Notes under the pieces: model-generated
Seen by the model: the letters and a program-made list of their open reading frames with translations, nothing else
Database searches by the model: none
What the model was told of the DNA's origin: nothing
Source: Thermus arciformis
Lineage (GTDB): Bacteria > Deinococcota > Deinococci > Deinococcales > Thermaceae
Direction of reading: 5' to 3'
NCBI RefSeq assembly: GCF_900102145.1
Contig: NZ_FNBC01000001.1
Coordinates: 62,001-126,000 of the forward strand
Length of the DNA stretch: 64,000 nucleotides
Shown here: positions 1-64,000 of the stretch, piece after piece
How positions within the stretch are numbered: the first letter of the stretch is position 1
How the letters are laid out: each line of letters begins with the position of its first letter
Position numbers and translations under genes: made by a program

Positions 1-226
1 AGATGGCGGCGTGGTCCAGCCTCCTGAGCCAGGCGAGGCCCCTTTCCCCCAGGTGGAGGCTATGGTAGAGGGCGCTCGCCCCGAACATCAGGGCCATGGT
101 GAGGCCGAAGGCGAGGAGGGCGGGCCAGGCCTCCTTAGGGGCCAGGAGGAGGAGAAGGAGGCTTCCCAGGAGGGCGAGGGGCACCCCGAGGGCGTGGCTT
201 AGGGCGTTGAAGGGCTCGCGGACCAT
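1..226 (-). CDS. Hemolysin III / PAQR-family membrane protein, N-terminal fragment
   Basis: Only the first 75 codons are inside the window; the gene runs off the left edge. The start is ATG at 226-224, 8 bases after the PEP synthase stop, so it is the last visible gene of the EF-G-2/MoxR/PEP synthase operon. Visible are an N-terminal PFNALSHALG stretch, two hydrophobic segments, and the family hallmarks SALYHS and RRLDHAAI, which in the hemolysin III/YqfA (PAQR-like) family carry metal-binding residues. Family members are seven-helix inner-membrane proteins; the bacterial ones have been linked to membrane lipid homeostasis, and the haemolysin name is historical. Nothing in the context points to a toxin. 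The family call is firm; the function is not. Confidence 0.8.
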   Translation of the reverse strand, partial: MVREPFNALSHALGVPLALLGSLLLLLLAPKEAWPALLAFGLTMALMFGASALYHSLHLGERGLAWLRRLDHAAI

Positions 227-234
227 GCCCCAGG

Positions 235-2628
235 CTACCCGATCCCGAGCCTCCTTTCCACCTCGGCCACCTCCCGCACCGTGCGCAGGAGGGCGTCGGG
301 GTTCAGGCTTAGGGAGTCTATGCCCCGTTCCACCAGGAAGGCGGCGAACTCGGGGTAGTCGGAGGGGGCCTGGCCGCAGATGCCCACCTTCTTCCCCTTG
401 GCGTGGGCCTTCTCAATGAGCATGGCCGCGAGGCGCTTCACCGTCTCCCGCCGCTCGTCAAAGAGGTGGGCCACCCGCTCGGAGTCCCGGTCCAGGCCCA
501 GGGCGAGCTGGGTGAGGTCGTTGGAGCCGATGGAGAAGCCGTCAAAGAGCTCGGCGAAGGCCTCGGCCTCGAGGACGTTGGAGGGGATCTCCGCCATCAC
601 GTAGACCTCGAGGCCCCCCTCCCCCCGCCTAAGCCCCCCCTCGGCCATGGCCTCCAGGACCTTCTTTCCCTCCTCCGGGGTGCGGCAGAAGGGGACCATG
701 ACCATGAGGTTCTTGAGGCCCATCCCCTCCCTGACCCGCTTCACCGCGGCCACCTCCAGGAGGAAGCCCTCCTTGTAGTCCGGGTGGTAGTAGCGGCTCG
801 CCCCCCGCCACCCCAGCATGGGGTTTTCCTCCTTGGGCTCAAAGAGGTGCCCCCCGAGGAGGCGGGCGTACTCGTTGGTCTTGAAGTCGGAGAAGCGGAG
901 GAGAACGGGCCTCGGATAGAAGGCGGCGGCGATGAGGCCGATGCCCTCGCTCAGGCGCTCCACGAAGTAGGCCCGCTTGTCGGGGTAGGCCTCGGTGAGC
1001 TCCTCCACCTGGCGGCGCACTTCCTTGGGGAGGGTTTCAAACCGGGTGAGGGCCAGGGGGTGGACGCGCACGTGGCTTGCGAAGACGAACTCCATGCGCA
1101 AAAGCCCCACCCCGTCCGTGGGAAGGAGGCTCGTCCTCAGGGCCTCCTCCGGGGTGCCCACGTTCACCAGGATCCGGGTCCGGGTCTTGGGCAGGGTCTC
1201 GGGGCGGATCTCCTCCACCTCAAAGGGGAGCCTTCCCCGGTAGACCACGCCCCGCTCCCCCTCGGCGCAGGAGACCGTGACCTCCTCTCCCTCGGGGACG
1301 CTCCGGGTGGCCCCCACCGCCCCCACCACCGCGGGCACCCCCAGCTCCCGGGCCACGATGGCCGCGTGGGAGGTGCGCCCGCCCCTTTCGGTGACGATGG
1401 CCGCCGCCTTCTTCATGATGGGCTCCCAGTCGGGGTTGGTGGTCTCCGTGACCAGGACCTCCCCCTCCTGGAAGCGGTCCATCTCCCTCGGGTCCCTGAG
1501 GACGCGGGCCCGGCCCGCGGCGATGGCCTCCCCCACGGCGAGGCCTTCCGCCAGGACCTCGCCCCGCTTGAGGAGGCGGAAGACGCGGAGGACGGGGGCC
1601 TTCTGGGAGTGGACGGTCTCGGGCCGGGCCTGGAGGACGAAGAGCTCCCCCGTGGGGCCGTCCTTGGCCCACTCAATGTCCATGGGGGTGGGGCTTCCCC
1701 GCTTCCTGGAGTAGTGGTCCTCAATCTTCAGGGCCCAGTCGGCGAGGCGGAGGACCTCCTCGTCCTTTAGGGCAAAGCGGTTCCTTAGGTAAGGCGGCGT
1801 GGGGCGGTTCTTGAGCCGGCCTTCCCTGGGGTCAAAGGCCAGGGTGAGCTCCTTGGCGCCGAGCCTTCGGTAGACCACGGCCCGGAAGCCCTCCCGGAAG
1901 GTCTCCTTGTGCACGTAGTACCCGTCCGGGATCACCCGGCCCTGGACGAGGTTCTCGCCCAGGCCGTAGATGGCCGTGAGGTAGACGAAGCCCTGGTGAC
2001 CGGTGTCGGGGTCCAGGGTGAAGATGACCCCGCTTGCGGCGCTGTCCGCCCGCACCATGCGCTGGACCCCCACGGAGAGGGCCACCTTGAGGTGGTCAAA
2101 GCCCATGTGGGCCCGGTAGCTGATGGCCCGCGCCGTGAAGAGGCTCGCCATGGCCCGCTTCACGTGGAGGAGGAGGTCCTCTTCCCCCTGGACGTAGAGA
2201 AAGCTTTCCTGTTGCCCGGCGAAGCTTGCCGTAGGGAGGTCCTCGGCGGTGGCGCTACTCCGCACGGCCACGGGGATCTCCTCCTCCCCCGCTTCCTCGG
2301 AAAGCCTGCGGTAGGCCTCGAGGATCTCCTCCCGGAGGTCTTGGGGGTATTCGCCCTTCAGGATCAGGTTCCGCAGGCGGCGGCTCGCCCTCTGCAAGGC
2401 CTTGGGGTCCTCCGGGTCCAGCCCCTCCAGCTCCCGGGGGATGGCCTCTTTCAGGCCATTATGCTCCAGAAAGTGCCAATAGGCCTCGCTGGTGGTGGCG
2501 AAGCCCTCGGGCACCTTGACCCCCAAGGGGGAGAGCTCCCGGATCATCTCCCCCAAGGAGGCGTTCTTCCCCCCCACCAGGGGGACGTCCTCGAGGCCCA
2601 CCTCGTGGAAAAACCGCACCCACTTCAC
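235..2628 (-). CDS. ppsA: Phosphoenolpyruvate synthase (pyruvate, water dikinase)
   Basis: Makes PEP from pyruvate and ATP (giving AMP and phosphate), the entry to gluconeogenesis from pyruvate. The GTG start at 2628-2626 overlaps the MoxR stop (GTGA) and has GGAGGG upstream; it gives 797 residues, normal for the family, and the protein begins with the typical KWVRFFHEV...GGKNASLGEM. Domains in order: N-terminal ATP-grasp pyruvate/phosphate dikinase domain (about 10-345), the swivelling phosphohistidine domain with GGRTSHAAI (catalytic His about residue 421), and a C-terminal PEP-binding TIM barrel with the GICGQAPSDYP motif. A longer open frame upstream lies inside MoxR and is ignored. It is co-transcribed with EF-G-2 and MoxR; there is no obvious functional link. 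Confidence 0.96.
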   Translation of the reverse strand: MKWVRFFHEVGLEDVPLVGGKNASLGEMIRELSPLGVKVPEGFATTSEAYWHFLEHNGLKEAIPRELEGLDPEDPKALQRASRRLRNLILKGEYPQDLREEILEAYRRLSEEAGEEEIPVAVRSSATAEDLPTASFAGQQESFLYVQGEEDLLLHVKRAMASLFTARAISYRAHMGFDHLKVALSVGVQRMVRADSAASGVIFTLDPDTGHQGFVYLTAIYGLGENLVQGRVIPDGYYVHKETFREGFRAVVYRRLGAKELTLAFDPREGRLKNRPTPPYLRNRFALKDEEVLRLADWALKIEDHYSRKRGSPTPMDIEWAKDGPTGELFVLQARPETVHSQKAPVLRVFRLLKRGEVLAEGLAVGEAIAAGRARVLRDPREMDRFQEGEVLVTETTNPDWEPIMKKAAAIVTERGGRTSHAAIVARELGVPAVVGAVGATRSVPEGEEVTVSCAEGERGVVYRGRLPFEVEEIRPETLPKTRTRILVNVGTPEEALRTSLLPTDGVGLLRMEFVFASHVRVHPLALTRFETLPKEVRRQVEELTEAYPDKRAYFVERLSEGIGLIAAAFYPRPVLLRFSDFKTNEYARLLGGHLFEPKEENPMLGWRGASRYYHPDYKEGFLLEVAAVKRVREGMGLKNLMVMVPFCRTPEEGKKVLEAMAEGGLRRGEGGLEVYVMAEIPSNVLEAEAFAELFDGFSIGSNDLTQLALGLDRDSERVAHLFDERRETVKRLAAMLIEKAHAKGKKVGICGQAPSDYPEFAAFLVERGIDSLSLNPDALLRTVREVAEVERRLGIG

Positions 2629-3515
2629 GGAATCCCTCCTTTCTTTAGGGCTTCCTTCAGCACCCCTTCGGCGCTTTCCCCCGCGTAAAGCGCCTCCTCC
2701 GTGAGGAAGAGGCGGTGGGGGAGGGCGAGGAAGGCGGCGTCCTTGAGCTCCTTCCAGTCCACAAAGGGCTTCCCCCGCAGGTAGGCGAGGGCCCGGGCGA
2801 GGGAAAGCCACGCCTTGGCCCCGCGGGGGGAAAGCCCCATGCGGAGGCGCCGGTCCTCCTGGGTGAGGAAGGCCACGTGGGTGATGGCCAAAAGGGCCTC
2901 CTTGGCCACCCGCACCTCCTTCGCCTCCTCCTGGGCCTTGAGGAGGTCCACCCCCACGGGCTCTGGGATCTTGGGCTCCTCGGTGAGGATCCTAAGCCAC
3001 ACCTCCCGCCTCGGGGGGCGGAAGGGGATCTTGGCGGTGAAGCGGTCCAGTTGGGCCTCGGGCAGGGGGTAGGTGCCCTCCAGCTCCAGGGGGTTTTGCG
3101 TGGCCAGGACGAAGAAGGGTTCGGGGAGGGGATAGCGCACCCCCCCTGCGGTCACCGCCCTTTCCTGCATGGCCTCGAGGAGGGCCGACTGCACCTTGGG
3201 GGGCGCCCGGTTGATCTCGTCCGCCAGGACCACCTGGGCGAAGACGGGGCCCGGGACGAAGACGAAGCGCCCCTCCCTATAGACCTCGCTTCCCGTGAGG
3301 TCCTGGGGGAGGAGGTCCGGGGTGAACTGGATGCGCTTGTAGGCGAGGCCGCTCGCCCGGGCGAAGCCCTCCGCCAGAAGGGTCTTTCCCAGGCCCGGGG
3401 TCCCCTCCAAGAGGGCGTGCCCCCGGGCGAGGAAGGTGGCGAGGAGGGCCTCTATGGCCTCCTCCTGGCCGAAGAGCACCCTCCCCAAGGCCTCCCGAAG
3501 GCGTTCCAGGGACAC
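2625..3515 (-). CDS. MoxR-family AAA+ ATPase
   Basis: A 296-residue AAA+ chaperone-like ATPase. Walker A GTPGLGKT lies at about residues 38-45, Walker B VVLADE at 95-100, and a sensor-1 region VLATQNP at 137-142, followed by the helical lid typical of MoxR proteins. GTG start at 3515-3513, preceded by GGAGGG and touching the EF-G-2 stop; the 3' end overlaps the PEP synthase start. MoxR proteins usually help metal-cofactor insertion or assembly together with a VWA-domain partner encoded next door. No VWA or DUF58 gene is adjacent here, so the client is unknown. Family assignment is secure; role is inferred only at the chaperone level. Confidence 0.9.
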   Translation of the reverse strand: MSLERLREALGRVLFGQEEAIEALLATFLARGHALLEGTPGLGKTLLAEGFARASGLAYKRIQFTPDLLPQDLTGSEVYREGRFVFVPGPVFAQVVLADEINRAPPKVQSALLEAMQERAVTAGGVRYPLPEPFFVLATQNPLELEGTYPLPEAQLDRFTAKIPFRPPRREVWLRILTEEPKIPEPVGVDLLKAQEEAKEVRVAKEALLAITHVAFLTQEDRRLRMGLSPRGAKAWLSLARALAYLRGKPFVDWKELKDAAFLALPHRLFLTEEALYAGESAEGVLKEALKKGGIP

Positions 3516-5492
3516 CTAGCCCTCCTGGGCCCTCTCCTGGACGATCCTTTGGGCGAGGTGCGGGGGGACCTCGGCGTAGTGGCTGAACTCCAGGGTGTAG
3601 GCCCCCGCCCCCCCGGTGAGGCTCGGCAGGACCTTGTAGTACTCCAGGACCTCGGCGAGGGGCACCTCGGCCCGCACCGCGCTTAAGGCGCCTTCCTGCT
3701 CCATGCCCAGGATCCGCCCCCGGCGGGCCTGGAGGTCGGAGAGGATGTCCCCCACCCGCTCCTGAGGGACGAGGACCTTGACCTGATAGATGGGCTCTAG
3801 GAGCACGGGGTGGGCCTCGGCCATCACCTTCTTGAAGGCCATGCTTGCAGCGATCTGGAAGGCGAGGTCTGAGGAGTCCACCTCGTGGTAGGAGCCGTTG
3901 TAGACGATGGCCTTGAAGCCCATCACCGGGAAGCCCGCCAGCACCCCCTTCTTGGCCGCCTCCTTGATCCCCTCCTCTATGGCCTCCTGGTACTTGCTGG
4001 GGATGACCCCGCCGGTGATGCGCCACTCAAAGGCGTACTCGCTCGCGGGCTCCAGCCTGAGCCACACGTCCCCGTACTGGCCGTGCCCCCCGGTCTGCTT
4101 CTTGTACTTGCCCTGGCCCTCGGCCACCTTCTTGATGGTCTCCCGGTAGGGCACCTTGGGCACGGAGAAGGTCACCTCCACCCCGTAGTCCGAAAGGCGC
4201 TCCTTGGCCGTGGCGAGGTGGAGCTCCCCGTGGCCCCAGAGGAGGAGCTCCCCGGTTTCCTCCTGGCGCTCTATCTTCAGGCTTGGGTCCTCCTCCAAAA
4301 GCTTCCTCAGGGCCTCGCCCAGCCTGGCCTCGTCCGTGCGCCCCTTGGGATGGAGGGCCACGGGGACGTTGGGCTCGGGCAGGCGGGCGAAGGGCACCTC
4401 CTCGCTTTCCGGCCTTTCCCCTTGCCAGAGGACCATGCCCCGGTGGAGGTTTTCCGCCTTGGGAAGCCCCAGGATGAACCCCGCCTCCGCCTCCTCCACC
4501 TCCAGGAGGTCCTTCCCCATGGGCACGTAGAGGTGGGGGAGGCGCACCGGTCCCGCCTCGCTTTGGAGGGCGTCCCCGGGCTTAAGCCTTCCCCGGTAGA
4601 GGCGCAGGTAGGCCACCTGGCCCATGAAGGGGTCCACCTGGACCTTGAAGACCTTGGCCAGGGGAGGGCCATCCCCGAAGCGCTCTTCGGGGGAGGGGAA
4701 GGCCTCGAGGATCAGCTCCAGAAGGGGCAGGACGCCGATGCCCGTTTCCCCGGAGGCCAGGGCCACGGGGTAGAGGAGGCCCCGCCGCACCGCCTCGTGG
4801 AAGGCCTTCTCCAGGGCCTCGCCCGTGACCTCCTCCCCCTCCAGGTACTTCTCCAAAAGGCCCTCGTCCGTCTCCACGATGGCCTCGAGGACCTCCTGGC
4901 GGAAGCGCTGGGCCCTTTCCCGCTCCTCCTCGGGGACCTCCACCTCCACTTCCCGCCCCTCCTGGTAGCGGTAGGCCTTGCCGTGGAAGACGTCCATGAG
5001 CCCCACCCACCGGCTTCCCTCGTAGAGGGGCAGGTCTATGGGGAGGATGGGGCCCAGGGTGTTCCTCAGGTCCTGGAGGAGGGCGTAGTAGTCCCCGCCC
5101 TTGTCCAGCTTGGTGACCACCACCATCCGGGGAAGGCCGAGCCTTTCCGCCACGGTCCAGGCCCTCTCCGTGCCCACCTGCACCCCGCTTTCCGCGGAGA
5201 CGGCCACCAAGGCGGCGTCCGCGGCCTCCAGGGCTCCCCGGATCTCCCCCACGAAGTCCCCGTACCCGGGGGCATCCAGGAGGAAGATGCGGTGCTCCCG
5301 GTAGCGCAAGGGGGCGACCCCGGTGCGCACCGTGGTGCGGTGGAGCCTGGCCTCGGGGGTGTAGTCCGTGGTGGTGGTGCCCTCCTCCACCCGGCCCATG
5401 CGCTCCTTGGCCCCCGTGTGGAAAAGAAGGGCTTCGGTGAGGGTGGTCTTGCCGCTTCCCGCGTGCCCTACCAGGGCAACCGTTCTGATCAT
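3516..5492 (-). CDS. Elongation factor G-like GTPase (EF-G-2)
   Basis: Translational GTPase of 658 residues, matching the EF-G-2 paralogue known from T. thermophilus. The P-loop GHAGSGKT is at residues 9-16, DAPGYGDF at 73-80 and TKLD at 127-130, followed by EF-G domains II-V (domain IV contains the GGHGQYGDVWLRLEP stretch). The residue that is His in canonical EF-G (DTPGH) is Tyr here (Y77), consistent with a specialised EF-G-like factor and not the main translocase. ATG start with GGAGG at a good distance; a -10 box TATACT at 5521-5516 implies a 17-base leader. First gene of the operon EF-G-2, moxR, ppsA, hemolysin III. T. thermophilus EF-G-2 can bind ribosomes; its physiological task is unclear. 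Confidence 0.93.
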   Translation of the reverse strand: MIRTVALVGHAGSGKTTLTEALLFHTGAKERMGRVEEGTTTTDYTPEARLHRTTVRTGVAPLRYREHRIFLLDAPGYGDFVGEIRGALEAADAALVAVSAESGVQVGTERAWTVAERLGLPRMVVVTKLDKGGDYYALLQDLRNTLGPILPIDLPLYEGSRWVGLMDVFHGKAYRYQEGREVEVEVPEEERERAQRFRQEVLEAIVETDEGLLEKYLEGEEVTGEALEKAFHEAVRRGLLYPVALASGETGIGVLPLLELILEAFPSPEERFGDGPPLAKVFKVQVDPFMGQVAYLRLYRGRLKPGDALQSEAGPVRLPHLYVPMGKDLLEVEEAEAGFILGLPKAENLHRGMVLWQGERPESEEVPFARLPEPNVPVALHPKGRTDEARLGEALRKLLEEDPSLKIERQEETGELLLWGHGELHLATAKERLSDYGVEVTFSVPKVPYRETIKKVAEGQGKYKKQTGGHGQYGDVWLRLEPASEYAFEWRITGGVIPSKYQEAIEEGIKEAAKKGVLAGFPVMGFKAIVYNGSYHEVDSSDLAFQIAASMAFKKVMAEAHPVLLEPIYQVKVLVPQERVGDILSDLQARRGRILGMEQEGALSAVRAEVPLAEVLEYYKVLPSLTGGAGAYTLEFSHYAEVPPHLAQRIVQERAQEG

Positions 5493-5514
5493 GGCGCCTC
5501 CTTCTTGGTGCCCA

Positions 5515-5521
5515 TAGTATA
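5515..5521. promoter_or_regulatory. Overlapping divergent -10 boxes (EF-G-2 / JAMM protease)
   Basis: TAGTAT (plus, 5515-5520) and TATACT (minus, 5521-5516) overlap almost completely in the 47-base gap between two divergent genes. Predicted starts are near 5527 (plus) and 5509 (minus), leaving short leaders that still hold ribosome binding sites. No clear -35 box was identified. Confidence 0.5.
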
Positions 5522-5539
5522 GGGCCGAGGAGGGGGCGA

Positions 5540-5923
5540 TTGTCCCAGGTGCTTTACCTGCCGCGGAGGTTGCTTGAGGAAACGGAGGCCCACCTACGCC
5601 GGGAGGCCCCCAAGGAGGGGGTGGGGCTTTGGGCGGGGAGGCGGGAGGTGGAGCGGGTCCTGCCCCTGCCCAACGTCCACCCGAACCCCCTCACGGGCTA
5701 CCTGGCGGAGCCCCTGGCCCTGCTTAGGGCCCTAAAAGCGCTTGAGCGGGAGGGGCTTTCCCTCCTCGCCATCTACCACTCCCACCCTTCTGGCCCCGCC
5801 CTCCCGAGCCCCACGGACATCCGGGAGGCCCGGTGGCGCGTGCCCTACGTCATCTTCGGTACGGACGGCTTCCGGGCCTTTCTCCTCCCCGAGGGGCGGG
5901 AGGTGGGGGTGGCGGTGCTTTAA
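5540..5923 (+). CDS. JAMM/MPN+ (Mov34-like) metalloprotease
   Basis: A 127-residue single-domain zinc protease of the JAMM family. The signature is complete: Glu26 (EGVGLW), His80 and His82 in YHSHPSG, Ser90 and Asp93 in SPTD. Bacterial JAMM proteins cleave sulfur-carrier or ubiquitin-like C-terminal isopeptide bonds or cysteine-adducts; Thermus uses the ubiquitin-like sulfur carrier TtuB for tRNA thiolation and protein conjugation, so a deconjugating role is a plausible inference. The start is TTG at 5540, 6 bases after a GGAGGGGG site; GTG at 5549 is the alternative. Its stop overlaps the flavin reductase stop on the other strand (shared TTAA). Confidence 0.87.
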   Translation: MSQVLYLPRRLLEETEAHLRREAPKEGVGLWAGRREVERVLPLPNVHPNPLTGYLAEPLALLRALKALEREGLSLLAIYHSHPSGPALPSPTDIREARWRVPYVIFGTDGFRAFLLPEGREVGVAVL

Positions 5924-6399
5924 CCCCCGTAGAACCAGCCCGTGTCCCACATGACGAGGGGCCTCGCCTCGTAGCGCACCCCGGCCTCCACCACCTCGGC
6001 CACCACCAGGCTGTGGTCCCCGCCCGGGTAGAGGTGGCGCACCTCGGCCTCGAGCCAGTAGGGGAGCTTTGTGAGGAGGGGAAGCCCGAAGGTGGGGGAG
6101 GGCTCAAAGGGGTGGCCGTTTAGGGTGTCGCCCTCCCGCTGGGTGGGCTTGAAGAAGTCCTGGGCGATGGCCTTCTGGTCCTGGGCCAGGGTCATGAGGG
6201 CGAGCCTCCCGGTGCGCTCAATGAGGGCGTGGAGGCGGCTTTCCCGCTTCACCCCCAGGGCCACGAGGGGCGGGGTGAAGGAGGCCTGGGTGACCCAGTT
6301 CACCGTGCCCGCGGCGATTTCCTCGCCGTCTTGGGCCGTCAGGACGTAAAGCCCGTAGGTGAAGCTCCGCAGGACTTTCTTCTTGGCCTCGAGGTCCAT
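5920..6399 (-). CDS. Flavin reductase-like FMN-binding domain protein
   Basis: 159 residues with the split-barrel flavin reductase-like fold: SFTYGLYVLTA near the N-terminus, TVNWVTQASFTPPLVALGV for the flavin-binding segment, and WLEAEVRHLYPGGDHSLVVAEV at the C-terminal half. Such proteins reduce free flavin with NAD(P)H, often for a partner monooxygenase; no partner lies nearby. ATG start at 6399, with a TAAAAT box at 6411-6406 placing the transcription start exactly on the ATG (leaderless). It follows the nrdJ-trpF-phosphatase genes by 24 bases but probably also has this promoter of its own. Confidence 0.85.
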   Translation of the reverse strand: MDLEAKKKVLRSFTYGLYVLTAQDGEEIAAGTVNWVTQASFTPPLVALGVKRESRLHALIERTGRLALMTLAQDQKAIAQDFFKPTQREGDTLNGHPFEPSPTFGLPLLTKLPYWLEAEVRHLYPGGDHSLVVAEVVEAGVRYEARPLVMWDTGWFYGG

Positions 6400-6405
6400 G
6401 CCCCC

Positions 6406-6411
6406 ATTTTA
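6406..6411 (-). promoter_or_regulatory. -10 box of flavin reductase gene (leaderless)
   Basis: TAAAAT on the minus strand ends 6 bases before the ATG, so the predicted first transcribed base is the A of the start codon. Confidence 0.5.
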
Positions 6412-6423
6412 AGCGCCCGCGCC

Positions 6424-7215
6424 TTAGTCCCGGAGGAGGGCCTCCAGAAGGGCCTGGTGGATCCAGCCGTTCGTGGCCACGATGTAGCGGTGGCCCAGGC
6501 GGTAGGGCTTCCCCTCGAGGTCGGTGACCCGGCCCCCCGCTTCCTCCACCAAAAGCCACCCCGCGGCCACGTCCCAGGGGTTGAGCTTCACCTCCCAGAA
6601 CCCTTCCAGCCTTCCCGCGGCCACGTAGGCCAGGTCCAAGGCCGCGGCCCCAGGTCGGCGCACCAGGAGGCCCCGCTTGAGGGCCCGGCCGAAGTAGACC
6701 AGGTTTTCCGGGTCCTGGGCCACGTCGTAGGGGAAGCCCGTGGCGAGGAGGCTTCCCAAGAGCTCCTTCCGCTCCGTTACCCGGATGGGCCGCCCGTTCA
6801 GGTAGGCCCCCTCCCCCCGCACGGCGTAGAAGGCCTCGCCGCGGCTCGTGTCCATCACCACCCCCACCTGGACCTTCCCCTCCACCTCCAAGGCCAAGGA
6901 GACCCCGTAGAAGGGGAAGCCGTGGGCGTAGTTCACCGTGCCGTCCAGGGGGTCCACGATGAAGCGCACCTCCTTCCCCCCCTCGCTCCCCCCCTCCTCC
7001 CCCAGGAAGCCCGCCTCGGGGAAGCGTTCCAAGAGCAGGGCTTTGATGGCCTCCTCCGCCTCCCGGTCCGCCTGGGTCACGAGGTCCGTGGGGCCGGACT
7101 TGGTCCCCTGGGTAAAGCCTTTTTCCAGGTAGTAGGCGTGGATGCCCCGGGCCAGGTGGGCGGCCTCCAGCATGGCCTTCAGGTAGGGAAAGAACGGGTG
7201 AGCCTTGCCGATCAC
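6424..7215 (-). CDS. suhB: Inositol monophosphatase family phosphatase
   Basis: 263-residue Mg/Li-sensitive phosphatase family member. The metal sites are intact: EEGG (Glu73-Glu74), DPLDGT (Asp88, Asp91, with IVDPLDGTVNY) and the late NPWDVAAG motif. Substrates in the family are inositol-1-phosphate, fructose-1,6-bisphosphate, histidinol phosphate or 3'-phosphoadenosine phosphates; the sequence alone does not decide between them. GTG start, 7 bases after the trpF stop, so translation is probably coupled. The gene symbol is a family-level label. Confidence 0.85.
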   Translation of the reverse strand: MIGKAHPFFPYLKAMLEAAHLARGIHAYYLEKGFTQGTKSGPTDLVTQADREAEEAIKALLLERFPEAGFLGEEGGSEGGKEVRFIVDPLDGTVNYAHGFPFYGVSLALEVEGKVQVGVVMDTSRGEAFYAVRGEGAYLNGRPIRVTERKELLGSLLATGFPYDVAQDPENLVYFGRALKRGLLVRRPGAAALDLAYVAAGRLEGFWEVKLNPWDVAAGWLLVEEAGGRVTDLEGKPYRLGHRYIVATNGWIHQALLEALLRD

Positions 7216-7222
7216 CCCTTCA

Positions 7223-7831
7223 TCATAGGCCCCGAAGCCTCCCGAAGAGGGCCCTCAGCCGGGCCTCGCTCTTCACCCCCGGGGCCTCCTCCACCCCGCT
7301 CGCCAGGTCCAGGGCGTAGGGCCTTAGGGCCAGGGCCTCTTCCACGTTCTCCGGGGTGAGGCCCCCCGCGAGGATGACCCGGGCGTCCGAGGCCAGAAGG
7401 GGCTCGGCCCAGGCCCTGGGGTAGGCTTCGCCGCTTCCCGGGCGGGGGCTGTCCAGGAGGAGGGCGGAGGCGGGGTAGTGGGCCCACTCGGGCCGGGCGG
7501 GGCCTTCCAGGGGAAAGGCCTTGATCACGGGGAAAAAGCGCCCGATGGCCTCGGCCCACTCCGGGGGCTCGTTCCCGTGGAGCTGGGCCACCTGGAGCCG
7601 GGCTTCCTCCATCCACCGGAGCACCTCCCCGGGGGGCTGGTCCCGGAAGACCCCCACCCGCACCACGAAGGGGCCGAGGGCCTGGGAGATCCGCCGGGCG
7701 GAAGGGGGGTCCACCCGCCTCTTGGAGCCCGGGGCGAGGACGAAGCCCAGGGCGTAGGCCCCTAGCTCCTCCGCGAGGAGGGCGTCCTCCAGGCGGGTGA
7801 TGCCGCAGATCTTGACCCGGACAAGGGCCAT
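7223..7831 (-). CDS. trpF: Phosphoribosylanthranilate isomerase
   Basis: 202-residue TIM-barrel enzyme of tryptophan synthesis (N-(5-phosphoribosyl)anthranilate to CdRP). The catalytic Cys9 is in VKICGIT, the catalytic Asp is in LLLDSPRPGSG, and phosphate-binding loops ILAGGLTPENV and LDLASGVE close the barrel, ending in KSEARLRALF as usual. ATG start with GGGGG 3 bases upstream and 7 bases from the nrdJ stop. No other trp gene is in the window, so this is an isolated trpF in the nrdJ operon. Confidence 0.96.
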   Translation of the reverse strand: MALVRVKICGITRLEDALLAEELGAYALGFVLAPGSKRRVDPPSARRISQALGPFVVRVGVFRDQPPGEVLRWMEEARLQVAQLHGNEPPEWAEAIGRFFPVIKAFPLEGPARPEWAHYPASALLLDSPRPGSGEAYPRAWAEPLLASDARVILAGGLTPENVEEALALRPYALDLASGVEEAPGVKSEARLRALFGRLRGL

Positions 7832-7838
7832 GAACCCC

Positions 7839-10800
7839 CTAGCCGCACTTGGAGTAGCCGCAGACCTGGCACTTCCAGCACCCCTCCTCCCGCACCAAGG
7901 CCTTTTCCCCGCACACCGGGCAGGAAGAGGCCCCGGGGAGGGCGAGGCCTCCTCCGGAGAGGGCGGGGAGGGGGGCCTCCTCCGCCAAGGGCTTCTGGCC
8001 CTTGAGCTCGCCAGGGATGGTCTCCAGGGCCACGGCGATGAGGTCCGCCTTGCTGGACACGAGCCTGCCCTGGTAGGTGCCGTAAAGCCCCCCGTTGATC
8101 CCCCTTAGGGTGCGCACGATGGCCTCCGGGGGCACCCCGTACTGCAGGGCGATGGAGACCACCCGGCCTAGGGCCTCGCTGTCGGCGTTCGCCTCGTCCC
8201 CCGCCTTGCCGGAGGTGAGGATGACCTCAATGGGCTTTCCTTCCAGGACGTTCACCGTCACCAGGAAGCTCCGCTTCTGCCCCTCCGGGGTCATGAGCTT
8301 CACCATGTCCGTGAAGCCGAGGAGCCTGCCCGGGCGCTCGTAGGGGGGCTCCCTCGAGGCCCCCGCGGGGGCCTTTTCCTCGGCCTTCGCCTGGGGTGCG
8401 GGCTCCTCCCGGGCCTCCTTGGACTCTTTCTTCACCGTCAGCACCTGGAACTCCCGGGAGCCGTCCCGGTAGACGGTGATCCCCTTGCACCCCGTGCGGT
8501 AGGCCTCGAGGTAGGCGGCCTCCACGTCCTCCACCGTGGCGTGGTTTGGAAGATTTATGGTTTTTGAGAGGGAGTTCCCCGCGTACCCCTCGGCGTCAAA
8601 GGCCCGCTGGACCACCCCCTGCATGCGCACGTGGTCCAAGGGGTGGATGTCGTGGGCGCAGAGGAAGACCTTACGGATCGCCTCGGGGACGAAGGGGAGG
8701 TTTTGCACGGAGCCGTGGCCGTCCTTCTGGATCTCCTCAATGATCTTCTCCCAGTCCCACTTCCCGTCCTTCTCAAACCCGGGGGCGGGCGGGTAGGCCT
8801 CCATGAGCTCCACGAAGAGGGGGTGGAGGAGGGGCTTGTACTCCCCGCCGATCCTCCGCCAGACGAAGGGGCTGAAGACGGGCTCAATCCCCGAGGAGAC
8901 CCCCATGAGCATGCTGGTGGTGCCGGTGGGGGCCACGGTGAGGAGGGCCACGTTGCGCCGCGGGCGCACGCCCAGGGCCTGGAAGTACTCCCGGTGCTCC
9001 TCGTAGAGGGGGAAGGGGCCCCTTTCCTCGGCCAGGGCCTCGGAGGCCCGGATGGCCTCCTCCCTTTGAGCGGAGGCGATCTCGTAGACCTTCTTCCGGG
9101 CCTCCTCGGAGTCGTAGGGGAGGCCCATCTTGATGAGGGCGTCGGCCAAGCCCATGACCCCGAGGCCCAGGCGGCGGAGCCTCTTGGCCGCCATCTCGTT
9201 GTCGGGGAGGGCGAACTTGTTCACGTCCAGGACGTTGTCCAGGAAGCGGATGGCGGTGTGGACGTCCTGGCGGAAGGCCTCCATCTGGAACTCCCCGTCC
9301 TCCACGTAGGCCGCGAGGTTCAGGGCCCCGAGGTCGCAGGGCTCGCCCACGGTGAGCGGGATTTCGCCGCAGTTGTGGGCGACGATTCCATTGGCGATGA
9401 GGCTGTGGGTGACGGGCTCGGTGAGGTCGTAGACGGGGGCTTCCCCCGCGGGCTCCACGCTGGCCACCGTGGCCAGGAAGGGCTTGCGGTAGCTGCCCCG
9501 GGGCCTGTGGCGCAGGAAGGCCAAGAGCTTGGACTGCTTCTCCTCCTGCAGGAAGCCTACGGCCTCGGCGAACCGGTCCCGGTTTTCCCCTCCCAGGATA
9601 AGCTCGTACTGGGGCGCCACCGGGTACTCCCTGAGGCCGCCTTTGCCGTCCGGCAAGGCCTTACGGGCCGCCTCCCTGCGCTTGTGGATCTTCCCGAAAA
9701 TCCCCAGGTTGAGAAGGAGGAGCTGAACCTCCTGGAGGAGGGCCGGACTAGAGGAGGCCAGGCGGACGGTGGCGTCCCGCTTGTTCTCGTTGATCTGCAC
9801 CGAGCCGTCGGCGCTGAAGAGGCCCTGGAGGAAGCCCACCACCGCTTCCCGGGGAGCGCGAAAGAGGCTTTCCGGGACCCGCTTTTCCGTGGCCCTGGCC
9901 GCCTTGACCCCCAGGGCCTGGAAGAACTCCGCGGGGATGCGGTTGAAGTGGAGGTGGAAGGTGTTGGAGCGGGTTTCCTGGAGGGTGCCTGGGCCGAACC
10001 AGTCCCGGAGGAGGTCGGGAAGCCAGGTGAGGGCGGCGAAGTCCTTCCGGGAGAAGTAGAAGCCCACCCCGTCCTCCCGCAGGTAGCCGTCCCCCAAAAG
10101 CCAGCCCAAGGCCACCCCGAGCTCCCGGCTCCAGCGGGTGGGGAGGTTGCGGTATTGGGCGTGCACGTCGGCCCGGCCTCGGCCTCCCCGGCCTCCTGCG
10201 GTGGCCACCCGCTCGTGAACCACGGCGAGGGCTTGGGCGGGCAGGCGCTCCTCCTTGGGGAAGAGCCCCTCGCCGCTTTGCACCAGGATCTTCTCGCCTG
10301 GCCTGAGCTTCCCCGCTTCCCGGTAGCCCTCCGGGGTCAGGAGGAGGTGGTCCGGGGTGAGGGTCACCTCGAGGCCCTCCCGGGTGCGGAGCCGAACCAC
10401 GGGCTTGACGCCGGTGAAGAAGGCTCGGGCTGCCTTCCGCACCGTGGTGCCCTGGGCGGGGAGGGGGGTGCCTAAGCCTCCAAAGGGGGCCCGGTTGTCC
10501 GTGACCAGGTAGAAGCTCCCCCCTTCGCGCGCCAGCTCCTCAATGGGCACAAGGCCACCCTCGGTGGGAATCCTTGTAGACCCCACGAAGCAGGGGTTGG
10601 TGGAGCGGATCTGGTAGCGCTCGCCAAGCCCCTTCAGGGCGGAGAGCGCGTTGACCCGGTCCACGAAGATGAGCCCCGGCTCCCCCGTGGCCCAGGCGTG
10701 CCAGGCGATCTCGTGCCAGAGCCAGCGGGCGGGGACCTTCCCCCCGTAGAGGGGGATGGCTTTGGCCCCGTCCTCCCTCTCGGGGAGGGGAGGGAGCTTG

Positions 10801-11927
10801 CCCGTGTAGGGGCCCTCTACGGGGTAGGGGTAGTACTTCCCGGGGACCTCCACGGGGGTCACGGGCCAAAGCTCGTCCTTTTCCACCGCCTCCAGGAAGC
10901 GGTCCGTGGCCAGGACGGAGATGTTGAAGGTGGAGATGTCCCCTTCCGCCTTCTCCCGGTCCAGGTCCTTGGCGGTGAGGAAGTCCAGGAGGTCGGGGTG
11001 TTCTATGGAGAGGGTGGCCATCCCCGCGCCGCGCCTCGTTCCGCCTTGGCGTACCACCCGGAGCACGGGGGCGTAGACGTAGCGCAGGGTGGCCACGGGG
11101 CCCGCCTCCTCCGCCCCCAGGGCGGCCCACTCCAGGAAGTGGTCAAAGAGCTCAAAGAGGAAGCTTACGGGCCCCGAGCTCGTCCCTCCGCTTCCCCGGA
11201 TGGGGGCCCCCTCGGGGCGGAGGAGGGAGAAGTCCACGTGGGGGGTGAGGCCTTGCCGGGCGAGGGCCGCCGCCTCCTTGGCCGCCTCCACGATGCCCCC
11301 CATGTCGTCGGGGACCAGGATGCGCTCCTCCGGGGGGGCTTTGACCACCCGCACCCCTTGGGCCTCGGCCAGGGCCTTTAGCTCCGGGGGGAGGTCCCCG
11401 TAGACCATCCGGGTGAAGTTCTTGAGCTGGATCGCCTCCTTGGGCCCGTCGGGGTTGGTGGGGGGGCGCATGAGGCCCCGGAGGAAGTCCTCGAGGTCGG
11501 GGTGCTCCGCGGACAGGTAGGCCACGCCCCGGACCTCCCGGCGCTTGCGGCTTCCCTTGGAGCGGTAGGGGTCCAGGTTGACCCCGTTCCCCCCGCCCAC
11601 CTTGGTCACCAGGGCCAGCTTCTTGGCCACCTCCATGATGCCCTCAAAGCTCTCCGGGGGGTTCTCCGTGGCCCCTTGGACGAAGCAGTTCAGGAGGTTG
11701 CCGTGGGGGGTGCCCGCCCCAGCGAGGATCCGCCCCCCGGGGGAGAAGCGCTTGCTGGCCATGAGCTCGTAGAACTTCTCCTCCCAGTAGGCCCTTTCCT
11801 CGGGCTTCTCGGGCCTGGCGATCTCCCGGGCCACCCGGCGGAACATGCCCAGGATGTCCCCGTCCCCGGGCTGGAGGTACTGGCGCTTGGCGATGGCCTG
11901 GGCGTGCTCGTCAAAAATGGGCTCCAT
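7839..11927 (-). CDS. nrdJ: B12-dependent (class II) ribonucleotide reductase with intein
   Basis: Reduces ribonucleotides to deoxyribonucleotides with adenosylcobalamin as radical source. The frame encodes 1362 residues: N-extein 445, intein 407, C-extein 510, giving a spliced enzyme of about 955 residues. Seen: FSPGGRILAGAG near the start, GGTSSGPVSFLF, the active-site sequence STNP/CGEIPL interrupted by the intein, VAPTGTTSMLMGVSSGIEP, and a C-terminal Zn-ribbon-like tail with two CxxC pairs (CPVCG, CQVCG) plus a final Cys pair that probably re-reduces the active site. ATG at 11927-11925 has GGGAGGA upstream; longer frames reach into the upstream non-coding DNA and are rejected. It leads the operon nrdJ-trpF-phosphatase. 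Confidence 0.96.
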   Translation of the reverse strand: MEPIFDEHAQAIAKRQYLQPGDGDILGMFRRVAREIARPEKPEERAYWEEKFYELMASKRFSPGGRILAGAGTPHGNLLNCFVQGATENPPESFEGIMEVAKKLALVTKVGGGNGVNLDPYRSKGSRKRREVRGVAYLSAEHPDLEDFLRGLMRPPTNPDGPKEAIQLKNFTRMVYGDLPPELKALAEAQGVRVVKAPPEERILVPDDMGGIVEAAKEAAALARQGLTPHVDFSLLRPEGAPIRGSGGTSSGPVSFLFELFDHFLEWAALGAEEAGPVATLRYVYAPVLRVVRQGGTRRGAGMATLSIEHPDLLDFLTAKDLDREKAEGDISTFNISVLATDRFLEAVEKDELWPVTPVEVPGKYYPYPVEGPYTGKLPPLPEREDGAKAIPLYGGKVPARWLWHEIAWHAWATGEPGLIFVDRVNALSALKGLGERYQIRSTNPCFVGSTRIPTEGGLVPIEELAREGGSFYLVTDNRAPFGGLGTPLPAQGTTVRKAARAFFTGVKPVVRLRTREGLEVTLTPDHLLLTPEGYREAGKLRPGEKILVQSGEGLFPKEERLPAQALAVVHERVATAGGRGGRGRADVHAQYRNLPTRWSRELGVALGWLLGDGYLREDGVGFYFSRKDFAALTWLPDLLRDWFGPGTLQETRSNTFHLHFNRIPAEFFQALGVKAARATEKRVPESLFRAPREAVVGFLQGLFSADGSVQINENKRDATVRLASSSPALLQEVQLLLLNLGIFGKIHKRREAARKALPDGKGGLREYPVAPQYELILGGENRDRFAEAVGFLQEEKQSKLLAFLRHRPRGSYRKPFLATVASVEPAGEAPVYDLTEPVTHSLIANGIVAHNCGEIPLTVGEPCDLGALNLAAYVEDGEFQMEAFRQDVHTAIRFLDNVLDVNKFALPDNEMAAKRLRRLGLGVMGLADALIKMGLPYDSEEARKKVYEIASAQREEAIRASEALAEERGPFPLYEEHREYFQALGVRPRRNVALLTVAPTGTTSMLMGVSSGIEPVFSPFVWRRIGGEYKPLLHPLFVELMEAYPPAPGFEKDGKWDWEKIIEEIQKDGHGSVQNLPFVPEAIRKVFLCAHDIHPLDHVRMQGVVQRAFDAEGYAGNSLSKTINLPNHATVEDVEAAYLEAYRTGCKGITVYRDGSREFQVLTVKKESKEAREEPAPQAKAEEKAPAGASREPPYERPGRLLGFTDMVKLMTPEGQKRSFLVTVNVLEGKPIEVILTSGKAGDEANADSEALGRVVSIALQYGVPPEAIVRTLRGINGGLYGTYQGRLVSSKADLIAVALETIPGELKGQKPLAEEAPLPALSGGGLALPGASSCPVCGEKALVREEGCWKCQVCGYSKCG
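9372..10592 (-). mobile_element. Intein with LAGLIDADG homing endonuclease, inside NrdJ
   Basis: 407-residue in-frame protein intron, residues 446-852 of the precursor. It starts with Cys in CFVGSTRIPTEGG (block A), has a TxxH block B (TLTPDHLLLTPEG), two DOD/LAGLIDADG motifs (LGWLLGDGYL and FLQGLFSADG), and ends THSLIANGIVAHN with the penultimate His and terminal Asn, followed by Cys of the C-extein. All splicing residues and both acidic endonuclease residues are present, so both splicing and homing look active. RIR1 inteins at this kind of site are known in T. thermophilus. Confidence 0.95.
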
Positions 11928-12030
11928 AAATCCTCCCTTCAACCCCCATATCTTGGGGCAAGACGCCAGGATGCTACTACCCTTTGGGCTTTCACGGCAA
12001 GTGGGGGGGCTCACACTTGGCCCTTGGCGG

Positions 12031-12059
12031 TTGACGGGGTCTCCTAAGCTTACCAGAAT
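12031..12059 (+). promoter_or_regulatory. Promoter of mtaB (leaderless)
   Basis: TTGACG at 12031-12036, a 17-base spacer, then CAGAAT at 12054-12059. The predicted start is 12066/12067, at the ATG chosen for mtaB. Confidence 0.55.
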
Positions 12060-12066
12060 GGGAAGG

Positions 12067-13377
12067 ATGCGCGCCGCCTTCCGTACCCTGGGGTGCAAGG
12101 TCAACCAGGTGGAGACCGAGGCCCTTCTGGGCTTCCTCAAGGCCCTGGAGCCCGAAGTGGTGCCCCTGGAGGCCGGGGGGGCGGACCTCGTGGTCATCAA
12201 CTCCTGCGCCGTCACCACCACGGCGGAGGCGGACACCCGCAAGGAGGTGCGCCGGGCGAGGCGGTACAACCCCCAGGCCTTCATCGTGGTCACGGGGTGC
12301 TACGCCGAGCTCGCCCCCGAGGCCCTAAAGGAGCTCGGGGCGGACGCGGTGGTCCCCAACGCCCGGAAGGCCGAGCTTCCCCGGGTGATCCTGGAGCGCT
12401 TCGGCCTTCCCTCTGACCCCATCACCACCCCGCCCAACGAGTTCTGGGGGGCGGGGGAGAGGGGGCTTTTGAATAGCCGGGTACGGGCCTTCCTCAAGGT
12501 CCAGGACGGGTGCCAGGCGGGCTGCGCCTACTGCATCATCCCGAGGCTTAGGGGCAAGGAGCGCCACCGGGACCACCGGGAAGCCCTGGCCGAGGCCGAG
12601 GCCCTCCTCCGCATGGGCATCAAGGAGATCGTCCTCACCGGGGTGCGCCTCGGGAGCTACAAGGGGCACCCCCGGGGCCTGGCCGGGCTCGTGGAGGACC
12701 TCTACCACCTGGGGGCCAAGGTGCGGCTTTCCTCCATAGAGCCCGAGGACACGGGGGAGGACCTCCTTAGGGTGATCGGCCGCTACGCCCCCGAGGTCAG
12801 GCCCCACCTCCACCTCTCCTTGCAGACGGGCTCGGACCGGCTCCTTAGGCTCATGGGCCGCCGCTACGATAAGGCCTACTACCGGGGGTTGGTGCGGCGG
12901 GCCTACGACCTCATCCCCGGCTTCGCCCTCACCACCGACGTCATCGCCGGCCTGCCCACGGAGACGGAGGAGGAGCACCGGGAGACCCTGGCCTTCCTGG
13001 AGGAGCTCAGGCCTACCCGGGTCCACGCCTTCACCTACACCCCGAGGCCCAAGACCCGGGCGGCCTCCATGCCCCAGGTCCCCCCGGAGGTGCGGAAGCG
13101 GCGCACCAAGGAGCTCATCGCCCTGGCCCAGCGCCTGGCGGAGGAGCGGATCCGCCCCAAGCTTGGGGAGCGGGTGGAGGTTCTGGTGGAAAGGGTCCAG
13201 GGGGGCGAGGCCCTGGGCCACACCCCGGACTACTACGAGGCCCGCCTTCAGGGCGAGGCCCGCCCCGGGGAGACGGTCTGGGCCCGGGTCCTGGGGGTGG
13301 AGGGGTACGTCCTTTTGGGCCGGGTGGAAGGGGCGAAGGAAGGGGCCAGGGGGTCCCTGGAGCTTCCCGTGCGGTAG
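12067..13377 (+). CDS. mtaB: tRNA (t6A37) methylthiotransferase
   Basis: Radical-SAM enzyme that adds a methylthio group to t6A at position 37 of ANN-decoding tRNAs. N-terminal UPF0004 domain with three cluster cysteines Cys10, Cys47 and Cys78 (TLGCKVNQ, NSCAVT, TGCYA), radical-SAM CxxxCxxC at Cys149, Cys153 and Cys156 (DGCQAGCAYCIIP), and a C-terminal TRAM domain. The TLGCKVNQ start is typical of MtaB and not of MiaB (TyGCqMN) or RimO. I use ATG 12067 (436 residues) because the promoter puts the transcription start there; ATG 12058 would add three residues. Confidence 0.93.
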   Translation: MRAAFRTLGCKVNQVETEALLGFLKALEPEVVPLEAGGADLVVINSCAVTTTAEADTRKEVRRARRYNPQAFIVVTGCYAELAPEALKELGADAVVPNARKAELPRVILERFGLPSDPITTPPNEFWGAGERGLLNSRVRAFLKVQDGCQAGCAYCIIPRLRGKERHRDHREALAEAEALLRMGIKEIVLTGVRLGSYKGHPRGLAGLVEDLYHLGAKVRLSSIEPEDTGEDLLRVIGRYAPEVRPHLHLSLQTGSDRLLRLMGRRYDKAYYRGLVRRAYDLIPGFALTTDVIAGLPTETEEEHRETLAFLEELRPTRVHAFTYTPRPKTRAASMPQVPPEVRKRRTKELIALAQRLAEERIRPKLGERVEVLVERVQGGEALGHTPDYYEARLQGEARPGETVWARVLGVEGYVLLGRVEGAKEGARGSLELPVR

Positions 13378-13387
13378 GATGCTTTCC

Positions 13388-13711
13388 ATGGGGTGCGTCT
13401 TCTGCCGCATCATCGCTGGGGAACTCCCCTCCAGAAAGGTCTACGAGGACGAGGGCTTCGTGGCCTTCCACGACATCAGGCCCAAGGCCCCGGTGCACGT
13501 CCTGGTGGTGCCCAAGGAGCACGTGGAGAGGCTCTCCGACTACCCCGACACCGAGGAAGGGGAGCGGAAGCTCGGGGCCCTCTTCCGCACCGCGAACCGG
13601 GTGGCGCGGGGCTTGGGCCTCGAGGGCTACCGGGTCCAGGTGAACGTGGGGGAGAAGGGGGGGCAGGAGGTCTTCCACGTCCACGTGCACGTCATGGGGG
13701 GCTGGGGATGA
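13388..13711 (+). CDS. HIT-family (HinT-like) nucleotide hydrolase
   Basis: 107-residue histidine-triad protein. The N-terminal CVFCRIIAGELPS holds the zinc-site cysteines, the middle has HDIRPKAPVHVLVVPKEH, and the C-terminus carries the triad FHVHVHVMGG (His97, His99, His101). HinT enzymes hydrolyse phosphoramidates such as adenosine-5'-phosphoramidate. The start could be ATG 13379 (adding three residues) or 13388; the second gives the usual length and has AGGA upstream. It follows mtaB by about 10 bases. Its 3' end overlaps the end of the original reading frame of the phosphoesterase on the opposite strand by 20 bases. Confidence 0.9.
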   Translation: MGCVFCRIIAGELPSRKVYEDEGFVAFHDIRPKAPVHVLVVPKEHVERLSDYPDTEEGERKLGALFRTANRVARGLGLEGYRVQVNVGEKGGQEVFHVHVHVMGGWG

Positions 13712-14451
13712 GGAAGCGGTCCAGGAGCTTCCCCTCGGGGTCCAGGGCGTAGCCCAAAAGGCCCTCCGGGCGCGCCTCCAGGAAGAGGGCGTGGTGGGCC
13801 ACGGCCAGGGCCCGGCTCCAGGGGAGGGGCGGCCGGGTGGGGTAGAGGCCCGCCCCTCCGCCCCCCACCACCAGGGTGGGTGGGCCCCACCTCCAGGCGC
13901 TCGTAGTGGTGGTCGTGCCCCGCGAGGACCAGGGCCACCCCGTGGCGGCGGAGGAGGGGTTCTAAGAGGCCCCTCAAGAGGGGGCTTCCCCCGTGGAGCC
14001 CCGAGGAGTAGAGGGGACGGTGGAGGACCAGAAGCTTCCAGGGCGCCCGGGAGGTTTTGAGGGCCTCCTCCAGCCAGGCCCTCTGGGCCCTTAGGTCGCC
14101 TTCCGTGTAGAGGAAGAAGGCCTCGAGGTCCCCCAGGCGCAGGCGGTAGTAGGGCCTTTCCAGGCCGAAGCGGCGGAGCTGGGCCTCGAGGTTCGGGGCG
14201 TCGTGGTTGCCGAAGGCGGGGTAGAGGGGGACGGGGGGGAGGTCCTGCAGGAAGCGCTCCACCACCTGCCCCTTGGGATAGAAGTTGTCCCCGGTGGTGA
14301 GGAGAGCGGTGAGGGGGCTTTGGGCGTGCTCCTGGCGGAGGAGGGCCGCCACCTGGGCCCGCCCCGGGGTGTCCTGCCCCCAGTCCCCGAGGACCGCAAG
14401 CCGCTGGCCCAGGGCGAGGGAGAGAAAGAGGGCCAGGGCGAGGAGGCGCAA
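13692..14451 (-). pseudogene. Secreted metallophosphoesterase, frameshifted near the 3' end
   Basis: TTG start at 14451-14449, GGAGG 8 bases upstream. A signal peptide (MRLLALALFLSLALG) is followed by an acid-phosphatase-like metallophosphoesterase domain with all metal motifs: VLGDWGQD, TTGDNFYPKG, FGNHDAP, VLHRPLYSSG and GHDHHYE. Just after GHDHHYERLEVGPT the frame is broken at the direct repeat gggtgggtggg (13874-13884). Removing one 4-base unit restores LVVGGGGAGLYPTRP and about 58 residues ending FLIPSPP with TGA at 13694-13692. As written the frame instead runs on through the HIT gene with low-complexity Gly/Pro/Arg. All catalytic residues precede the break, so partial activity is possible. 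Confidence 0.82.
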
Positions 14452-14454
14452 GGC

Positions 14455-14883
14455 CTAGGCCTCCGCGGCCCCGTGGGGCTTGAGGCTCGCCTCTTCCACC
14501 CCGGCCTTCTCCACCACCTCCTCCGCCACCAGGATGGGCGCCCCCGCCCGGAGGGCCAGGGCCATGGCGTCGGAGGGGCGGGCGTCCACCTCCAGCTCAA
14601 TCCCCCGGTGTTCCAGGATGAGGCGGGCGTAGAAGGTGCCCTCTTTGAGGTCAATGATCTCCACCCGCTTCAGCTTGGCCTGGAGCATCTCCATCACCGA
14701 GAGGAGGAGGTCGGGGGTGAGGGGTCTTGGGGGTTTTTCCCCCTGCAGGGCCACCACGATGTGGTGGGCCTCGAGGGGGCCGATGACGATGGGGAGGAGC
14801 TTGTCGTTTTCCGTCCTGAGCAGGACCACCACGCTGCCGTTCTGGGGGTCCACGCCCAGGGTTTCAATCTTGGCGCCTAGCAT
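14455..14883 (-). CDS. Bifunctional nuclease (BFN/DUF151) family protein
   Basis: 142 residues with the BFN domain: LLRTENDKLLPIVIGPLEAHHI and the conserved VDARPSDAMALALRAGAPI segment. Family members have been reported to have DNase and RNase activity in plants, and one is of known structure from Thermotoga; the bacterial role is uncertain. ATG at 14883, with TATACT at 14895-14890 placing the transcription start exactly on the A of ATG, hence leaderless. The phosphoesterase follows after 3 bases in the same transcript. Confidence 0.86.
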   Translation of the reverse strand: MLGAKIETLGVDPQNGSVVVLLRTENDKLLPIVIGPLEAHHIVVALQGEKPPRPLTPDLLLSVMEMLQAKLKRVEIIDLKEGTFYARLILEHRGIELEVDARPSDAMALALRAGAPILVAEEVVEKAGVEEASLKPHGAAEA

Positions 14884-14889
14884 GCCTTC

Positions 14890-14899
14890 AGTATAGACT
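14890..14899. promoter_or_regulatory. Overlapping divergent -10 boxes (BFN / phosphoribosyltransferase)
   Basis: Minus strand TATACT (14895-14890) and plus strand TAGACT (14894-14899) share bases. Each ends 6 bases before its own start codon (14883 and 14906), so both transcripts are predicted leaderless from one 22-base gap. Confidence 0.6.
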
Positions 14900-14905
14900 G
14901 GGCCC

Positions 14906-15442
14906 GTGAGGACCTACCCTGTGGAGATCGCCGGGGTCAAGCGGGAGCTTCCCATCGTTCAGGTGGGCCCGGACGTGGCCGTGGCCTTGCTCAACCTCTT
15001 GGGGGACACCGAGCTTACCGAGGCCGCCGCGGAGGAGCTGGCCAAGCGCCTGCCCCCGGAGGTGGACACCCTGGTCACCCCCGAGGTCAAGGCCGTCCCC
15101 CTGGCCCACGCCCTTTCCCGCATCACGGGCAAGCCCTACGTGGTGGCCCGCAAGACGGAGAAGCCCTACATGATCAACCCCGTGAGCCGCCAGGTGCTCT
15201 CCATCACCACGGGGAAGCCCCAGCTTTTGGTGCTGGACGGGGCCGATGTGCCCCTCATCCGGGGCAAAAAGGTGGCCATCGTGGACGACGTGGTCTCCAC
15301 GGGCTCCACCCTGGCGGGCCTCAGGGAGCTCATTGAGAGCGTGGGGGGGGAAGTGGTGGCGGTGCTCGCCGTCTTCACCGAGGGCACCCCCCGCCAGGAC
15401 GTGGTGGCCTTGGGCCACCTGCCCCTTTTCAAGCCCGAGTAG
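14906..15442 (+). CDS. Adenine-phosphoribosyltransferase-like protein 1
   Basis: 178-residue type I PRTase. The PRPP-binding loop [14 protein letters not shown] is at residues 123-136, and [14 protein letters not shown] and [13 protein letters not shown] are the other nucleotide-site segments. It resembles adenine/purine PRTases, which salvage free bases with PRPP. GTG start at the predicted transcription start. A second copy follows 9 bases after its stop with AGGAGGGAGGT in between, so the two are co-translated and may form a hetero-oligomer. Substrate is uncertain: adenine is most likely; xanthine or a regulatory role is possible. Confidence 0.86.
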
Positions 15443-15451
15443 GAGGGAGGT

Positions 15452-15979
15452 ATGGAGACCTATCCCATCGCCATAGGCGGCGTCACCCGGCACGTGCCCC
15501 TCATTGAGCCCCTTCCGGGAAGGCGCATCCCCTTGGTGGAGTTCTTGGGGGACCCCGAGCTCGTCCGGGCCGCCGCCGAGGCCCTGAAGCCCTTGGTCCC
15601 TTCGGACACGGAGATCCTCTTCACCACCGAGACCAGCCCCATCCCCCTCACCCACGTGCTGGCGGAGGCCCTGGGCCTGCCCTACGTGGTGGCCAGGAGG
15701 CGCCGCCGCCCCTACATGGAGGACCCCATCATCCAGGAGGTGGAGACCCTGACCCTCGGGGTGGGGGAGGTGCTTTGGCTGGACCGGCGCTTCGCCGAGA
15801 AGCTCCTCAACCAGAAGGTCACCCTGGTTTCCGACGTGGTGGCGAGCGGGGAGACCATGAAGGCCATGGAGCGGGTGGTCCTCCGGGCGGGGGGGCACGT
15901 GGTGGGGCGGGTCGCCGCCTTCAGGCAGGGGAACCCTTCCCTGGAGGTGGTTACCGTGGCCGAGCTCCCGGTGCTCTGA
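15452..15979 (+). CDS. Adenine-phosphoribosyltransferase-like protein 2 (degenerate PRPP loop)
   Basis: 175 residues, a paralogue of the preceding gene with the same block order (METYPI versus MRTYPV; LPYVVARRRRRPYM versus [14 protein letters not shown]). The PRPP loop at 123-136 reads VTLVSDVVASGETM: the first Asp of the DD pair is Ser and STGST has become ASGET, so catalysis may be weakened or the substrate changed. The 3' end overlaps the convergent HAD gene by 29 bases. Best read as a diverged partner subunit or a PRTase-derived sensor. Confidence 0.8.
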   Translation: METYPIAIGGVTRHVPLIEPLPGRRIPLVEFLGDPELVRAAAEALKPLVPSDTEILFTTETSPIPLTHVLAEALGLPYVVARRRRRPYMEDPIIQEVETLTLGVGEVLWLDRRFAEKLLNQKVTLVSDVVASGETMKAMERVVLRAGGHVVGRVAAFRQGNPSLEVVTVAELPVL

Positions 15980-16562
15980 CCGCGTAGACCTCCGCCCGGA
16001 GGCCGAGCCTCCGGGCGGTTTCCACGTTCTCGGGGTCGTCGTCCAGGTAGAGGGTCTCCTCGGGGGCAAGGCCCAGGCCCTCCAGGGCGAGGAGGAAGGC
16101 CCGGGGGTCGGGCTTGGCCACCCCGAGGGCGCAGGAGGCGAAGAAGCCGTCCACGTACCCCTCCAGCCCGTGGTAGGCCAGGCTTTCCTTAAGGCTCGGC
16201 AGGGTGTTGGAGAGCACCCCCACCCGGAGCCCCCGGGCCTTGAGCCTCTGGAGGAGGGCCTCCGCCCGGGGGGCCTTTCGCAAGAAGCGGTAGTAGCGCC
16301 AGGGCAGGAGGTCCTCCTCGGGCACCCTAAGCCTACGGGAGGCTTCCCGAACGAGCTCCCGCCAAAGCGCCTCCTCTTCCTCCAGGGTGCGCACCTCCAG
16401 GTGGCGCACCGCCCGCAGGAGCCTGCCCATCACCCCGGTCAGGGTGGCCAGGCTCCCCTCCAGCCCCACCCCGCGGGCGGAAAGCTCCAGGGCCTTCTTG
16501 TAAAGGGCCTCCTCGTCCAAAAGGAGCAGCACCCCATCCCGGTCCAGGAGGGCACCCCGCAT
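15951..16562 (-). CDS. HAD-superfamily hydrolase
   Basis: 203 residues. The four HAD motifs are visible: LLDRDGVL (nucleophile Asp7, Asp9), SNTLPS, GVAKPDP (Lys) and YLDDDPENVETA (acidic pair). The helical cap between motif I and II places it among the phosphoglycolate-phosphatase/haloacid-dehalogenase-like group. Substrate unknown. ATG at 16562; a TAGACT box at 16574-16569 would put the start of transcription on the ATG, and that box includes the stop codon of the upstream cyclo-ligase gene. Confidence 0.85.
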   Translation of the reverse strand: MRGALLDRDGVLLLLDEEALYKKALELSARGVGLEGSLATLTGVMGRLLRAVRHLEVRTLEEEEALWRELVREASRRLRVPEEDLLPWRYYRFLRKAPRAEALLQRLKARGLRVGVLSNTLPSLKESLAYHGLEGYVDGFFASCALGVAKPDPRAFLLALEGLGLAPEETLYLDDDPENVETARRLGLRAEVYAVRAPGARPR

Positions 16563-16568
16563 GGGGCG

Positions 16569-16574
16569 AGTCTA
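16569..16574 (-). promoter_or_regulatory. -10 box of HAD hydrolase gene (leaderless)
   Basis: TAGACT, 6 bases before ATG 16562, overlapping the cyclo-ligase stop codon (16572-16574). Confidence 0.4.
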
Positions 16575-17120
16575 GCACCCTTGGGCCAAAGCCCCCCGGG
16601 CATCCGACCGCCTCACCCCCTTTTCCGTGGCCAGGAAGGCCACGGGGACGTCCCAGGGGTCCCGGGGGAGGCGGGGGAGGAGAAGGGCCTCGGGCACCAC
16701 CCCCAAGGAGAGGGCCTTCACCCCGGCGAGGAAGCGGTCGTAAAACCCCTTGCCGTGGCCCAAGCGGAAGCCCTCCCGGTCAAAGGCCAGGCCCGGCACC
16801 ACCACCAGCTCCAAGACCCCGGGGTCCACGGCCTCCGTGGTGGGCTCGAGGAGGCCGAAGGGCCCCGGGGCCAAAGGGCCCCAGGGGTGGACGCTCAGGC
16901 CCTCCCCCGCCACCTTGGGGAGGTAGTAGCGGGCGGGGTAGGCCTCCACCAGGGGGGTGAGGTCCAGCTCGTGGGGCAGGGGGTGGTAGAGGAGGATGTC
17001 CCGGAAGCCCCTCGCCCCAAGCCAAGGCACCAGGGCCTCCAGCACCTGGCGGGAGAGGGCCGTCCGGTCCAGGGTCCGCCAGAGGCTTAGGGCGTGGCGG
17101 CGTAGGGTGGGCTTGTCCAC
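16572..17120 (-). CDS. 5-formyltetrahydrofolate cyclo-ligase
   Basis: Converts 5-formyl-THF to 5,10-methenyl-THF with ATP, returning the stored folate to the one-carbon pool. 182 residues from GTG 17120; a longer frame from 17156 would cross the promoter. Hallmarks: LYHPLPHELDLTPLV, VVPGLAFDREGFRLGHGKGFYDRFL (phosphate-binding GxGKGxYDR), and VPVAFLATEKGV near the end. A TACCCT box at 17132-17127 predicts a leaderless transcript starting at the GTG. HAD follows 9 bases downstream. Confidence 0.93.
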   Translation of the reverse strand: MDKPTLRRHALSLWRTLDRTALSRQVLEALVPWLGARGFRDILLYHPLPHELDLTPLVEAYPARYYLPKVAGEGLSVHPWGPLAPGPFGLLEPTTEAVDPGVLELVVVPGLAFDREGFRLGHGKGFYDRFLAGVKALSLGVVPEALLLPRLPRDPWDVPVAFLATEKGVRRSDARGALAQGC

Positions 17121-17126
17121 GGGGGG

Positions 17127-17175
17127 AGGGTACCACCCCGGCCTCTTGACACTCAAGGGAAGTGAGTGTCAAAAT
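17127..17175. promoter_or_regulatory. Divergent promoters sharing a TTGACACTC inverted repeat
   Basis: TTGACACTC (17146-17154) and GAGTGTCAA (17164-17172) form a perfect 9-base inverted repeat separated by 9 bases. The plus promoter uses TTGACA (17146) with CAAAAT (17170-17175, 18-base spacer). The minus promoter uses TTGAGT (17156-17151) with TACCCT (17132-17127, 18-base spacer). Both -35 boxes lie in or at the repeat, so a dimeric repressor binding there would control both directions. Confidence 0.6.
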
Positions 17176-17196
17176 GCCCTACGGGAGGGTTAGGGT

Positions 17197-17418
17197 ATGC
17201 CGGTCTACGTCTACAAGGGCCTGGAGACGGGGAACTACTACGAGTTTGAACAGGGCTTCCACGACGAGCCCCTGAAGGCCCACCCCGAAACCGGGGAGCC
17301 CCTGAAGCGGGTGATCACCCCGCCGGCCATCATCTTCAAGGGGTCGGGGTGGCACGTGAAGGACTACGCCAAGAAGGACTCCGGTTCCAAATCCGAAGGC
17401 GGGGAGTCCAAGGAGTAG
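17197..17418 (+). CDS. FmdB-family small protein lacking the zinc-ribbon cysteines
   Basis: 73 residues. It aligns by eye with FmdB-type putative regulatory proteins: the MPVYVYK start, FEQGFHDEPLKAHP, and the very typical ITPPAIIFKGSGWHVKDY ending, then a charged tail. The two CxxC pairs that normally bind zinc are absent (ETGN and HPETG in their place), so it cannot form the usual zinc ribbon. ATG with GGGAGGG upstream. Function unknown; FmdB was first noted as a regulator of formamidase genes, which are not present here. Confidence 0.8.
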   Translation: MPVYVYKGLETGNYYEFEQGFHDEPLKAHPETGEPLKRVITPPAIIFKGSGWHVKDYAKKDSGSKSEGGESKE

Positions 17419-17436
17419 GTACCCTCCTCTGGCGAA

Positions 17437-17451
17437 GCCCCGAGCGGGGGC
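17437..17451 (+). terminator. Weak terminator hairpin after the FmdB-like gene
   Basis: GCCCC (17437-17441) pairs with GGGGC (17447-17451); the following bases ctgtggttcttctt are moderately T-rich. Confidence 0.4.
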
Positions 17452-17493
17452 CTGTGGTTCTTCTTACGGCCCGGGGCCCAGGCTTCGGGCCCT

Positions 17494-17499
17494 TATACT
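17494..17499 (+). promoter_or_regulatory. -10 box of SPFH gene (leaderless)
   Basis: TATACT ends 6 bases before ATG 17506, placing the first transcribed base on the A of the start codon. No good -35 box is visible. Confidence 0.55.
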
Positions 17500-17505
17500 T
17501 CTTTC

Positions 17506-18432
17506 ATGCTGAACCTGGCCGCGTTGGTGCTGGTCTTGTTGGGGGTGGGGCTCCTCTTCACCCCCAAAAGGCGGTACGGGCCTTCCCTCCTCGGGCTTGG
17601 GGCCTTGCTCCTGGTGCTGGCCAACAGCTTCGTGGTGGTGCCCGCGGGGCACGTGGGGGTGGTCTTCAACATCCTCAAGGGGGTGCAGGAGCGTCCCCTC
17701 ATGGAAGGGGTGCACTTCGTGGTGCCGGGGCTCCAGCAGGTGGTCCTCTACGATGCCCGGGTGAAGGAGGTCACCCTCTCCGCCCCCCACGAGGGGGAGC
17801 GCAAGGCGGACACCTCCATCCGCGCCCGCTCCAAGGAGGGGTTGGAGATCGGGGTGGACGTGACCGTCCAGTACCGCATCCTCAAGGACCGGGCCCCTAA
17901 GCTCCACCAGGAGGTGGGGCCCGGCTACCTGGAGACCCTCATCGTCCCCCAGGTGCGCTCCAAGGTGCGGGACGCCGTGGGGCAGTACAACGCCGCGGAG
18001 CTCATCAGCACCCAGCGCACCGCCCTGGAGACCTCGGTGAGCGAGGGCCTCGAGGAGGTCCTGCGCCAGTACCACATTGAGCTCGTCTCCGTCCTCCTAC
18101 GGGAGATCCGCATCCCCGAGGCCGTGGCCAAGGTCATTGAGGAGAAGCAGACCGCCGAGCAGCAGGTGCAGATAGAGATCAACCGCCGCAAGCAGGCGGA
18201 GATCGCCGCCCAAAGGCGGGTCATTGAGGCCCAGGGGGAGCGGGACGCCGCCATCCTCCGGGCCGAGGGGGAGGCGAAGGCCATAGAGCTTCGGGGCCGG
18301 GCCCTGAAGAACGCCCCCGAGGTGGTCCAGCTCACCTTCGCCGAGAAGCTGGCCCCGGGGGTGCAGACGGTCTTCGTGCCCAGCACCGGGAACTTCCTCC
18401 TGGACCTGAGGGGCCTGCAGCAGGGGCGCTAG
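17506..18432 (+). CDS. SPFH/Band 7 membrane scaffold protein
   Basis: 308 residues. Two hydrophobic N-terminal helices (about 1-20 and 28-45) anchor it in the membrane, followed by the SPFH/prohibitin domain (VVVPAGHVGVVFNILKG ... VRSKVRDAVGQYNAAELIS) and a long charged coiled coil (about 200-265, EKQTAEQQVQIEINRRKQAE). Prohibitin-like proteins form large ring or cage assemblies that organise membrane domains and modulate FtsH-type proteases. No nfeD gene is adjacent, so this is the prohibitin-like and not the slipin-nfeD type. Its end overlaps the convergent DUF192 gene by 4 bases. Confidence 0.88.
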   Translation: MLNLAALVLVLLGVGLLFTPKRRYGPSLLGLGALLLVLANSFVVVPAGHVGVVFNILKGVQERPLMEGVHFVVPGLQQVVLYDARVKEVTLSAPHEGERKADTSIRARSKEGLEIGVDVTVQYRILKDRAPKLHQEVGPGYLETLIVPQVRSKVRDAVGQYNAAELISTQRTALETSVSEGLEEVLRQYHIELVSVLLREIRIPEAVAKVIEEKQTAEQQVQIEINRRKQAEIAAQRRVIEAQGERDAAILRAEGEAKAIELRGRALKNAPEVVQLTFAEKLAPGVQTVFVPSTGNFLLDLRGLQQGR

Positions 18433-18878
18433 GGCAGAACCCGGTCCCCGGGGGAGACCTCCAGGAGGCCTTCCCGCACCTCCAACACCCCCCGGTAGGC
18501 CGTGCCGGGGGCGTAGGTCTCTCCTGGCTTCAGGTGGGCCACCTTCAGCACCCGGCCCTCCCCGTCTAGAAAGGCCACCTGCACGGGGAAGCGGTAGCCC
18601 TCGGCGCTGAAGGGGGCGTCCGTGGCCTCGGGGAAGAGGTAGAGGAGGGCCTCCAGGGGCTCTTGCCGCAGGCCAAGCCCCCGGGCCCAGGCCTCGGGGG
18701 TGCGGGCCAGGCGGCCCTTTAGGGTCTTGAGGCCCTCCCGGGTCTCCACCTGGATGGCGGTGGGGGAAGGGGTGGGGGGGAGCTTGCGGAAGGCCAGGAG
18801 GTAGCCCAGGAGGGAAAAGACGGAGAGGAGGACGAGGAGGAGGAAGGCGGCCAGGGGGAAGAGGGGGTTCCGCTCCAC
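18429..18878 (-). CDS. DUF192 family protein, membrane-anchored
   Basis: About 149 residues from GTG 18878, which overlaps the stop of the upstream DUF192 gene (TAGTG); TTG 18890 is an alternative start. One N-terminal transmembrane helix, then a DUF192 domain (GLKTLKGRLARTPEAWARGLGLRQEP ... VQVAFLDGEGRVLKVAHLKPG). DUF192 proteins are small periplasmic or extracellular beta-barrels of unknown function. The usual F/W-MKNT core of the family is missing here, so this copy has diverged from its neighbour. Confidence 0.78.
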   Translation of the reverse strand: MERNPLFPLAAFLLLVLLSVFSLLGYLLAFRKLPPTPSPTAIQVETREGLKTLKGRLARTPEAWARGLGLRQEPLEALLYLFPEATDAPFSAEGYRFPVQVAFLDGEGRVLKVAHLKPGETYAPGTAYRGVLEVREGLLEVSPGDRVLP

Positions 18879-19333
18879 TACTTGGGCCAAAGCTTCAGGG
18901 CTTCCCCGCCCACCCGGGCCCCCTCGGCGAGGCCCCGCCTCCGGAACCAGCCTTGGTTCACCTCCAGGGCCCCCTGGTAGACCACCCCGGGGTAGTAGAC
19001 GGGGCAGGGGTCGGCCTTGCAGGGGGCCATGTCCAGGATCCGCAGGACCACCCCTTCCCGGTTGAAGAAGGCGATGGAGAGGGGGATGAGGGTGTTTTTC
19101 ATCCAGAACCCCCCGGCGGTGGGGGCGGGGAAGAGGAAGACCATGCCCTCGTCCTCGCCGAGGCGCTCCCGGAACATGAGGCCCTGGGCCTGGCGCGCGG
19201 GGGTGTCGGCCACCTCCACCTTGAGGAGGTGGCGCTTGCCGTTTCCCTCCACGTAGAGGGTGCTCTTGGGGAAGGTGAGCCCCTGGGCCAGGGCGAGGAG
19301 GCCCAGGAGGCCGAGGAGGGCGAAGAAGCGCAT
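18878..19333 (-). CDS. DUF192 family secreted protein
   Basis: 151 residues with a signal peptide (MRFFALLGLLGLLALAQG) and a complete DUF192 domain: ADTPARQAQGLMFRERLGEDEGMVFLFP, the hallmark GFWMKNTLIPLSIAFF, and YQGALEVNQGWF. Function unknown; members are exported. ATG at 19333 with CATAAT at 19345-19340 gives a leaderless transcript. The second, membrane-anchored copy is translationally coupled downstream. Confidence 0.87.
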   Translation of the reverse strand: MRFFALLGLLGLLALAQGLTFPKSTLYVEGNGKRHLLKVEVADTPARQAQGLMFRERLGEDEGMVFLFPAPTAGGFWMKNTLIPLSIAFFNREGVVLRILDMAPCKADPCPVYYPGVVYQGALEVNQGWFRRRGLAEGARVGGEALKLWPK

Positions 19334-19339
19334 GGGTCC

Positions 19340-20662
<1,323 letters not shown>

Positions 20663-20668
20663 GGGGAA

Positions 20669-20674
20669 AGCTTA
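20669..20674 (-). promoter_or_regulatory. -10 box of Nif3-tmk (leaderless)
   Basis: TAAGCT at the leaderless spacing to ATG 20662. Only TANNNT is conserved, so this is a weak call. Confidence 0.35.
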
Positions 20675-20706
20675 CCCGATGCCTCCCGGGGGGCTTTGCG
20701 GGCGAA

Positions 20707-20723
20707 TGACCGGTCAGTATCAT
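20707..20723 (+). promoter_or_regulatory. TGACCGGTCA palindrome and -10 box upstream of S9 peptidase
   Basis: A perfect 10-base palindrome at 20707-20716 sits just upstream of TATCAT (20718-20723), which is 6 bases before ATG 20730. A regulator bound here would block the promoter. The symmetry and G+C-rich core are like TetR-family half-sites, but no regulator gene is adjacent. Confidence 0.45.
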
Positions 20724-20729
20724 GGCGGC

Positions 20730-22535
20730 ATGGAGCCCGAAACCCTGCTGAAGCTCCGCTTCCTCTCCGACCTCACCCCAGGCCCCGAGGGCCTTCCCCT
20801 CTTCCTCCTCACGGAGATCCAGGAGGGGGACCCGCCCCGCTACCGCTCCCGCGTCGCCCTCTTTGACGGGGCCTTGCGCCTCCTCACCCAGGAGGAGGCG
20901 AGAAGGCCCCGCTACCGCGCCCCCTTCCTCTACTTCCTGCGCCGGGTGGGGGAGCGGGAGGAGCTTTTCCGCCTGGACCTCCGGGGGGGCGAGGCGGAGC
21001 GCCTCACGGAGACCGCCGGGGTCCTGGACTACGCCCTTGGCCCCGGGGGCGAGGTGGCCTTCCTGGCCCTGAAGGAGGCTCCCCGGCCTGGGGAGCCCCG
21101 GGTCTTCGGGGGCTGGCCCTTCAAGTTTGACGGGAGGGGGCTTCTGCCCGAGGGGAGGGTGGCCCTCTACGCCCTGGAGGAGGGCAAGGCCCGCCTCCTC
21201 CTGGACCGCTACCCCCCGCCCAAGGAGATGGTCTACGCCCCTGAGGGGCTCTACCTGGTCATGCCCGAGGACGCCCGGGCCCAGGCGGAGGGCCGGGACA
21301 CCCTCTTCCTCCTCCGGGAAGGGGAGCTGGAGAAGGTCTACGGGGGCGTGGGCCCCATCTTCGCCCTGGAGTGGAGCCCGGAGGGGCTCTTCTTCCTGGG
21401 GCACGCCTTTGAGCGGGGCGGGGGCACGGAGGCGAGGCTCTACCACCTCAGAGGTGGCGAGGCCCGGGTGCTCTTTGAGGGAAGCCTCCAGAACTCCCTG
21501 AACTCCGACCTGCGCTACGGCCAGCACCCCCAGGGCCCCAGGTGGGGCGAAGACGGGGTCTACCTGGTGCGCACCGAGGCGGGGAGGGCGCGGCTTTACC
21601 GCGTGGGCCTGGACGGGAGGGCGGAGGCCCTCACCGAGGGGGGAAGCGTCCTCGCCTTCGCCCTCACGGAGCGGGGGCTTTTCCTCCTCAAGGAGGACTT
21701 CACCCACCCGGCCAGGCTCGAGGGCCCCTTGGGCCCCTTTGACCCCAACGCCGGGGTCTTGGACCTGGCCGAGCCCCTCTACACCGAGTGGACAAGCCCC
21801 GAGGGGCACAGGGTCCCGGGGTGGGTCCTCCTGCCCGAGGGGGAGGGGCCCCACCCGGTGGTCCTCTACATCCACGGGGGGCCCCACACCGCCTTCGGGG
21901 CCGCCCCCATGCTGGAGCTCCAGCTTTTCCGCCGGGCGGGCTACGCCGTGGCCTTCGCCAACCCCCGGGGCTCCACGGGCTACGGCCAGGACTTCGCCCT
22001 CCTGGAGGGGGAGTGGGGGGAGCGGGACGAGCGGGACCTCATGGGGTTCTTGGACCACGTCCTGGCCCACTTCCCCTTGGACCCCAAGCGGGTGGGGGTG
22101 GCGGGGGGAAGCTACGGCGGGTACATGACGAACTGGCTCACGGCCCGCTACCCCACCCGCTTCAAGGCGGCGGTCACCGACCGGAGCATCTGCAACTGGC
22201 TGAGCTTCTTCGGGGCGAGCGACATCGGCCCCCGGTTCACCTACCTGGAGCTTGGGGCCAAGCCCTGGGAGAGGCCCGAGGTCCTTTGGGAGAAGAGCCC
22301 CCTCCGCCTGGTCCACCGGGTCCGGACCCCCACCCTCGTGGTCCACTCGGAAGAGGACCACCGCTGCCCCATAGACCAGGGGGAGACCTGGTACACCGCC
22401 CTCTTCCACCTCGGGGTCAAGGCCCGGTTCTTTAGGGTGCCCGAGGAAGGCCACGAGCTTTCCCGCTCGGGGCGGCCCGACCGCCGCCTGGCCCGGCTTC
22501 GGGCCTACCTGGACTGGTGGCGGGAAAACCTCTAG
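20730..22535 (+). CDS. S9 family prolyl oligopeptidase / acylaminoacyl-peptidase-like
   Basis: 601 residues, cytosolic (no signal peptide). The N-terminal part (about 10-350) looks like the seven-bladed propeller that filters substrates; the C-terminal alpha/beta hydrolase carries the triad Ser461 in GGSYGGYM, Asp543 in HSEEDHRCP and His575 in EEGHELS. The oxyanion segment IHGGPHTAFG precedes it. The GGSYGGY context and EDHRCP are typical of the S9C acylaminoacyl peptidase group. ATG 20730 was chosen because the -10 box gives a start there; a longer frame crosses the promoter. Confidence 0.9.
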   Translation: MEPETLLKLRFLSDLTPGPEGLPLFLLTEIQEGDPPRYRSRVALFDGALRLLTQEEARRPRYRAPFLYFLRRVGEREELFRLDLRGGEAERLTETAGVLDYALGPGGEVAFLALKEAPRPGEPRVFGGWPFKFDGRGLLPEGRVALYALEEGKARLLLDRYPPPKEMVYAPEGLYLVMPEDARAQAEGRDTLFLLREGELEKVYGGVGPIFALEWSPEGLFFLGHAFERGGGTEARLYHLRGGEARVLFEGSLQNSLNSDLRYGQHPQGPRWGEDGVYLVRTEAGRARLYRVGLDGRAEALTEGGSVLAFALTERGLFLLKEDFTHPARLEGPLGPFDPNAGVLDLAEPLYTEWTSPEGHRVPGWVLLPEGEGPHPVVLYIHGGPHTAFGAAPMLELQLFRRAGYAVAFANPRGSTGYGQDFALLEGEWGERDERDLMGFLDHVLAHFPLDPKRVGVAGGSYGGYMTNWLTARYPTRFKAAVTDRSICNWLSFFGASDIGPRFTYLELGAKPWERPEVLWEKSPLRLVHRVRTPTLVVHSEEDHRCPIDQGETWYTALFHLGVKARFFRVPEEGHELSRSGRPDRRLARLRAYLDWWRENL

Positions 22536-22587
22536 CGCCGCCCCATGCTGGCTTGGGCCGGGCGTAAGGAAAGGAGAATATAAAGGT

Positions 22588-22611
22588 CCCCGTCCGGGGA
22601 CACGGACGGGG
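22588..22611. terminator. Hairpin terminator between convergent peptidase and roadblock operon
   Basis: CCCCGTCC (22588-22595) pairs with GGACGGGG (22604-22611). A competing stem GTCCCCG/CGGGGAC overlaps it. On the minus strand it is followed by CCTTTATATTC, a fair U-tract, so it most likely ends the recR-roadblock operon. Confidence 0.6.
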
Positions 22612-22625
22612 GCTTCAGGGGGTCT

Positions 22626-22892
22626 TTAGGCCTGGTTCTCCGCCACGGGCTCGGGGATGGGGCCGAAGGTCTCCTCGTAGCGGGCCACGTTCTCGGCCAG
22701 GCTCCGGAGGAGGGCCTTGGCGTGCTGCGGGCTCGTGATGACCCGGCTCACCACCAGGGCCCCGCCCTGGGGCTGGAGCAGGGCGAAGTCCAGGATGAAT
22801 TCGTTCTTGGTGTGGGCGATGAGGGCCAGGTTGGCGTAGCGGCCTAGGGCGGTGTCCTTGTCTATCTGAATGTCCAGTTTGAGCTCGTTCAT
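22626..22892 (-). CDS. DUF3467-like small protein
   Basis: 88 residues: IDKDTALGRYANLALIAHTKNEFILDFALLQPQGGALVVSRVITSPQHAKALLRSLAENVARYEETFGPI. The RYANLALI...EFILDF...SRVITSPQHAKAL blocks are diagnostic of DUF3467, a small protein family of unknown function. ATG overlaps the stop of the upstream roadblock gene (ATGA). Last gene of the ebfC-recR-roadblock operon, ending at a hairpin. Confidence 0.8.
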   Translation of the reverse strand: MNELKLDIQIDKDTALGRYANLALIAHTKNEFILDFALLQPQGGALVVSRVITSPQHAKALLRSLAENVARYEETFGPIPEPVAENQA

Positions 22893-23239
22893 CGGAGGGC
22901 CTCCTCTATCTTGGGCAGCACCTTCTTCAGCGTGAGCCGCGCCCGGCCTAGGCTTTTCACCCCGTCCAGGAACAGGAGAAGGTGGTGCCCGGGGAGGGGC
23001 GCCAGAAGGAGCGCCCCTTCGGGGTACTCTACCATGACCTCCTCCAGCCCCTCCTGGCCCAGGGTCTGGGCCAGGGCCTGGGCCGTGCCCAAGACGGTGG
23101 CGGCCCGGGCGGAGAGGAGGCTGGCTTCCGGGGCCCCTTCCTCCCGCGCCTCCTCCACCACGAAGCCATCCTCGCTGAGCAGGGCCGCCACCCGCACGCC
23201 CCGGGTGGCCTTGAGTTCCTTGAGGGCTTCCTCCACCAT
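22889..23239 (-). CDS. Roadblock/LC7 domain protein 3
   Basis: 116 residues, one roadblock/LC7 fold: LKATRGVRVAALLSEDGFVVEEA, the central helix with SARAATVLGTAQALAQTL, and VEYPEGALLLAPLPGHHLLLFLDG. Roadblock proteins are dimeric platforms; bacterial MglB is the GTPase-activating partner of MglA in cell polarity. No GTPase gene is adjacent. AGGAGG upstream of ATG 23239. It resembles classic MglB-type roadblocks most of the three. Confidence 0.78.
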   Translation of the reverse strand: MVEEALKELKATRGVRVAALLSEDGFVVEEAREEGAPEASLLSARAATVLGTAQALAQTLGQEGLEEVMVEYPEGALLLAPLPGHHLLLFLDGVKSLGRARLTLKKVLPKIEEALR

Positions 23240-23247
23240 GGTTCCTC

Positions 23248-23577
23248 CTAGAGGCCTTGCACCTTGAGGGCGATGCGGGAGAGCTCCTGGCCGATGGCCT
23301 TGCGGTCCATGCCCCGCTCAATCACCGCCCCGAGGATGTACTCCCCCACCTTCAAGGCCAAGACCTCCTGCTGGTCCGTGGCCAGGGTGAAGCGGCGCAC
23401 CTCCCCGGAAAGGGCTTCGGCCAGGGGGGCCATGTGGCGGGCCAGGGAGGCCAGTTCCGCCGCCAGGACCTCGGCGGGGGGGGCGCCCCGGCCCAGGGCC
23501 TCAATCACCAGGCCGTCCAGCCCCGTGAGGACCGCCCGCTTCACCCCCAAGGGGGCCAGGGTTTCTAGGTAAGCCAT
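23248..23577 (-). CDS. Roadblock/LC7-like protein 2
   Basis: 109 residues: LGVKRAVLTGLDGLVIEALGRG, AAELASLARHMAPLAEALSGE, TLATDQQEVLALKVGEYILGAVIERG. The strand-helix-strand-strand layout is that of a roadblock fold. Starts 13 bases inside the upstream gene. Together with its neighbours it probably forms hetero-dimers or higher assemblies. Confidence 0.72.
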   Translation of the reverse strand: MAYLETLAPLGVKRAVLTGLDGLVIEALGRGAPPAEVLAAELASLARHMAPLAEALSGEVRRFTLATDQQEVLALKVGEYILGAVIERGMDRKAIGQELSRIALKVQGL

Positions 23578-23972
23578 CCCGCCACCTCCAAAAGCCTTTC
23601 CGCGGCCTTGGCCGCCTGCCGGCGCGCCTGGCCGAGGTTGCCCCCGGCCTCGAGGAGGAGAAGGAGGAAAAGGCCCTTGCCCTCCCGGGACGGGGAACGA
23701 GCGCCCACCATGCGGGCATAGCCTACCACGGGATGCCCTCCCACCAGAAGCTCCTCCACCCTGGGGGTAAAGAGGCTTCCCGCGTAGGCGGCCTGGGCCT
23801 GGCGCAGGAGGGCGGCGTGCTCGGCCACGGCGGCCTCGAGGTCCACCCGCCTCCGCCCCACCCCTTCCACCAGGAGGCCTTCCAGGGTGCCCAAGGCGGC
23901 GGCGAAGGCGCCGTCCACCCGGGTTAAGAGCTCGTGCAGGAGGGTTTCGGTGGGGGCTTCGGGTTGGCGCAT
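23565..23972 (-). CDS. Roadblock-like protein 1
   Basis: 135 residues. FAAALGTLEGLLVEGVGRRRVDLEAAVAEHAALLRQAQ, then a strand-rich stretch with GYARMVGARSPSREGKGLFLLLLLEAGGNLGQARRQAAKAAERL. The pattern fits a longer roadblock domain, less certain than in the two following genes. ATG begins 2 bases after the recR stop (TAAAGATG), tying the cluster to recR in one transcript. Confidence 0.65.
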   Translation of the reverse strand: MRQPEAPTETLLHELLTRVDGAFAAALGTLEGLLVEGVGRRRVDLEAAVAEHAALLRQAQAAYAGSLFTPRVEELLVGGHPVVGYARMVGARSPSREGKGLFLLLLLEAGGNLGQARRQAAKAAERLLEVAGWLT

Positions 23973-23974
23973 CT

Positions 23975-24559
23975 TTAGAGGGGCTTTCTCCCCTCCAGGG
24001 CCCGGCCCAGGGTGACCTCGTCCACGTACTCTAGGCTTCCTCCCACGGGAAGCCCGTAGGCCAGGCGGCTCGCCTTCACTCCCCGCCTCTTAAGCTCCTC
24101 CGCCAGGTAAAGGGCCGTGGCCTCCCCCTCCACGGTCATGGAGGTGGCCAGCACCACCTCCCGCACCTGGGAGAGCCTGGGCCAAAGGCTTTCCAGGTTG
24201 AGCTCCTTGGGCCCCACCCCTTCCAAGGGGTTCAGGGCCCCGCCCAGGACGTGGTAGAGCCCTCTGAACTCCCCGCTCCTTTCCAGGGCGTAGAGGTCGG
24301 CCACCGTCTCCACCACGGCGAGGAGGGTGGGGTCCCGGCTCTCGTCCTGGCAGATGGGGCAAAGCTCCCCCTCCGCCAGGTTGCCGCAAAGACGGCACAC
24401 CCCAAGGCCCGAAAGGCCCGCCAAAGCCCCCTTGAGCTCCTCGGCCTCCTCCTTGTGGAAGGCCAGGTGGAGGGCGAGCTTCTGGGCGGTCTTGGGGCCG
24501 ATGCCGGGCAGGCGGGAGAGGGCCCGGGTGAGCTTGAGGAGGCTTTCCGGATACCTCAT
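23975..24559 (-). CDS. recR: Recombination mediator protein RecR
   Basis: 194 residues. N-terminal helix-hairpin-helix (LSRLPGIGPKTAQKLALHL), a C4 zinc finger (CRLCGNLAEGELCPIC), a Toprim domain (LLAVVETVADLYALE ... LNPLEGVGP) and the C-terminal YGLPVGGSLEYVDEVTLGRAL. With RecO/RecF it loads RecA on gapped DNA. Its ATG abuts the ebfC stop, the usual ebfC-recR pairing. Confidence 0.97.
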   Translation of the reverse strand: MRYPESLLKLTRALSRLPGIGPKTAQKLALHLAFHKEEAEELKGALAGLSGLGVCRLCGNLAEGELCPICQDESRDPTLLAVVETVADLYALERSGEFRGLYHVLGGALNPLEGVGPKELNLESLWPRLSQVREVVLATSMTVEGEATALYLAEELKRRGVKASRLAYGLPVGGSLEYVDEVTLGRALEGRKPL

Positions 24560-24877
24560 CTAGAAGAGCTTCCCCAGCATGTCCCCCACGCCCCCGAGCT
24601 CCCGGGCCATCTCCTTTTCCGAGAGCTCGCGGGCCTTCCTTTGGGCGTCCTGGATGGCCACCAGGAGGAGGTCCTCGAGGCCTTCCGGGTCGTCCTGGAA
24701 GGCCTTAAGGGCCTCGGGCTTGAGCCTTAGGGCGAGGATCCTCCCGTGGCCGTTGGCCTCCACCTCCACGAGGCCCTGGGCCGAGCCCACCACGGTCATG
24801 GCCTCCAGCCTCTCCTGGACCTCGGCGGCCTTCTTCTGGGCCTTCTGCGCTTCCTTGAGGAGCTTCTGCAGGTTCAT
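24560..24877 (-). CDS. ebfC: YbaB/EbfC family nucleoid-associated protein
   Basis: 105 residues: a coiled [21 protein letters not shown] start and conserved [22 protein letters not shown] dimeric DNA-binding protein commonly encoded before recR. ATG 24877 has GGGAGGGACG upstream; a TATACT box at 24898-24893 predicts a 9-base leader. First gene of the operon ebfC-recR-roadblock1-2-3-DUF3467. Confidence 0.94.
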
Positions 24878-24892
24878 CGTCCCTCCCCCATG

Positions 24893-24900
24893 AGTATAGT
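24893..24900. promoter_or_regulatory. Overlapping divergent -10 boxes (ebfC / hemB)
   Basis: Minus TATACT (24898-24893) and plus TATAGT (24895-24900) lie on the same 8 bases. Predicted starts: about 24886 for ebfC (9-base leader with ribosome site) and 24907/24908 for hemB (leaderless). Confidence 0.6.
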
Positions 24901-24907
24901 GGAAGCC

Positions 24908-25888
24908 ATGGAGCGCCCAAGAAGGCTTCGGTCCCCCCTGCTCCGCCCCCTGGTGGCCGAGGTGGAGCTTTCCCCCAAGCACCTCGTCCTTCCCCTCTTC
25001 GTGAAGGAAGGGGGGGAGAAGGAGGAGGTTTCCTCCATGCCCGGGGTCTTCCGCCACCCCCTCGCAGGGCTTCCCCGGGTGGCGGAGGAGGCCTTGGAGG
25101 CGGGCCTCGGCGGGGTGATCCTCTTCGGCGTCCTGCCCCAGGAGGCCAAGGATCCCCTGGGGAGGGGGGCCTACGCCGAGGACGGGGTGGTGCAGCGGGC
25201 CATAGGGCTCCTCAAGCGGGAGTTCCCCGAGCTTCTCGTCATGGCCGACACCTGCCTTTGCGAGTACACGGACCACGGCCACTGCGGGGTGGTGCGGGAG
25301 GGCCCCCTGGGCTTTTACGTGGACAACGACGCCACCTTGGACCTCCTCGCCAGGACCGCCCTCTCCCAGGCCCAGGCCGGGGCGGACGTGGTGGCCCCGA
25401 GCGCCATGATGGACGGGCAGGTTAGGGCCATCCGGGAGGCCTTGGACCGGGGAGGGTTCGCCCACGTGCCCATCCTCTCCTACGCGGTGAAGTACGCCTC
25501 CGCCTTCTACGGGCCCTTCCGGGAGGCGGCCCAAAGCGCCCCGGGCTTCGGCGACCGCTCCGGCTACCAGATGGACCCCCGGGCGGGCCTCTGGGACGCC
25601 CTTCGGGAGGCGGCCTTGGACGACCTGGAGGGGGCGGACATGCTCATGGTGAAGCCTGCCCTCCCTTACCTGGACGTGCTCCATGCCCTAAAGGGGCGCT
25701 TCCCCAAGCCCCTCTTCGCCTACCAGGTCTCCGGGGAGTACGCCATGCTCAAGGCCGCGGCCCTCAAGGGGTGGCTGGACGAAAGGCGGGCCGTGCTGGA
25801 AAGCCTCTTCGCCCTGCGCCGGGCCGGGGCCCAGGGGATCCTCACCTACTACGCCCTCGAGGCCGCCCGCTGGCTGCAGGAGGCCTAG
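24908..25888 (+). CDS. hemB: Delta-aminolevulinic acid dehydratase (porphobilinogen synthase)
   Basis: Condenses two 5-aminolevulinates to porphobilinogen in haem and corrin synthesis, relevant to the B12- and cytochrome-rich biology here. 326 residues from ATG 24908 (ATG 24890 would add six). Zinc-type cysteines Cys116, Cys118 and Cys126 in [14 protein letters not shown]; Schiff-base lysines Lys195 ([14 protein letters not shown]) and Lys249 ([13 protein letters not shown]). The last residues overlap the convergent MFS gene by 4 bases. Confidence 0.97.
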
Positions 25889-27078
25889 GCCTCCTGGGCC
25901 TTGGGGGCGGGAATGCCCCCGGTGAGAAGGGCGTAGCCCGCGGCGAGGGCCACCATGGCCCCCGCCAGGACGAAGACCTTTGGCGCCCCCAAGGCGCCCT
26001 CCAGGGCCCCGCCCCACATGGTGCCGAGGAGGACGGCGGCGTTCATCACCGCGCTGAAGGCGGCGAAGATCCGTCCCCGCATCTCCTGGGGGGTGTTGAG
26101 CTGGAGGATGGAGCGGGCGGGCACGATGAAGGCCATGTTGAGGAAGCCGCTTGCGAAGAAGGCGGCGAGGACCCAGGCGAACACCGGGAAAAGCCCCACC
26201 GAGGCCTCAAAGACCCCGAAGAGGAGGAGGGCGAGGAGGAAAAGGCGCTCCCTGGGGATCCGCTTCAGGAGGTAGGGGAGGCCCACGCCCCCCAGGATGG
26301 CCCCCAGGGCCATGGCCGCCTCCATGAAGCCGAACCCCGCGGAGCCCACCCCGAGCCACTTGATGGCCAGCACCACCCCCAAGGCGGTCTCCACCGAGCC
26401 GAAGGCCGCGGCGGTGAAGAGGGTGCCCACGGCGCGGCGGAGGGTGGGGTGGCGGAAGAGGTGGCCCACCCCCTCCTTCACCCGCTCCAGGTACCCCGCC
26501 TTGGGGAGGCGCGTGGGCCTAAGGGAGGGAAGCCCCGTGAGGAGAAGGCCCGAGGCCAGGTAGGAGAGGGCGTCCAGGTAGAAGGCGAAGGCCGGGCCCA
26601 CCGCCGCCACCAAGACCCCCGCCGCCCCCACGAAGAGCACCTCCGAGAGGCGGTCGGCGAGGAGGATGAGGCTGTTGGCCTCGTCCACCTCCTCCTCGGG
26701 CACCAGGTCGGGGACCACGGCGTTTTGGATGGGGTCGTGGAGGTCCCGGAGGAGCTCCATGAGGAAGACGAGGAGGAGAAGCGCGGGGAGGCTTTTGGCC
26801 CCGAGGAGGGGGATGAGGGCCACGAGGGGGGCCCTGAGGAGGTCCGACCAGACCAAAAGCCGCTTCCGGTCCTGGGTGTCGGCCCAGGCGGAGAGGAGGG
26901 GAGAGAAGACCACGGTGCCGAGGAGCTGCACCCCGAGGACCAGGGAAACCCATAGGGCGTTTTTCGTCAGGAGGTAGACCAAGACCAGCAAGGCCACCCG
27001 GTGGACCTTGCTCCCCGCTTGCGAGACCAGATAGGAAAGGATGAGCCGGGCGAAGGCGCGGTGCCTTAAAACTTTCAT
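25885..27078 (-). CDS. Major facilitator superfamily exporter
   Basis: 397 residues with about 12 hydrophobic segments. The [18 protein letters not shown] loop after helix 2 fits the MFS motif A region and the EntS/MFS_3-like exporter group ([44 protein letters not shown]). Such proteins export small hydrophobic compounds or siderophores; substrate unknown. ATG 27078 has AGGGGG in a 12-base leader that starts near 27090 (TAAAAT box at 27102-27097). Confidence 0.87.
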
Positions 27079-27096
27079 AAAGACCCCCTTGCGGGG

Positions 27097-27102
27097 ATTT
27101 TA
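27097..27102 (-). promoter_or_regulatory. -10 box of MFS exporter gene
   Basis: TAAAAT on the minus strand; transcription would begin near 27090 and the short leader AAGGGGGTCTTT carries the ribosome binding site. Confidence 0.45.
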
Positions 27103-27119
27103 CCAAAGGGCTTCTGAGG

Positions 27120-28832
27120 TCAAGGGTTTCCCACCACCAGGTACGCCACCCTCCTCCCCTCCCGGGCCAGCACCAGGGTCCCCTCGGGCAGGGGGTAGAG
27201 GAGGAGGTCCTTTAGGCGCCGCGGCACCTCCCCTGCCTGGCCCACGTAGGCGGCGTCCTCCCGGAGGCGCAGGGAGAGGACGCTGTTGCCCACCTTCAGG
27301 GCCTGGGGCTCGGGGGTGAGGGAGAGGAGGTGGACCTCGCCCCCCAGGGTCTCCCGGGTGGGGGGGCGGCGGCCCAGGTACTCCCGGAGGGCCTCCGCCA
27401 GGGCCTCGGCCTCCTTCTCCAGGCCCAGGGCCCGGCCCACCTCCTGGAGGAAAGGAAGGGGGTCTGCGGGCCCCAGGCGCCTTAGGGTGAGCTCCAGGCC
27501 CTTGCGGGCGAAGTCCAGGAGGGCCTCTTCCGGGGCCTGGCGGTACTTCTCCGCCAGGGCGGGGCCGAAGGCCTCGGGCTGGAACTCCCCCTTGAGCCTG
27601 GCGGAGAGGGCCCGGAGGAGGCGGAGGTGGGCGTAGGCCTTCTCCGGGGAGAGGAGGCGGGCGAGCACCCGGCCCTCCGAGAGGAGCTCGTAGAGCCGGG
27701 GGGCGCTGCGGGCCTCGAGGCGGAGGTGGAGGAGGTCCCCTTCCCGCACCGCCCACACCTCCAGGTCCTCCCAGGGGAGGACCAGGGTTTCCTCCAGGGG
27801 GTGGTCCTCCCCGGCCAGGCCCAGGTGCCACACCCCTTCCGCCTGGCTCAGGGTGAGGGTGAGGGGCCCAAGCTGGACCCGGCCCGCCCTCAAGGGAAGG
27901 GTGGCGAGGTGCTCCCGGACCTCCCCCGGGGCCGGGACCTCGGGCCAGGGGGTCTCCCCTTGAGGGGTGGGGAGGAGGTTGAGGAGGGCGAGGACCTTTT
28001 CCATGGCCACCCGGAAGCGGCGCCTTTCCTCTTCCAGGAGGAGTTCCCGCCGCCTCTCCTCCTGGGCCTCCTTCTTGAGGCGCTCCTCCAGGCGGGCGAC
28101 CTCCTGGGCGCTTGCGCCAAGCCGCTTGGCCTCCTCCAGGGCCCGCCTTAGGGCCAGGAGGTCCCTCTTGGGGGGAAGGCCGAAGGCCCCGTCCCACTCC
28201 AGGAGGCGGTTGAGGAAGCGGCGCAAGTAGGCGCGGGTCTCCTCCGGGGGCAAGGGCAGGTCCTTGGGCAGGTGGAGGGCGGTCTCCAGGTACTCCTGGA
28301 GGAGGGCCCCGGCCACCTTGGGGTCCTCGAGGTCCAAGAGGGTGTCGGAGAGGGAGGGGATGGGGTGGCTCGGGGTGAAGCGGGAGAGGTTGAAGTCCCG
28401 CCGGAAGCCCTCGGTCTCCCGGTAAGTCTGGTAGTTTTGCAAGAAGGCGTGGATGAGCCTGAGCTCCTCCCGCCTTCCCGAGAGGAACTCCTTGGCCTTG
28501 GCCTGGACCTCCCGGAGGGCGAGGAGGCGCCAGACCTTGAGGGCAAGGCTTCTGAGGTCCTGGGGCTTTTCCTCGGGCGCCTCCTGGGGGGTTTCCTCCA
28601 GGAGGGGGGGAAGTTCTGGGGGAGGGGCCTCGGGGGCTTTGGCCTCCCTCAGGGCCCGGAAGCGGGCGTCCGCCTGGCGGAAGCGCTTGGCGAGGGGGGC
28701 GGGGAGCCGGCTTTGTATGAGGAGGGAGCGGAGCTCCAACAGGGCCCTTTTCCCCCCCTTGGGGGTGCGGCCTTGGAGGAGGTCCTCCACCCGGTACTCG
28801 TAGAGGTCCACCAGGTCGGCCAGGCGCTCCAC
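27120..28832 (-). CDS. Hypothetical 570-residue coiled-coil protein
   Basis: Not recognised. GTG start at 28832 (TAGGAT box 6 bases ahead, leaderless). No signal peptide or membrane helix. Residues 1-70 are helical and basic; 70-95 is a Pro/Glu-rich linker; 95-270 is largely helical with Lys/Arg/Glu-rich stretches (EERLKKEAQEERRRELLLEEERR) that suggest a coiled coil; from about 300 the sequence alternates beta-like and helical segments (LPLRAGRVQLGPLTLTLSQAEGVWHLGLAGE, LLHLRLEARSAPRLYELLSEGRV, and a strand-rich C-terminus). It is divergent from the PP2C-kinase operon and shares its promoter region, hinting at a link to that signalling unit. Confidence 0.75.
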   Translation of the reverse strand: MERLADLVDLYEYRVEDLLQGRTPKGGKRALLELRSLLIQSRLPAPLAKRFRQADARFRALREAKAPEAPPPELPPLLEETPQEAPEEKPQDLRSLALKVWRLLALREVQAKAKEFLSGRREELRLIHAFLQNYQTYRETEGFRRDFNLSRFTPSHPIPSLSDTLLDLEDPKVAGALLQEYLETALHLPKDLPLPPEETRAYLRRFLNRLLEWDGAFGLPPKRDLLALRRALEEAKRLGASAQEVARLEERLKKEAQEERRRELLLEEERRRFRVAMEKVLALLNLLPTPQGETPWPEVPAPGEVREHLATLPLRAGRVQLGPLTLTLSQAEGVWHLGLAGEDHPLEETLVLPWEDLEVWAVREGDLLHLRLEARSAPRLYELLSEGRVLARLLSPEKAYAHLRLLRALSARLKGEFQPEAFGPALAEKYRQAPEEALLDFARKGLELTLRRLGPADPLPFLQEVGRALGLEKEAEALAEALREYLGRRPPTRETLGGEVHLLSLTPEPQALKVGNSVLSLRLREDAAYVGQAGEVPRRLKDLLLYPLPEGTLVLAREGRRVAYLVVGNP

Positions 28833-28838
28833 CCCTTC

Positions 28839-28850
28839 ATCCTATACAAT
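28839..28850. promoter_or_regulatory. Overlapping divergent -10 boxes (hypothetical / PP2C)
   Basis: Minus TAGGAT (28844-28839) is exactly 6 bases before GTG 28832; plus TACAAT (28845-28850) is 7 bases before ATG 28858. Both transcripts are predicted leaderless from a 25-base gap. Confidence 0.55.
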
Positions 28851-28857
28851 GGGTCCG

Positions 28858-29613
28858 ATGCGCCTGGCCCCTCGCCTCCTGGTGGCCGCCGTTTCCCACG
28901 TGGGGCGCCGCCAAAACAACGAGGACTTCCACCGCGTCCTCCGCCTGGAGGTGCCCCCGGGACAGCTCGTCCTCCTGGCCGTGGCCGACGGCATGGGGGG
29001 GATGGAGGCGGGGGAGTGGGCGAGCAAGGTGGCCATAGAGGCCCTCTCCGAGGCGGCGCGGGCCTACGCCGAACACCTCAAGGGGGGCCGTCCCGCCGTG
29101 GGGCTTCCCCGGGTGATGGAAAAGGCCTTCGCCCTGGCCCAGAGGCGGGTGGAGAAGGAGGCGGAAAAGCCGGGCCGCCGGGGGATGGGCACCACCCTCA
29201 CCGCCTTCCTCTACGCCGACTGGCTCAAGGAGGGGGTGGTGGGGCACATCGGGGACTCCCGGGCCTACCGCTTCGGCCCCGCCGGGATCTTCCGCCTCAC
29301 CGAGGACCACTCCTGGGTGGCGGAGCGCCTCAAGGAAGGGGTCCTTACCCCCACGGAGGCGGAGCGCCACCCCTACCGCCACGTCCTCACCCGGGCCTTG
29401 GGCCTGCCCGAGGCCCGCTTTGACCTCGTCCCCGTGCGCCTCGCCCCGGGGGAGGGGGTTCTCTTGGTGACGGACGGCCTCTACGGCCTGGTCCCCGAGG
29501 CGGAGTGGCGCTTGGAGAAGGACCTGCAGGGAAGCCTCGAGGCCCTCCTCTCCGAGGCCTTGCGCCGGGGCGGGGACGACAACATCACCGCCGTGGCCCT
29601 GAGGGTGGAGTGA
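28858..29613 (+). CDS. PP2C-family Ser/Thr protein phosphatase
   Basis: 251 residues, cytosolic. Metal motifs: RQNNEDF (Asp23), VADGMGG (Asp44), GMGTTLTA, GHIGDSRAYRF, LTEDHSW, VTDGLYGLV and DDNITAVAL. PP2C enzymes reverse phosphorylation by Hanks-type kinases; the next gene encodes such a kinase and starts on this stop codon (TGATG). ATG 28849 is an alternative start (three more residues). Confidence 0.93.
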   Translation: MRLAPRLLVAAVSHVGRRQNNEDFHRVLRLEVPPGQLVLLAVADGMGGMEAGEWASKVAIEALSEAARAYAEHLKGGRPAVGLPRVMEKAFALAQRRVEKEAEKPGRRGMGTTLTAFLYADWLKEGVVGHIGDSRAYRFGPAGIFRLTEDHSWVAERLKEGVLTPTEAERHPYRHVLTRALGLPEARFDLVPVRLAPGEGVLLVTDGLYGLVPEAEWRLEKDLQGSLEALLSEALRRGGDDNITAVALRVE

Positions 29614-31568
29614 TGCACCTCCTTTTGGCCTTCCTCCTCGTCCTCCTCACCGCGGCCTTGGCCGCGCGCCTTTCCCCTTGGCCCTTGGCCCTCCTCCTCG
29701 CCTTCCTCGCCGGGGCGGGGGTGGCCTTGGGGGTGAGGCCGGAGGCGGCCCTTCCTTGGCTCCTTTTGGCCCTCGGGGCCCTGGCGGCCCCCAGGGTCTA
29801 CCTGGGCCCGAGGCGCCGCTCTGCTAGGCGGCGGCCTGCGCGGGAGAAGAACCCCACCCGCGCCAAGACCACGGAGGAGGCCCAGGCCCTGGCCCAGCGC
29901 TACGAGATCCTGGAGAAGGTGGGCATCGGGGGGATGGCCACGGTCTACAAGGCCAAGGAGAAGAAGACGGGCCGCCTGGTGGCCCTCAAGGTGCCCCAGG
30001 AGCGCTTCGTGGGGGACCCCCGGTTCGTGCGCCGTTTCCACCGGGAGGCGGAGGTGCTGGCCAGGATGGACCACCCCAACATCGTCAAGGTCTACGACCA
30101 CGGCCAGGTGGATGGGGTCCACTTCATCGCCATGGAGTTTTTGGAGGGGGAGGGCCTGGACAAGCTCATTGAGGAGAGGCGCCTGAACCTCCGCCAGGCC
30201 GCCGCCATCCTGGCCCGGGTGGCGGACGCCCTGAGGCACATCCACGCCCAGGGCATCGTCCACCGGGACATCAAGCCGGGGAACATCATGGTCCTCAAGG
30301 GGGCCCTGCGGGAGGACGGGGTGGACCCCCGGGGGGTGCGCCTCATGGACTTCGGCATCGCCGCGGGGAAGGTCCTCACCCGCCTCACCATCACCGGGGC
30401 CCGCATCGGCACCCCCGTGTACATGAGCCCCGAGCAGGCCAAGGGGCAGAAGCTGGACCACCGCTCGGACATCTACTCCCTGGGCATCGTCCTCTACGAG
30501 GCCCTCACCGGCCAGCCCCCCTTCACCGGGGGGTACGAGACCGTGATCCACCAGCAGATCTTCCAGGTGCCCACCCCTCCCAAACAGCTTAGGCCCGAGA
30601 TCCCCCAGGCCCTTTCCGACCTGGTCCTGAGGATGCTGGAGAAGGACCCGGCCAAGCGGCCTGGCCTCGAGGAGGTGATCCGCGTCCTGGAGGGCCCCTG
30701 GGACGAGGAGCGGGGCCTTGCCCACCCCCATTACCTCCTCCTCGGGGTGGAGGCCAAGAAGGGCACGGTGCGCCTTTTGGACCTGGAGGGCACCCCGGTC
30801 CGCCTCCTCTCCGGCATCGGCTCGGCCCCCGGCCACTTCCCGGCCCCCCCCTTGGCCGTGGCCGCCGACCCCGAGGGGGGGATCTGGGTCTCCGTCTTTG
30901 AGCACGGGGCCAAGATGCTCCACCGCTTCTCTCCGGAAGGCGAGCTCCTCCTCTCCACGGGGCCCTACGGGATGAAGCCCGGGGAGTTCCTCTTCCCCCT
31001 GGGCCTCGCCGTGGCCCAGGAGGCCCTCTTCGTCCTGGACGGGGAGACGGCCACCATAAGCCGGCTGGACCTCGCGGGGCGGTACCAGGGGCGCTTCGGG
31101 GGGCAGGGCCTCGGGCGGGGCACCTTCCAGGACCCCAAGGCCCTGGTGGCCTCGGGGGAGTTCCTCTTCGTCTTGGACTACGGCAACCGCCAGGTGCAGC
31201 GCCTTTCCCTGGACGGGCGCTACCTTTCCCGCTACGCCTTCCGCCGCTCCAAGGAAAGCGAGGAGCTCAGGCTCTTGGGCGGGGTGGGGGTGGAGGGGGA
31301 AAGGCTTTACCTTTACGACACCGAGGCGGCCAAGGTGCGGGCGCTGGACCTCTCCGGGGCCCTCCTCGCCTCCTACCCCCTTCCCCTGCTTGAGGGGGAG
31401 GACCGGATGAGCCTGGTGGAGCTCCTGCCCTTCCAGGGGGTCCTCTACGCCGCCCGGCGGGGGAGCTCCCGGGTGCACCGGGTTGACCTCAGGACCGGAG
31501 AGCCTCTCCCTCCCTTAGAGGTCTACGCCCCGGTGCGGGCCTTGGCCCTGTGGCGGAACCCGGCATGA
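29613..31568 (+). CDS. Hanks-type Ser/Thr protein kinase with C-terminal NHL-like propeller
   Basis: 651 residues. The N-terminus has two or three hydrophobic helices (about 1-62) and a basic linker (RRRSARRRPAR). Kinase domain about 97-370: GIGGMATVY loop, Lys126 in VALKVP, Glu145, catalytic HRDIKPGN (Asp219), DFG (Asp246), GTPVYMSPEQ. From about 390 come repeated blades (GSAPGHFPAPPLAVAADPEGGIWV, GEFLFPLGLAVAQEALFVLD, GTFQDPKALVASGEFLFVLD) like an NHL propeller. Unlike PknD-type kinases there is no membrane helix between kinase and propeller, so both should face the same side. Confidence 0.92.
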   Translation: MHLLLAFLLVLLTAALAARLSPWPLALLLAFLAGAGVALGVRPEAALPWLLLALGALAAPRVYLGPRRRSARRRPAREKNPTRAKTTEEAQALAQRYEILEKVGIGGMATVYKAKEKKTGRLVALKVPQERFVGDPRFVRRFHREAEVLARMDHPNIVKVYDHGQVDGVHFIAMEFLEGEGLDKLIEERRLNLRQAAAILARVADALRHIHAQGIVHRDIKPGNIMVLKGALREDGVDPRGVRLMDFGIAAGKVLTRLTITGARIGTPVYMSPEQAKGQKLDHRSDIYSLGIVLYEALTGQPPFTGGYETVIHQQIFQVPTPPKQLRPEIPQALSDLVLRMLEKDPAKRPGLEEVIRVLEGPWDEERGLAHPHYLLLGVEAKKGTVRLLDLEGTPVRLLSGIGSAPGHFPAPPLAVAADPEGGIWVSVFEHGAKMLHRFSPEGELLLSTGPYGMKPGEFLFPLGLAVAQEALFVLDGETATISRLDLAGRYQGRFGGQGLGRGTFQDPKALVASGEFLFVLDYGNRQVQRLSLDGRYLSRYAFRRSKESEELRLLGGVGVEGERLYLYDTEAAKVRALDLSGALLASYPLPLLEGEDRMSLVELLPFQGVLYAARRGSSRVHRVDLRTGEPLPPLEVYAPVRALALWRNPA

Positions 31569-32209
31569 GGATTCTCCTGGTGGAGGACGACCCTGGGGTG
31601 CGGGAGGCCCTGGAGCTCGGGCTTTCCCTGGAGGGGCACGAGGTGCGCTCCGCGGAAGGCCCCAAGGAGGCCATGGAGCTCCTCCCCTGGGCGGAGGCGG
31701 TGGTCCTGGACCTCCTCCTCCCCGAGGGGGACGGGTTTTCCCTCCTCAGGGAGATCCGGGCCCGTTCCGAGGTCCCGGTCCTCATCCTGAGCGCCCTGGA
31801 AGGGGTGGAGTGGCGGGTGAAGGGCCTTAGAGAGGGGGCGGACGACTACCTGGTGAAGCCCTATAGCCTCCAGGAGCTCTTGGCCCGCCTCGAGGCCCTC
31901 CTCCGGCGCGCCCGAAGGCGGGACGAGGTCCTCGCCTACAAGGACCTCCGCCTCTACCCCCGGCGCATGGAGGCCTTCCGGGGGGAGAGGCGCCTCGCCC
32001 TCTCCCCCAAGGCCTTCCTCCTCCTGAAGGCCTTCCTCGAGGCCCCGGAGGAGGTTCTCTCCAAGGAGGCCCTGATGCTCAGGGTCTGGGGGGAGGCCGT
32101 GGAGCCCGCCACCTTGGAGGTCCACCTCTCCGCCCTCCGCAAGGCCCTGGGGGAGCCCAGTCCCATCCAGACGGTGCGCGGCCATGGCTACCGCCTTTTC
32201 CTCCCTTAG
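31565..32209 (+). CDS. OmpR-family response regulator
   Basis: 214 residues. Receiver domain with acidic pocket EDD (7-9), phospho-acceptor Asp49 in VVLDLLLPEGDG, and Lys in DDYLVKPYS; then a winged-helix DNA-binding domain (LSPKAFLLLKAFLEAPEEVLSKEALMLRVWG ... LRKALGEPSPIQTVRGHGYRL). ATG overlaps the kinase stop (ATGA) and the histidine kinase gene starts inside its 3' end, so the two-component pair is physically joined to the Ser/Thr kinase-phosphatase pair. Confidence 0.95.
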   Translation: MRILLVEDDPGVREALELGLSLEGHEVRSAEGPKEAMELLPWAEAVVLDLLLPEGDGFSLLREIRARSEVPVLILSALEGVEWRVKGLREGADDYLVKPYSLQELLARLEALLRRARRRDEVLAYKDLRLYPRRMEAFRGERRLALSPKAFLLLKAFLEAPEEVLSKEALMLRVWGEAVEPATLEVHLSALRKALGEPSPIQTVRGHGYRLFLP

Positions 32210-33488
32210 GGCGAGGCTATTTGCCCTCCTCCTCCTCGCCCTTTTCCTCCTCCTCGCCCCCTTGGCCTGGCTTTCCGTGCGGGAGGCCCAAGGGGCGGCG
32301 GCAGAGGACCTGAGGCGGGCCCTTTACACCCGGCTTTACCTCCTAAAGGAAGAAGGGGTGAGGGACGAGGAGGGGCTTCTTCTGGAGCTCTTCCGCCTGG
32401 TCCAGCTCTTCGGGGGTGGGGTGGGGTTCGTGGTCCGGGGGGAGGAGGCCCGTTTCACCCAGCTTGCCCCCTGGCCCCTGCCCCCGGAGCTCTTTCGGGC
32501 CCTGAAGGAGGGGCGGCCCTACCAGGGGGTGTGGGGGGGAAGCCTCTACGTGGCCCTCCCGGGGGAGGGGTTCGCCTTCGGGGTGGCGGTGCCCCTGGAG
32601 GGGGTTTCCGCCCTGGGGAGGAGGCTTTTCCTCCTCTACGCCACCTGGGGCGGGGGGCTTTTGCTCCTCGTCTTCCTCCTCGCCGCCTTGGCCCTCTCCC
32701 TCGCCTTGCGCCCCCTTCGGGACCTGGAGCGGACCCTTAAGGCGCGGGCCCCCGGGGACCTAAGCCCCCTTCCCGACCCCGGTTTGGCCGAGCTTAGGCC
32801 GGTGGTGGCGGCCTTAAACGCCCTCTTGGCCCGGGTGGGGAGGCTCCTCGCCGAGCTCGCCGAGAAGGAGGAGGCGGCCCGGCGCTTCGCCCGCCACGCC
32901 TCCCACGAGCTCCGCAACCCCCTCGCCGCCCTCAAGGGCTACCTGGAGGTGCTGCGGCGAAGGCCCGAGCCCAGGGCCCTGGAGGGGGCTTGGCGGGAGG
33001 CCCAGCGGATGGAGGCCCTCCTCGCGGGGCTCCTTCGCCTCGCCCGCCTCGAGGCCACGCCCCTTTCCCCGAGGCCCCTGGACCTCCGAGCCTTCCTGGA
33101 GGAAAAGGGCCTGGAGGTGGAGGGGGAAGGGGTGGCCCTGGCCGACCCGGAGCTTCTGGCCCTGGCGGTGGAGAACGTTCTGGAAAACGCCCGGCTTCAC
33201 GGCGGGCTTCCCGTGCGGGCGAGGCTTGCGCAGGAGGGGGAAGGGGTGTGGCTTTGGCTCACGGACTCGGGGCCCGGCTTCCCCGAGGGGCTTCTTCCCC
33301 GGGTCTTTGAGCCCTTCGTCCACGGGGGGAAGGGGACGGGTCTGGGCCTCGCCCTGGTGGCCGCCGTGGCCCGGGCCCACGGGGGAAAGGCGGTGGCGGA
33401 GAACCGCCAGGGGGCGGCGGTGGGGCTTTTCCTGCCTTTGGCTTCCCTTAAGGTTTCCCCCGGTGCGCCCTTTAGGGAAGGGGGCTAG
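32184..33488 (+). CDS. Sensor histidine kinase
   Basis: 434 residues. Transmembrane helices about 11-32 and 147-175 flank a small periplasmic sensor (33-146). HAMP-like linker, then the H-box RHASHELRNPLAALKGY (His241) and ATPase with N-box ENVLENARLH, DSGPGFP and GKGTGLGLALVAAVARAHGG. ATG at 32184 overlaps the response regulator gene by 26 bases. Cognate partner is the preceding regulator; signal unknown. Confidence 0.93.
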   Translation: MATAFSSLRARLFALLLLALFLLLAPLAWLSVREAQGAAAEDLRRALYTRLYLLKEEGVRDEEGLLLELFRLVQLFGGGVGFVVRGEEARFTQLAPWPLPPELFRALKEGRPYQGVWGGSLYVALPGEGFAFGVAVPLEGVSALGRRLFLLYATWGGGLLLLVFLLAALALSLALRPLRDLERTLKARAPGDLSPLPDPGLAELRPVVAALNALLARVGRLLAELAEKEEAARRFARHASHELRNPLAALKGYLEVLRRRPEPRALEGAWREAQRMEALLAGLLRLARLEATPLSPRPLDLRAFLEEKGLEVEGEGVALADPELLALAVENVLENARLHGGLPVRARLAQEGEGVWLWLTDSGPGFPEGLLPRVFEPFVHGGKGTGLGLALVAAVARAHGGKAVAENRQGAAVGLFLPLASLKVSPGAPFREGG

Positions 33489-33509
33489 GCTAGCGGGTGG
33501 GAGGTGAGC

Positions 33510-34040
33510 ATGAGAAAGGCGTTCTTCGGCTTCCTGATCCTCTTGGCGGGCCTCTCCTTGGCCCAGGGGACGGACTACCGGCAGGCGGCCCTGGCCGCCT
33601 CGGCCCTCGCCCGGCTCCAGGCGGTGGCCCAGGGGGCCACGGGGGAGGAGAAGCTCCTCTCCTGGGCCAAGGAGCTCAAGGCCCGGGCGGAGAAGAGCTA
33701 CGAGGCCAAGGCCTACTTCAAGGCGGCCCGGGAGGCCCAGGCCGCCCTCCTCCTCTACCGGGCCGCCCAAGGGGAGCCCAAGGCCCCCATGGGCTACCGC
33801 CACGGCCGTGGGCCTAGGGACTGGGGCTACCGGGGCAGGGACCTTCCCGCCCGTCTTGGCTCCCGCGCCCAGGCCCTGGTGGACCGGGCGGAGAAGGAGC
33901 TCGCCTACTACCGGGCCCAAGACGCCCTGGTGAAGGCCCTGGTGGCCGAGGCGAAGGGTCGCCTGGAGAAGGAGCCTGGCCGCGCCCTCCTCCTCGCCCA
34001 GGCGGCCTTGGCCCTGATCTCGGCGGAGCGGGGCTTCTGA
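33510..34040 (+). CDS. Exported helical protein of unknown function
   Basis: 176 residues from ATG 33510, which has GGGAGG at the right distance (GTG 33504 would sit on that site). Signal peptide MRKAFFGFLILLAGLSLAQG, then an all-helical, Ala/Lys/Glu-rich body with a Gly/Arg/Tyr-rich middle insert (about 95-115, YRHGRGPRDWGYRGRD). No family recognised. It follows the histidine kinase by 21 bases and may be an envelope target or sensor partner of the two-component system. Confidence 0.75.
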   Translation: MRKAFFGFLILLAGLSLAQGTDYRQAALAASALARLQAVAQGATGEEKLLSWAKELKARAEKSYEAKAYFKAAREAQAALLLYRAAQGEPKAPMGYRHGRGPRDWGYRGRDLPARLGSRAQALVDRAEKELAYYRAQDALVKALVAEAKGRLEKEPGRALLLAQAALALISAERGF

Positions 34041-34051
34041 GGCCACTTGGG

Positions 34052-34450
34052 ATGCGCTGGCCCCTCCTCCTCCCCTTCCTAGGGGTGGCCCTGGGGGAGG
34101 GGCCTAAGCCGTTTCCGGCGGAGGCCGTGCTCCTCCGCTGCGCCCAGGTGGTGCGGGCCCTCGAGGTCCAGGCCCTCTACCGGGAGGACGGCACCACCCT
34201 GGTCCTCCTGGGCCAGGAGCGGCCCCTTCTCCTCCTGGCCGTGGAGCGGGGAAGGCCCTTCCCCCACCTGGGGCCCCTCAAGGGGAGGCCCCTGCCCAGG
34301 CGGCCCTTCGCCTTTGTGAAAGAGCTTTCCCTGGCGCGATGGGTGGTCGCCCTGCCGGGGGAGTACCGCTGCTTCGTCCTCCACCGGGGGCGGGTGGTGG
34401 GGGTCTTGCGCCTGGGGGAGGACCTGGAGCCCCTGCCCCTGCCCCCTTGA
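34052..34450 (+). CDS. Small exported hypothetical protein
   Basis: 132 residues. A short signal-like start (MRWPLLLPFLGVALGEG) and two cysteines (LLRCAQVV and YRCFVLHRG) that could form a disulfide. No family recognised. Last gene of the signalling operon, 11 bases after the previous stop and followed by a hairpin. Confidence 0.65.
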   Translation: MRWPLLLPFLGVALGEGPKPFPAEAVLLRCAQVVRALEVQALYREDGTTLVLLGQERPLLLLAVERGRPFPHLGPLKGRPLPRRPFAFVKELSLARWVVALPGEYRCFVLHRGRVVGVLRLGEDLEPLPLPP

Positions 34451-34470
34451 GGCCCTCGCTCTCAGGGCCT
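34450..34470 (+). terminator. Terminator of the PP2C-kinase-two-component operon
   Basis: AGGCCCT (34450-34456) pairs with AGGGCCT (34464-34470) around a 7-base loop, followed by tccctcctt. The stem begins on the last base of the stop codon. Confidence 0.6.
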
Positions 34471-34496
34471 TCCCTCCTTAGGCCACCCCCCTGGCG

Positions 34497-34502
34497 TAGA
34501 AT
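34497..34502 (+). promoter_or_regulatory. -10 box of addB
   Basis: TAGAAT; predicted start near 34509, two bases before ATG 34511, so almost leaderless. Confidence 0.5.
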
Positions 34503-34510
34503 GCCCCCAT

Positions 34511-36730
34511 ATGAAGCCCGGGCTCTATCCCCTCCTGGGTCCGCCCGCCTCGGGGAAGACCCGGCTGGCCCTGGCCCACGCCCTGGAGGTCCTGCGCGGG
34601 CGGGGGCGGGTCTGGTGGGTGGGCCTGCCCCACCAGCGGCCCTACGTCCTGGAGCTCTTCGGCCGGGAAGGGGCCTTTTTGGGCCTGGAGTACCTCTCCT
34701 TCCAGGCCCTCTACTACCGGGTGCTGGCCGAGGCGGGCCGCCTTGGGCCCCTCCTGCCGGGGGCGGGGCGGGTGGCCCTGGTGGGGGAGGCCCTGCGGGG
34801 GCTCTACGGGCCCGGCGTGGCCCCAGGGGAGGCCCGGCTCTTCGCCCGGGCCATCGCCGAGCTGAAGCGCTTCGGCCTCTCCCCCTTCGCCCTGCCCAAG
34901 GACGGGGAGGCGGGGAGGCTCAGGCGGGTCTACCTCGCCTACGAGCGCCTGAAGCGGGGGAGCCTGGACTACGACGACTTCCGCCGCTACGCCCAGAGGG
35001 CGCCCCTCCGCCTCTTTCCCAAGCCCCACCTCGTGGTGGTGGACGGCCTCCGGGAGGTGGGGCCTTTGGACCTAGCCTTCCTCCGGCGCCTGGCGCGGGA
35101 GGTGCCCGTCCTTCTCGCCCTCGAGGTCCTGCCCCCGGGCCTGGAGCCTTGGGAAACCCTTTCCCCAAGGCCCCTGAAGCGGGAGGTCCTGCGCCTCGCC
35201 AACCCCGTGGAGGAGGCCCGCCACCTCCTCAGGGCCCTGAAGCGGGCCCTGGCCCCCAAGGACCTCGGGGGGGAGGGCCTCGCCCCGGAGGAGGTGCTGG
35301 TGGTGGCCCCGGAGGAGCGCATCGGGGGGCTTCTCCTCCTCAAGGAGGAGTACGGCCTCCCCCTGGAAGACGGCCGGGAGCGGGCCTTGGCGGACACGGA
35401 GGACGGGGAAAAGGTGCTCGCCCTCCTGAGCCCCTTCCCCACGGGCCGGGACCTCCTGGCCCTGGGGTTTTCCGCCCTGGGCCGCCGGGCCCTGCGCCTT
35501 GGCCTTGCGGGGGAGGAGGCCCTAAAGGCCCTGGCCCAGCGGGAAGGCCTTCAGGCGGAGTGGGAGGCCTTCTCCACCCTCCGCACCCCGGGCCCCGACC
35601 CCTTGGCCTGGGCGGAGGAGGCCTTGGAAAGGCTTGGGGTTTCCGCCAAGGAGCCCTTCCTCTCCCGGCTCCGCCTGGCCCTCCGGGTGGGTGGGGGAGC
35701 CCCCCTTGCCTGGTGGCGGAGCTTCCTCCTGGACGAGGCCCTGCCCCCGGGGGTGGGGCGGGGCGTCCCCGTCCTTCCCCCCTTGCGGGCCACGGGGGTG
35801 CGGGCCAGGCGGGCCTACGTCCTGGACTGGGTGGCGGGGCGGTACACCCTGGGGGAGGGGGAGGACTACTTCCTCCTGGAGGAGCTGAGGGAGCGGGGCC
35901 TTCTGGCGCGGCTTCCCAGGCGCCTCAGGGGCCTTGACCCCCTCTTCTGGGAGGAGGTGGCCACCCGGGGGGAGGAGGTCTACCTCCTCTACCCCGAGGC
36001 CGGCCCTTCCGGCCTCTACCCCCCCATGGAGGCGGGGAAGAGGCCCGACCCCCTGCCCCCGGCAAGCCGCCTCGAGGCCCTGCCCCACGCCCCCTTCCGC
36101 CCCCCCTGGCCGAGGGCCGGGGGGGGCCTGCCCTCTGTGGAAGCCCTTAGGCGCCTCCTGGAGTGCCCCTTCCGGGTGTACCTGGAGCGCTTTTTCCCCC
36201 GGGAGGCGGAGGAGGACGGCGCCTTGGGCTGGGATGCCCTCGCCCGGGAGGGGAATGGGCTTTTGGACCACCCCGAGGTGGGGCCTTGGCTAGAGCGGCA
36301 CCAAGCCCACCTGGAGGGGATGCGGTTTTTCGTGGTTTGGGAGAGGCAGGGGTACCGCCTGTGCCTGGACGGGGTGCGGCGGGAGGGGAAGGCCGTGCAC
36401 CTCTACCGCCTTCTTTCGGCGGGGGCAGCGCCTGAGTGGGACGCGCGGAAGCGCTGGACCGAGTGGAAGGCTATGGAGGAACTCCTGGAGGGCAGGTTCA
36501 CGTCCAAGGTGGAGGAGGTGCACCTTTGGGCCTGGCCCTGGCTGGGGGAGCCCGTCCCTTACCGCAAGTGCCCCTTCCGCCGAGGGGAGAGGCTTGGGCC
36601 TTTGGAGGTCATTCGGCCGAGGCTCGAGGAGGCCCTGGCCCTCTGGCGGGAAGGGGTCTTGTCCTCGAGGCCAGGGGGACACTGCCACGCCTGCACCTTC
36701 CAGGACGTGTGCCGGAAGGAGGGGGAATGA
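34511..36730 (+). CDS. addB: AddB-like subunit of the AddAB DNA-repair helicase-nuclease
   Basis: 739 residues. Walker A GPPASGKTRLA near residue 9-19, then an AddB/RecC-like inactive helicase body. The C-terminus has one Cys at ECPFRVYLERFF and three in CHACTFQDVC, the spacing of the AddB iron-sulfur staple. Where the nuclease should have GxIDRxD...DYK, the sequence is LCLDGVRREGKAVHLYRL, so the catalytic DYK is missing and the nuclease is probably dead. The next gene overlaps by 4 bases and encodes the active partner. Function: end resection for double-strand break repair. Confidence 0.87.
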   Translation: MKPGLYPLLGPPASGKTRLALAHALEVLRGRGRVWWVGLPHQRPYVLELFGREGAFLGLEYLSFQALYYRVLAEAGRLGPLLPGAGRVALVGEALRGLYGPGVAPGEARLFARAIAELKRFGLSPFALPKDGEAGRLRRVYLAYERLKRGSLDYDDFRRYAQRAPLRLFPKPHLVVVDGLREVGPLDLAFLRRLAREVPVLLALEVLPPGLEPWETLSPRPLKREVLRLANPVEEARHLLRALKRALAPKDLGGEGLAPEEVLVVAPEERIGGLLLLKEEYGLPLEDGRERALADTEDGEKVLALLSPFPTGRDLLALGFSALGRRALRLGLAGEEALKALAQREGLQAEWEAFSTLRTPGPDPLAWAEEALERLGVSAKEPFLSRLRLALRVGGGAPLAWWRSFLLDEALPPGVGRGVPVLPPLRATGVRARRAYVLDWVAGRYTLGEGEDYFLLEELRERGLLARLPRRLRGLDPLFWEEVATRGEEVYLLYPEAGPSGLYPPMEAGKRPDPLPPASRLEALPHAPFRPPWPRAGGGLPSVEALRRLLECPFRVYLERFFPREAEEDGALGWDALAREGNGLLDHPEVGPWLERHQAHLEGMRFFVVWERQGYRLCLDGVRREGKAVHLYRLLSAGAAPEWDARKRWTEWKAMEELLEGRFTSKVEEVHLWAWPWLGEPVPYRKCPFRRGERLGPLEVIRPRLEEALALWREGVLSSRPGGHCHACTFQDVCRKEGE

Positions 36731-39345
36731 GGCTTTACGTGGCCTCGGCGGGCACGGGCAAGACCCACGCCCTGGTGGAGGAGCTCCTCGCCCTGGTGCG
36801 CCGGGGCGTCCCCTTGCGGCGCATCGCCGCCGTCACCTTCACCCGCAAGGCCGCGGAGGAGCTTAGGGCCCGGGCCCGGGAGGGGGTGGAAAGGCTCTTG
36901 GAGGCCGAGCCCCGCGCCCCCTGGGCCGAGGAGGCCCGGCGGGAGGTGCACGGGGCGGTGTTCACCACCGTCCACGGCTTCCTGGCGGAGGCCCTTCGCC
37001 ACGTGGCCCCCCTCCTTTCCCTGGACCCGGACTTCGCCCTTTTGGACGAGCTCGTGGCCGAGGCCTTCTTTCTGGAGGAGGCGAGGGGGCTCCTTTACCT
37101 CCGGGGCCTGGACCCGGGCCTCGAGGCCCTCCTCCTCACCCTCTACCAAAAGCGCACCCTGGCCGGGGGGTTCACCCCTTTGCCGGGGGCGGAAGACCTG
37201 GTGGGGCTTTTCCAGGAGGCCCTGGAGAGGTACCGCCGCCGCACCCAGGAGGCCTTGGGCCCCGGGGACCTGGAGGCCTGGGCCCTCCGCCTCCTGGAGC
37301 ACCCCGAGGCCCTGGGGCGGGTGGTGGCCCGCTTCCCCCACCTCCTCATTGACGAGTACCAGGACCTGAACCCTTTGCAGGGCCGCTTCTTCCGGGCCCT
37401 GGAGGAGGCGGGGGCGGAGGTGGTGGCCGTGGGGGACCCCAAGCAGTCCATCTACCTCTTCCGCAACGCCCGGGTGGAGGTCTTCCGGGAGGCCCTGGGC
37501 CGGGCGGAGGAGGTCCGCCTTTTGGACCGCACCTTCCGCCACGCCAAGGAGGTGGCCCGCTTCCTCAACCGCTTCGTGGAGCTCTTCCCCGAGGAGGAGC
37601 GGGTCTTGGTGGCCCCCAAGCGGCCGGAGGAGGGGCGGGTGGAGGTCCACTGGGTGGTGGGGGAGGGGGAGTTGGAGGAAAAGCGCAAGCGGGAAGCCGC
37701 CCTCCTGGTGGAGCGCCTTGTGGAGCTGGAGAAGGAGGGCTACCCCTTCTCCCAGATGGCCGTCCTGGTGCGAAGCCGCACCAGCCTTCCCCACCTGGAG
37801 GCCGCCTTCCGCGCCCGGGGGGTGCCCTACGGGCTCAGGCGGGGCCGGAGCTTTTTCAACCGCCCCGAGGTGCGGGACCTCTACCACGCCCTGCGCCTGG
37901 CCCTTTGGGAAGGGCCCTTGGGGGAGGAGGAGCGCCTTTCCCTCCTGGCCTTTCTGCGGGGGCCCTGGGCAGGGCTGGACCTCGCCCAGGTGGAGGAGGC
38001 CCTGCGGGCGGAAGACCCCCTTCCCCTCCTCCCCGAGGCGGTGCGGGAGCGGCTTGCCTGGCTGAAGGGGCTCGCGGGGGCCAAGCCCCTGGAGGCCCTG
38101 AAGGCCCTGGCCCGGGAGGAGGCCTTCCTGAGGCGGCTTTCCCCAAGGGCCCGGGCCAACCTGGACGCCCTCCTCCTCCTGGCGGCCTCCGAGCGCTTCC
38201 CCGACCTCGAGGCCCTCTTGGAGTGGCTTAGGCTCCGGGCCCAGGACCCCGAGGCGGGCGAGCTCCCCGAGGGCGGGGAAGGGGTGAGCCTCCTCACGGT
38301 GCACGCCGCCAAGGGGCTGGAGTGGCCCGTGGTGGCGGTCTTTGACCTGGCCCGGGAGGACCCCCCCTTCCGGGACCCCCTGGCCGTGGGGCCGGAAGGG
38401 GAGGTGGCCCTGAGGGGCACGGAGGCCTTCGCCCGGGTGCGGGAGGCTTGGGCCAAGGCCGAGAAGGAAGAAAGCCTCCGCCTCCTCTACGTGGCCCTTT
38501 CCCGGGCGCGGGACGTGCTCTTGGTGACGGGAAGCGCCTCGAGGCGCCCGGGGCCTTGGGCCAAGGCCTTCCAGGCCCTCGGCCTGGGGCCTGAGGCCGG
38601 GGCGCCCTGGGTCAAGCGGCACCCTTGGGGGGAGGTTTCCCCCCCGGGGTCTCCCTCCCCCGCGCCGGTCCCCCTCGATCCCGCCCCCTACGCCCCCTTG
38701 GCCTTCCCCGGCCGCCCTCTTCCCAGGGTCTATTCCCCGAGCGCCCACCGCAAGGCCGAGGAGCCCCTTTCCCTGGCCGAGGCTTTGGAGGAGGGGGCTC
38801 CGGAGTTCGCCCGGGCCCTGGGCACCCTGGTCCACTACGCCATCGCCCGCCACCTGGACCCCGAGGACGAGGGGGCCATGGCCGCCCTCCTCCTCCAGGA
38901 GGTGGCCTTCCCCTTCCCCGAGGAGGAGCGGGAGGCGCTTTTGGGGGAGGTCCGCCGCCTCCTCCGCCACTACCGGGACCTCCTCTCGGGCCCCCTTCCC
39001 CCCCTGGAGGCCCGGGAGGAGGACCACGCCGAGCTCCCCTTGGTCCTCCCCTTCGGGGGGACGGTCTGGTACGGGGTGCTGGACCGCCTCTACCGGGTGG
39101 GGAAGACCTGGTACCTGGAGGACTACAAGACCGACCGGGAGGTCCGTCCGGAGGCCTACCGCCTCCAGCTCGCCCTCTACTGGGAGGCGGTGCGGCGGGC
39201 CTGGGGGGTGGAGGCGGAGGCCCGGCTCGTCTACCTCCGCCCCCGGGAGGTCCACCCCTTCGCCCCCGAGGCGCTCAGGGCGGCCCTGGAGGAAGTGGCT
39301 AACCCCCCGGGGGAAGCCCCGGGGGGCGGGGAAGGCCAGGCCTAG
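36727..39345 (+). CDS. addA: AddA-like UvrD-family helicase-nuclease
   Basis: 872 residues. Superfamily 1A helicase motifs: [11 protein letters not shown] (Walker A), [11 protein letters not shown] (Ia), [13 protein letters not shown] (Walker B), [11 protein letters not shown] (III), LDRTFRH (IV), [11 protein letters not shown] (V), [10 protein letters not shown] (VI). The C-terminal RecB-like nuclease is intact: [22 protein letters not shown] and EDYKTD, with QLALYWEA. Compact for AddA (usually about 1200). Starts on the addB stop (ATGA). Its last four bases overlap the convergent rpsI stop. Confidence 0.93.
39303..39326. terminator. Bidirectional hairpin inside the 3' end of addA
   Basis: CCCCCCGGGG (39303-39312), loop GAAG, CCCCGGGGGG (39317-39326): a perfect 10-base stem within addA codons, directly downstream of rpsI on the minus strand. 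There is no strong U-tract on either strand. Confidence 0.55.
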
Positions 39346-39728
39346 CGCTTGGAGTACTGGGGGGCGCGGCGGGCCTTGTGCTTGCCGTACTTCTTGCGTT
39401 CCACCACGCGGGCGTCCCGGGTGAGGAAGCCCAGGGGCTTGAGCTTCGCCCGGTAGTCGGGGTTGTACTGGAGGAGGGCCCGGGCCACCCCCAGCTTGAT
39501 GGCGTCCACCTGGCCGCTCTTCCCCCCGCCCCGCACGGTGATGTAGGCGTCAAAGCGGCCCAGGGCGTCCACCACCCGCAAAGGCTCCAGGGCGGCCAGG
39601 GCCCGCACCAGCCCCTGGAAGTACTCCTGGAAGTCCTGCCCGTTCACGGTGACCTTGCCGCTTCCCGGCCTCAGGAAGACCCGGGCCACCGCCTCCTTCC
39701 GCCGTCCGGTGCCGTAGTACTGCTCCAT
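39342..39728 (-). CDS. rpsI: 30S ribosomal protein S9
   Basis: 128 residues, [19 protein letters not shown] start and [17 protein letters not shown] end as in T. thermophilus S9; the basic C-terminal tail reaches the P-site tRNA. ATG 39728 overlaps the rplM stop (TGATG). I see about seven differences from the T. thermophilus sequence as I remember it (for example Ser instead of Asn after RPG), which argues for a sister species. Confidence 0.98.
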
Positions 39729-40153
39729 CACTTGACCTCCAGCTTCTCGGGCTTCTGGGCCTGGTGGGGGTGGGTGGGCCCGGCGTAGACCTTGAGCCGC
39801 TTGAAGAGCCTCCGGCCCAAAGGCCCCTTGGGGAGCATCCCCTTCACCGCGTGCTCCAGCACCCTTTCGGGGTGGGTGGCCAGCATCTTCTCCAAGGGGA
39901 TTTTCTTAAGCCCCCCGGGGTAGCCGCTGTAGCGGGTGTAGACTTTTTGCTCCAGCTTTTTCCCGGTGACGCGGACCTTGTCGGCGTTCACCACCACCAC
40001 GAAGTCCCCCATGGCCACGTTGGGGGTCCAGTCGGGGCGGTGCTTGCCCCGGAGGAGGGTGGCGATCTGGGTGGCGAGCCGCCCCAGGGTCTTGCCCTCC
40101 GCGTCAATCAAAACCCAGCGGGGTTTCACCTCTTTAGGCACGTACGTCTTCAC
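39728..40153 (-). CDS. rplM: 50S ribosomal protein L13
   Basis: 141 residues starting [21 protein letters not shown] from GTG 40153, with GGAGGG 5 bases upstream; a longer frame to 40243 is leader RNA. Core [38 protein letters not shown] is essentially the Thermus L13. Operon rplM-rpsI with a structured leader. Confidence 0.98.
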
Positions 40154-40187
40154 CAGGGCCCTCCTTATGGCTTGGGCGAAAAGGCTC

Positions 40188-40224
40188 CGCTCTTGGCGGG
40201 GGATCGGGGGACCCCGCAAGAACG
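40188..40224 (-). promoter_or_regulatory. Structured 5' leader of rplM-rpsI (candidate L13 autoregulatory element)
   Basis: In the mRNA sense, CGTTCTTG (40224-40217) pairs with CAAGAGCG (40195-40188), and inside it, after a bulged C, CGGGG pairs with CCCCG around a 10-base loop. Transcription should start near 40227 (TAAAGT box at 40239-40234), so the hairpin lies at the very 5' end, about 35 bases before the L13 start. L13 leaders are known in other bacteria; this one is inferred. Confidence 0.5.
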
Positions 40225-40233
40225 CCAAAGGTA

Positions 40234-40239
40234 ACTTTA
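40234..40239 (-). promoter_or_regulatory. -10 box of rplM-rpsI
   Basis: TAAAGT on the minus strand in the gap to the divergent pyrG; start near 40227 and a leader of about 74 bases. Confidence 0.45.
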
Positions 40240-40284
40240 CCACACCCTAGGCCCCTCTGGGTAGATGTGGTAGGCTAAGGACCC

Positions 40285-41914
<1,630 letters not shown>

Positions 41915-41931
<17 letters not shown>

Positions 41932-43680
41932 AAAGATCGCTGTTAATCGTCAGGGGGGTTTTCGGCAAGGCGATTGCCTAAGACCTCCTTTATTTTTTCC
42001 AGAATGAGCTTGCCTCTCTCACGCAAGAAGGTTTCGTACTGATCGTCTGACAAGATGAGAGGGTTTATCTCTCCACCAGGGGTGAATTGAATGGGTAACA
42101 AAGCATTCCTTAAGCGATGGTTCGCCACATTTATACCCATACGATCCTTAAGATCGCGAATGTAGTCTGACGGATTTCTGTTTGAAAGGAGTTGATTGCT
42201 CTCGCTGGTTAGGGGTACCAAATTTGCGATAGAGTCTACCTTCTTCTTTCCACCAAAAGACCGAGGAAAAATGTGGTGAATTTCCAAAACATCTGATTCT
42301 ATCCTGGAACCCGAGTAAAAATCTTCAGGGATCACCCGCCTTAAGAGGGCTTGAATGGCTTTATATCTATTATCGCTTTTTGCGAGGTTAATCAAACTTT
42401 CAAGATCAAGTTTAACCTCAGGTAGATCATCCTCTGGGATTTGCCCTTCCTCTAAAAGTTTTTGAAGGCTTTTGTAGTGAATGAAGATTCTGTAATTTGT
42501 AGCCCTAAAACCACTTTGTAAAACATTTGCGAAAAACCATTGCACCAATTTGTCTCGCTTTTCTACAAGGAATGCCTGTTGCTTCTTGGGCTCTAAATCA
42601 GCTAGAGCTCCGGCAAGAGCTACTAACTGACTTTCGCCAACATAATACCTTGGCTCGAGGCCGCACTCGCTTTGCGCCCACTTTATAGCGGAAACCAGAG
42701 CTGAAACTGCTTTATCCCAGTTTTTGTTAATGTCTTCTTTTCTAAGTTTGAGTTGTTCGCTGCGAGAAGGCTCGGTGTTTTTCTCAATAAGGACGATAAT
42801 TTGAAGGATTCGTTCGCCGTCTATATCAAAGCGTTTGAGTAGATTATGAGAGCTTCGGGCTCTTTCGTATAAATTTCTAAGGTCTGGCTCTGGGAAATAA
42901 CGTGCAACAGCAAGATCAAAGGTAGTTAAGCGCGTTCCGGTTGAATTTATTGTTTCAAAGATGCGGCAAATGGCCTCTATCCCCTCTTGCCCGTCCAAAA
43001 GGATATAGGGAACCTCATAATTGCGGATGGTTTCAAATATACGGTTAACTTTTTGTATCGCTTTCATTGCCTTATCTCGCTCCTCTTTAAAGAAACCCAG
43101 AAAATAGTCAATGACGTGTTTTTGCTCTTCTCCTTCGGTGACAAGATCTGCGCGCACCCACCGCCCATTATTGCGGGTTGGATCTTTCACTCCCGCAAAA
43201 GAAGTTTTCTTGATCCAATCCGACCGCTCATCTTCAAATGAGCTGTATAGCGCTTGCAGATCAAACCAATAAGTTTTCTGAGGGTGGGCGTTTAGCAATA
43301 CGCGAACAATGGAGGTCATTCTTTGTTGGCCATCCAATATAAGCAATTCCTGCCCCTCAGTTGGCGTATCTTCATCTTCAGGGGGGTTTTCCGAAAGGCT
43401 ATTTCCCAAGGTGGACTCTGAATCATCCACAGCAACCTGAAGAGGGCGAGTGCTTAGGCGAATCTCAGGGCTTGGCTCTAACAAAAGTAGCGATCCAATA
43501 GGGTAATTGCGCGCAATGGAGTCTATGAGTAGAGCAACCTGGGCTTCATTCCAGACAAAATCACGTTGAAATTGGGGAAGCTTAAACTGGTTGAGCCTAA
43601 CTTTTTTCAACAGCTGATTCATTCGGAATGATCCTGTACGCATACCTCAAATACTGCCACGATAATTGAGCGCCTGTCAA
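41915..43680. other. Low-G+C genomic island (boundaries approximate)
   Basis: From the last codons of pyrG to the last codons of the DUF815 gene the sequence is strikingly A+T-rich, with Ile/Lys/Asn codons ending in A or T that are nearly absent elsewhere in the window. It holds one complete gene. No terminal inverted repeats, integrase, target-site duplication or tRNA end is seen at the edges; tRNA-Lys lies 1.1 kb away, beyond an ordinary gene. Confidence 0.85.
41943..43643 (-). CDS. DUF262/DUF1524-like HNH nuclease, candidate anti-phage protein
   Basis: 566 residues. DUF262 ParB-like domain: LPQFQRDFVWNEAQVALLID (about 22-41), NYPIGSLLLL and ILDGQQRMTSI (DGQQR at 104-108, the nucleotide-hydrolysis motif). 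HNH/DUF1524 part: LEIHHIFPRSFG (about 455), KVDSIANLVPLT and SNQLLSNR. The two-domain layout is that of GmrSD and SspE-type restriction proteins, which attack modified or unmodified phage DNA. ATG 43643 follows an AGTATT box (leaderless); ATG 43622 is the alternative. Codon use is foreign to the genome. It is a stand-alone gene with no methylase or ssp genes nearby; exact target unknown. Confidence 0.88.
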   Translation of the reverse strand: MRTGSFRMNQLLKKVRLNQFKLPQFQRDFVWNEAQVALLIDSIARNYPIGSLLLLEPSPEIRLSTRPLQVAVDDSESTLGNSLSENPPEDEDTPTEGQELLILDGQQRMTSIVRVLLNAHPQKTYWFDLQALYSSFEDERSDWIKKTSFAGVKDPTRNNGRWVRADLVTEGEEQKHVIDYFLGFFKEERDKAMKAIQKVNRIFETIRNYEVPYILLDGQEGIEAICRIFETINSTGTRLTTFDLAVARYFPEPDLRNLYERARSSHNLLKRFDIDGERILQIIVLIEKNTEPSRSEQLKLRKEDINKNWDKAVSALVSAIKWAQSECGLEPRYYVGESQLVALAGALADLEPKKQQAFLVEKRDKLVQWFFANVLQSGFRATNYRIFIHYKSLQKLLEEGQIPEDDLPEVKLDLESLINLAKSDNRYKAIQALLRRVIPEDFYSGSRIESDVLEIHHIFPRSFGGKKKVDSIANLVPLTSESNQLLSNRNPSDYIRDLKDRMGINVANHRLRNALLPIQFTPGGEINPLILSDDQYETFLRERGKLILEKIKEVLGNRLAENPPDD

Positions 43681-44699
43681 CAGCTTTGGGCGAACTGCCT
43701 GGCCGCCCGCCCGGAGAAGCCCCGGCTTAGGGCGAAGCGCAGGGCCTCCGCTTCCTCCTCTTGGGTGAGGGGGCGGCCCAGGTGGTGGGCCACGGCCCGG
43801 AGGAAGAGGGCCTTGTCAAAGGGCGGGAAGGTGAGCACGAGCCCGAAGCGCTCCGCCAGGGCCAGCTCCTCCTGGAGGGCGTCCCAGGCCTCGGGGGCCT
43901 CCCCGGGGAGGGGGTTTTCCCCCAGGCGGCGCACCAGGTGGCGGCGGTTGGAGGTGGCGAGGAGGAGGACGTTCTCGGGGGGGCCCTCGAGGCTTCCTTC
44001 CAGGAGGGCTTTAAGGTGGTGGAAGGCCTCGTCCTCGGGGTCCAAGGAAAGGTCGTCCAGGAAGAGGAAGAAGCGGTGGGGAAGGAGGGAAAGCCTTTCT
44101 AGAAGCTCCTCCAGGCGGAAAAGGGCGCCCTTTTCCACCTCCACCATGCGGGCTTCGGGCAGGTGGAGGAGGCTTTTGGCCGCGGTGCTTTTCCCCGTGC
44201 CCCGGGCCCCATAGAGGAGGGTGTGGAGGGCGGGCCTTCCGGAAAGGAAGCGCTCGGCGTTCTCCCTCAGGGCCTTGAGCTGGCCCTCGTACCCCAGAAG
44301 CTCCCCTTCTTTGGGCAGGCGGGGGTGGGGGAGGGGGCGGAGAGCCCCGTCAAAGCGGAAGGCCCTATATAGGGCGAAGGGCCAGGGCCCGTGGGCCCGC
44401 AGGACCCGCACCAGCGCCTCGGGGTCCCGGGCGAGGAGGGCCTCTAGGGCCTCTTCCTCCGCCGGGGTGGGGGGGCGTTCCCCGAGGCTTCCTAGGGGAA
44501 AGGAGGCCCGCCTTTCCTGGAGCCTTAGGAAGGCCTCCTCGAGGTCCAGCCGGATGAGGTCCAGAAGCCCGGGGGTGGGTCTCAGGGCCCGCCAGGCCCA
44601 GGGGGCTTTCAGGAGGGCCTGGGCCAGGGCGTAGCCCCAAGGCTCGCCCTGGGGGAGGTCCAGGGAGAGGAGGTCCAGGGGGCTTTGGGGAAGCTCCAT
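43677..44699 (-). CDS. DUF815-like AAA ATPase
   Basis: 340 residues. Central DUF815-type P-loop domain: GYEGQLKALRENAERFLSGRPALHTLLYGARGTGKSTAAKSLL (Walker A GARGTGKS), FLFLDDLSLD (Walker B), LLATSNRRHLV (sensor 1), FGLVLTFPPFDKALFLRAV lid. N-terminal 120 residues are helical and family-specific. Function unknown. ATG 44699 (or 44708) lies near a TAAGAT box. The C-terminus ends GRAARQFAQSC exactly where A+T-rich island DNA begins, so the natural last residues may have been replaced by the insertion. Confidence 0.82.
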   Translation of the reverse strand: MELPQSPLDLLSLDLPQGEPWGYALAQALLKAPWAWRALRPTPGLLDLIRLDLEEAFLRLQERRASFPLGSLGERPPTPAEEEALEALLARDPEALVRVLRAHGPWPFALYRAFRFDGALRPLPHPRLPKEGELLGYEGQLKALRENAERFLSGRPALHTLLYGARGTGKSTAAKSLLHLPEARMVEVEKGALFRLEELLERLSLLPHRFFLFLDDLSLDPEDEAFHHLKALLEGSLEGPPENVLLLATSNRRHLVRRLGENPLPGEAPEAWDALQEELALAERFGLVLTFPPFDKALFLRAVAHHLGRPLTQEEEAEALRFALSRGFSGRAARQFAQSC

Positions 44700-44720
44700 G
44701 GGCCCCATCTTAAGGGAAAT

Positions 44721-44738
44721 CCCCGGGTTTCCCCGGGG
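44721..44738 (-). terminator. Terminator after tRNA-Lys
   Basis: CCCCGGG (44721-44727) and CCCGGGG (44732-44738) form a 7-base stem with a 4-base loop, 5 bases beyond the CCA end, followed on the minus strand by ATTTCCCTT. Confidence 0.6.
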
Positions 44739-44742
44739 GCTT

Positions 44743-44818
44743 TGGTGGGCCGCACAGGACTCGAACCTGTAACCCACCGATTAAGAGTCGGTTGCTCTAC
44801 CGGTTGAGCTAGCGGCCC
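44743..44818 (-). tRNA. tRNA-Lys (anticodon CUU)
   Basis: 76 bases including an encoded CCA end. Acceptor arms GGGCCGC/GCGGCCC, D-stem GCTC/GAGC, anticodon stem ACCGA/TCGGT with loop CTCTTAA (anticodon CTT), and T-arm ACAGG/CCTGT with TTCGAGT. Confidence 0.98.
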
Positions 44819-44832
44819 AAACGCCAAAGGCT

Positions 44833-44861
44833 AGTGTAGCTTCCCCCTTTTCCCCTGTCAA
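44833..44861 (-). promoter_or_regulatory. Strong promoter of tRNA-Lys
   Basis: TTGACA (44861-44856), 17-base spacer, TACACT (44838-44833). The start would be near 44826, 8 bases before the mature tRNA. Confidence 0.8.
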
Positions 44862-44899
44862 GGACTTTCCCTCCGCCCCTCTTGGGGTCAGGGAGGGGC

Positions 44900-45511
44900 T
44901 CAGAAGAGGTAGAGCACCGCCCGGCCTTCCACTACCCGCACCCGGATGGGCCCGAGGGCCTGGTTTTCCAGGGTGAGGGTGGTGGCCTTGAGGGGCGTGG
45001 GGGGAAGGTCCCACCGCGCCCCCTCCACCCCCAGGGCGGCCTCGGGGAAGGGGAGGAGGCTGAAGGGGGTTCCGGGCTCCAGGGAAAAGGCGTGGAGGCC
45101 CGGGAGGAGGGGGAAGGCCCGGGCGAGCCCGTCCGTGAGCTCCACCCGCACCCCCTTTTCCAGGAGGAGGAAGGCGAGCTCCAGGTGGGCCAGGGTGTGG
45201 TCCAGCCGCCCGCCCAAAGCCCCCAGGAGGAGGACCTCCTCCGCCCCAAGCTCCAGGGCCTTCCGGAGGAGGGCCTCCCCGTCCGTGAGGTCCTTCTCCC
45301 GGGGAAGGACCTCCTTGGGCGCGGAAAGGGCCTCCTGGAGCCAAGGGGGGCTTGAGTCAAAGTCCCCAAGCCAAAGCTCCGGGGTAAGCCCTAAGGCCAA
45401 GGCGTGCCGCCCTCCGGAGTCCGCCGCCAGGAGGCGGTAGCCCTCAAGCCTCTCCTTCAAGGCCTCCGTGGCCAGGAGGGGGCCGCCCAAGAGGAGGGCG
45501 AAGCGCCTCAT
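44900..45511 (-). CDS. thiN: Thiamine pyrophosphokinase
   Basis: Transfers pyrophosphate from ATP to thiamine, giving TPP. 203 residues: LLLGGPL, the acidic LAADSGGRHALALGLTPELWLGDFDS block (ADSG and GDFDS), DLTDGEALLRKALELG, LGALGGRLDHTLAHL, then the C-terminal thiamine-binding barrel ending LENQALGPIRVRVVEGRAVLYLF. ATG 45511 with GGAGGG overlaps the ABC ATPase stop (ATGA). The coupling suggests that the ABC gene serves thiamine or a precursor. Confidence 0.92.
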   Translation of the reverse strand: MRRFALLLGGPLLATEALKERLEGYRLLAADSGGRHALALGLTPELWLGDFDSSPPWLQEALSAPKEVLPREKDLTDGEALLRKALELGAEEVLLLGALGGRLDHTLAHLELAFLLLEKGVRVELTDGLARAFPLLPGLHAFSLEPGTPFSLLPFPEAALGVEGARWDLPPTPLKATTLTLENQALGPIRVRVVEGRAVLYLF

Positions 45512-46458
45512 CCCTCCAAGGGTACCGCCTGGGCGGGGTCCAGGCGGAGGGCTATGGGGGCGCCCTCTTCCGGGCCCTCGGGGGCCTCGAGGTAGAGCCG
45601 CACCCCCCCCACCCGCGCCCAAAGCCCCACCCGGGGCCCGAAGAAAAGCCGCTCCTCCACCACCCCCTCCAGGCCTCCCCCAAGGGCGAGGGCCTTTGGG
45701 GGAAGGAGGTGGACCCTTGGGGGAAGGCCTAGGGCCTGGCTTTCCCCGGGGGAGAGGAGGTTCTTGTGCCCCAGGAAGCGGGCGGCCCAGGCGTCCTTGG
45801 GGCGGGCGTAGACCTCCTCCGGCCTGCCCACCTGCACCAGACGGCCTTCCCGCATGAGGGCCACCCGGTGGGCCAGGAGGAAGGCCTCCCCCTGGTCGTG
45901 GGTCACGAGGAGGGCGGTGACCCCCTCTTCCTTTAGCGTCCGGCGCAGGAAGAAGAGGAGCTCTTCCCGAAGCCTCAGGTCCAGGGCCCCTAAGGGCTCG
46001 TCCAGGAGGAGGAGCCTGGGCCTAGGGGCCAAGGCCCGGGCCAGGGCCACCCGTTGCTGCTCCCCGCCCGAAAGCTCCTGGGGGCGCTTTCTGGCGTGAG
46101 GGGTGAGCTCCATGCGCTTAAGGAGCTCCCGCACCCGGGCCTCCCTCGCCTCCCTTGGCCAGCGGGCCTCCAAAAGGCCAAAGGCCACGTTTTCCGCCAC
46201 GGTGAGGTGGGGGAAGAGGGCGTAGTCCTGGAAGAGAAAGCCCACCTTCCGCCTTTCCGGGGGAAGCGGGGTGAGGTCCTCCCCAAGGAAGCGCACGAAG
46301 CCCCCATCGGGCCTAAGGAGCCCGGCGATGAGCCTGAGCAGGGTGCTCTTCCCGCTTCCCGAAGGCCCGAGGAGGGCCAGGGTCTCCCCCTCGGCCACGG
46401 AAAGCTCCACGGAGAGGCGGAACCCGGGGAAGGCCTTTTCCAAGTAGAGCTCCAGCAC
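45508..46458 (-). CDS. ABC importer ATPase (CysA/PotA/AfuC-like), possibly for thiamine
   Basis: 316 residues. Walker A GPSGSGKST, Q-loop FLFQDYALFPHLTV, signature LSGGEQQRVALARAL, Walker B LLLLDEPLGALD, H-loop LLVTHDQGEA; the C-terminal 90 residues form a TOBE-like regulatory domain as in iron, molybdate or polyamine importers. GTG 46458 lies exactly 6 bases after a TTTAAT box (leaderless); longer frames would cross it. No permease or binding protein is adjacent; overlap with thiN hints at thiamine. Substrate unproven. Confidence 0.85.
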   Translation of the reverse strand: MLELYLEKAFPGFRLSVELSVAEGETLALLGPSGSGKSTLLRLIAGLLRPDGGFVRFLGEDLTPLPPERRKVGFLFQDYALFPHLTVAENVAFGLLEARWPREAREARVRELLKRMELTPHARKRPQELSGGEQQRVALARALAPRPRLLLLDEPLGALDLRLREELLFFLRRTLKEEGVTALLVTHDQGEAFLLAHRVALMREGRLVQVGRPEEVYARPKDAWAARFLGHKNLLSPGESQALGLPPRVHLLPPKALALGGGLEGVVEERLFFGPRVGLWARVGGVRLYLEAPEGPEEGAPIALRLDPAQAVPLEG

Positions 46459-46464
46459 CCTTCC

Positions 46465-46470
46465 ATTAAA
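46465..46470 (-). promoter_or_regulatory. -10 box of ABC ATPase-thiN (leaderless)
   Basis: TTTAAT, five of six consensus bases, ending 6 bases before GTG 46458. Confidence 0.55.
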
Positions 46471-46521
46471 CCGGAAGGGCCTGGGGTACTCCCCAGGCCT
46501 CGTTTTCGCTTTTACCGGGGC

Positions 46522-46549
46522 CCCCATGCTGGCGCAAGCCAGCATGGGG
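46522..46549. terminator. Perfect 12-base inverted repeat after cytochrome c552
   Basis: CCCCATGCTGGC (46522-46533), loop GCAA, GCCAGCATGGGG (46538-46549), 5 bases beyond the cytochrome stop. It may end that transcript, though the following minus-strand bases are not T-rich. One arm plus loop (CCCCATGCTGGCTTG in the minus sense) recurs at 22541-22555. Confidence 0.6.
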
Positions 46550-46554
46550 TGGTA

Positions 46555-47001
46555 TTACTTCAGGCCGAGCTTCTTCCGCTCCTCCAGCACCTGCTGGGGG
46601 GTGAGCTTCTGGGCCCGGAGCTTCTTCACCTCCTCGGCGGTGAAGGGCTTGAAGTCCTTCACCTTCTTGTCGTCGCCCCAGGCGGTGGCGATGTGGTTGA
46701 GGACCGCGGCGATCTCCTCGTCCTTTAGGCCATTGAAGGCGGGCATGGCCCCGTTGTACTTCATGCCCTTCACCTCAATCTGGCCCTGGAGGCCCCAGAG
46801 GAGCGCCTTGATGAGGTACTCCCGTCCCCCCTGTTTGGAGAGGATCTCCGCCACGTGGCCCGCGAGGGCCGGGAAGGCCCCGGGGAGGCCTTGGCCGTTT
46901 GCCTGGTGGCACCCCGCGCACTGGGCGTAGAGCTTGGCGCCGTCCGCCTGGGCCAGGGCCAGGCCGCCGAGAAGGAGGAAAGCCATTAGGGTCCGCTTCA
47001 T
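46555..47001 (-). CDS. cycA: Cytochrome c552
   Basis: 148-residue precursor: signal peptide [17 protein letters not shown], then [15 protein letters not shown] (haem Cys28, Cys31, His32) and the Met ligand in YNGAMPAF. The C-terminal extension [32 protein letters not shown] is special to Thermus c552, the electron donor to the ba3 oxidase. Many positions differ from T. thermophilus c552. Own promoter TTGACG-17-TACCCT. It is divergent from the sox operon and a likely electron acceptor for it. Confidence 0.95.
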
Positions 47002-47019
47002 CTTTACCCTCCGGGGTAT

Positions 47020-47048
47020 AGGGTAGTTTGTCCCTAACCCCCCGTCAA
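47020..47048 (-). promoter_or_regulatory. Promoter of cytochrome c552
   Basis: TTGACG (47048-47043), 17-base spacer, TACCCT (47025-47020). The start would be near 47013 with a 12-base leader carrying GGAGGGT. Confidence 0.65.
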
Positions 47049-47068
47049 GGGGTGTACCTTTAGCCTGG

Positions 47069-47091
47069 CTTAATGCACCTACCCTATTAAG
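47069..47091. promoter_or_regulatory. CTTAAT/ATTAAG inverted repeat between cycA and sox
   Basis: CTTAAT (47069-47074) and ATTAAG (47086-47091) face each other across 11 bases, about 20 bases upstream of the cycA -35 box. The A+T-rich arms stand out in this G+C-rich gap. Possible activator site; unproven. The rest of the 47002-47228 gap holds the two promoters and nothing coding. Confidence 0.35.
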
Positions 47092-47191
47092 GTATGGATG
47101 GGCGGTGTGGGGTAGGGGCGGGAAGCTCGTGAATGGCTACACAAAAATTGTTCCCTGCGACCCTTGATTTTCCCCTGACCGGGGGGTAAGG

Positions 47192-47217
47192 TATAAATGT
47201 CCCTGGGTGTACCCAGG
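47192..47217 (+). promoter_or_regulatory. sox operon promoter with start-site operator dyad
   Basis: TATAAA at 47192-47197 predicts a start near 47204. CCTGGGT (47202-47208) and ACCCAGG (47211-47217) form a 7-base dyad over that start, where a repressor such as an ArsR-type SoxR would act. No good -35 box is seen, which would fit a regulated promoter. Confidence 0.5.
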
Positions 47218-47228
47218 CGGTGTACGCC

Positions 47229-47657
47229 ATGTACGGATACCGGGTACTTTGGGTGCTCCTCCTCACGGGCCTGGCCCTGGCGGCGCCGGACTTCGGGCGC
47301 TGGTACCCCTTCCCCCAGGCCCAGACCCTGGCCGTGGACCACAGTCGGGTGCTCATGGTCTACTTCCACAGCCCCCACTGCCCCTACTGCGACCAGATGA
47401 ACACCTTCGTCCTCTCCGACCCCGCCGTGGCCCGCTTCCTGGAGGAGCGCTTCGTGGTGGCCTCCGTGGGCACCGAGACCCCGGAGGGGCAGGAGCTCGC
47501 CCGGCGCTTCCGGGTGCCGGGCACCCCGACCTTCGTCTTCCTCGTCCACCGCAAGGGGACGTGGGAAGAGGTGGGCCGGCTCTTTGGCAGCCGGCCCCGG
47601 GCGGAGTTCCTCAAGGAGCTTCGCCAGATGTGTGCCAAGGGAGGTGCGTGTGAATAG
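47229..47657 (+). CDS. soxW: Periplasmic thioredoxin SoxW
   Basis: 142 residues from ATG 47229 (GTG 47220 adds three). Signal peptide MYGYRVLWVLLLTGLALAA, thioredoxin fold with active site FHSPHCPYCDQM (CPYC) and cis-Pro loop RVPGTPTFVF. SoxW-type thioredoxins keep the SoxY cysteine reduced. First gene of soxWYZ-AXB-XA; its stop overlaps the soxY start region. Confidence 0.88.
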   Translation: MYGYRVLWVLLLTGLALAAPDFGRWYPFPQAQTLAVDHSRVLMVYFHSPHCPYCDQMNTFVLSDPAVARFLEERFVVASVGTETPEGQELARRFRVPGTPTFVFLVHRKGTWEEVGRLFGSRPRAEFLKELRQMCAKGGACE

Positions 47658-48102
47658 GCGAGCGTTTCTGAAGGCGACCGGCGCGGCCCTTGGGGCCGTG
47701 GCCCTCTCGGGGCTTCCCGTGAGGGCCCAGGGTCTCGAGGGCGAGGACCTGGCCAACCTGGAAAAGGCCCTGAAGGAGGCCCTGGGCAAGGGCTTCAAGG
47801 ACCTGACCCCCTCCAACCTGGTCAAGCTCACCATGCCCGCCATCGCCGAAAGCGGGGCCAACGTGCCCGCGGAGGTGGAGGTGAACCTGCCCTCGGCCCA
47901 GGTGAAGGCCATCCACCTCTTCGCCGACAAGAACCCCACCCCGCGCCTGGTGAGCTTCATGCCCATGAAGGCCATGCCCTACTACGCCACCCGGGTCCGC
48001 CTGGCGGAGACCACGGCCATTCGGGCGGTGGTGGAGACGGCGGACGGCAAGCTCCTTCTGGCCTCGGCCAGCACCCGGGTCACCGTGGGCGGGTGCGGTT
48101 AA
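47650..48102 (+). CDS. soxY: Sulfur carrier protein SoxY
   Basis: 150 residues from GTG 47650 (GGGAGG 6 bases upstream). Tat signal MNRRAFLKATGAALGAVALSG, the SoxY body FKDLTPSNLVKLTMPAIAESGANVPAEVEV, and the C-terminal swinging arm VTVGGCG whose Cys carries sulfur intermediates. Forms a complex with SoxZ encoded next. Confidence 0.96.
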   Translation: MNRRAFLKATGAALGAVALSGLPVRAQGLEGEDLANLEKALKEALGKGFKDLTPSNLVKLTMPAIAESGANVPAEVEVNLPSAQVKAIHLFADKNPTPRLVSFMPMKAMPYYATRVRLAETTAIRAVVETADGKLLLASASTRVTVGGCG

Positions 48103-48113
48103 GGAGGTGAACC

Positions 48114-48440
48114 ATGGCGATTCGCGTGATCGTGCGTCTGACCCCGGCCAAGCCCAAGGCGGGCGAGGAGTTTAAGCTCCAGGCGGTGGCCCAGCACCCC
48201 AACGAGCCCGGCACCCGCCGGGACGCCGAGGGGAAGCTCATCCCCGCCAAGTACATCAACCTGGTGGAGGTCTACTTTGAGGGGGAGAAGGTGGCGGAGG
48301 CCCGGCCCGGGCCCTCCACCAGCGCCAACCCCCTCTACGGCTTCAAGCTCAAGGCGGAGAAGCCGGGGACCTTCACCGTCAAGCTCAAGGACACGGACGG
48401 GGACACGGGCGAGGGCACGGCCAAGCTGGAGTTGGCTTAA
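48114..48440 (+). CDS. soxZ: Sulfur carrier partner SoxZ
   Basis: 108 residues: MAIRVIVRLTPAKPKAGEEFKLQAVAQHPNEPGTRRDAEGKLIPAKYIN is diagnostic; immunoglobulin-like fold, no signal peptide (exported with SoxY through the Tat pathway). AAGGAGGT 4 bases before ATG. A strong hairpin follows directly after its stop. Confidence 0.97.
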   Translation: MAIRVIVRLTPAKPKAGEEFKLQAVAQHPNEPGTRRDAEGKLIPAKYINLVEVYFEGEKVAEARPGPSTSANPLYGFKLKAEKPGTFTVKLKDTDGDTGEGTAKLELA

Positions 48441-48445
48441 GGATG

Positions 48446-48468
48446 GCGCCCGGGGAAACCCCGGGCGC
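48446..48468 (+). terminator. Intra-operon hairpin between soxZ and soxA
   Basis: GCGCCCGGGG (48446-48455), loop AAA, CCCCGGGCGC (48459-48468), then TTTATGG. A perfect 10-base stem plus short T-run, just before the soxA ribosome site. Likely a partial terminator giving more soxWYZ than soxAXB mRNA. Confidence 0.7.
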
Positions 48469-48483
48469 TTTATGGAGGGGGCT

Positions 48484-49263
48484 ATGCGCAAGGCGGTGGG
48501 TTTGTTCCTGGCCACACTTCTCGTGGGGGTAGCCTTGGCCCAAGGGCAGGTGGACCCCCGGGAGGAGGCCAAGCGCCAGAAGCAACTCCTCTTGGAGACC
48601 GCGGGCATCCTCCCCACGGAGCTCATCGTGGCCCAAGGGGAGGAGCTCTTTAACCGCAAGGGCCCGAGCGGCAAGACCATGGCCGAGTGCGACTTCGGCC
48701 TGGGAAAGGGGGTCCTGGAGGGGGCGGCGGCCAGGCTTCCCCGCTACTTCCTGGACACGAACCGGGTTGAGGACCTGGACAGCCGCATCGTCACCTGCAT
48801 GACCCGGGTACAGGGCTTCAAGCCCGAACAGGTGAAGCGCTCCGAGGTGGTGGCCATCGCCTTCTACATCGCCAGCAAGTCCACGGGGCACAGGATCCAA
48901 GTCCGCCTCCTTTTCCCCGAAGAGCGGGAACTCTACGCCCTTGGGGAAAAGCTCTTCTACGCCCGGAGCGGGGCCAGGGACGTGGGCTGCGCCACCTGCC
49001 ACGTGACCTACGTGGGCCGGCGCGCCGGGGTCCTGCCCTACGCCGACGTCCTGGGCAAGGACAAGTCCTGGACCCACTGGCCCGCCTACCGCTACTCCAA
49101 CGACCAGACCTGGACCATGCAGGACCGCATCCGGGCCTGCTACGGCAACATCGCCCACCCCCAGCCCGCCCTTTACTCCCAGCCCATCCTGGCCCTGGAG
49201 CTCTTCCTGGCCTACAACAACAACGGGGCCGTGGTGGAGGAGTGGCCCGCCTTCGTGCGGTGA
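48484..49263 (+). CDS. soxA: SoxA cytochrome subunit 1
   Basis: 259 residues. ATG 48484 with GGAGGGGG upstream; signal peptide MRKAVGLFLATLLVGVALAQG. One haem motif CATCH in ARDVGCATCHVTYVGRRAG; the N-terminal domain keeps two cysteines (AECDFG, VTCM) but no second haem. RIRACYGNI holds the active-site Cys that takes thiosulfate as a persulfide. With SoxX it couples thiosulfate to SoxY. Confidence 0.93.
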   Translation: MRKAVGLFLATLLVGVALAQGQVDPREEAKRQKQLLLETAGILPTELIVAQGEELFNRKGPSGKTMAECDFGLGKGVLEGAAARLPRYFLDTNRVEDLDSRIVTCMTRVQGFKPEQVKRSEVVAIAFYIASKSTGHRIQVRLLFPEERELYALGEKLFYARSGARDVGCATCHVTYVGRRAGVLPYADVLGKDKSWTHWPAYRYSNDQTWTMQDRIRACYGNIAHPQPALYSQPILALELFLAYNNNGAVVEEWPAFVR

Positions 49264-49272
49264 GGAGGGAGC

Positions 49273-49851
49273 ATGCGTAAGGTTCTCGTAGCCCTTTTTG
49301 CCCTGGCCCTGGCCCTGGCCTTCGCCCTGGCCCAGCGCTACCTCACCGAGGAGGAGCTGAAGCGGATTCAGGCCGGGGGTAAGGCCTACGCCGAGGTCTT
49401 CGTCAACCAGCGCCCCGACCAGGCCCTCTGCTCCATCCACCGGAACCGCCTCCCCGCCGACCTCCTTCCCAAGTTCCTGGAAGAGCAGCGGGCCCTGATC
49501 AAGTACCCCGCTTCCGGGAAGCTCATGGGGGACTGGAGGAAGGGCGGGGCCATCTTCAACAACCTGCAGAAGGCCAACTGCTTCTCCTGCCACTATGGCT
49601 CCCCCGAGCATCTGGGGGGCGATGTGGGCCCGAGCCTGGAGAAATACGGCCGCAATCGGGGCCAGTCGGAGGCGGTGCAGCGGTACACCTACGAGGTGAT
49701 CTACAACGCCTGGGCCTTCTTCCCTTGCACCGTCATGTACCGCTTCGGGGCCCAGGGCCTCCTCACCCCCGAGGAGATCGCCGACGTGGTGGCCTACCTC
49801 CTGGACCCGGAAAGCGACTTCAACACCAAGCCGGCGGTGGGGTCTAGATGA
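49273..49851 (+). CDS. soxX: SoxX cytochrome subunit 1
   Basis: 192 residues with a signal peptide (MRKVLVALFALALALAFALA), one haem site ANCFSCHYGS, and the stretch KFLEEQRALIKYPASGKLMGDWR before it. It has an unusually long N-terminal part before the haem. Overlaps soxB by 4 bases (ATGA). Confidence 0.92.
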   Translation: MRKVLVALFALALALAFALAQRYLTEEELKRIQAGGKAYAEVFVNQRPDQALCSIHRNRLPADLLPKFLEEQRALIKYPASGKLMGDWRKGGAIFNNLQKANCFSCHYGSPEHLGGDVGPSLEKYGRNRGQSEAVQRYTYEVIYNAWAFFPCTVMYRFGAQGLLTPEEIADVVAYLLDPESDFNTKPAVGSR

Positions 49852-51569
49852 ACCGGAGGGAGCTCCTTCAGCTTCTTTCCGCCCTGGCGGTCCTGGGGCC
49901 CAGGGGCTTGGCGAAGGCCCTCGAGGACCCCAGGTCCCTCTACGACCTCCCCCCTTACGGGGACGCCACCCTCCTCTTCTTCTCCGACCTCCACGGCCAG
50001 GCCTTCCCCCACTACTTCATGGAGCCCCCGAACCTCATCGCCCCCAAGCCCCTCATGGGCCGCCCGGGCTACCTCACGGGAGAGGCCATCCTCCGCTACT
50101 ACGGCGTGGAGCGGGGCACGCCCCTCGCCTACCTCCTCTCCCACGTGGACTTCGTGGAGCTGGCCCGGGCCTTCGGCCCCATCGGGGGGATGGGCGCCCT
50201 CACCGCCCTCATCCGCGACCAGAAGGCCCGGGTGGAAGCGGAGGGGGGCCGGGCCTTGGTCCTGGACGGGGGGGACACCTGGACCAACTCGGGCCTCTCC
50301 CTCCTGACGAATGGGGAGGCCCTCGTGGAGTGGCAGAACCTCACCGGGGTGGACCACATGGTCACCCACTGGGAGTGGACCCTGGGGCGGGAAAGGGTAG
50401 AGGAACTCCTGAAGAAATTCCGGGGGGAGCACCTTTCCTACAACGTGGTGGACGAGCTCTTCGGCGACCCCCTCTTCCCCGCCTACCGCATCCACCGGGT
50501 GGGGCCTTACGCCCTGGCGGTGGTGGGGGCCACCTACCCCTACGTCAAGGTCTCCCACCCCGAGACCTTCACCGAGGGCCTCTCCTTCGCCCTGGACGAG
50601 AGGCGGCTAAAGGAGGCGGTGGACCAGGCCCGCGCCGAGGGGGCGGACGCCGTGGTCCTCCTCTCCCACAACGGGATGCAGCTGGACGCCGCCTTGGCGG
50701 AGCGGGTCCGGGGCATTGACCTCATCCTCTCCGGCCACACCCACGACCTCACCCCCAGGCCCTGGCGGGTGGGGAAGACCTGGGTCGTGGCGGGAAGCGC
50801 CGCCGGCAAGGCCCTCATGCGGGTGGACCTGAAGCTTTGGAAGGGGGGGATCGCCAACCTCCGGGTGCGGGTCCTGCCCGTCTTGGCCCAGCACCTCCCC
50901 AAGGCCGAGGACGTGGAGGCTTGGCTTGCGGGGCGGGTGGGGCCCCACCGGGAGCGCCTCTTCACCCCCTTGGCCCTTTCCGAGACCCTCCTCTACAAGC
51001 GGGACACCCTCTACTCCACCTGGGACCAGCTGGTGGGGGAGGCGGTGAGGGCCATTTACCCCGAGGTGGAGGTGGTCTTCAGCCCGGCGGTGCGCTGGGG
51101 GACCACCATCCTCCCGGGGCAGGCCATCACCTGGGACCACCTCTACGCCTACACCGGCTTCACCTACCCCGAGCTTTACCTCTTTTACCTCCGGGGGGAG
51201 CAGATCAGGGCGGTGCTGGAGGACGTCGCCAGCAACGTCTTTACCCCTGACCCCTTCTACCAGCAGGGGGGGGACGTGAGCCGGGTCTTTGGCCTCCGCT
51301 ACGTTCTGGACCCCGACGCCCCCACGGGGCAGCGCATCCGGGAGGTGGAGGTGGGGGGCAGGCCCCTGGACCCGAACCGCCGCTATTTGGCGGCCGCCTA
51401 CGGGGGGAGGCTCCAGCGGGTGGGGGAGGCCAAGCCGGGCTACGAGCCCAGGCCCATCTACGAGGTTCTCGCCGAGTACCTGAAGGCCGTGGGCCGGGTG
51501 CGCGTCCGGCCCGAGCCCAACGTGAAGGTCATCGGGCGCAACTACCGCGTGCCGGAGGTGTGGGAATGA
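49848..51569 (+). CDS. soxB: Sulfate thiohydrolase SoxB
   Basis: 573 residues, 5'-nucleotidase superfamily with a dimanganese centre. Tat-like start MNRRELLQLLSALAVLG; metal motifs LLFFSDLHGQ, VLDGGDTWTNSGLSL, VTHWEWTLG, VVLLSHNGM and LSGHTHDLTPRPW; C-terminal substrate domain with the TCxD-like region replaced in the usual SoxB manner. Releases sulfate from SoxY-bound intermediates. Flanked by two SoxA-SoxX pairs. Confidence 0.96.
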   Translation: MNRRELLQLLSALAVLGPRGLAKALEDPRSLYDLPPYGDATLLFFSDLHGQAFPHYFMEPPNLIAPKPLMGRPGYLTGEAILRYYGVERGTPLAYLLSHVDFVELARAFGPIGGMGALTALIRDQKARVEAEGGRALVLDGGDTWTNSGLSLLTNGEALVEWQNLTGVDHMVTHWEWTLGRERVEELLKKFRGEHLSYNVVDELFGDPLFPAYRIHRVGPYALAVVGATYPYVKVSHPETFTEGLSFALDERRLKEAVDQARAEGADAVVLLSHNGMQLDAALAERVRGIDLILSGHTHDLTPRPWRVGKTWVVAGSAAGKALMRVDLKLWKGGIANLRVRVLPVLAQHLPKAEDVEAWLAGRVGPHRERLFTPLALSETLLYKRDTLYSTWDQLVGEAVRAIYPEVEVVFSPAVRWGTTILPGQAITWDHLYAYTGFTYPELYLFYLRGEQIRAVLEDVASNVFTPDPFYQQGGDVSRVFGLRYVLDPDAPTGQRIREVEVGGRPLDPNRRYLAAAYGGRLQRVGEAKPGYEPRPIYEVLAEYLKAVGRVRVRPEPNVKVIGRNYRVPEVWE

Positions 51570-52123
51570 GGAGAAAAGCGGTTTTGGCTTTTGGGGTTTT
51601 GCTCCTGGGCCTGGGGCTTTCCCAAGGGCCTTTTCGGGCCCGCCTCGAGGCCGCCATCCAAGGAGGGGGCCCCAGGTTCGCCCAGGTGATGCTTTCCCAG
51701 GACAAGGCCCAGGCCCTCTGCACCCAGTACCGGGACCGCCTGCCCGCCGACCTCGTGCCAAAGTTCCTGGAGGAGCAGAAGGCCCTCATCAAGTACCCGG
51801 CCTCGGGGAAGCTCATGGGGGACTGGAGGAACGGGGAGAAGGTCTTCACCGACCCCAAGCGGGGCAACTGCTACGCCTGCCACGCTGGGGACCCCAAGGA
51901 GGTGGCCCACGGGACCATGGGGCCGAGCCTCACGGGCTACGGCCAGCGGGGGCAGTCGGAGGCGGTGGTGCGCTACACCTACGAGAAGATCTACAACGCC
52001 TGGGCCTTCGTCCCCTGCTCCCTCATGTACCGGGGCGGGGTGCACGGCCTCTTCACCCCCGAGGAGACCGCCGACCTGGTGGCCTTCCTCCTGGACCCCA
52101 ACTCCCCCATCAACCGGAGGTGA
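51566..52123 (+). CDS. SoxX-like cytochrome subunit 2
   Basis: 185 residues from ATG 51566, which overlaps the soxB stop. Signal peptide, haem site GNCYACHAGD, and KFLEEQKALIKYPASGKLMGDWR almost identical to SoxX1, so a duplicate of soxX. Gene order here is X then A, the mirror image of the first pair. Confidence 0.9.
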   Translation: MRRKAVLAFGVLLLGLGLSQGPFRARLEAAIQGGGPRFAQVMLSQDKAQALCTQYRDRLPADLVPKFLEEQKALIKYPASGKLMGDWRNGEKVFTDPKRGNCYACHAGDPKEVAHGTMGPSLTGYGQRGQSEAVVRYTYEKIYNAWAFVPCSLMYRGGVHGLFTPEETADLVAFLLDPNSPINRR

Positions 52124-52126
52124 GCC

Positions 52127-52933
52127 GTGAGCGTGCGGAAGAAGCGTCTGATCCTGCTGGCCGGGGTGGCCTTTGGGGCGCTGGCGGGGCTTGCGGCGTA
52201 CACGCAGCAAAGCAAGCCCCTGGACCCCTTTGAGGAGGCCATGCGCCAGCGCCAGATGTACCTGGAGACCTTCGGGGTCCTGCCCGGCGACCTCTTCGTG
52301 GAGGAGGGGAAGGAGCTCTTTTACCGGAAAGGCCCCTCGGGCAAGACCCTGGAGGAGTGCGACTTCGGCAAGGGGAAGGGGGTTCTGGAAGGGGCCTACG
52401 CCCTCTTGCCCAAGTACTTCCCCGACACGGGCCGGGTGGAGGACCTGGAGACCAGGGTCTACACCTGCATGCAGCGGGTCCAGGGCTTCAAGCCCGAGGA
52501 GATCAAGCGGGACGAGGTGCGGGCCATCACCACCTACATCGCCAGCTTCTCCTCCAAGGCCAAGATCCAGGTGGTGCCCAAGCACCCCCAGGAGCTCGCC
52601 ATGTACAACCTGGGCCGGGAGCTCTGGTACACCCGGGCCGGGGCCAGGGACATGAGCTGCGCCGTCTGCCACGACCAGCACGCGGGGCAAAGGGTGCGGC
52701 TTTCCCCGGTGCGGAGCCCTAGGCAGGGCCTTGGCAACGAGTGGCCCGCCTACCGCTTTGAGGAGGACAAGCTCTACACCATGGAGGACCGCATTGACTT
52801 CTGCTACGAGTCCATCGCCATCCCCAAGCCCGAGTTCTACTCGGACGTGCACATCGCCCTGACCCTGTACATGCTGGCCGAGGCCACGAAGGCGGGGCAC
52901 TCCTTTGAGGAGCTCCCCTTCTTCACGAGGTAG
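52127..52933 (+). CDS. SoxA-like cytochrome subunit 2
   Basis: 268 residues from GTG 52127. N-terminal hydrophobic segment (MSVRKKRLILLAGVAFGALAG) that may stay as an anchor, haem CAVCH in DMSCAVCHDQHAGQRV, active-site Cys in RIDFCYESI. It shares RKGPSGKTxxECDFGxGKGVLEGA with SoxA1, so it is a paralogue. Together with SoxX2 it probably forms a second SoxAX enzyme for a different substrate or step. Confidence 0.9.
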   Translation: MSVRKKRLILLAGVAFGALAGLAAYTQQSKPLDPFEEAMRQRQMYLETFGVLPGDLFVEEGKELFYRKGPSGKTLEECDFGKGKGVLEGAYALLPKYFPDTGRVEDLETRVYTCMQRVQGFKPEEIKRDEVRAITTYIASFSSKAKIQVVPKHPQELAMYNLGRELWYTRAGARDMSCAVCHDQHAGQRVRLSPVRSPRQGLGNEWPAYRFEEDKLYTMEDRIDFCYESIAIPKPEFYSDVHIALTLYMLAEATKAGHSFEELPFFTR

Positions 52934-52935
52934 CC

Positions 52936-53367
52936 ATGCGCCGCCGGGACCTCCTCGCCCTCTTCCCCTTCCTCGCCCTGGGAAGGGCCCAGGGGGAGGG
53001 GGACTGGACCCAGGCCTTCGGCCAGTTCCTCAAGCGGGTGCCCCCGGCGGGCTACCTGGTCTACCCCACGGAGGCCCGGGACCTTCTCCTCTTTGAGCCC
53101 TTCGTCCTGGACGTGCGCACGGAGGAGGAGCGCAGGAAGGGGTACATCCCGGGTTCCGTGCACATCTACGCCGGGGAGGTCCCGGACCGCCTGGGGGAGC
53201 TCCCCAAGGACAAGGAGGCCCTGATCCTCGTCTACTGCAACTCGGGGAGCGTCTCCGCGGTGGTGGCGGCCTTTCTGCAGGCCAAAGGCTACAAGAACGC
53301 CAAGAACATCGCCCATGGCTTCAAGGGCTGGCTGGACGCCGGCCTAGAGGTGGAGGGAGGATCATGA
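52936..53367 (+). CDS. Periplasmic rhodanese-like sulfurtransferase
   Basis: 143 residues. Signal segment MRRRDLLALFPFLALGRAQG (twin Arg-like), rhodanese domain with FVLDVRTEEERRKGYIPGSVHI and catalytic Cys loop VYCNSGSVSAVVAAFL, ending GFKGWLDAG. Moves sulfane sulfur; here between Sox intermediates. Overlaps the DUF302 gene by 4 bases. Confidence 0.9.
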   Translation: MRRRDLLALFPFLALGRAQGEGDWTQAFGQFLKRVPPAGYLVYPTEARDLLLFEPFVLDVRTEEERRKGYIPGSVHIYAGEVPDRLGELPKDKEALILVYCNSGSVSAVVAAFLQAKGYKNAKNIAHGFKGWLDAGLEVEGGS

Positions 53368-54215
53368 AAAGACTGGTGGCCGTTCTCATGGTTTTGGGCC
53401 TGGCCCTCGCCCAGTCCCTGGTGGTGGAGGTCCAAGGCGCCTTGGAGGAGGTGGAGGCCAAGACCCTGAAGGCCCTGGAGGCGGCGGGCCTCCAGGCGGA
53501 CCGGGTCTTGAACCTGGGCGAGCAGGTGCGCCAGGTGACGGGCCCAGGCTTCCCCGACTACCGGCTCGTGGTGCTCAAGCCCGAGGCGGGGAGCGTGGAG
53601 GCGGTGAGCAAAAACCCCATGGCCGCCATCGTCCTGCCCCCCACAGTCTTCATCACCGGCGAGGGGAAGCGCTACACGGTGGGCACCTTTGACGGGAGGC
53701 TCCTCTTCTCCATGCTTGGGGTCTACGGGGGCGAGGTGGAGCGCCTGGTGTGGCGCCTCGAGGCCGCCTTGGGCCGCCTGGGCCCCGTGAAGCGGGTGGC
53801 CCCCGCCCTCATGCCCGACCCCAGCAGCGGCCTGATGCCCGCCCTCCTCTACCGGGTGCCCTCGGCCAAGGTGGAGGACGTGGTCCTCCTCGTGGAGACC
53901 GAGCTCACCTCCAACGGCCTAAACCTTCTCCCCAACGTGAAGGTGGGCCCGGTGACCGTGATCATGCCCTGCAAGAGCGAGTGGGCCCGCATCATGTTCC
54001 TCACCCAGCCCGCCGGGGGCTTCGCCGCCCCCTGCCGCTTCTTCGCCATGCAGATGGGGCAGGACGTCCTGGTGGGGGCCATTGAGCCCATGCTCATGAC
54101 CATCATGCCGGGGGTCATGGGAAGCCCGGCGGTGGCCATGCTGCAGGAGGCGAAGCGGGTGATGACGGAGATCCTGGAAGCCACGGGCGGGAAGCCGTAC
54201 CGCCCGGGTCAATGA
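53364..54215 (+). CDS. Exported DUF302 protein
   Basis: 283 residues with a signal peptide (MKRLVAVLMVLGLALAQS). Two DUF302-like halves: LVVLKPEAGSVEAVSKNPMAAIVLPPTVFI and VVLLVETELTSNGLNLL...MPCKSEWARIMFLTQPAGGFAAPCRFF. DUF302 proteins accompany many sulfur oxidation clusters; their role is unknown. The two cysteines in the second half may form a disulfide or bind sulfur. Confidence 0.82.
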   Translation: MKRLVAVLMVLGLALAQSLVVEVQGALEEVEAKTLKALEAAGLQADRVLNLGEQVRQVTGPGFPDYRLVVLKPEAGSVEAVSKNPMAAIVLPPTVFITGEGKRYTVGTFDGRLLFSMLGVYGGEVERLVWRLEAALGRLGPVKRVAPALMPDPSSGLMPALLYRVPSAKVEDVVLLVETELTSNGLNLLPNVKVGPVTVIMPCKSEWARIMFLTQPAGGFAAPCRFFAMQMGQDVLVGAIEPMLMTIMPGVMGSPAVAMLQEAKRVMTEILEATGGKPYRPGQ

Positions 54216-54224
54216 GGAGGCCGT

Positions 54225-55514
54225 ATGGGAAAGGTGAACCGCAGGGACCTTCTTAAAACCGGGGCGGCCCTGGCCGCGGCCGGGGCCTTGGGTGGCAAGG
54301 GCTTCGCCCAGGAGTTCTACGCGAGCCCCCCCACCCTCCTCCCCCGCACCCGGGCCCCCCGGGTGGTGGTGGTGGGGGGCGGCTGGGGCGGCACCACGGT
54401 GGCCCGCAAGGTGAAGCAGCAGGCCCCCGAGGTGGAGGTGGTGCTCGTGGAGCAGAAGCCCATCTTCATGTCCTGCCCCATGTCCAACCTCTTCCTGGCG
54501 GGGGTGAAGCCCTTGGAGTGGCTCGTCTTTGACTACACCAACGTGGTCAAAGACGGGGTCATCTTCGTTCAGGAGAAGGTCCTGGACATCAACCGCGACC
54601 GCCGCCTGGTGCGCACCACGGGGGGCTACCTGGCCTACGACCTCCTGGTCCTCGCCCCGGGCATTGACTACATGTACGAGGCCATCCCCGGGTATGCCGA
54701 GGTGAAGCACCTCCTGCCCGTGGGCTTCAAGCCCTTTGAGCACGTCGCCCTCCGCCGCATGCTGGACCAGTTTGACGAGACCGGGGGGGAGCTTGTCATG
54801 TACATCCCCAACCCCCCCTACCGCTGCCCCCCTGGCCCCTACGAGCGGGCGGCCATGCTGGCCTGGCGGCTCAAGACCAAGGGGGTGAAGGGGAAGGTCA
54901 TCGTCTTGGACGCCAACCCCCAGCCCGTCTCCAAGGCCCCCGGGTTCTTGGCCGCCTACAACGAGCTCTACAAGGACTACCTGGAGTATGTCCCCAACAC
55001 CCGCATCACCGGCCTGGACTACGGGAAGAAGGTGGTGATGACCGAGCTCGGGGACGTTCCCTTCGCCCTGGCCAACGTCATCCCCCCCATGAAGGCCGGG
55101 GAGCTGGTGCGCACTGCGGGCCTTGGGGAGCGCTGGGCCAACGTGCGCATCCCCTACTTCCTCTCGGAGAAGGACGACCGCATCTACCTGGTGGGGGACA
55201 TCACCGGGAACACCCCTTACCCCAAAAGCGGCATGGTGGCCTACGTCTCCGGCACCATCGTGGCCCGGCAGATCGTGGAGCGCCTTAAGGGCAAGCCCCT
55301 GGCGGAGATTCCCCCCGAGCTTCCCAACAACATCTGCTACTCCTTCGTGGACTCCGAGGAGGCCATCTGGGTCTCCGCCAACTACTCCTGGGACGAGGCG
55401 GCCAAGCAGATCAAGGCCCAAAGCGCCGTGGACAACCAGCGCTCCCAGGCCAACGCCACCGCCGCTTTCGGCTGGGCCACGGGGCTTTGGAACGACATGT
55501 TCGGCCCGGCCTAA
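54225..55514 (+). CDS. soxF: Flavocytochrome c sulfide dehydrogenase-like flavoprotein (SoxF)
   Basis: 429 residues. Tat signal MGKVNRRDLLKTGAALAAAG, FAD-binding VVVVGGGWGGTTVARKV, redox Cys in FMSCPMSNLFLAG and NICYSFVD, and the FCSD C-terminal domain. Oxidises sulfide to sulfur in the periplasm. The usual small cytochrome partner (SoxE/FccA) is not encoded nearby, so electrons may go to c552 or a Sox cytochrome. Ends at a strong terminator. Confidence 0.92.
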   Translation: MGKVNRRDLLKTGAALAAAGALGGKGFAQEFYASPPTLLPRTRAPRVVVVGGGWGGTTVARKVKQQAPEVEVVLVEQKPIFMSCPMSNLFLAGVKPLEWLVFDYTNVVKDGVIFVQEKVLDINRDRRLVRTTGGYLAYDLLVLAPGIDYMYEAIPGYAEVKHLLPVGFKPFEHVALRRMLDQFDETGGELVMYIPNPPYRCPPGPYERAAMLAWRLKTKGVKGKVIVLDANPQPVSKAPGFLAAYNELYKDYLEYVPNTRITGLDYGKKVVMTELGDVPFALANVIPPMKAGELVRTAGLGERWANVRIPYFLSEKDDRIYLVGDITGNTPYPKSGMVAYVSGTIVARQIVERLKGKPLAEIPPELPNNICYSFVDSEEAIWVSANYSWDEAAKQIKAQSAVDNQRSQANATAAFGWATGLWNDMFGPA

Positions 55515-55523
55515 GGGCCTTTC

Positions 55524-55550
55524 CCCCCGCCCCAAAGGGGCGGGGGTTTC
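55524..55550 (+). terminator. Terminator between soxF and soxC
   Basis: CCCCCGCCCC (55524-55533), loop AAA, GGGGCGGGGG (55537-55546), then TTTC. Splits the region into sox(WYZAXBXA-F) and soxCD-ccm units. The 32 bases after it hold AGGAGGG for soxC and a possible TACACT box that would leave little leader. Confidence 0.8.
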
Positions 55551-55582
55551 CCTTGCCGGAAAGGGATACACTAGGAGGGTAT

Positions 55583-56866
55583 ATGGACCGAAGGAGGTTT
55601 TTCCGAATCCTGGGCGCGGGAGGGCTTTTGGGCCTCCTCAAGGCCAAGGCCCAGGGCCTTCCCTGGACGGAGGAGACCTTCGCCCCCACCAAGACCTTAG
55701 GGGCCCCCCTTTCCGAGTACGGGGAGCGGAGCCCCTTTGAGGCCGAGGTGGTGCGCTACATCTCCCCCAACCTCCGCACCCGCCACTCGGGGGCCGACTT
55801 CGCCCCCCTGGAGCGGTTGGAGGGGGTCATCACCCCAAACGGCCTCCACTTTGAGCGCCACCACGCCGGGGTTCCCCAGGTGGACCCCAAGTACTACCGC
55901 CTGGTGATCCACGGGATGGTGGAAAGGCCCCTGGTCTTCACCCTGGAAGAGCTCAAGCGCTTCCCCTCCGTGACCCGCACCTACTTCATTGAGTGCGCCG
56001 GGAACGGGCAAAACGGCTACCGCAACCCCCCCGACCCTAACCTCACCGCCACCCGCAGCCGGGGCCTCGCCTCCAACGCCAGCTGGACCGGGGTGCCCCT
56101 GGCCCTCCTCCTCAAGGAGGCGGGGGTGAAGCCCGGGGCCAAATGGCTCATCCCCGAGGGGATGGACGCCGCCATGTACACCCGTTCCCTCCCCCTGGAG
56201 AAGGCCATGGAGGACGTCTTGGTGGCCTACGCCCAAAACGGGGAGGCCCTGAGGCCCGAGCAGGGCTACCCCGTGCGGCTGGTGGTGCCGGGGTGGGAGG
56301 GGAGCATCCAGGTGAAGTGGCTGAGGCGCATCCTGGTCACGGACCTCCCCGCCATGGCCAAGGACGAGACCAGCGAGTACACGGACGTCATGGCGGACGG
56401 CCGGGTCCTCGCCTTCACCTGGGTCATGGACCCCGAGTCCATCATCACCTACCCTTCTGGCCTGCAACAGATCAAGCCCGGCTTCCACGAGATCCGGGGC
56501 CTGGCTTGGAGCGGCCACGGGCGGATCACCAAGGTGGAGATCTCCTTTGACGAGGGCCGGACCTGGCGGGAGGCCGCCCTCGAGCCCCCGGTGGAGCGGT
56601 ACGCCTTCGTGCGCTTCAAGATGCCCTGGTACTGGGACGGCAAGGAGGTGGTCCTCTGGAGCCGGGCCTGGGACGAGAGGGGGAACACCCAGCCCACCCG
56701 GGAGGAGTTCTTCAAGAAGTGGGGGAGGAACAACCGCTACCACTACAACGCCATCCAAGCCTGGCGCGTTCTGCCGGACGGCCGGGTGGTGAACGGCGAC
56801 CGCCCCCTGGGCGGCCAGGCCTCTGGCCCCGCCGGGGGGTGCGGGGGGGAGGTGTTTGATGTTTAG
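55583..56866 (+). CDS. soxC: Molybdopterin sulfane dehydrogenase SoxC
   Basis: 427 residues. Tat-type start MDRRRFFRILGAGGLLGLL, sulfite-oxidase fold with Mo-ligand Cys in TYFIECAGNGQNGY, pterin-site residues in RNPPDPNLTATRSRGLASNASWTG, and the dimerisation domain (GLAWSGHGRITKVEISFDEGRTW). With cytochrome SoxD it oxidises the sulfane sulfur on SoxY. AGGAGGG upstream of ATG 55583. Confidence 0.94.
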   Translation: MDRRRFFRILGAGGLLGLLKAKAQGLPWTEETFAPTKTLGAPLSEYGERSPFEAEVVRYISPNLRTRHSGADFAPLERLEGVITPNGLHFERHHAGVPQVDPKYYRLVIHGMVERPLVFTLEELKRFPSVTRTYFIECAGNGQNGYRNPPDPNLTATRSRGLASNASWTGVPLALLLKEAGVKPGAKWLIPEGMDAAMYTRSLPLEKAMEDVLVAYAQNGEALRPEQGYPVRLVVPGWEGSIQVKWLRRILVTDLPAMAKDETSEYTDVMADGRVLAFTWVMDPESIITYPSGLQQIKPGFHEIRGLAWSGHGRITKVEISFDEGRTWREAALEPPVERYAFVRFKMPWYWDGKEVVLWSRAWDERGNTQPTREEFFKKWGRNNRYHYNAIQAWRVLPDGRVVNGDRPLGGQASGPAGGCGGEVFDV

Positions 56867-57407
56867 GCGCGCGCTTTTGGCCCTGGCCCTGGCCGGTTTG
56901 GCGGTGGGGGCCCGGTACCAGCTCGGCACCCCCATCACCGAGGAGCTCGCCGCCCAGTACGACCTTAGGCCCGTGGTCCTCCCCGACGGCCGGGGGCTTC
57001 CCCCGGGGGAGGGCAAGGTGGCTGAGGGGGAGCGCATCTACGCGGAGAAGTGCGCCTCCTGCCACGGGGCCCGGGGGGAGGGTTACCCCTTCAACCGGCT
57101 GGTCTCCGAGCCCTTCCCCATCACCCCGGACACGGAGCCCGTGGAGTACGCCATCGGCAACTACTGGCAATACCCCACCACCCTCTTTGACTACATCCGC
57201 CGGGCCATGCCCTTCGGGCAGGAGGGGACGCTCACGGACGAGGAGGTCTACCACCTGGTGGCCTTTCTCCTCTACATGAACGGGATCACCGAGGCGGACA
57301 CCCCCATCAACCAGAAGACCCTGCCCACCATCCGCATGCCCGCCCGGGAGCTTCTGGACCTGGACCCCGAGACCAAGCGCCGCTTCCCCTGGCTCACCCT
57401 GCCCTAG
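56859..57407 (+). CDS. soxD: Cytochrome subunit SoxD
   Basis: 182 residues from ATG 56859 (overlapping the soxC stop, GGAGG upstream). Signal peptide MFRRALLALALAGLAVGA, single haem site EKCASCHGARGEGYP, later FDYIRRAMPFGQEGTL with a likely Met ligand. Many SoxD proteins have two haems; this one has only one. Partner of SoxC. Confidence 0.9.
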   Translation: MFRRALLALALAGLAVGARYQLGTPITEELAAQYDLRPVVLPDGRGLPPGEGKVAEGERIYAEKCASCHGARGEGYPFNRLVSEPFPITPDTEPVEYAIGNYWQYPTTLFDYIRRAMPFGQEGTLTDEEVYHLVAFLLYMNGITEADTPINQKTLPTIRMPARELLDLDPETKRRFPWLTLP

Positions 57408-57416
57408 GATGGAGGC

Positions 57417-58085
57417 ATGACCCTTTCCCTGACGGCGGCCTTCTTGGCGGGGGTGCTCTCCTTCCTCTCCCCCTGCGTCTTGCCCCTCGTTCCCACCTAC
57501 CTCTTCTACCTGGGGGGGGAGCGGGGGCGCCCCCTCTTCAACGCCCTCTTCTTCGTCCTGGGCTTCGGGGTGGTGTTCTTCCTCCTGGGCCTGCCCTTCA
57601 CCTTCTTGGGCGGGCTCCTCTTTGAGCACCGGCAGACCCTGGCCCGGGTGGGGGGGGTGGTGCTCATCCTCTTCGGCCTTTACATGCTGGGCCTGAGGCC
57701 CAGGTGGGGGGTGGCCCTCCGCTACGAGGGGGAGACGGGCCGCCCCTTGGGGGCCTTCCTCCTCGGGGCCACCCTAGGGCTGGGCTGGACCCCCTGCATC
57801 GGCCCCATCCTGGGGGCCATCCTCACCCTCACCGCCGTGGGGGGCGGGGTGGGGTTCCTCCTGGCCTACATCCTGGGCCTGGCGGTGCCCTTCCTCCTGG
57901 TGGCCCTCTTCGCCGAGCGGCTCAAGGGCTGGCTCAGGCGGGCCGGGCGGCTTTCCCACTACGTGGAGGTCTTCGCGGGGGTGGTCCTCATCGCCGTGGG
58001 GGTGCTCCTCCTCACCGACACCTTCACCGCCCTCAACACCTTCTTCCTCCGGATCACCCCGGAGTGGTTGCAGAAGTACCTGTGA
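57417..58085 (+). CDS. ccdA: Cytochrome c biogenesis thiol transporter CcdA
   Basis: 222 residues, six membrane helices. Redox cysteines in SPCVLPLVP (helix 1) and TPCIGPIL (helix 4). Carries electrons from cytosolic thioredoxin to the periplasm for haem-site reduction and for SoxW. First of the maturation genes, 10 bases after soxD. Confidence 0.95.
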   Translation: MTLSLTAAFLAGVLSFLSPCVLPLVPTYLFYLGGERGRPLFNALFFVLGFGVVFFLLGLPFTFLGGLLFEHRQTLARVGGVVLILFGLYMLGLRPRWGVALRYEGETGRPLGAFLLGATLGLGWTPCIGPILGAILTLTAVGGGVGFLLAYILGLAVPFLLVALFAERLKGWLRRAGRLSHYVEVFAGVVLIAVGVLLLTDTFTALNTFFLRITPEWLQKYL

Positions 58086-58111
58086 ACCCCTTGCCCTAAA
58101 CTGGGGTAGGC

Positions 58112-58681
58112 ATGCTCCTTCGCCTCGAGGCCCTCTCCAAACGCTTCGGACGGGACTGGGTGATCCGCGACCTGAGCCTCTCCCTGGACCGGGGGGAGGT
58201 GGTGGCCCTCCTGGGCCCGAACGGCTCGGGCAAGACCACCCTCCTCCGCCTCATGGCGGGGCTTTTGAAGCCCACCCGGGGCCGGGTGGAACGCCAGGGC
58301 CATGCCCTCTTCCTCCCCAACCCCCCCGCCTTCCACCGCCACCTCACCGCCCGGGAGCACCTCCTCTTTGACCTGGCCTTCCACGGGGCAGCGGGGGACT
58401 GGGAAGGGGCCTTGAAGCGCTTCGGCCTTCCCGCCGAGCTTCCCCTCGCCGCCTTTTCCAGCGGGATGAAAAAGCGCCTCGCCCTCGCCCGCCTCACCCT
58501 CCTGAGGCCCGACCTCTGGCTTTTGGACGAGCCAGAGACCGCCTTGGACCAGGAGGGTAGGGCCCTTCTTCAGGAGACCATCCGGGAAGCTCGCAAGGGG
58601 GCTTCCGTGGTCCTCGCCACCCACGACCGGGCCCTGGCCGAGGCGGTGGCCGACCGGGCGGTGTGGCTGGGGGCGGCGTGA
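58112..58681 (+). CDS. ccmA: Haem exporter ATPase CcmA
   Basis: 189 residues. Walker A GPNGSGKTTLL, signature-like FSSGMKKRLALARL (degenerate SGG, typical of CcmA), Walker B DLWLLDEPETALD, H-loop LATHDR. Energises release of holo-CcmE from CcmCD. TAAACT at 58099-58104 is a possible -10 box. Overlaps ccmB. Confidence 0.93.
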   Translation: MLLRLEALSKRFGRDWVIRDLSLSLDRGEVVALLGPNGSGKTTLLRLMAGLLKPTRGRVERQGHALFLPNPPAFHRHLTAREHLLFDLAFHGAAGDWEGALKRFGLPAELPLAAFSSGMKKRLALARLTLLRPDLWLLDEPETALDQEGRALLQETIREARKGASVVLATHDRALAEAVADRAVWLGAA

Positions 58682-59343
58682 GGCGGGTGTGGCTTTTGGC
58701 CCTTAGGGACCTCCGCCTCGAGGTCCGCGACCGCGCCGGGCTCCTTTCCGTCCTGGCCTTCCTCGGGGTGACCCTCTTCACCATGGCCCTGGCCCTGGGC
58801 CCCGAGGAGGCCCCCCTGCGCCGGGCGGCCCCGGGGGTCTTGTGGGTGGCCCTGGCCTTCCTCTCCACCCTCCTCTCCACCCGGGCCTTCGCCCTGGAGG
58901 TGGAAGAGGGCACCTTAGAAGACCTCCTCCTCGCCCCGGGGGGAAAGGAGTGGATCTACTTCGGCAAGCTCCTCTTCCAGATGCTCCTCCTCCTTCCCCT
59001 AAGCCTCCTCGCCCTGTTCCTGGCCGCGGGGCTCTTTTACCTGCCCTTGGAGAAGGGCCTTCCCCTCTTCCTCACCCTGGCTTTGGGCACCTTAGGCTAC
59101 GCCAGCGTGGCCACCTTCTACGCCGGGCTTCTAAGCCGCCTAAGGGGGCGGGAAGCCCTTCTGCCCCTCCTCCTCTTCTCCCTGGTGGTCCCCGTGGTCC
59201 TGGCCTCGGTGCGGGCCACGGCGGGGCTTCTGGAGGGGCTTCCCCTGGAGGAGGTGGCCTCCTGGTGGCAGCTCCTCTTGGTCTTTGACGCCGTCTACGT
59301 GACGGCCAGCGCCCTCCTCTTCCCCCTGGTGATGGACGGGTGA
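58678..59343 (+). CDS. ccmB: Haem exporter membrane protein CcmB
   Basis: 221 residues from GTG 58678 (overlapping the ccmA stop, GTGA). Six hydrophobic helices; FALEVEEGTLEDLLLAPGGKEWIYFGK is the conserved CcmB loop. Works with CcmA and CcmC. Confidence 0.93.
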   Translation: MRRVWLLALRDLRLEVRDRAGLLSVLAFLGVTLFTMALALGPEEAPLRRAAPGVLWVALAFLSTLLSTRAFALEVEEGTLEDLLLAPGGKEWIYFGKLLFQMLLLLPLSLLALFLAAGLFYLPLEKGLPLFLTLALGTLGYASVATFYAGLLSRLRGREALLPLLLFSLVVPVVLASVRATAGLLEGLPLEEVASWWQLLLVFDAVYVTASALLFPLVMDG

Positions 59344-59395
59344 GGCCACAGACTTCTAAGCCGAAGAGGGCCTATCCTGAAAAGGGAGGTTTGCG

Positions 59396-60082
59396 ATGCT
59401 AAACGCGGCTCATCCGGAACGCCCCGACGCCCTGACCTGGGTTTTCCTGGGCCTGGGGCTTCTTCTTCTGCCGCTCGGGCTCTACCTGGCCCTGGCGGCC
59501 CCTCCGGACGTGAACCAGGGCTATCTGGCCCGCATCATGTACCTGCACGTGCCCGGGGCCTGGCTCGGCTACCTGGCCTTCGCCGTGACCTTCGTCTACT
59601 CCCTCCTCTACCTCTTCCGCCAGGACCCGCGGTACGACCGGGTGGCCTCCGCCAGCGCCGAGATCGGCCTCGTCTTCATGGGGCTCGCCCTGGTGACGGG
59701 GATGCTCTGGGCCCGGCCCACCTGGGGGGTCTACTGGACCTGGGAGCCCAGGCTCACCACCACGGCCATCCTCTTCGCCGTCTACGTGGGCTACTTCCTC
59801 CTCCGGGGGGCCATAGAGGACCCCGAGCTTCGCCGCAAGGCGGCGGCCGCGGTGGGGATTCTGGGCTTCCTCAACGTGCCCATCAGCTACATGTCGGTGA
59901 AGTGGTGGCGGAGCCTCCACCAGACCCAGTCCATTGACCTCACCACGGGAAAGATCCACATGGACCCCGCCATGCTCCAGGCCCTTCTCCTTAACCTGGT
60001 GGTCTTCACCTTCCTCTACCTGGGTTTCGTGCGCTTCCGGGGGTTTTTGGCCGCCCTGGAGGAAAGGAAGGAGGAGGCGTGA
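59396..60082 (+). CDS. ccmC: Haem-handling protein CcmC
   Basis: 228 residues, six helices. WWD-type motif region GVYWTWEPRLTTTAILF, periplasmic His in MYLHVPGAW and SLHQTQS. Binds haem and loads it on CcmE. AAGGGAGG before ATG; the 52-base gap after ccmB holds a TATCCT box (59373-59378), a possible internal promoter. Confidence 0.95.
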   Translation: MLNAAHPERPDALTWVFLGLGLLLLPLGLYLALAAPPDVNQGYLARIMYLHVPGAWLGYLAFAVTFVYSLLYLFRQDPRYDRVASASAEIGLVFMGLALVTGMLWARPTWGVYWTWEPRLTTTAILFAVYVGYFLLRGAIEDPELRRKAAAAVGILGFLNVPISYMSVKWWRSLHQTQSIDLTTGKIHMDPAMLQALLLNLVVFTFLYLGFVRFRGFLAALEERKEEA

Positions 60083-60177
60083 TGGAAGTCTTCGTCACCT
60101 GGGTCTACGCCCTCACCTACCTCACGGTCTTCGGCTACCTCGCCTACCTCTTCTGGCGCTACCGGAGGGTGCGGTGA
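60082..60177 (+). CDS. ccmD: Small membrane protein CcmD
   Basis: 31 residues: MEVFVTWVYALTYLTVFGYL then AYLFWRYRRVR. One membrane helix and a basic tail, exactly in the ccmC-ccmE gap; ATG on the ccmC stop (TGATG) and the stop overlapping ccmE (GTGA). CcmD stabilises the CcmABC-CcmE complex. Confidence 0.85.
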   Translation: MEVFVTWVYALTYLTVFGYLAYLFWRYRRVR

Positions 60178-60602
60178 AGCCCAAATACCTCCTCGGCCTC
60201 CTCGTCATCCTGGGCGCCTTGGGGTACATGGTCTTCGGGGGGCTCGGGCGGAACCTGGTCTACTTCCTCACCCCCTCGGAGTACCTCCAGGACCAGGCCA
60301 GGTACCAGAACCGCCCCGTGCGCCTCGGGGGGCTCGTGAAGCCGGGAACCGTCCAGTACGATAAGGACCGCTTGGAGCTCCGCTTCGTCCTCACGGACGG
60401 GGTGGCCGAGGTGCCCATCCTCCACAAGGGCACCCCTCCGGGCATGTTCAAGGAGGGCCAGGGGGTGGTGGTGGAAGGCCGCTTCCAGGGAGGGGTCTTC
60501 CAGGGCACCAACCTCCTGGTGAAGCACTCGGAGACCTACCAGGCCCCCAAGGCGGGCTGGACCCCGGAGGAGGTGCGCAAGCTGATTGAGGAGGCCAAAT
60601 GA
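60174..60602 (+). CDS. ccmE: Haem chaperone CcmE
   Basis: 142 residues from GTG 60174. N-terminal membrane anchor (MKPKYLLGLLVILGALGYMVFGG), OB-fold with VRLGGLVKPGTVQ and FVLTDGVAEVPILHKGTPPGMFKEGQGVVVEG, and the haem-binding His with Tyr in LLVKHSETYQAP. Delivers haem to CcmF. Confidence 0.95.
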   Translation: MKPKYLLGLLVILGALGYMVFGGLGRNLVYFLTPSEYLQDQARYQNRPVRLGGLVKPGTVQYDKDRLELRFVLTDGVAEVPILHKGTPPGMFKEGQGVVVEGRFQGGVFQGTNLLVKHSETYQAPKAGWTPEEVRKLIEEAK

Positions 60603-62530
60603 CCCCGGCCCTTCTCGGCAACCTAAGCGTGAGCCTGGCCCTGGCCTTTAGCCTCCTGGGCCTCGCCCTCGCCCTCCTCGCCTACCTCCAGGGGGACGGG
60701 CGCTTCCTAAGGGGGGCGAGGGCCCTCGTGCTCCCCGCCTTCCTCGCCGCGCTCGCCGCCTTCCTCGCCCTGGAGTGGGCCCTCCTCGCCCACGACTTCA
60801 GCCTGGCCTACGTGGCCAGGAACCACTCCACCAAAGACCCCCTCTGGGTGACCCTGGTGACCCCCTGGGCGGCCCTCGAGGGCAGCATCCTCCTCTGGGG
60901 CCTCCTCCAGACCCTATATACCCTCCTCGCCAGCCGCAAGCCCTTGGACCCCTGGCGGGCCTCTTTGGTCCTCGCCGTGCTTTATGGCATCCAGGTCTTC
61001 TTCTTCGGGGTCATGGCCACCATCGCGAGCCCCTTCCAAACCCTTCCCAACCCGCCCCAAGACGGCGTGGGCCCGAACCCCCTCCTCCAGAACCACTGGA
61101 TGATGGCCGTCCACCCCGTCCTCATGTACCTGGGCTTCGTGGGCCTGAGCGTGCCCTACGCCTACGCGGTGGCGGCCATGGTCGCCCGGCGCTACCAGAC
61201 CTGGGTGGAGGAGACCCGTTGGTGGACCCTCATCGCCTGGGGCTTCCTCACCGCGGGGAAGGTGGCGGGGATGTGGTGGAGCTACGAGGTCCTGGGCTGG
61301 GGCGGGTACTGGGCCTGGGACCCCGTGGAAAACGCCAGCTTCGTCCCCTGGCTCCTGGCCACCGCCTTCCTCCACACCGCCCTCGTGCAGCAGACCCGGG
61401 GGGCCTTTAAGGCTTGGAACTTCGCCTTCGTGACCCTGGCCTTCGCCGCCACCGTCCTCGGCACCTTCCTCACCCGAAGCGGGGTCATCCAGTCCGTCCA
61501 CGCCTTCGCCGAGGGCCCCGTGGGGCCCGCCTTCCTCGGCTTCTTCCTCCTCGCCACGGGGCTTGGCCTTGGCCTCCTCTCCCGGGTCTCCCGGGAGGTG
61601 CGGGACACCGCCCTTTTCCACCCCTTTTCCCGGGAAGGGGCGCTTCTCCTCGGGGCCTTCTTCTTCGCGGGCTGGGCCCTCGTGGTGGTTCTCGGCACCT
61701 TCTACCCCCTTCTTGTGGAGGCCTTTGCCAAGGCCAAGGTGAGCGTGGGGGCCCCCTTCTTCAACCAGGTCTCGGCCCCCCTGGGGGCGGGGATCCTCCT
61801 CCTCATGGGGGTGGGACCCCTTTTGCCCTGGCGAAGGCCCAGGAAGGAGGTCTTCCGCAACCTGTACCTGCTCCTTTCGGTCCTGGCCCTGGGCACCCTC
61901 CTCGGCCTCCTTAGGGGCTACACCTTGGGGGCTTCCTTGGCGGTGGGGCTTTTCCTCTACAACGCCGCCGCTATCTACCTCCTGGCTCGGGAAGGGGTCT
62001 TGGCCCGGGTGCGGGCGGGGCTTTCCCCCTGGGGCTTCCTGGCGAACCGGAGGCGGGTGGGAAGCCTCGTGGTCCACTTCGCCGTGGCCCTCATGGGGCT
62101 TGGCATCGCCTTCAGCCAGACCTACCGCCTGGAGAGCGAGAAGACCCTCTACCGGGGAGAGGCCTGGGAGGTGGGGGGCGTGCGCCTGACCTTCCAGGGG
62201 GTTCGGGCCCTGGACGAGGGGCGGCGCTTCGCCGTGGAGGCCCTTCTTGGGACGGGCCGCTTCGGGGAGGTGAGGCCCAGGCTCCACTTCTACCCCCAGA
62301 TGAATAGCCCCCTTCCCGCCCCCAAGGTGATTTACACCCCGGGGAACGACTACTACTTCCTCCTCATGGACTTTGACCGGGAAAAGGGAGAGTGGGCCTC
62401 CATCCGCCTCATCGTCACGCCTTTGGTCTTCTGGATGTGGGTGGCAGGGGCGCTCATGGCCCTGGGCACCCTCTACATCCTCTGGCCCGTGGGCCGGGCC
62501 GAGGAGGCTAGGGGGGTGAGCCCGGCGTGA
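60599..62530 (+). CDS. ccmF: Haem lyase CcmF
   Basis: 643 residues, about 14 helices. WWD signature WGGYWAWDPVENASFVPWLL, HMMAVHP-like region QNHWMMAVHPVLMYLGF, and LTRSGVIQSVHAF. Ligates haem to apocytochrome cysteines with CcmH. Overlaps neighbours at both ends by 4 bases. Confidence 0.96.
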   Translation: MTPALLGNLSVSLALAFSLLGLALALLAYLQGDGRFLRGARALVLPAFLAALAAFLALEWALLAHDFSLAYVARNHSTKDPLWVTLVTPWAALEGSILLWGLLQTLYTLLASRKPLDPWRASLVLAVLYGIQVFFFGVMATIASPFQTLPNPPQDGVGPNPLLQNHWMMAVHPVLMYLGFVGLSVPYAYAVAAMVARRYQTWVEETRWWTLIAWGFLTAGKVAGMWWSYEVLGWGGYWAWDPVENASFVPWLLATAFLHTALVQQTRGAFKAWNFAFVTLAFAATVLGTFLTRSGVIQSVHAFAEGPVGPAFLGFFLLATGLGLGLLSRVSREVRDTALFHPFSREGALLLGAFFFAGWALVVVLGTFYPLLVEAFAKAKVSVGAPFFNQVSAPLGAGILLLMGVGPLLPWRRPRKEVFRNLYLLLSVLALGTLLGLLRGYTLGASLAVGLFLYNAAAIYLLAREGVLARVRAGLSPWGFLANRRRVGSLVVHFAVALMGLGIAFSQTYRLESEKTLYRGEAWEVGGVRLTFQGVRALDEGRRFAVEALLGTGRFGEVRPRLHFYPQMNSPLPAPKVIYTPGNDYYFLLMDFDREKGEWASIRLIVTPLVFWMWVAGALMALGTLYILWPVGRAEEARGVSPA

Positions 62531-63063
62531 GGGGGTGGCTCTGGCTCCTCCTGGTCCTGGCCCTTGGGGGCCTTTTCTGGTGGGGGATGCAACGGAACCC
62601 CAAGGAGCTCCCCTCCGTCTTGGCCAAGGAGCGGAGGCCCGCTCCCGAGTTCACCCTCCCCCTCCTTCCCCCTTACCGGGCGGAGTGGGGGGAGACCTTC
62701 CGCCTCGCCGACCACCTGGGCAAGAGGCCCATCGTCCTCAACTTCTGGGCCAGCTGGTGCTACCCCGCCTGCTACGAGGAGGCGCCCATCTTGGAGGCCT
62801 CCTGGCGCCGCCACCGGGAGGAGGTCCTCTTCGTGGGGGTGAACACCCAGGACAAGGAGGAGGAGGCCCTAAAGTTCATCGCCCAGTTCGGCCTCACCTT
62901 TCCCCAGGTCCATGACCCCCGGGGACGGGTGGGGGTGGACTACGGGATGTACGGGGTGCCCGAGACCTTCTTCATAGACCGGGAGGGCCGGGTCCTCGCC
63001 CGGCACGCGGGGGCCATTGACGAGGCCGTCTTAGCGCGTTACCTAGAGGAGGCCTTGCGATGA
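62527..63063 (+). CDS. ccmG: CcmG/DsbE-like thioredoxin with CX3C site
   Basis: 178 residues from GTG 62527. N-terminal membrane anchor, RRPAPEFTLPLLPP, then the active-site segment LNFWASWCYPACYEEAP and cis-Pro GVPETFFID. The cysteines are spaced C-Y-P-A-C, one residue more than the standard CxxC. Reduces the CXXCH motif of apocytochromes before haem attachment. Confidence 0.93.
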   Translation: MRGWLWLLLVLALGGLFWWGMQRNPKELPSVLAKERRPAPEFTLPLLPPYRAEWGETFRLADHLGKRPIVLNFWASWCYPACYEEAPILEASWRRHREEVLFVGVNTQDKEEEALKFIAQFGLTFPQVHDPRGRVGVDYGMYGVPETFFIDREGRVLARHAGAIDEAVLARYLEEALR

Positions 63064-63479
63064 GGTGGGTTGTCCTGCTCTTGGCCTTTCTCCTTCCCGC
63101 CCTGGCCCAGGAGGCGCCGCCCCCAGACCTCTCCCCGGAGGTCTTCCGCATCGCCCGGGAGCTCCGCTGCCCCGTCTGCCAGGGGGAGTCGGCGGCGGAG
63201 AGCAACTCGGGGGTGGCGGTGGAGATGCGCCGGATCATCGCCGAGATGCTTCGGGAGGGCAAGACGGAGGAGGAGATCAAGGCCTTCTTCGTGGAGCGGT
63301 ATGGGGATTGGATCCTCTACGCGCCCCCGAGGCGGGGGGTGACCCTTTGGGTCTGGGTGCTCCCCGTCTTGGGGCTTCTCCTCCTCGGCCTTGGCCTTTT
63401 CGCCTACTTCCGGCCCAAACCGCTTCCCAAGGAGCTTCTGGAGGAGGCGGAGCGGCGCCTTAAGGAGCCCCCGAGATGA
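63060..63479 (+). CDS. ccmH: Cytochrome c maturation protein CcmH
   Basis: 139 residues with a signal peptide, the redox motif ELRCPVCQGESAAESNS, FVERYGDWILYAPPRRG and a C-terminal helix (LWVWVLPVLGLLLLGLGLFAYF). Handles apocytochrome thiols with CcmG. Overlaps both neighbours. Confidence 0.95.
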   Translation: MRWVVLLLAFLLPALAQEAPPPDLSPEVFRIARELRCPVCQGESAAESNSGVAVEMRRIIAEMLREGKTEEEIKAFFVERYGDWILYAPPRRGVTLWVWVLPVLGLLLLGLGLFAYFRPKPLPKELLEEAERRLKEPPR

Positions 63480-64000
63480 CGGCCACCCTGCTCTTCCTCG
63501 CCCTCTTCCTCCTCGGCCTCCTCCTCGCCCTAAGGCCCCTCCTCGGCCCCAGGGAGCCCTTCCCCGAGCCGCCTAGGCGGGAGGAGCTTCTGCGGGAGCT
63601 AGAGGTCCTCAAGGAGGAGGTGGAGGCCCTGGAGGGGGAGGAAAGGAAGCGGGCCCTCGCCCGCATGGTGGAGGTGGAAAGGCTTTTGGAGGGCTACCGC
63701 CCCCCCGCCCCCCGGCCCTTCAACCCCTGGCCCGTGGCCCTGGTCCTGGGGGCGGTGGTCCTCCTCGGGGTGGGCCTTTGGCGCTACACCCTCCCCCGCC
63801 TCCCCGGGGAGACCACGGTGACCCAGCGCCAGGAGGCCCGGGAGCTTAAGGCCCTGGCGGACAAGGCCAAGCGCACGGGAGAGGTGGAAGACCTTTTGGC
63901 TTGGGGGCGGAAGGCCTACGAGCTCCAGGCCTTTGACCAGGCCGCCGAGGCCTACCTGGAGGTCCTCAAGAAGGACCCCAGGAACGTGGAGGCGGTGCGC
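63476..64000 (+). CDS. CcmI-like TPR protein, N-terminal part
   Basis: The first 175 codons; the gene runs off the right edge. Two membrane helices (about 3-22 and 82-100) flank a cytosolic coiled coil (REELLRELEVLKEEVEALEGEERKRALARMVEVERLL), followed by the start of TPR repeats (ELKALADKAKRTGEVEDLLAWGRKAYE, FDQAAEAYLEVLKKDPRNVEAV). The position after ccmH and this layout fit CcmI/CycH, which holds apocytochrome C-termini. Confidence 0.85.
   Translation, partial: MTATLLFLALFLLGLLLALRPLLGPREPFPEPPRREELLRELEVLKEEVEALEGEERKRALARMVEVERLLEGYRPPAPRPFNPWPVALVLGAVVLLGVGLWRYTLPRLPGETTVTQRQEARELKALADKAKRTGEVEDLLAWGRKAYELQAFDQAAEAYLEVLKKDPRNVEAVR

Follow-up and report, generated by a model that had tools for sequence, protein, structure and literature searches.

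A conserved tandem array of three roadblock paralogues in Deinococcota, one of them an MglC orthologue by sequence, is probably part of a cell-polarity system

Introduction

The Myxococcus protein MglC takes part in deciding which end of the cell leads. In Myxococcus xanthus, this roadblock protein (7ct3/7cy1; PMC7949163, PMC10329633) binds MglB, the GTPase-activating protein (GAP) of MglA, through residues F25, D26 and I28 (the FDI surface), with R115 and K120 of MglB as the MglC-binding pair, and MglA-GTP splits MglC from MglB (PMC10329633). A second MglC surface, formed by K104, R106 and R110 (KRR), serves for binding RomR in the same organism, and the conserved MglB serines S54 and S57 have been reported as contacts of MglA (PMC7949163). 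Structures of MglB from Thermus and Myxococcus have been solved (3t12, 6h5b). In Thermus thermophilus, type IV pili are biased to one pole, with upstream movement in flow, and published accounts call the control of pole choice unclear (PMC12393216, PMC12024867). In mglA and mglB mutants of this species, the positioning of pili at a single pole is affected, as these two papers relate it, citing Salzer et al. 2015. Here we describe a locus from Thermus arciformis with three roadblock genes in tandem and compare it with these systems.

Results

A minus-strand operon with three roadblock genes

In the window (the whole stretch of T. arciformis DNA that was analysed, 64,000 nucleotides), ebfC, recR, three roadblock genes designated R1, R2 and R3, and a gene for a DUF3467 protein form a single tight operon on the minus strand, in which adjacent genes, from ebfC through to the DUF3467 gene, overlap slightly or lie no more than 9 bases apart. 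The operon ends in a terminator-like hairpin, which is weak evidence alone, two such sites having been found against 1.7 expected. The features referred to below are:

24560-24877, minus strand: ebfC/ybaB, first gene of the run (TIGR00103, 55.4 bits)
23975-24559, minus strand: recR, upstream operon neighbour of R1 (TIGR00615, 214.7 bits)
23565-23972, minus strand: R1, 135 aa, roadblock fold, MglC orthologue by sequence (Robl_LC7, 18.9 bits)
23248-23577, minus strand: R2, 109 aa, roadblock paralogue, 13-base overlap with R1 (Robl_LC7, 29.3 bits)
22889-23239, minus strand: R3, 116 aa, MglB-like roadblock protein (Robl_LC7, 48.5 bits)
22626-22892, minus strand: DUF3467 protein, 88 aa, 4-base overlap with R3 (PF11950, 75.8 bits)
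22588-22611, minus strand: terminator-like hairpin past the DUF3467 gene (consensus match)
28849-29613, plus strand: PP2C-type phosphatase (PF13672, 52.8 bits)
29643-31568, plus strand, start codon provisional: Ser/Thr protein kinase, partner of the PP2C gene (PF00069, 186 bits)

R2 and R3 exceed the Pfam cut-off for Robl_LC7 (23 bits), which places them in the roadblock/LC7 superfamily; R1 falls below it and belongs there by the match of its profile to the solved structure of MglC. The DUF3467 protein is a clear member of PF11950 (cut-off 25 bits). An AlphaFold model of R2 has a roadblock fold (mean pLDDT 96.4), with a TM score of 0.87 to MglB, and also matches subunits of the eukaryotic Ragulator. 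The open reading frames, the Pfam matches, the R1-MglC profile alignment and the R2 model thus bear out a preliminary description of the window, in which three tandem roadblock proteins and a DUF3467 protein had been read from the recR operon and structure prediction proposed as a check on the fold. Its further statement that the operon lacks a GTPase holds locally, with none encoded nearby, but not for the genome as a whole, which carries mglB-mglA, with an MglB of its own, on a different contig.

Three ancient paralogue groups

We surveyed 38 loci from 30 genera of Deinococcota. Profiles built for the R1, R2 and R3 groups separated the roadblock proteins cleanly in nearly all of these loci, and the gene order was R1-R2-R3 in every locus having all three. 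A tree built from 98 roadblock sequences placed R1, R2, MglB and MglC each on one side of a branch, R2 forming a clade of its own (support 99/94); R3 was related to MglB, its exact placement hanging on a long branch. The roadblock paralogues of the array are thus old, all three of them, and since their orthologues are conserved throughout the phylum, the array is not a product of chance. Individual members have been lost, R1 in Meiothermus and Calidithermus, which retain R2, R3 and MglA, and R2 in many Trueperaceae. A search of Myxococcota with R2 gave no match, a result that shows little, as it was run without a positive control. In one Thermus genome (G062:C4:893091-893414), R1 contains an in-frame TAG, with R3 and the DUF3467 gene open.

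R1 is an MglC orthologue by sequence, and R3 resembles MglB

The R1 profile aligned over its full length with the solved M. xanthus MglC (7ct3) at E = 1.7e-23, about 50 bits ahead of the next solved protein (E = 4.6e-8). When the genomes of two Corallococcus, another member of the Myxococcota and one of the Nitrospirota were queried with R1, each returned a single protein, an MglC homologue, and in the 98-protein tree R1 and MglC form a common clade (support 100/97). On the strength of this best and exclusive match and the shared clade, the sequences identify R1 as the orthologue of MglC, which places MglC-type proteins outside the myxobacteria, as members of a roadblock array.

The residues by which MglC binds its partners are unevenly retained. 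Among 26 aligned R1 sequences, the position of D26 is D in 25 and that of I28 is L in all 26, likely counterparts of the acidic and hydrophobic residues contacting MglB in the M. xanthus model; the F25 position is mostly M. In the window's own R1, the D is replaced by E. The RomR-binding KRR surface, in contrast, is only partly present: R106 is kept in 23/26 sequences, the K104 position is K in 12 and Q in 7, and R110 is not conserved. It is RomR binding in M. xanthus that this surface characterises, and not membership of the MglC family. R1 differs from MglC also in its setting, in tandem with R2 and R3 and either adjoining recR or near a PP2C-kinase pair.

The closest solved structures to R3 are archaeal roadblock proteins and MglB. 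Where MglB has R115, all 31 aligned R3 sequences have R, and at the position of K120, K or R occurs in 28/31, a predicted mapping based on the alignment. R3 nevertheless departs from MglB in three respects. It is not encoded beside mglA, the genome having a separate, true MglB there; it lacks the C-terminal extension; and it has no counterpart of a TSLASLTAGN-type stretch that is kept in Deinococcota MglB and that falls, by alignment, in the MglA-contacting S54/S57 region. The N of this motif is present in 12/12 Deinococcota MglB sequences in a column comparison, and both it and its neighbours are missing from R3. R3 is therefore probably an MglB-like protein that does not act as a GAP.

The array is lost together with MglA

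MglA was found in 99/111 genomes. Among the 85 good genomes (≥90% complete, ≤5% contaminated), an R3 orthologue (E < 1e-15) was present in 77 of the 80 with MglA and in none of the 5 without it (Fisher p = 1.7e-6; about 8e-5, by hand, if a degenerate R3 relic of 42 bits in G100 is counted as present, giving 1/5), values that overstate the co-loss because the losses are not independent and amount to about three events only, one in a single genus (G104-G107) and the others in the separate genera of G100 and G110. A Pfam roadblock search of these six genomes returned nothing above the cut-off. Within genus g29, G103 has both MglA and R3, whereas G104-G107 are without either. A few genomes fit the pattern less neatly. 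In G087 and G097, MglA is present and no array was found in the fragmented assemblies; G081 has a divergent pair beside DUF3467, which we counted as absent; and in G108 and G109 there is an R3-like gene, with no R1 found. Given that G104, G106 and G107 retain PilT, and all of G104-G107 retain DUF3467, the array tracks MglA more closely than it tracks pili or DUF3467.

Since R1 is a relative of MglC and the array disappears together with MglA, the trio probably belongs to a cell-polarity system rather than to DNA repair. More specifically, we favour, at a probability of roughly 60%, its identification as a roadblock scaffold that contains MglC and serves the MglA/MglB type-IV-pilus polarity module of Deinococcota. 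Counting against this identification are the small number of independent losses, the relic in G100, the missing array in G087 and G097, the lack of R1 in Meiothermus and Calidithermus despite their MglA, the incomplete KRR surface of R1 and the distance of the array from mglA. One suggestion of the preliminary description, that the roadblock proteins act on a GTPase encoded elsewhere, is thus upheld, as far as orthology and the loss or decay of the array in MglA-lacking genomes can speak to it.

A phosphatase-kinase pair near the array

In Trueperaceae, the array is followed by DUF3467, a DsbA-like gene, a PP2C phosphatase and a Ser/Thr kinase. The same phosphatase-kinase pair lies about 4 kb from the array, on the far side of recR, in Thermus and Meiothermus. 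Families f2 and f3 have the pair away from the array. The block of MFS gene, unknown gene, PP2C and kinase that neighbours the array in Thermus stands, in genus g13, near mglB-mglA instead, with one gene between (L202:4166-12951, G011:C2). None of the loci examined has the array itself adjoining mglA. The unknown gene of the block, at 27120-28832 on the minus strand of the window, encodes a 570-aa protein without a Pfam match, located between the MFS gene and PP2C and conserved in Thermaceae and g13. A second PP2C-like gene in the window's genome (G000:C66:30840-31559) has one in-frame TAG.

This linkage, together with the absence of PilT from three MglA-lacking good genomes (G100, G105 and G110), lends some colour to an alternative in which the target of the trio is a GTPase or NTPase other than MglA, or else a pathway run by a Ser/Thr kinase, and the joint disappearance with MglA is only one part of a general loss of surface behaviour. 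We consider this unlikely. The genomes G104, G106 and G107 have kept PilT and DUF3467, yet have neither MglA nor the array; a PP2C homologue persists in G104 and G106 despite the same losses; R1-MglC orthology points to MglA and MglB; and in g13 it is mglBA that the phosphatase-kinase block accompanies.

Linkage to recR and ebfC is limited to some lineages

The array comes after recR and ebfC in all 14 loci sampled from Thermaceae and two related families, and the linkage that the preliminary description proposed to look for in relatives was present in Thermus, Meiothermus and Calidithermus. This tight run, and the membership of EbfC in a nucleoid-associated family, are what speaks for a stand-alone roadblock platform that would serve RecR and EbfC in DNA repair or nucleoid positioning without any GTPase. 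Such a platform is highly improbable: recR and ebfC are absent from every sampled array locus of the Deinococcales MAGs and Trueperaceae, where the order of the array is kept beside unrelated genes, array presence follows MglA, and R1 is of the MglC type. A link to DNA repair or chromosome positioning, which the preliminary description had put forward, was accordingly rejected as the main reading, the recR adjacency being confined to some lineages. The literature found on roadblock and recR together consisted mostly of unrelated uses of the word 'roadblock'.

A proposed role of the array in MglA-dependent polarity

Returning to the polarity reading, we infer that dimers of R1, R2 and R3 could stack, and that the stacked scaffold would use R1 to recruit the GAP MglB, in the manner of Myxococcus MglC. 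R3 might then act as a second, MglB-like partner, competing with MglB or relaying it on the same face of R1, and R2, the paralogue that some lineages do without, may add a further layer. A scaffold of this kind would set where MglA-GTP persists and, with it, the pole at which type IV pili are active. An input could come from the neighbouring PP2C phosphatase and Ser/Thr kinase, which the gene linkage makes plausible. The full arrangement, a three-layer scaffold (MglC-R2-R3) with Ser/Thr kinase/PP2C input that positions MglA and type IV pili in Deinococcota in place of RomR/Frz, is put forward only tentatively; if true, it would be an MglA polarity circuit made of roadblock paralogues rather than of RomR and Frz signalling. 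By analogy, the possible stacking of distinct roadblock proteins into one scaffold recalls the eukaryotic Ragulator/Rag assembly, although the array is known here from genes and predicted folds.

For the question of pole choice in Thermus, the array offers three concrete candidate genes, one of them an apparent MglC orthologue. As Thermus has solved structures of both MglA and MglB, and the genes are now named, the question becomes directly testable. Our literature search returned no paper joining MglC, Deinococcus and polarity; an earlier mention is possible.

The DUF3467 protein

R3 and DUF3467 are adjacent in most genomes, which agrees with the preliminary description in making DUF3467 part of the platform; at the same time, DUF3467 is lost or kept independently of MglA and the array, so that this part of the description is only partly supported. 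The gene persists in G100 as well as in G104-G107, whereas family f2 has the array but no DUF3467. Outside Deinococcota, DUF3467 genes with no roadblock gene next to them are found in Myxococcota, Elusimicrobiota, WOR-1 and Nitrospirota (L151-L183), and the DUF3467 loci in plasmids and Myxococcota offered neither a roadblock partner nor a clue to function. The predicted structure is beta-beta-beta-alpha (pLDDT 80.6). Foldseek searches with this model gave no significant match (best E = 0.069), and the best VIA-align score (Z = 4.9, to COMM, Pur-alpha and PC4 folds) was counted as no result; the likeness may reflect only a common arrangement of the predicted elements.

Adjacency to R3 and this very weak resemblance to PC4/Pur-alpha and COMM domains (Z < 5) could be taken to mean that the operon exerts its function through DUF3467, with the roadblock proteins as the scaffold of this protein and nucleic acid as the target of the unit. 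We regard this as highly improbable, the fold match being non-significant, DUF3467 occurring without the array in G104-G107, Myxococcota and others, and the array occurring without DUF3467 in f2. The actinobacterial conservons (CvnA-D) likewise set a roadblock protein beside a small protein without annotated function and have kinase genes in the surrounding region; classification of the array as a conservon was rejected, since its operon is without a GTPase and without a CvnA-type histidine kinase, the linked kinase is of the Ser/Thr type, and DUF3467 is not of the CvnC family.

DUF3467 also has other neighbours. In G108 (L095:3751-5211), an ATP-cone/AAA protein is encoded directly upstream of DUF3467, with no roadblock gene beside it, and in Corallococcus, DUF3467 adjoins an alpha/beta-hydrolase-like gene.
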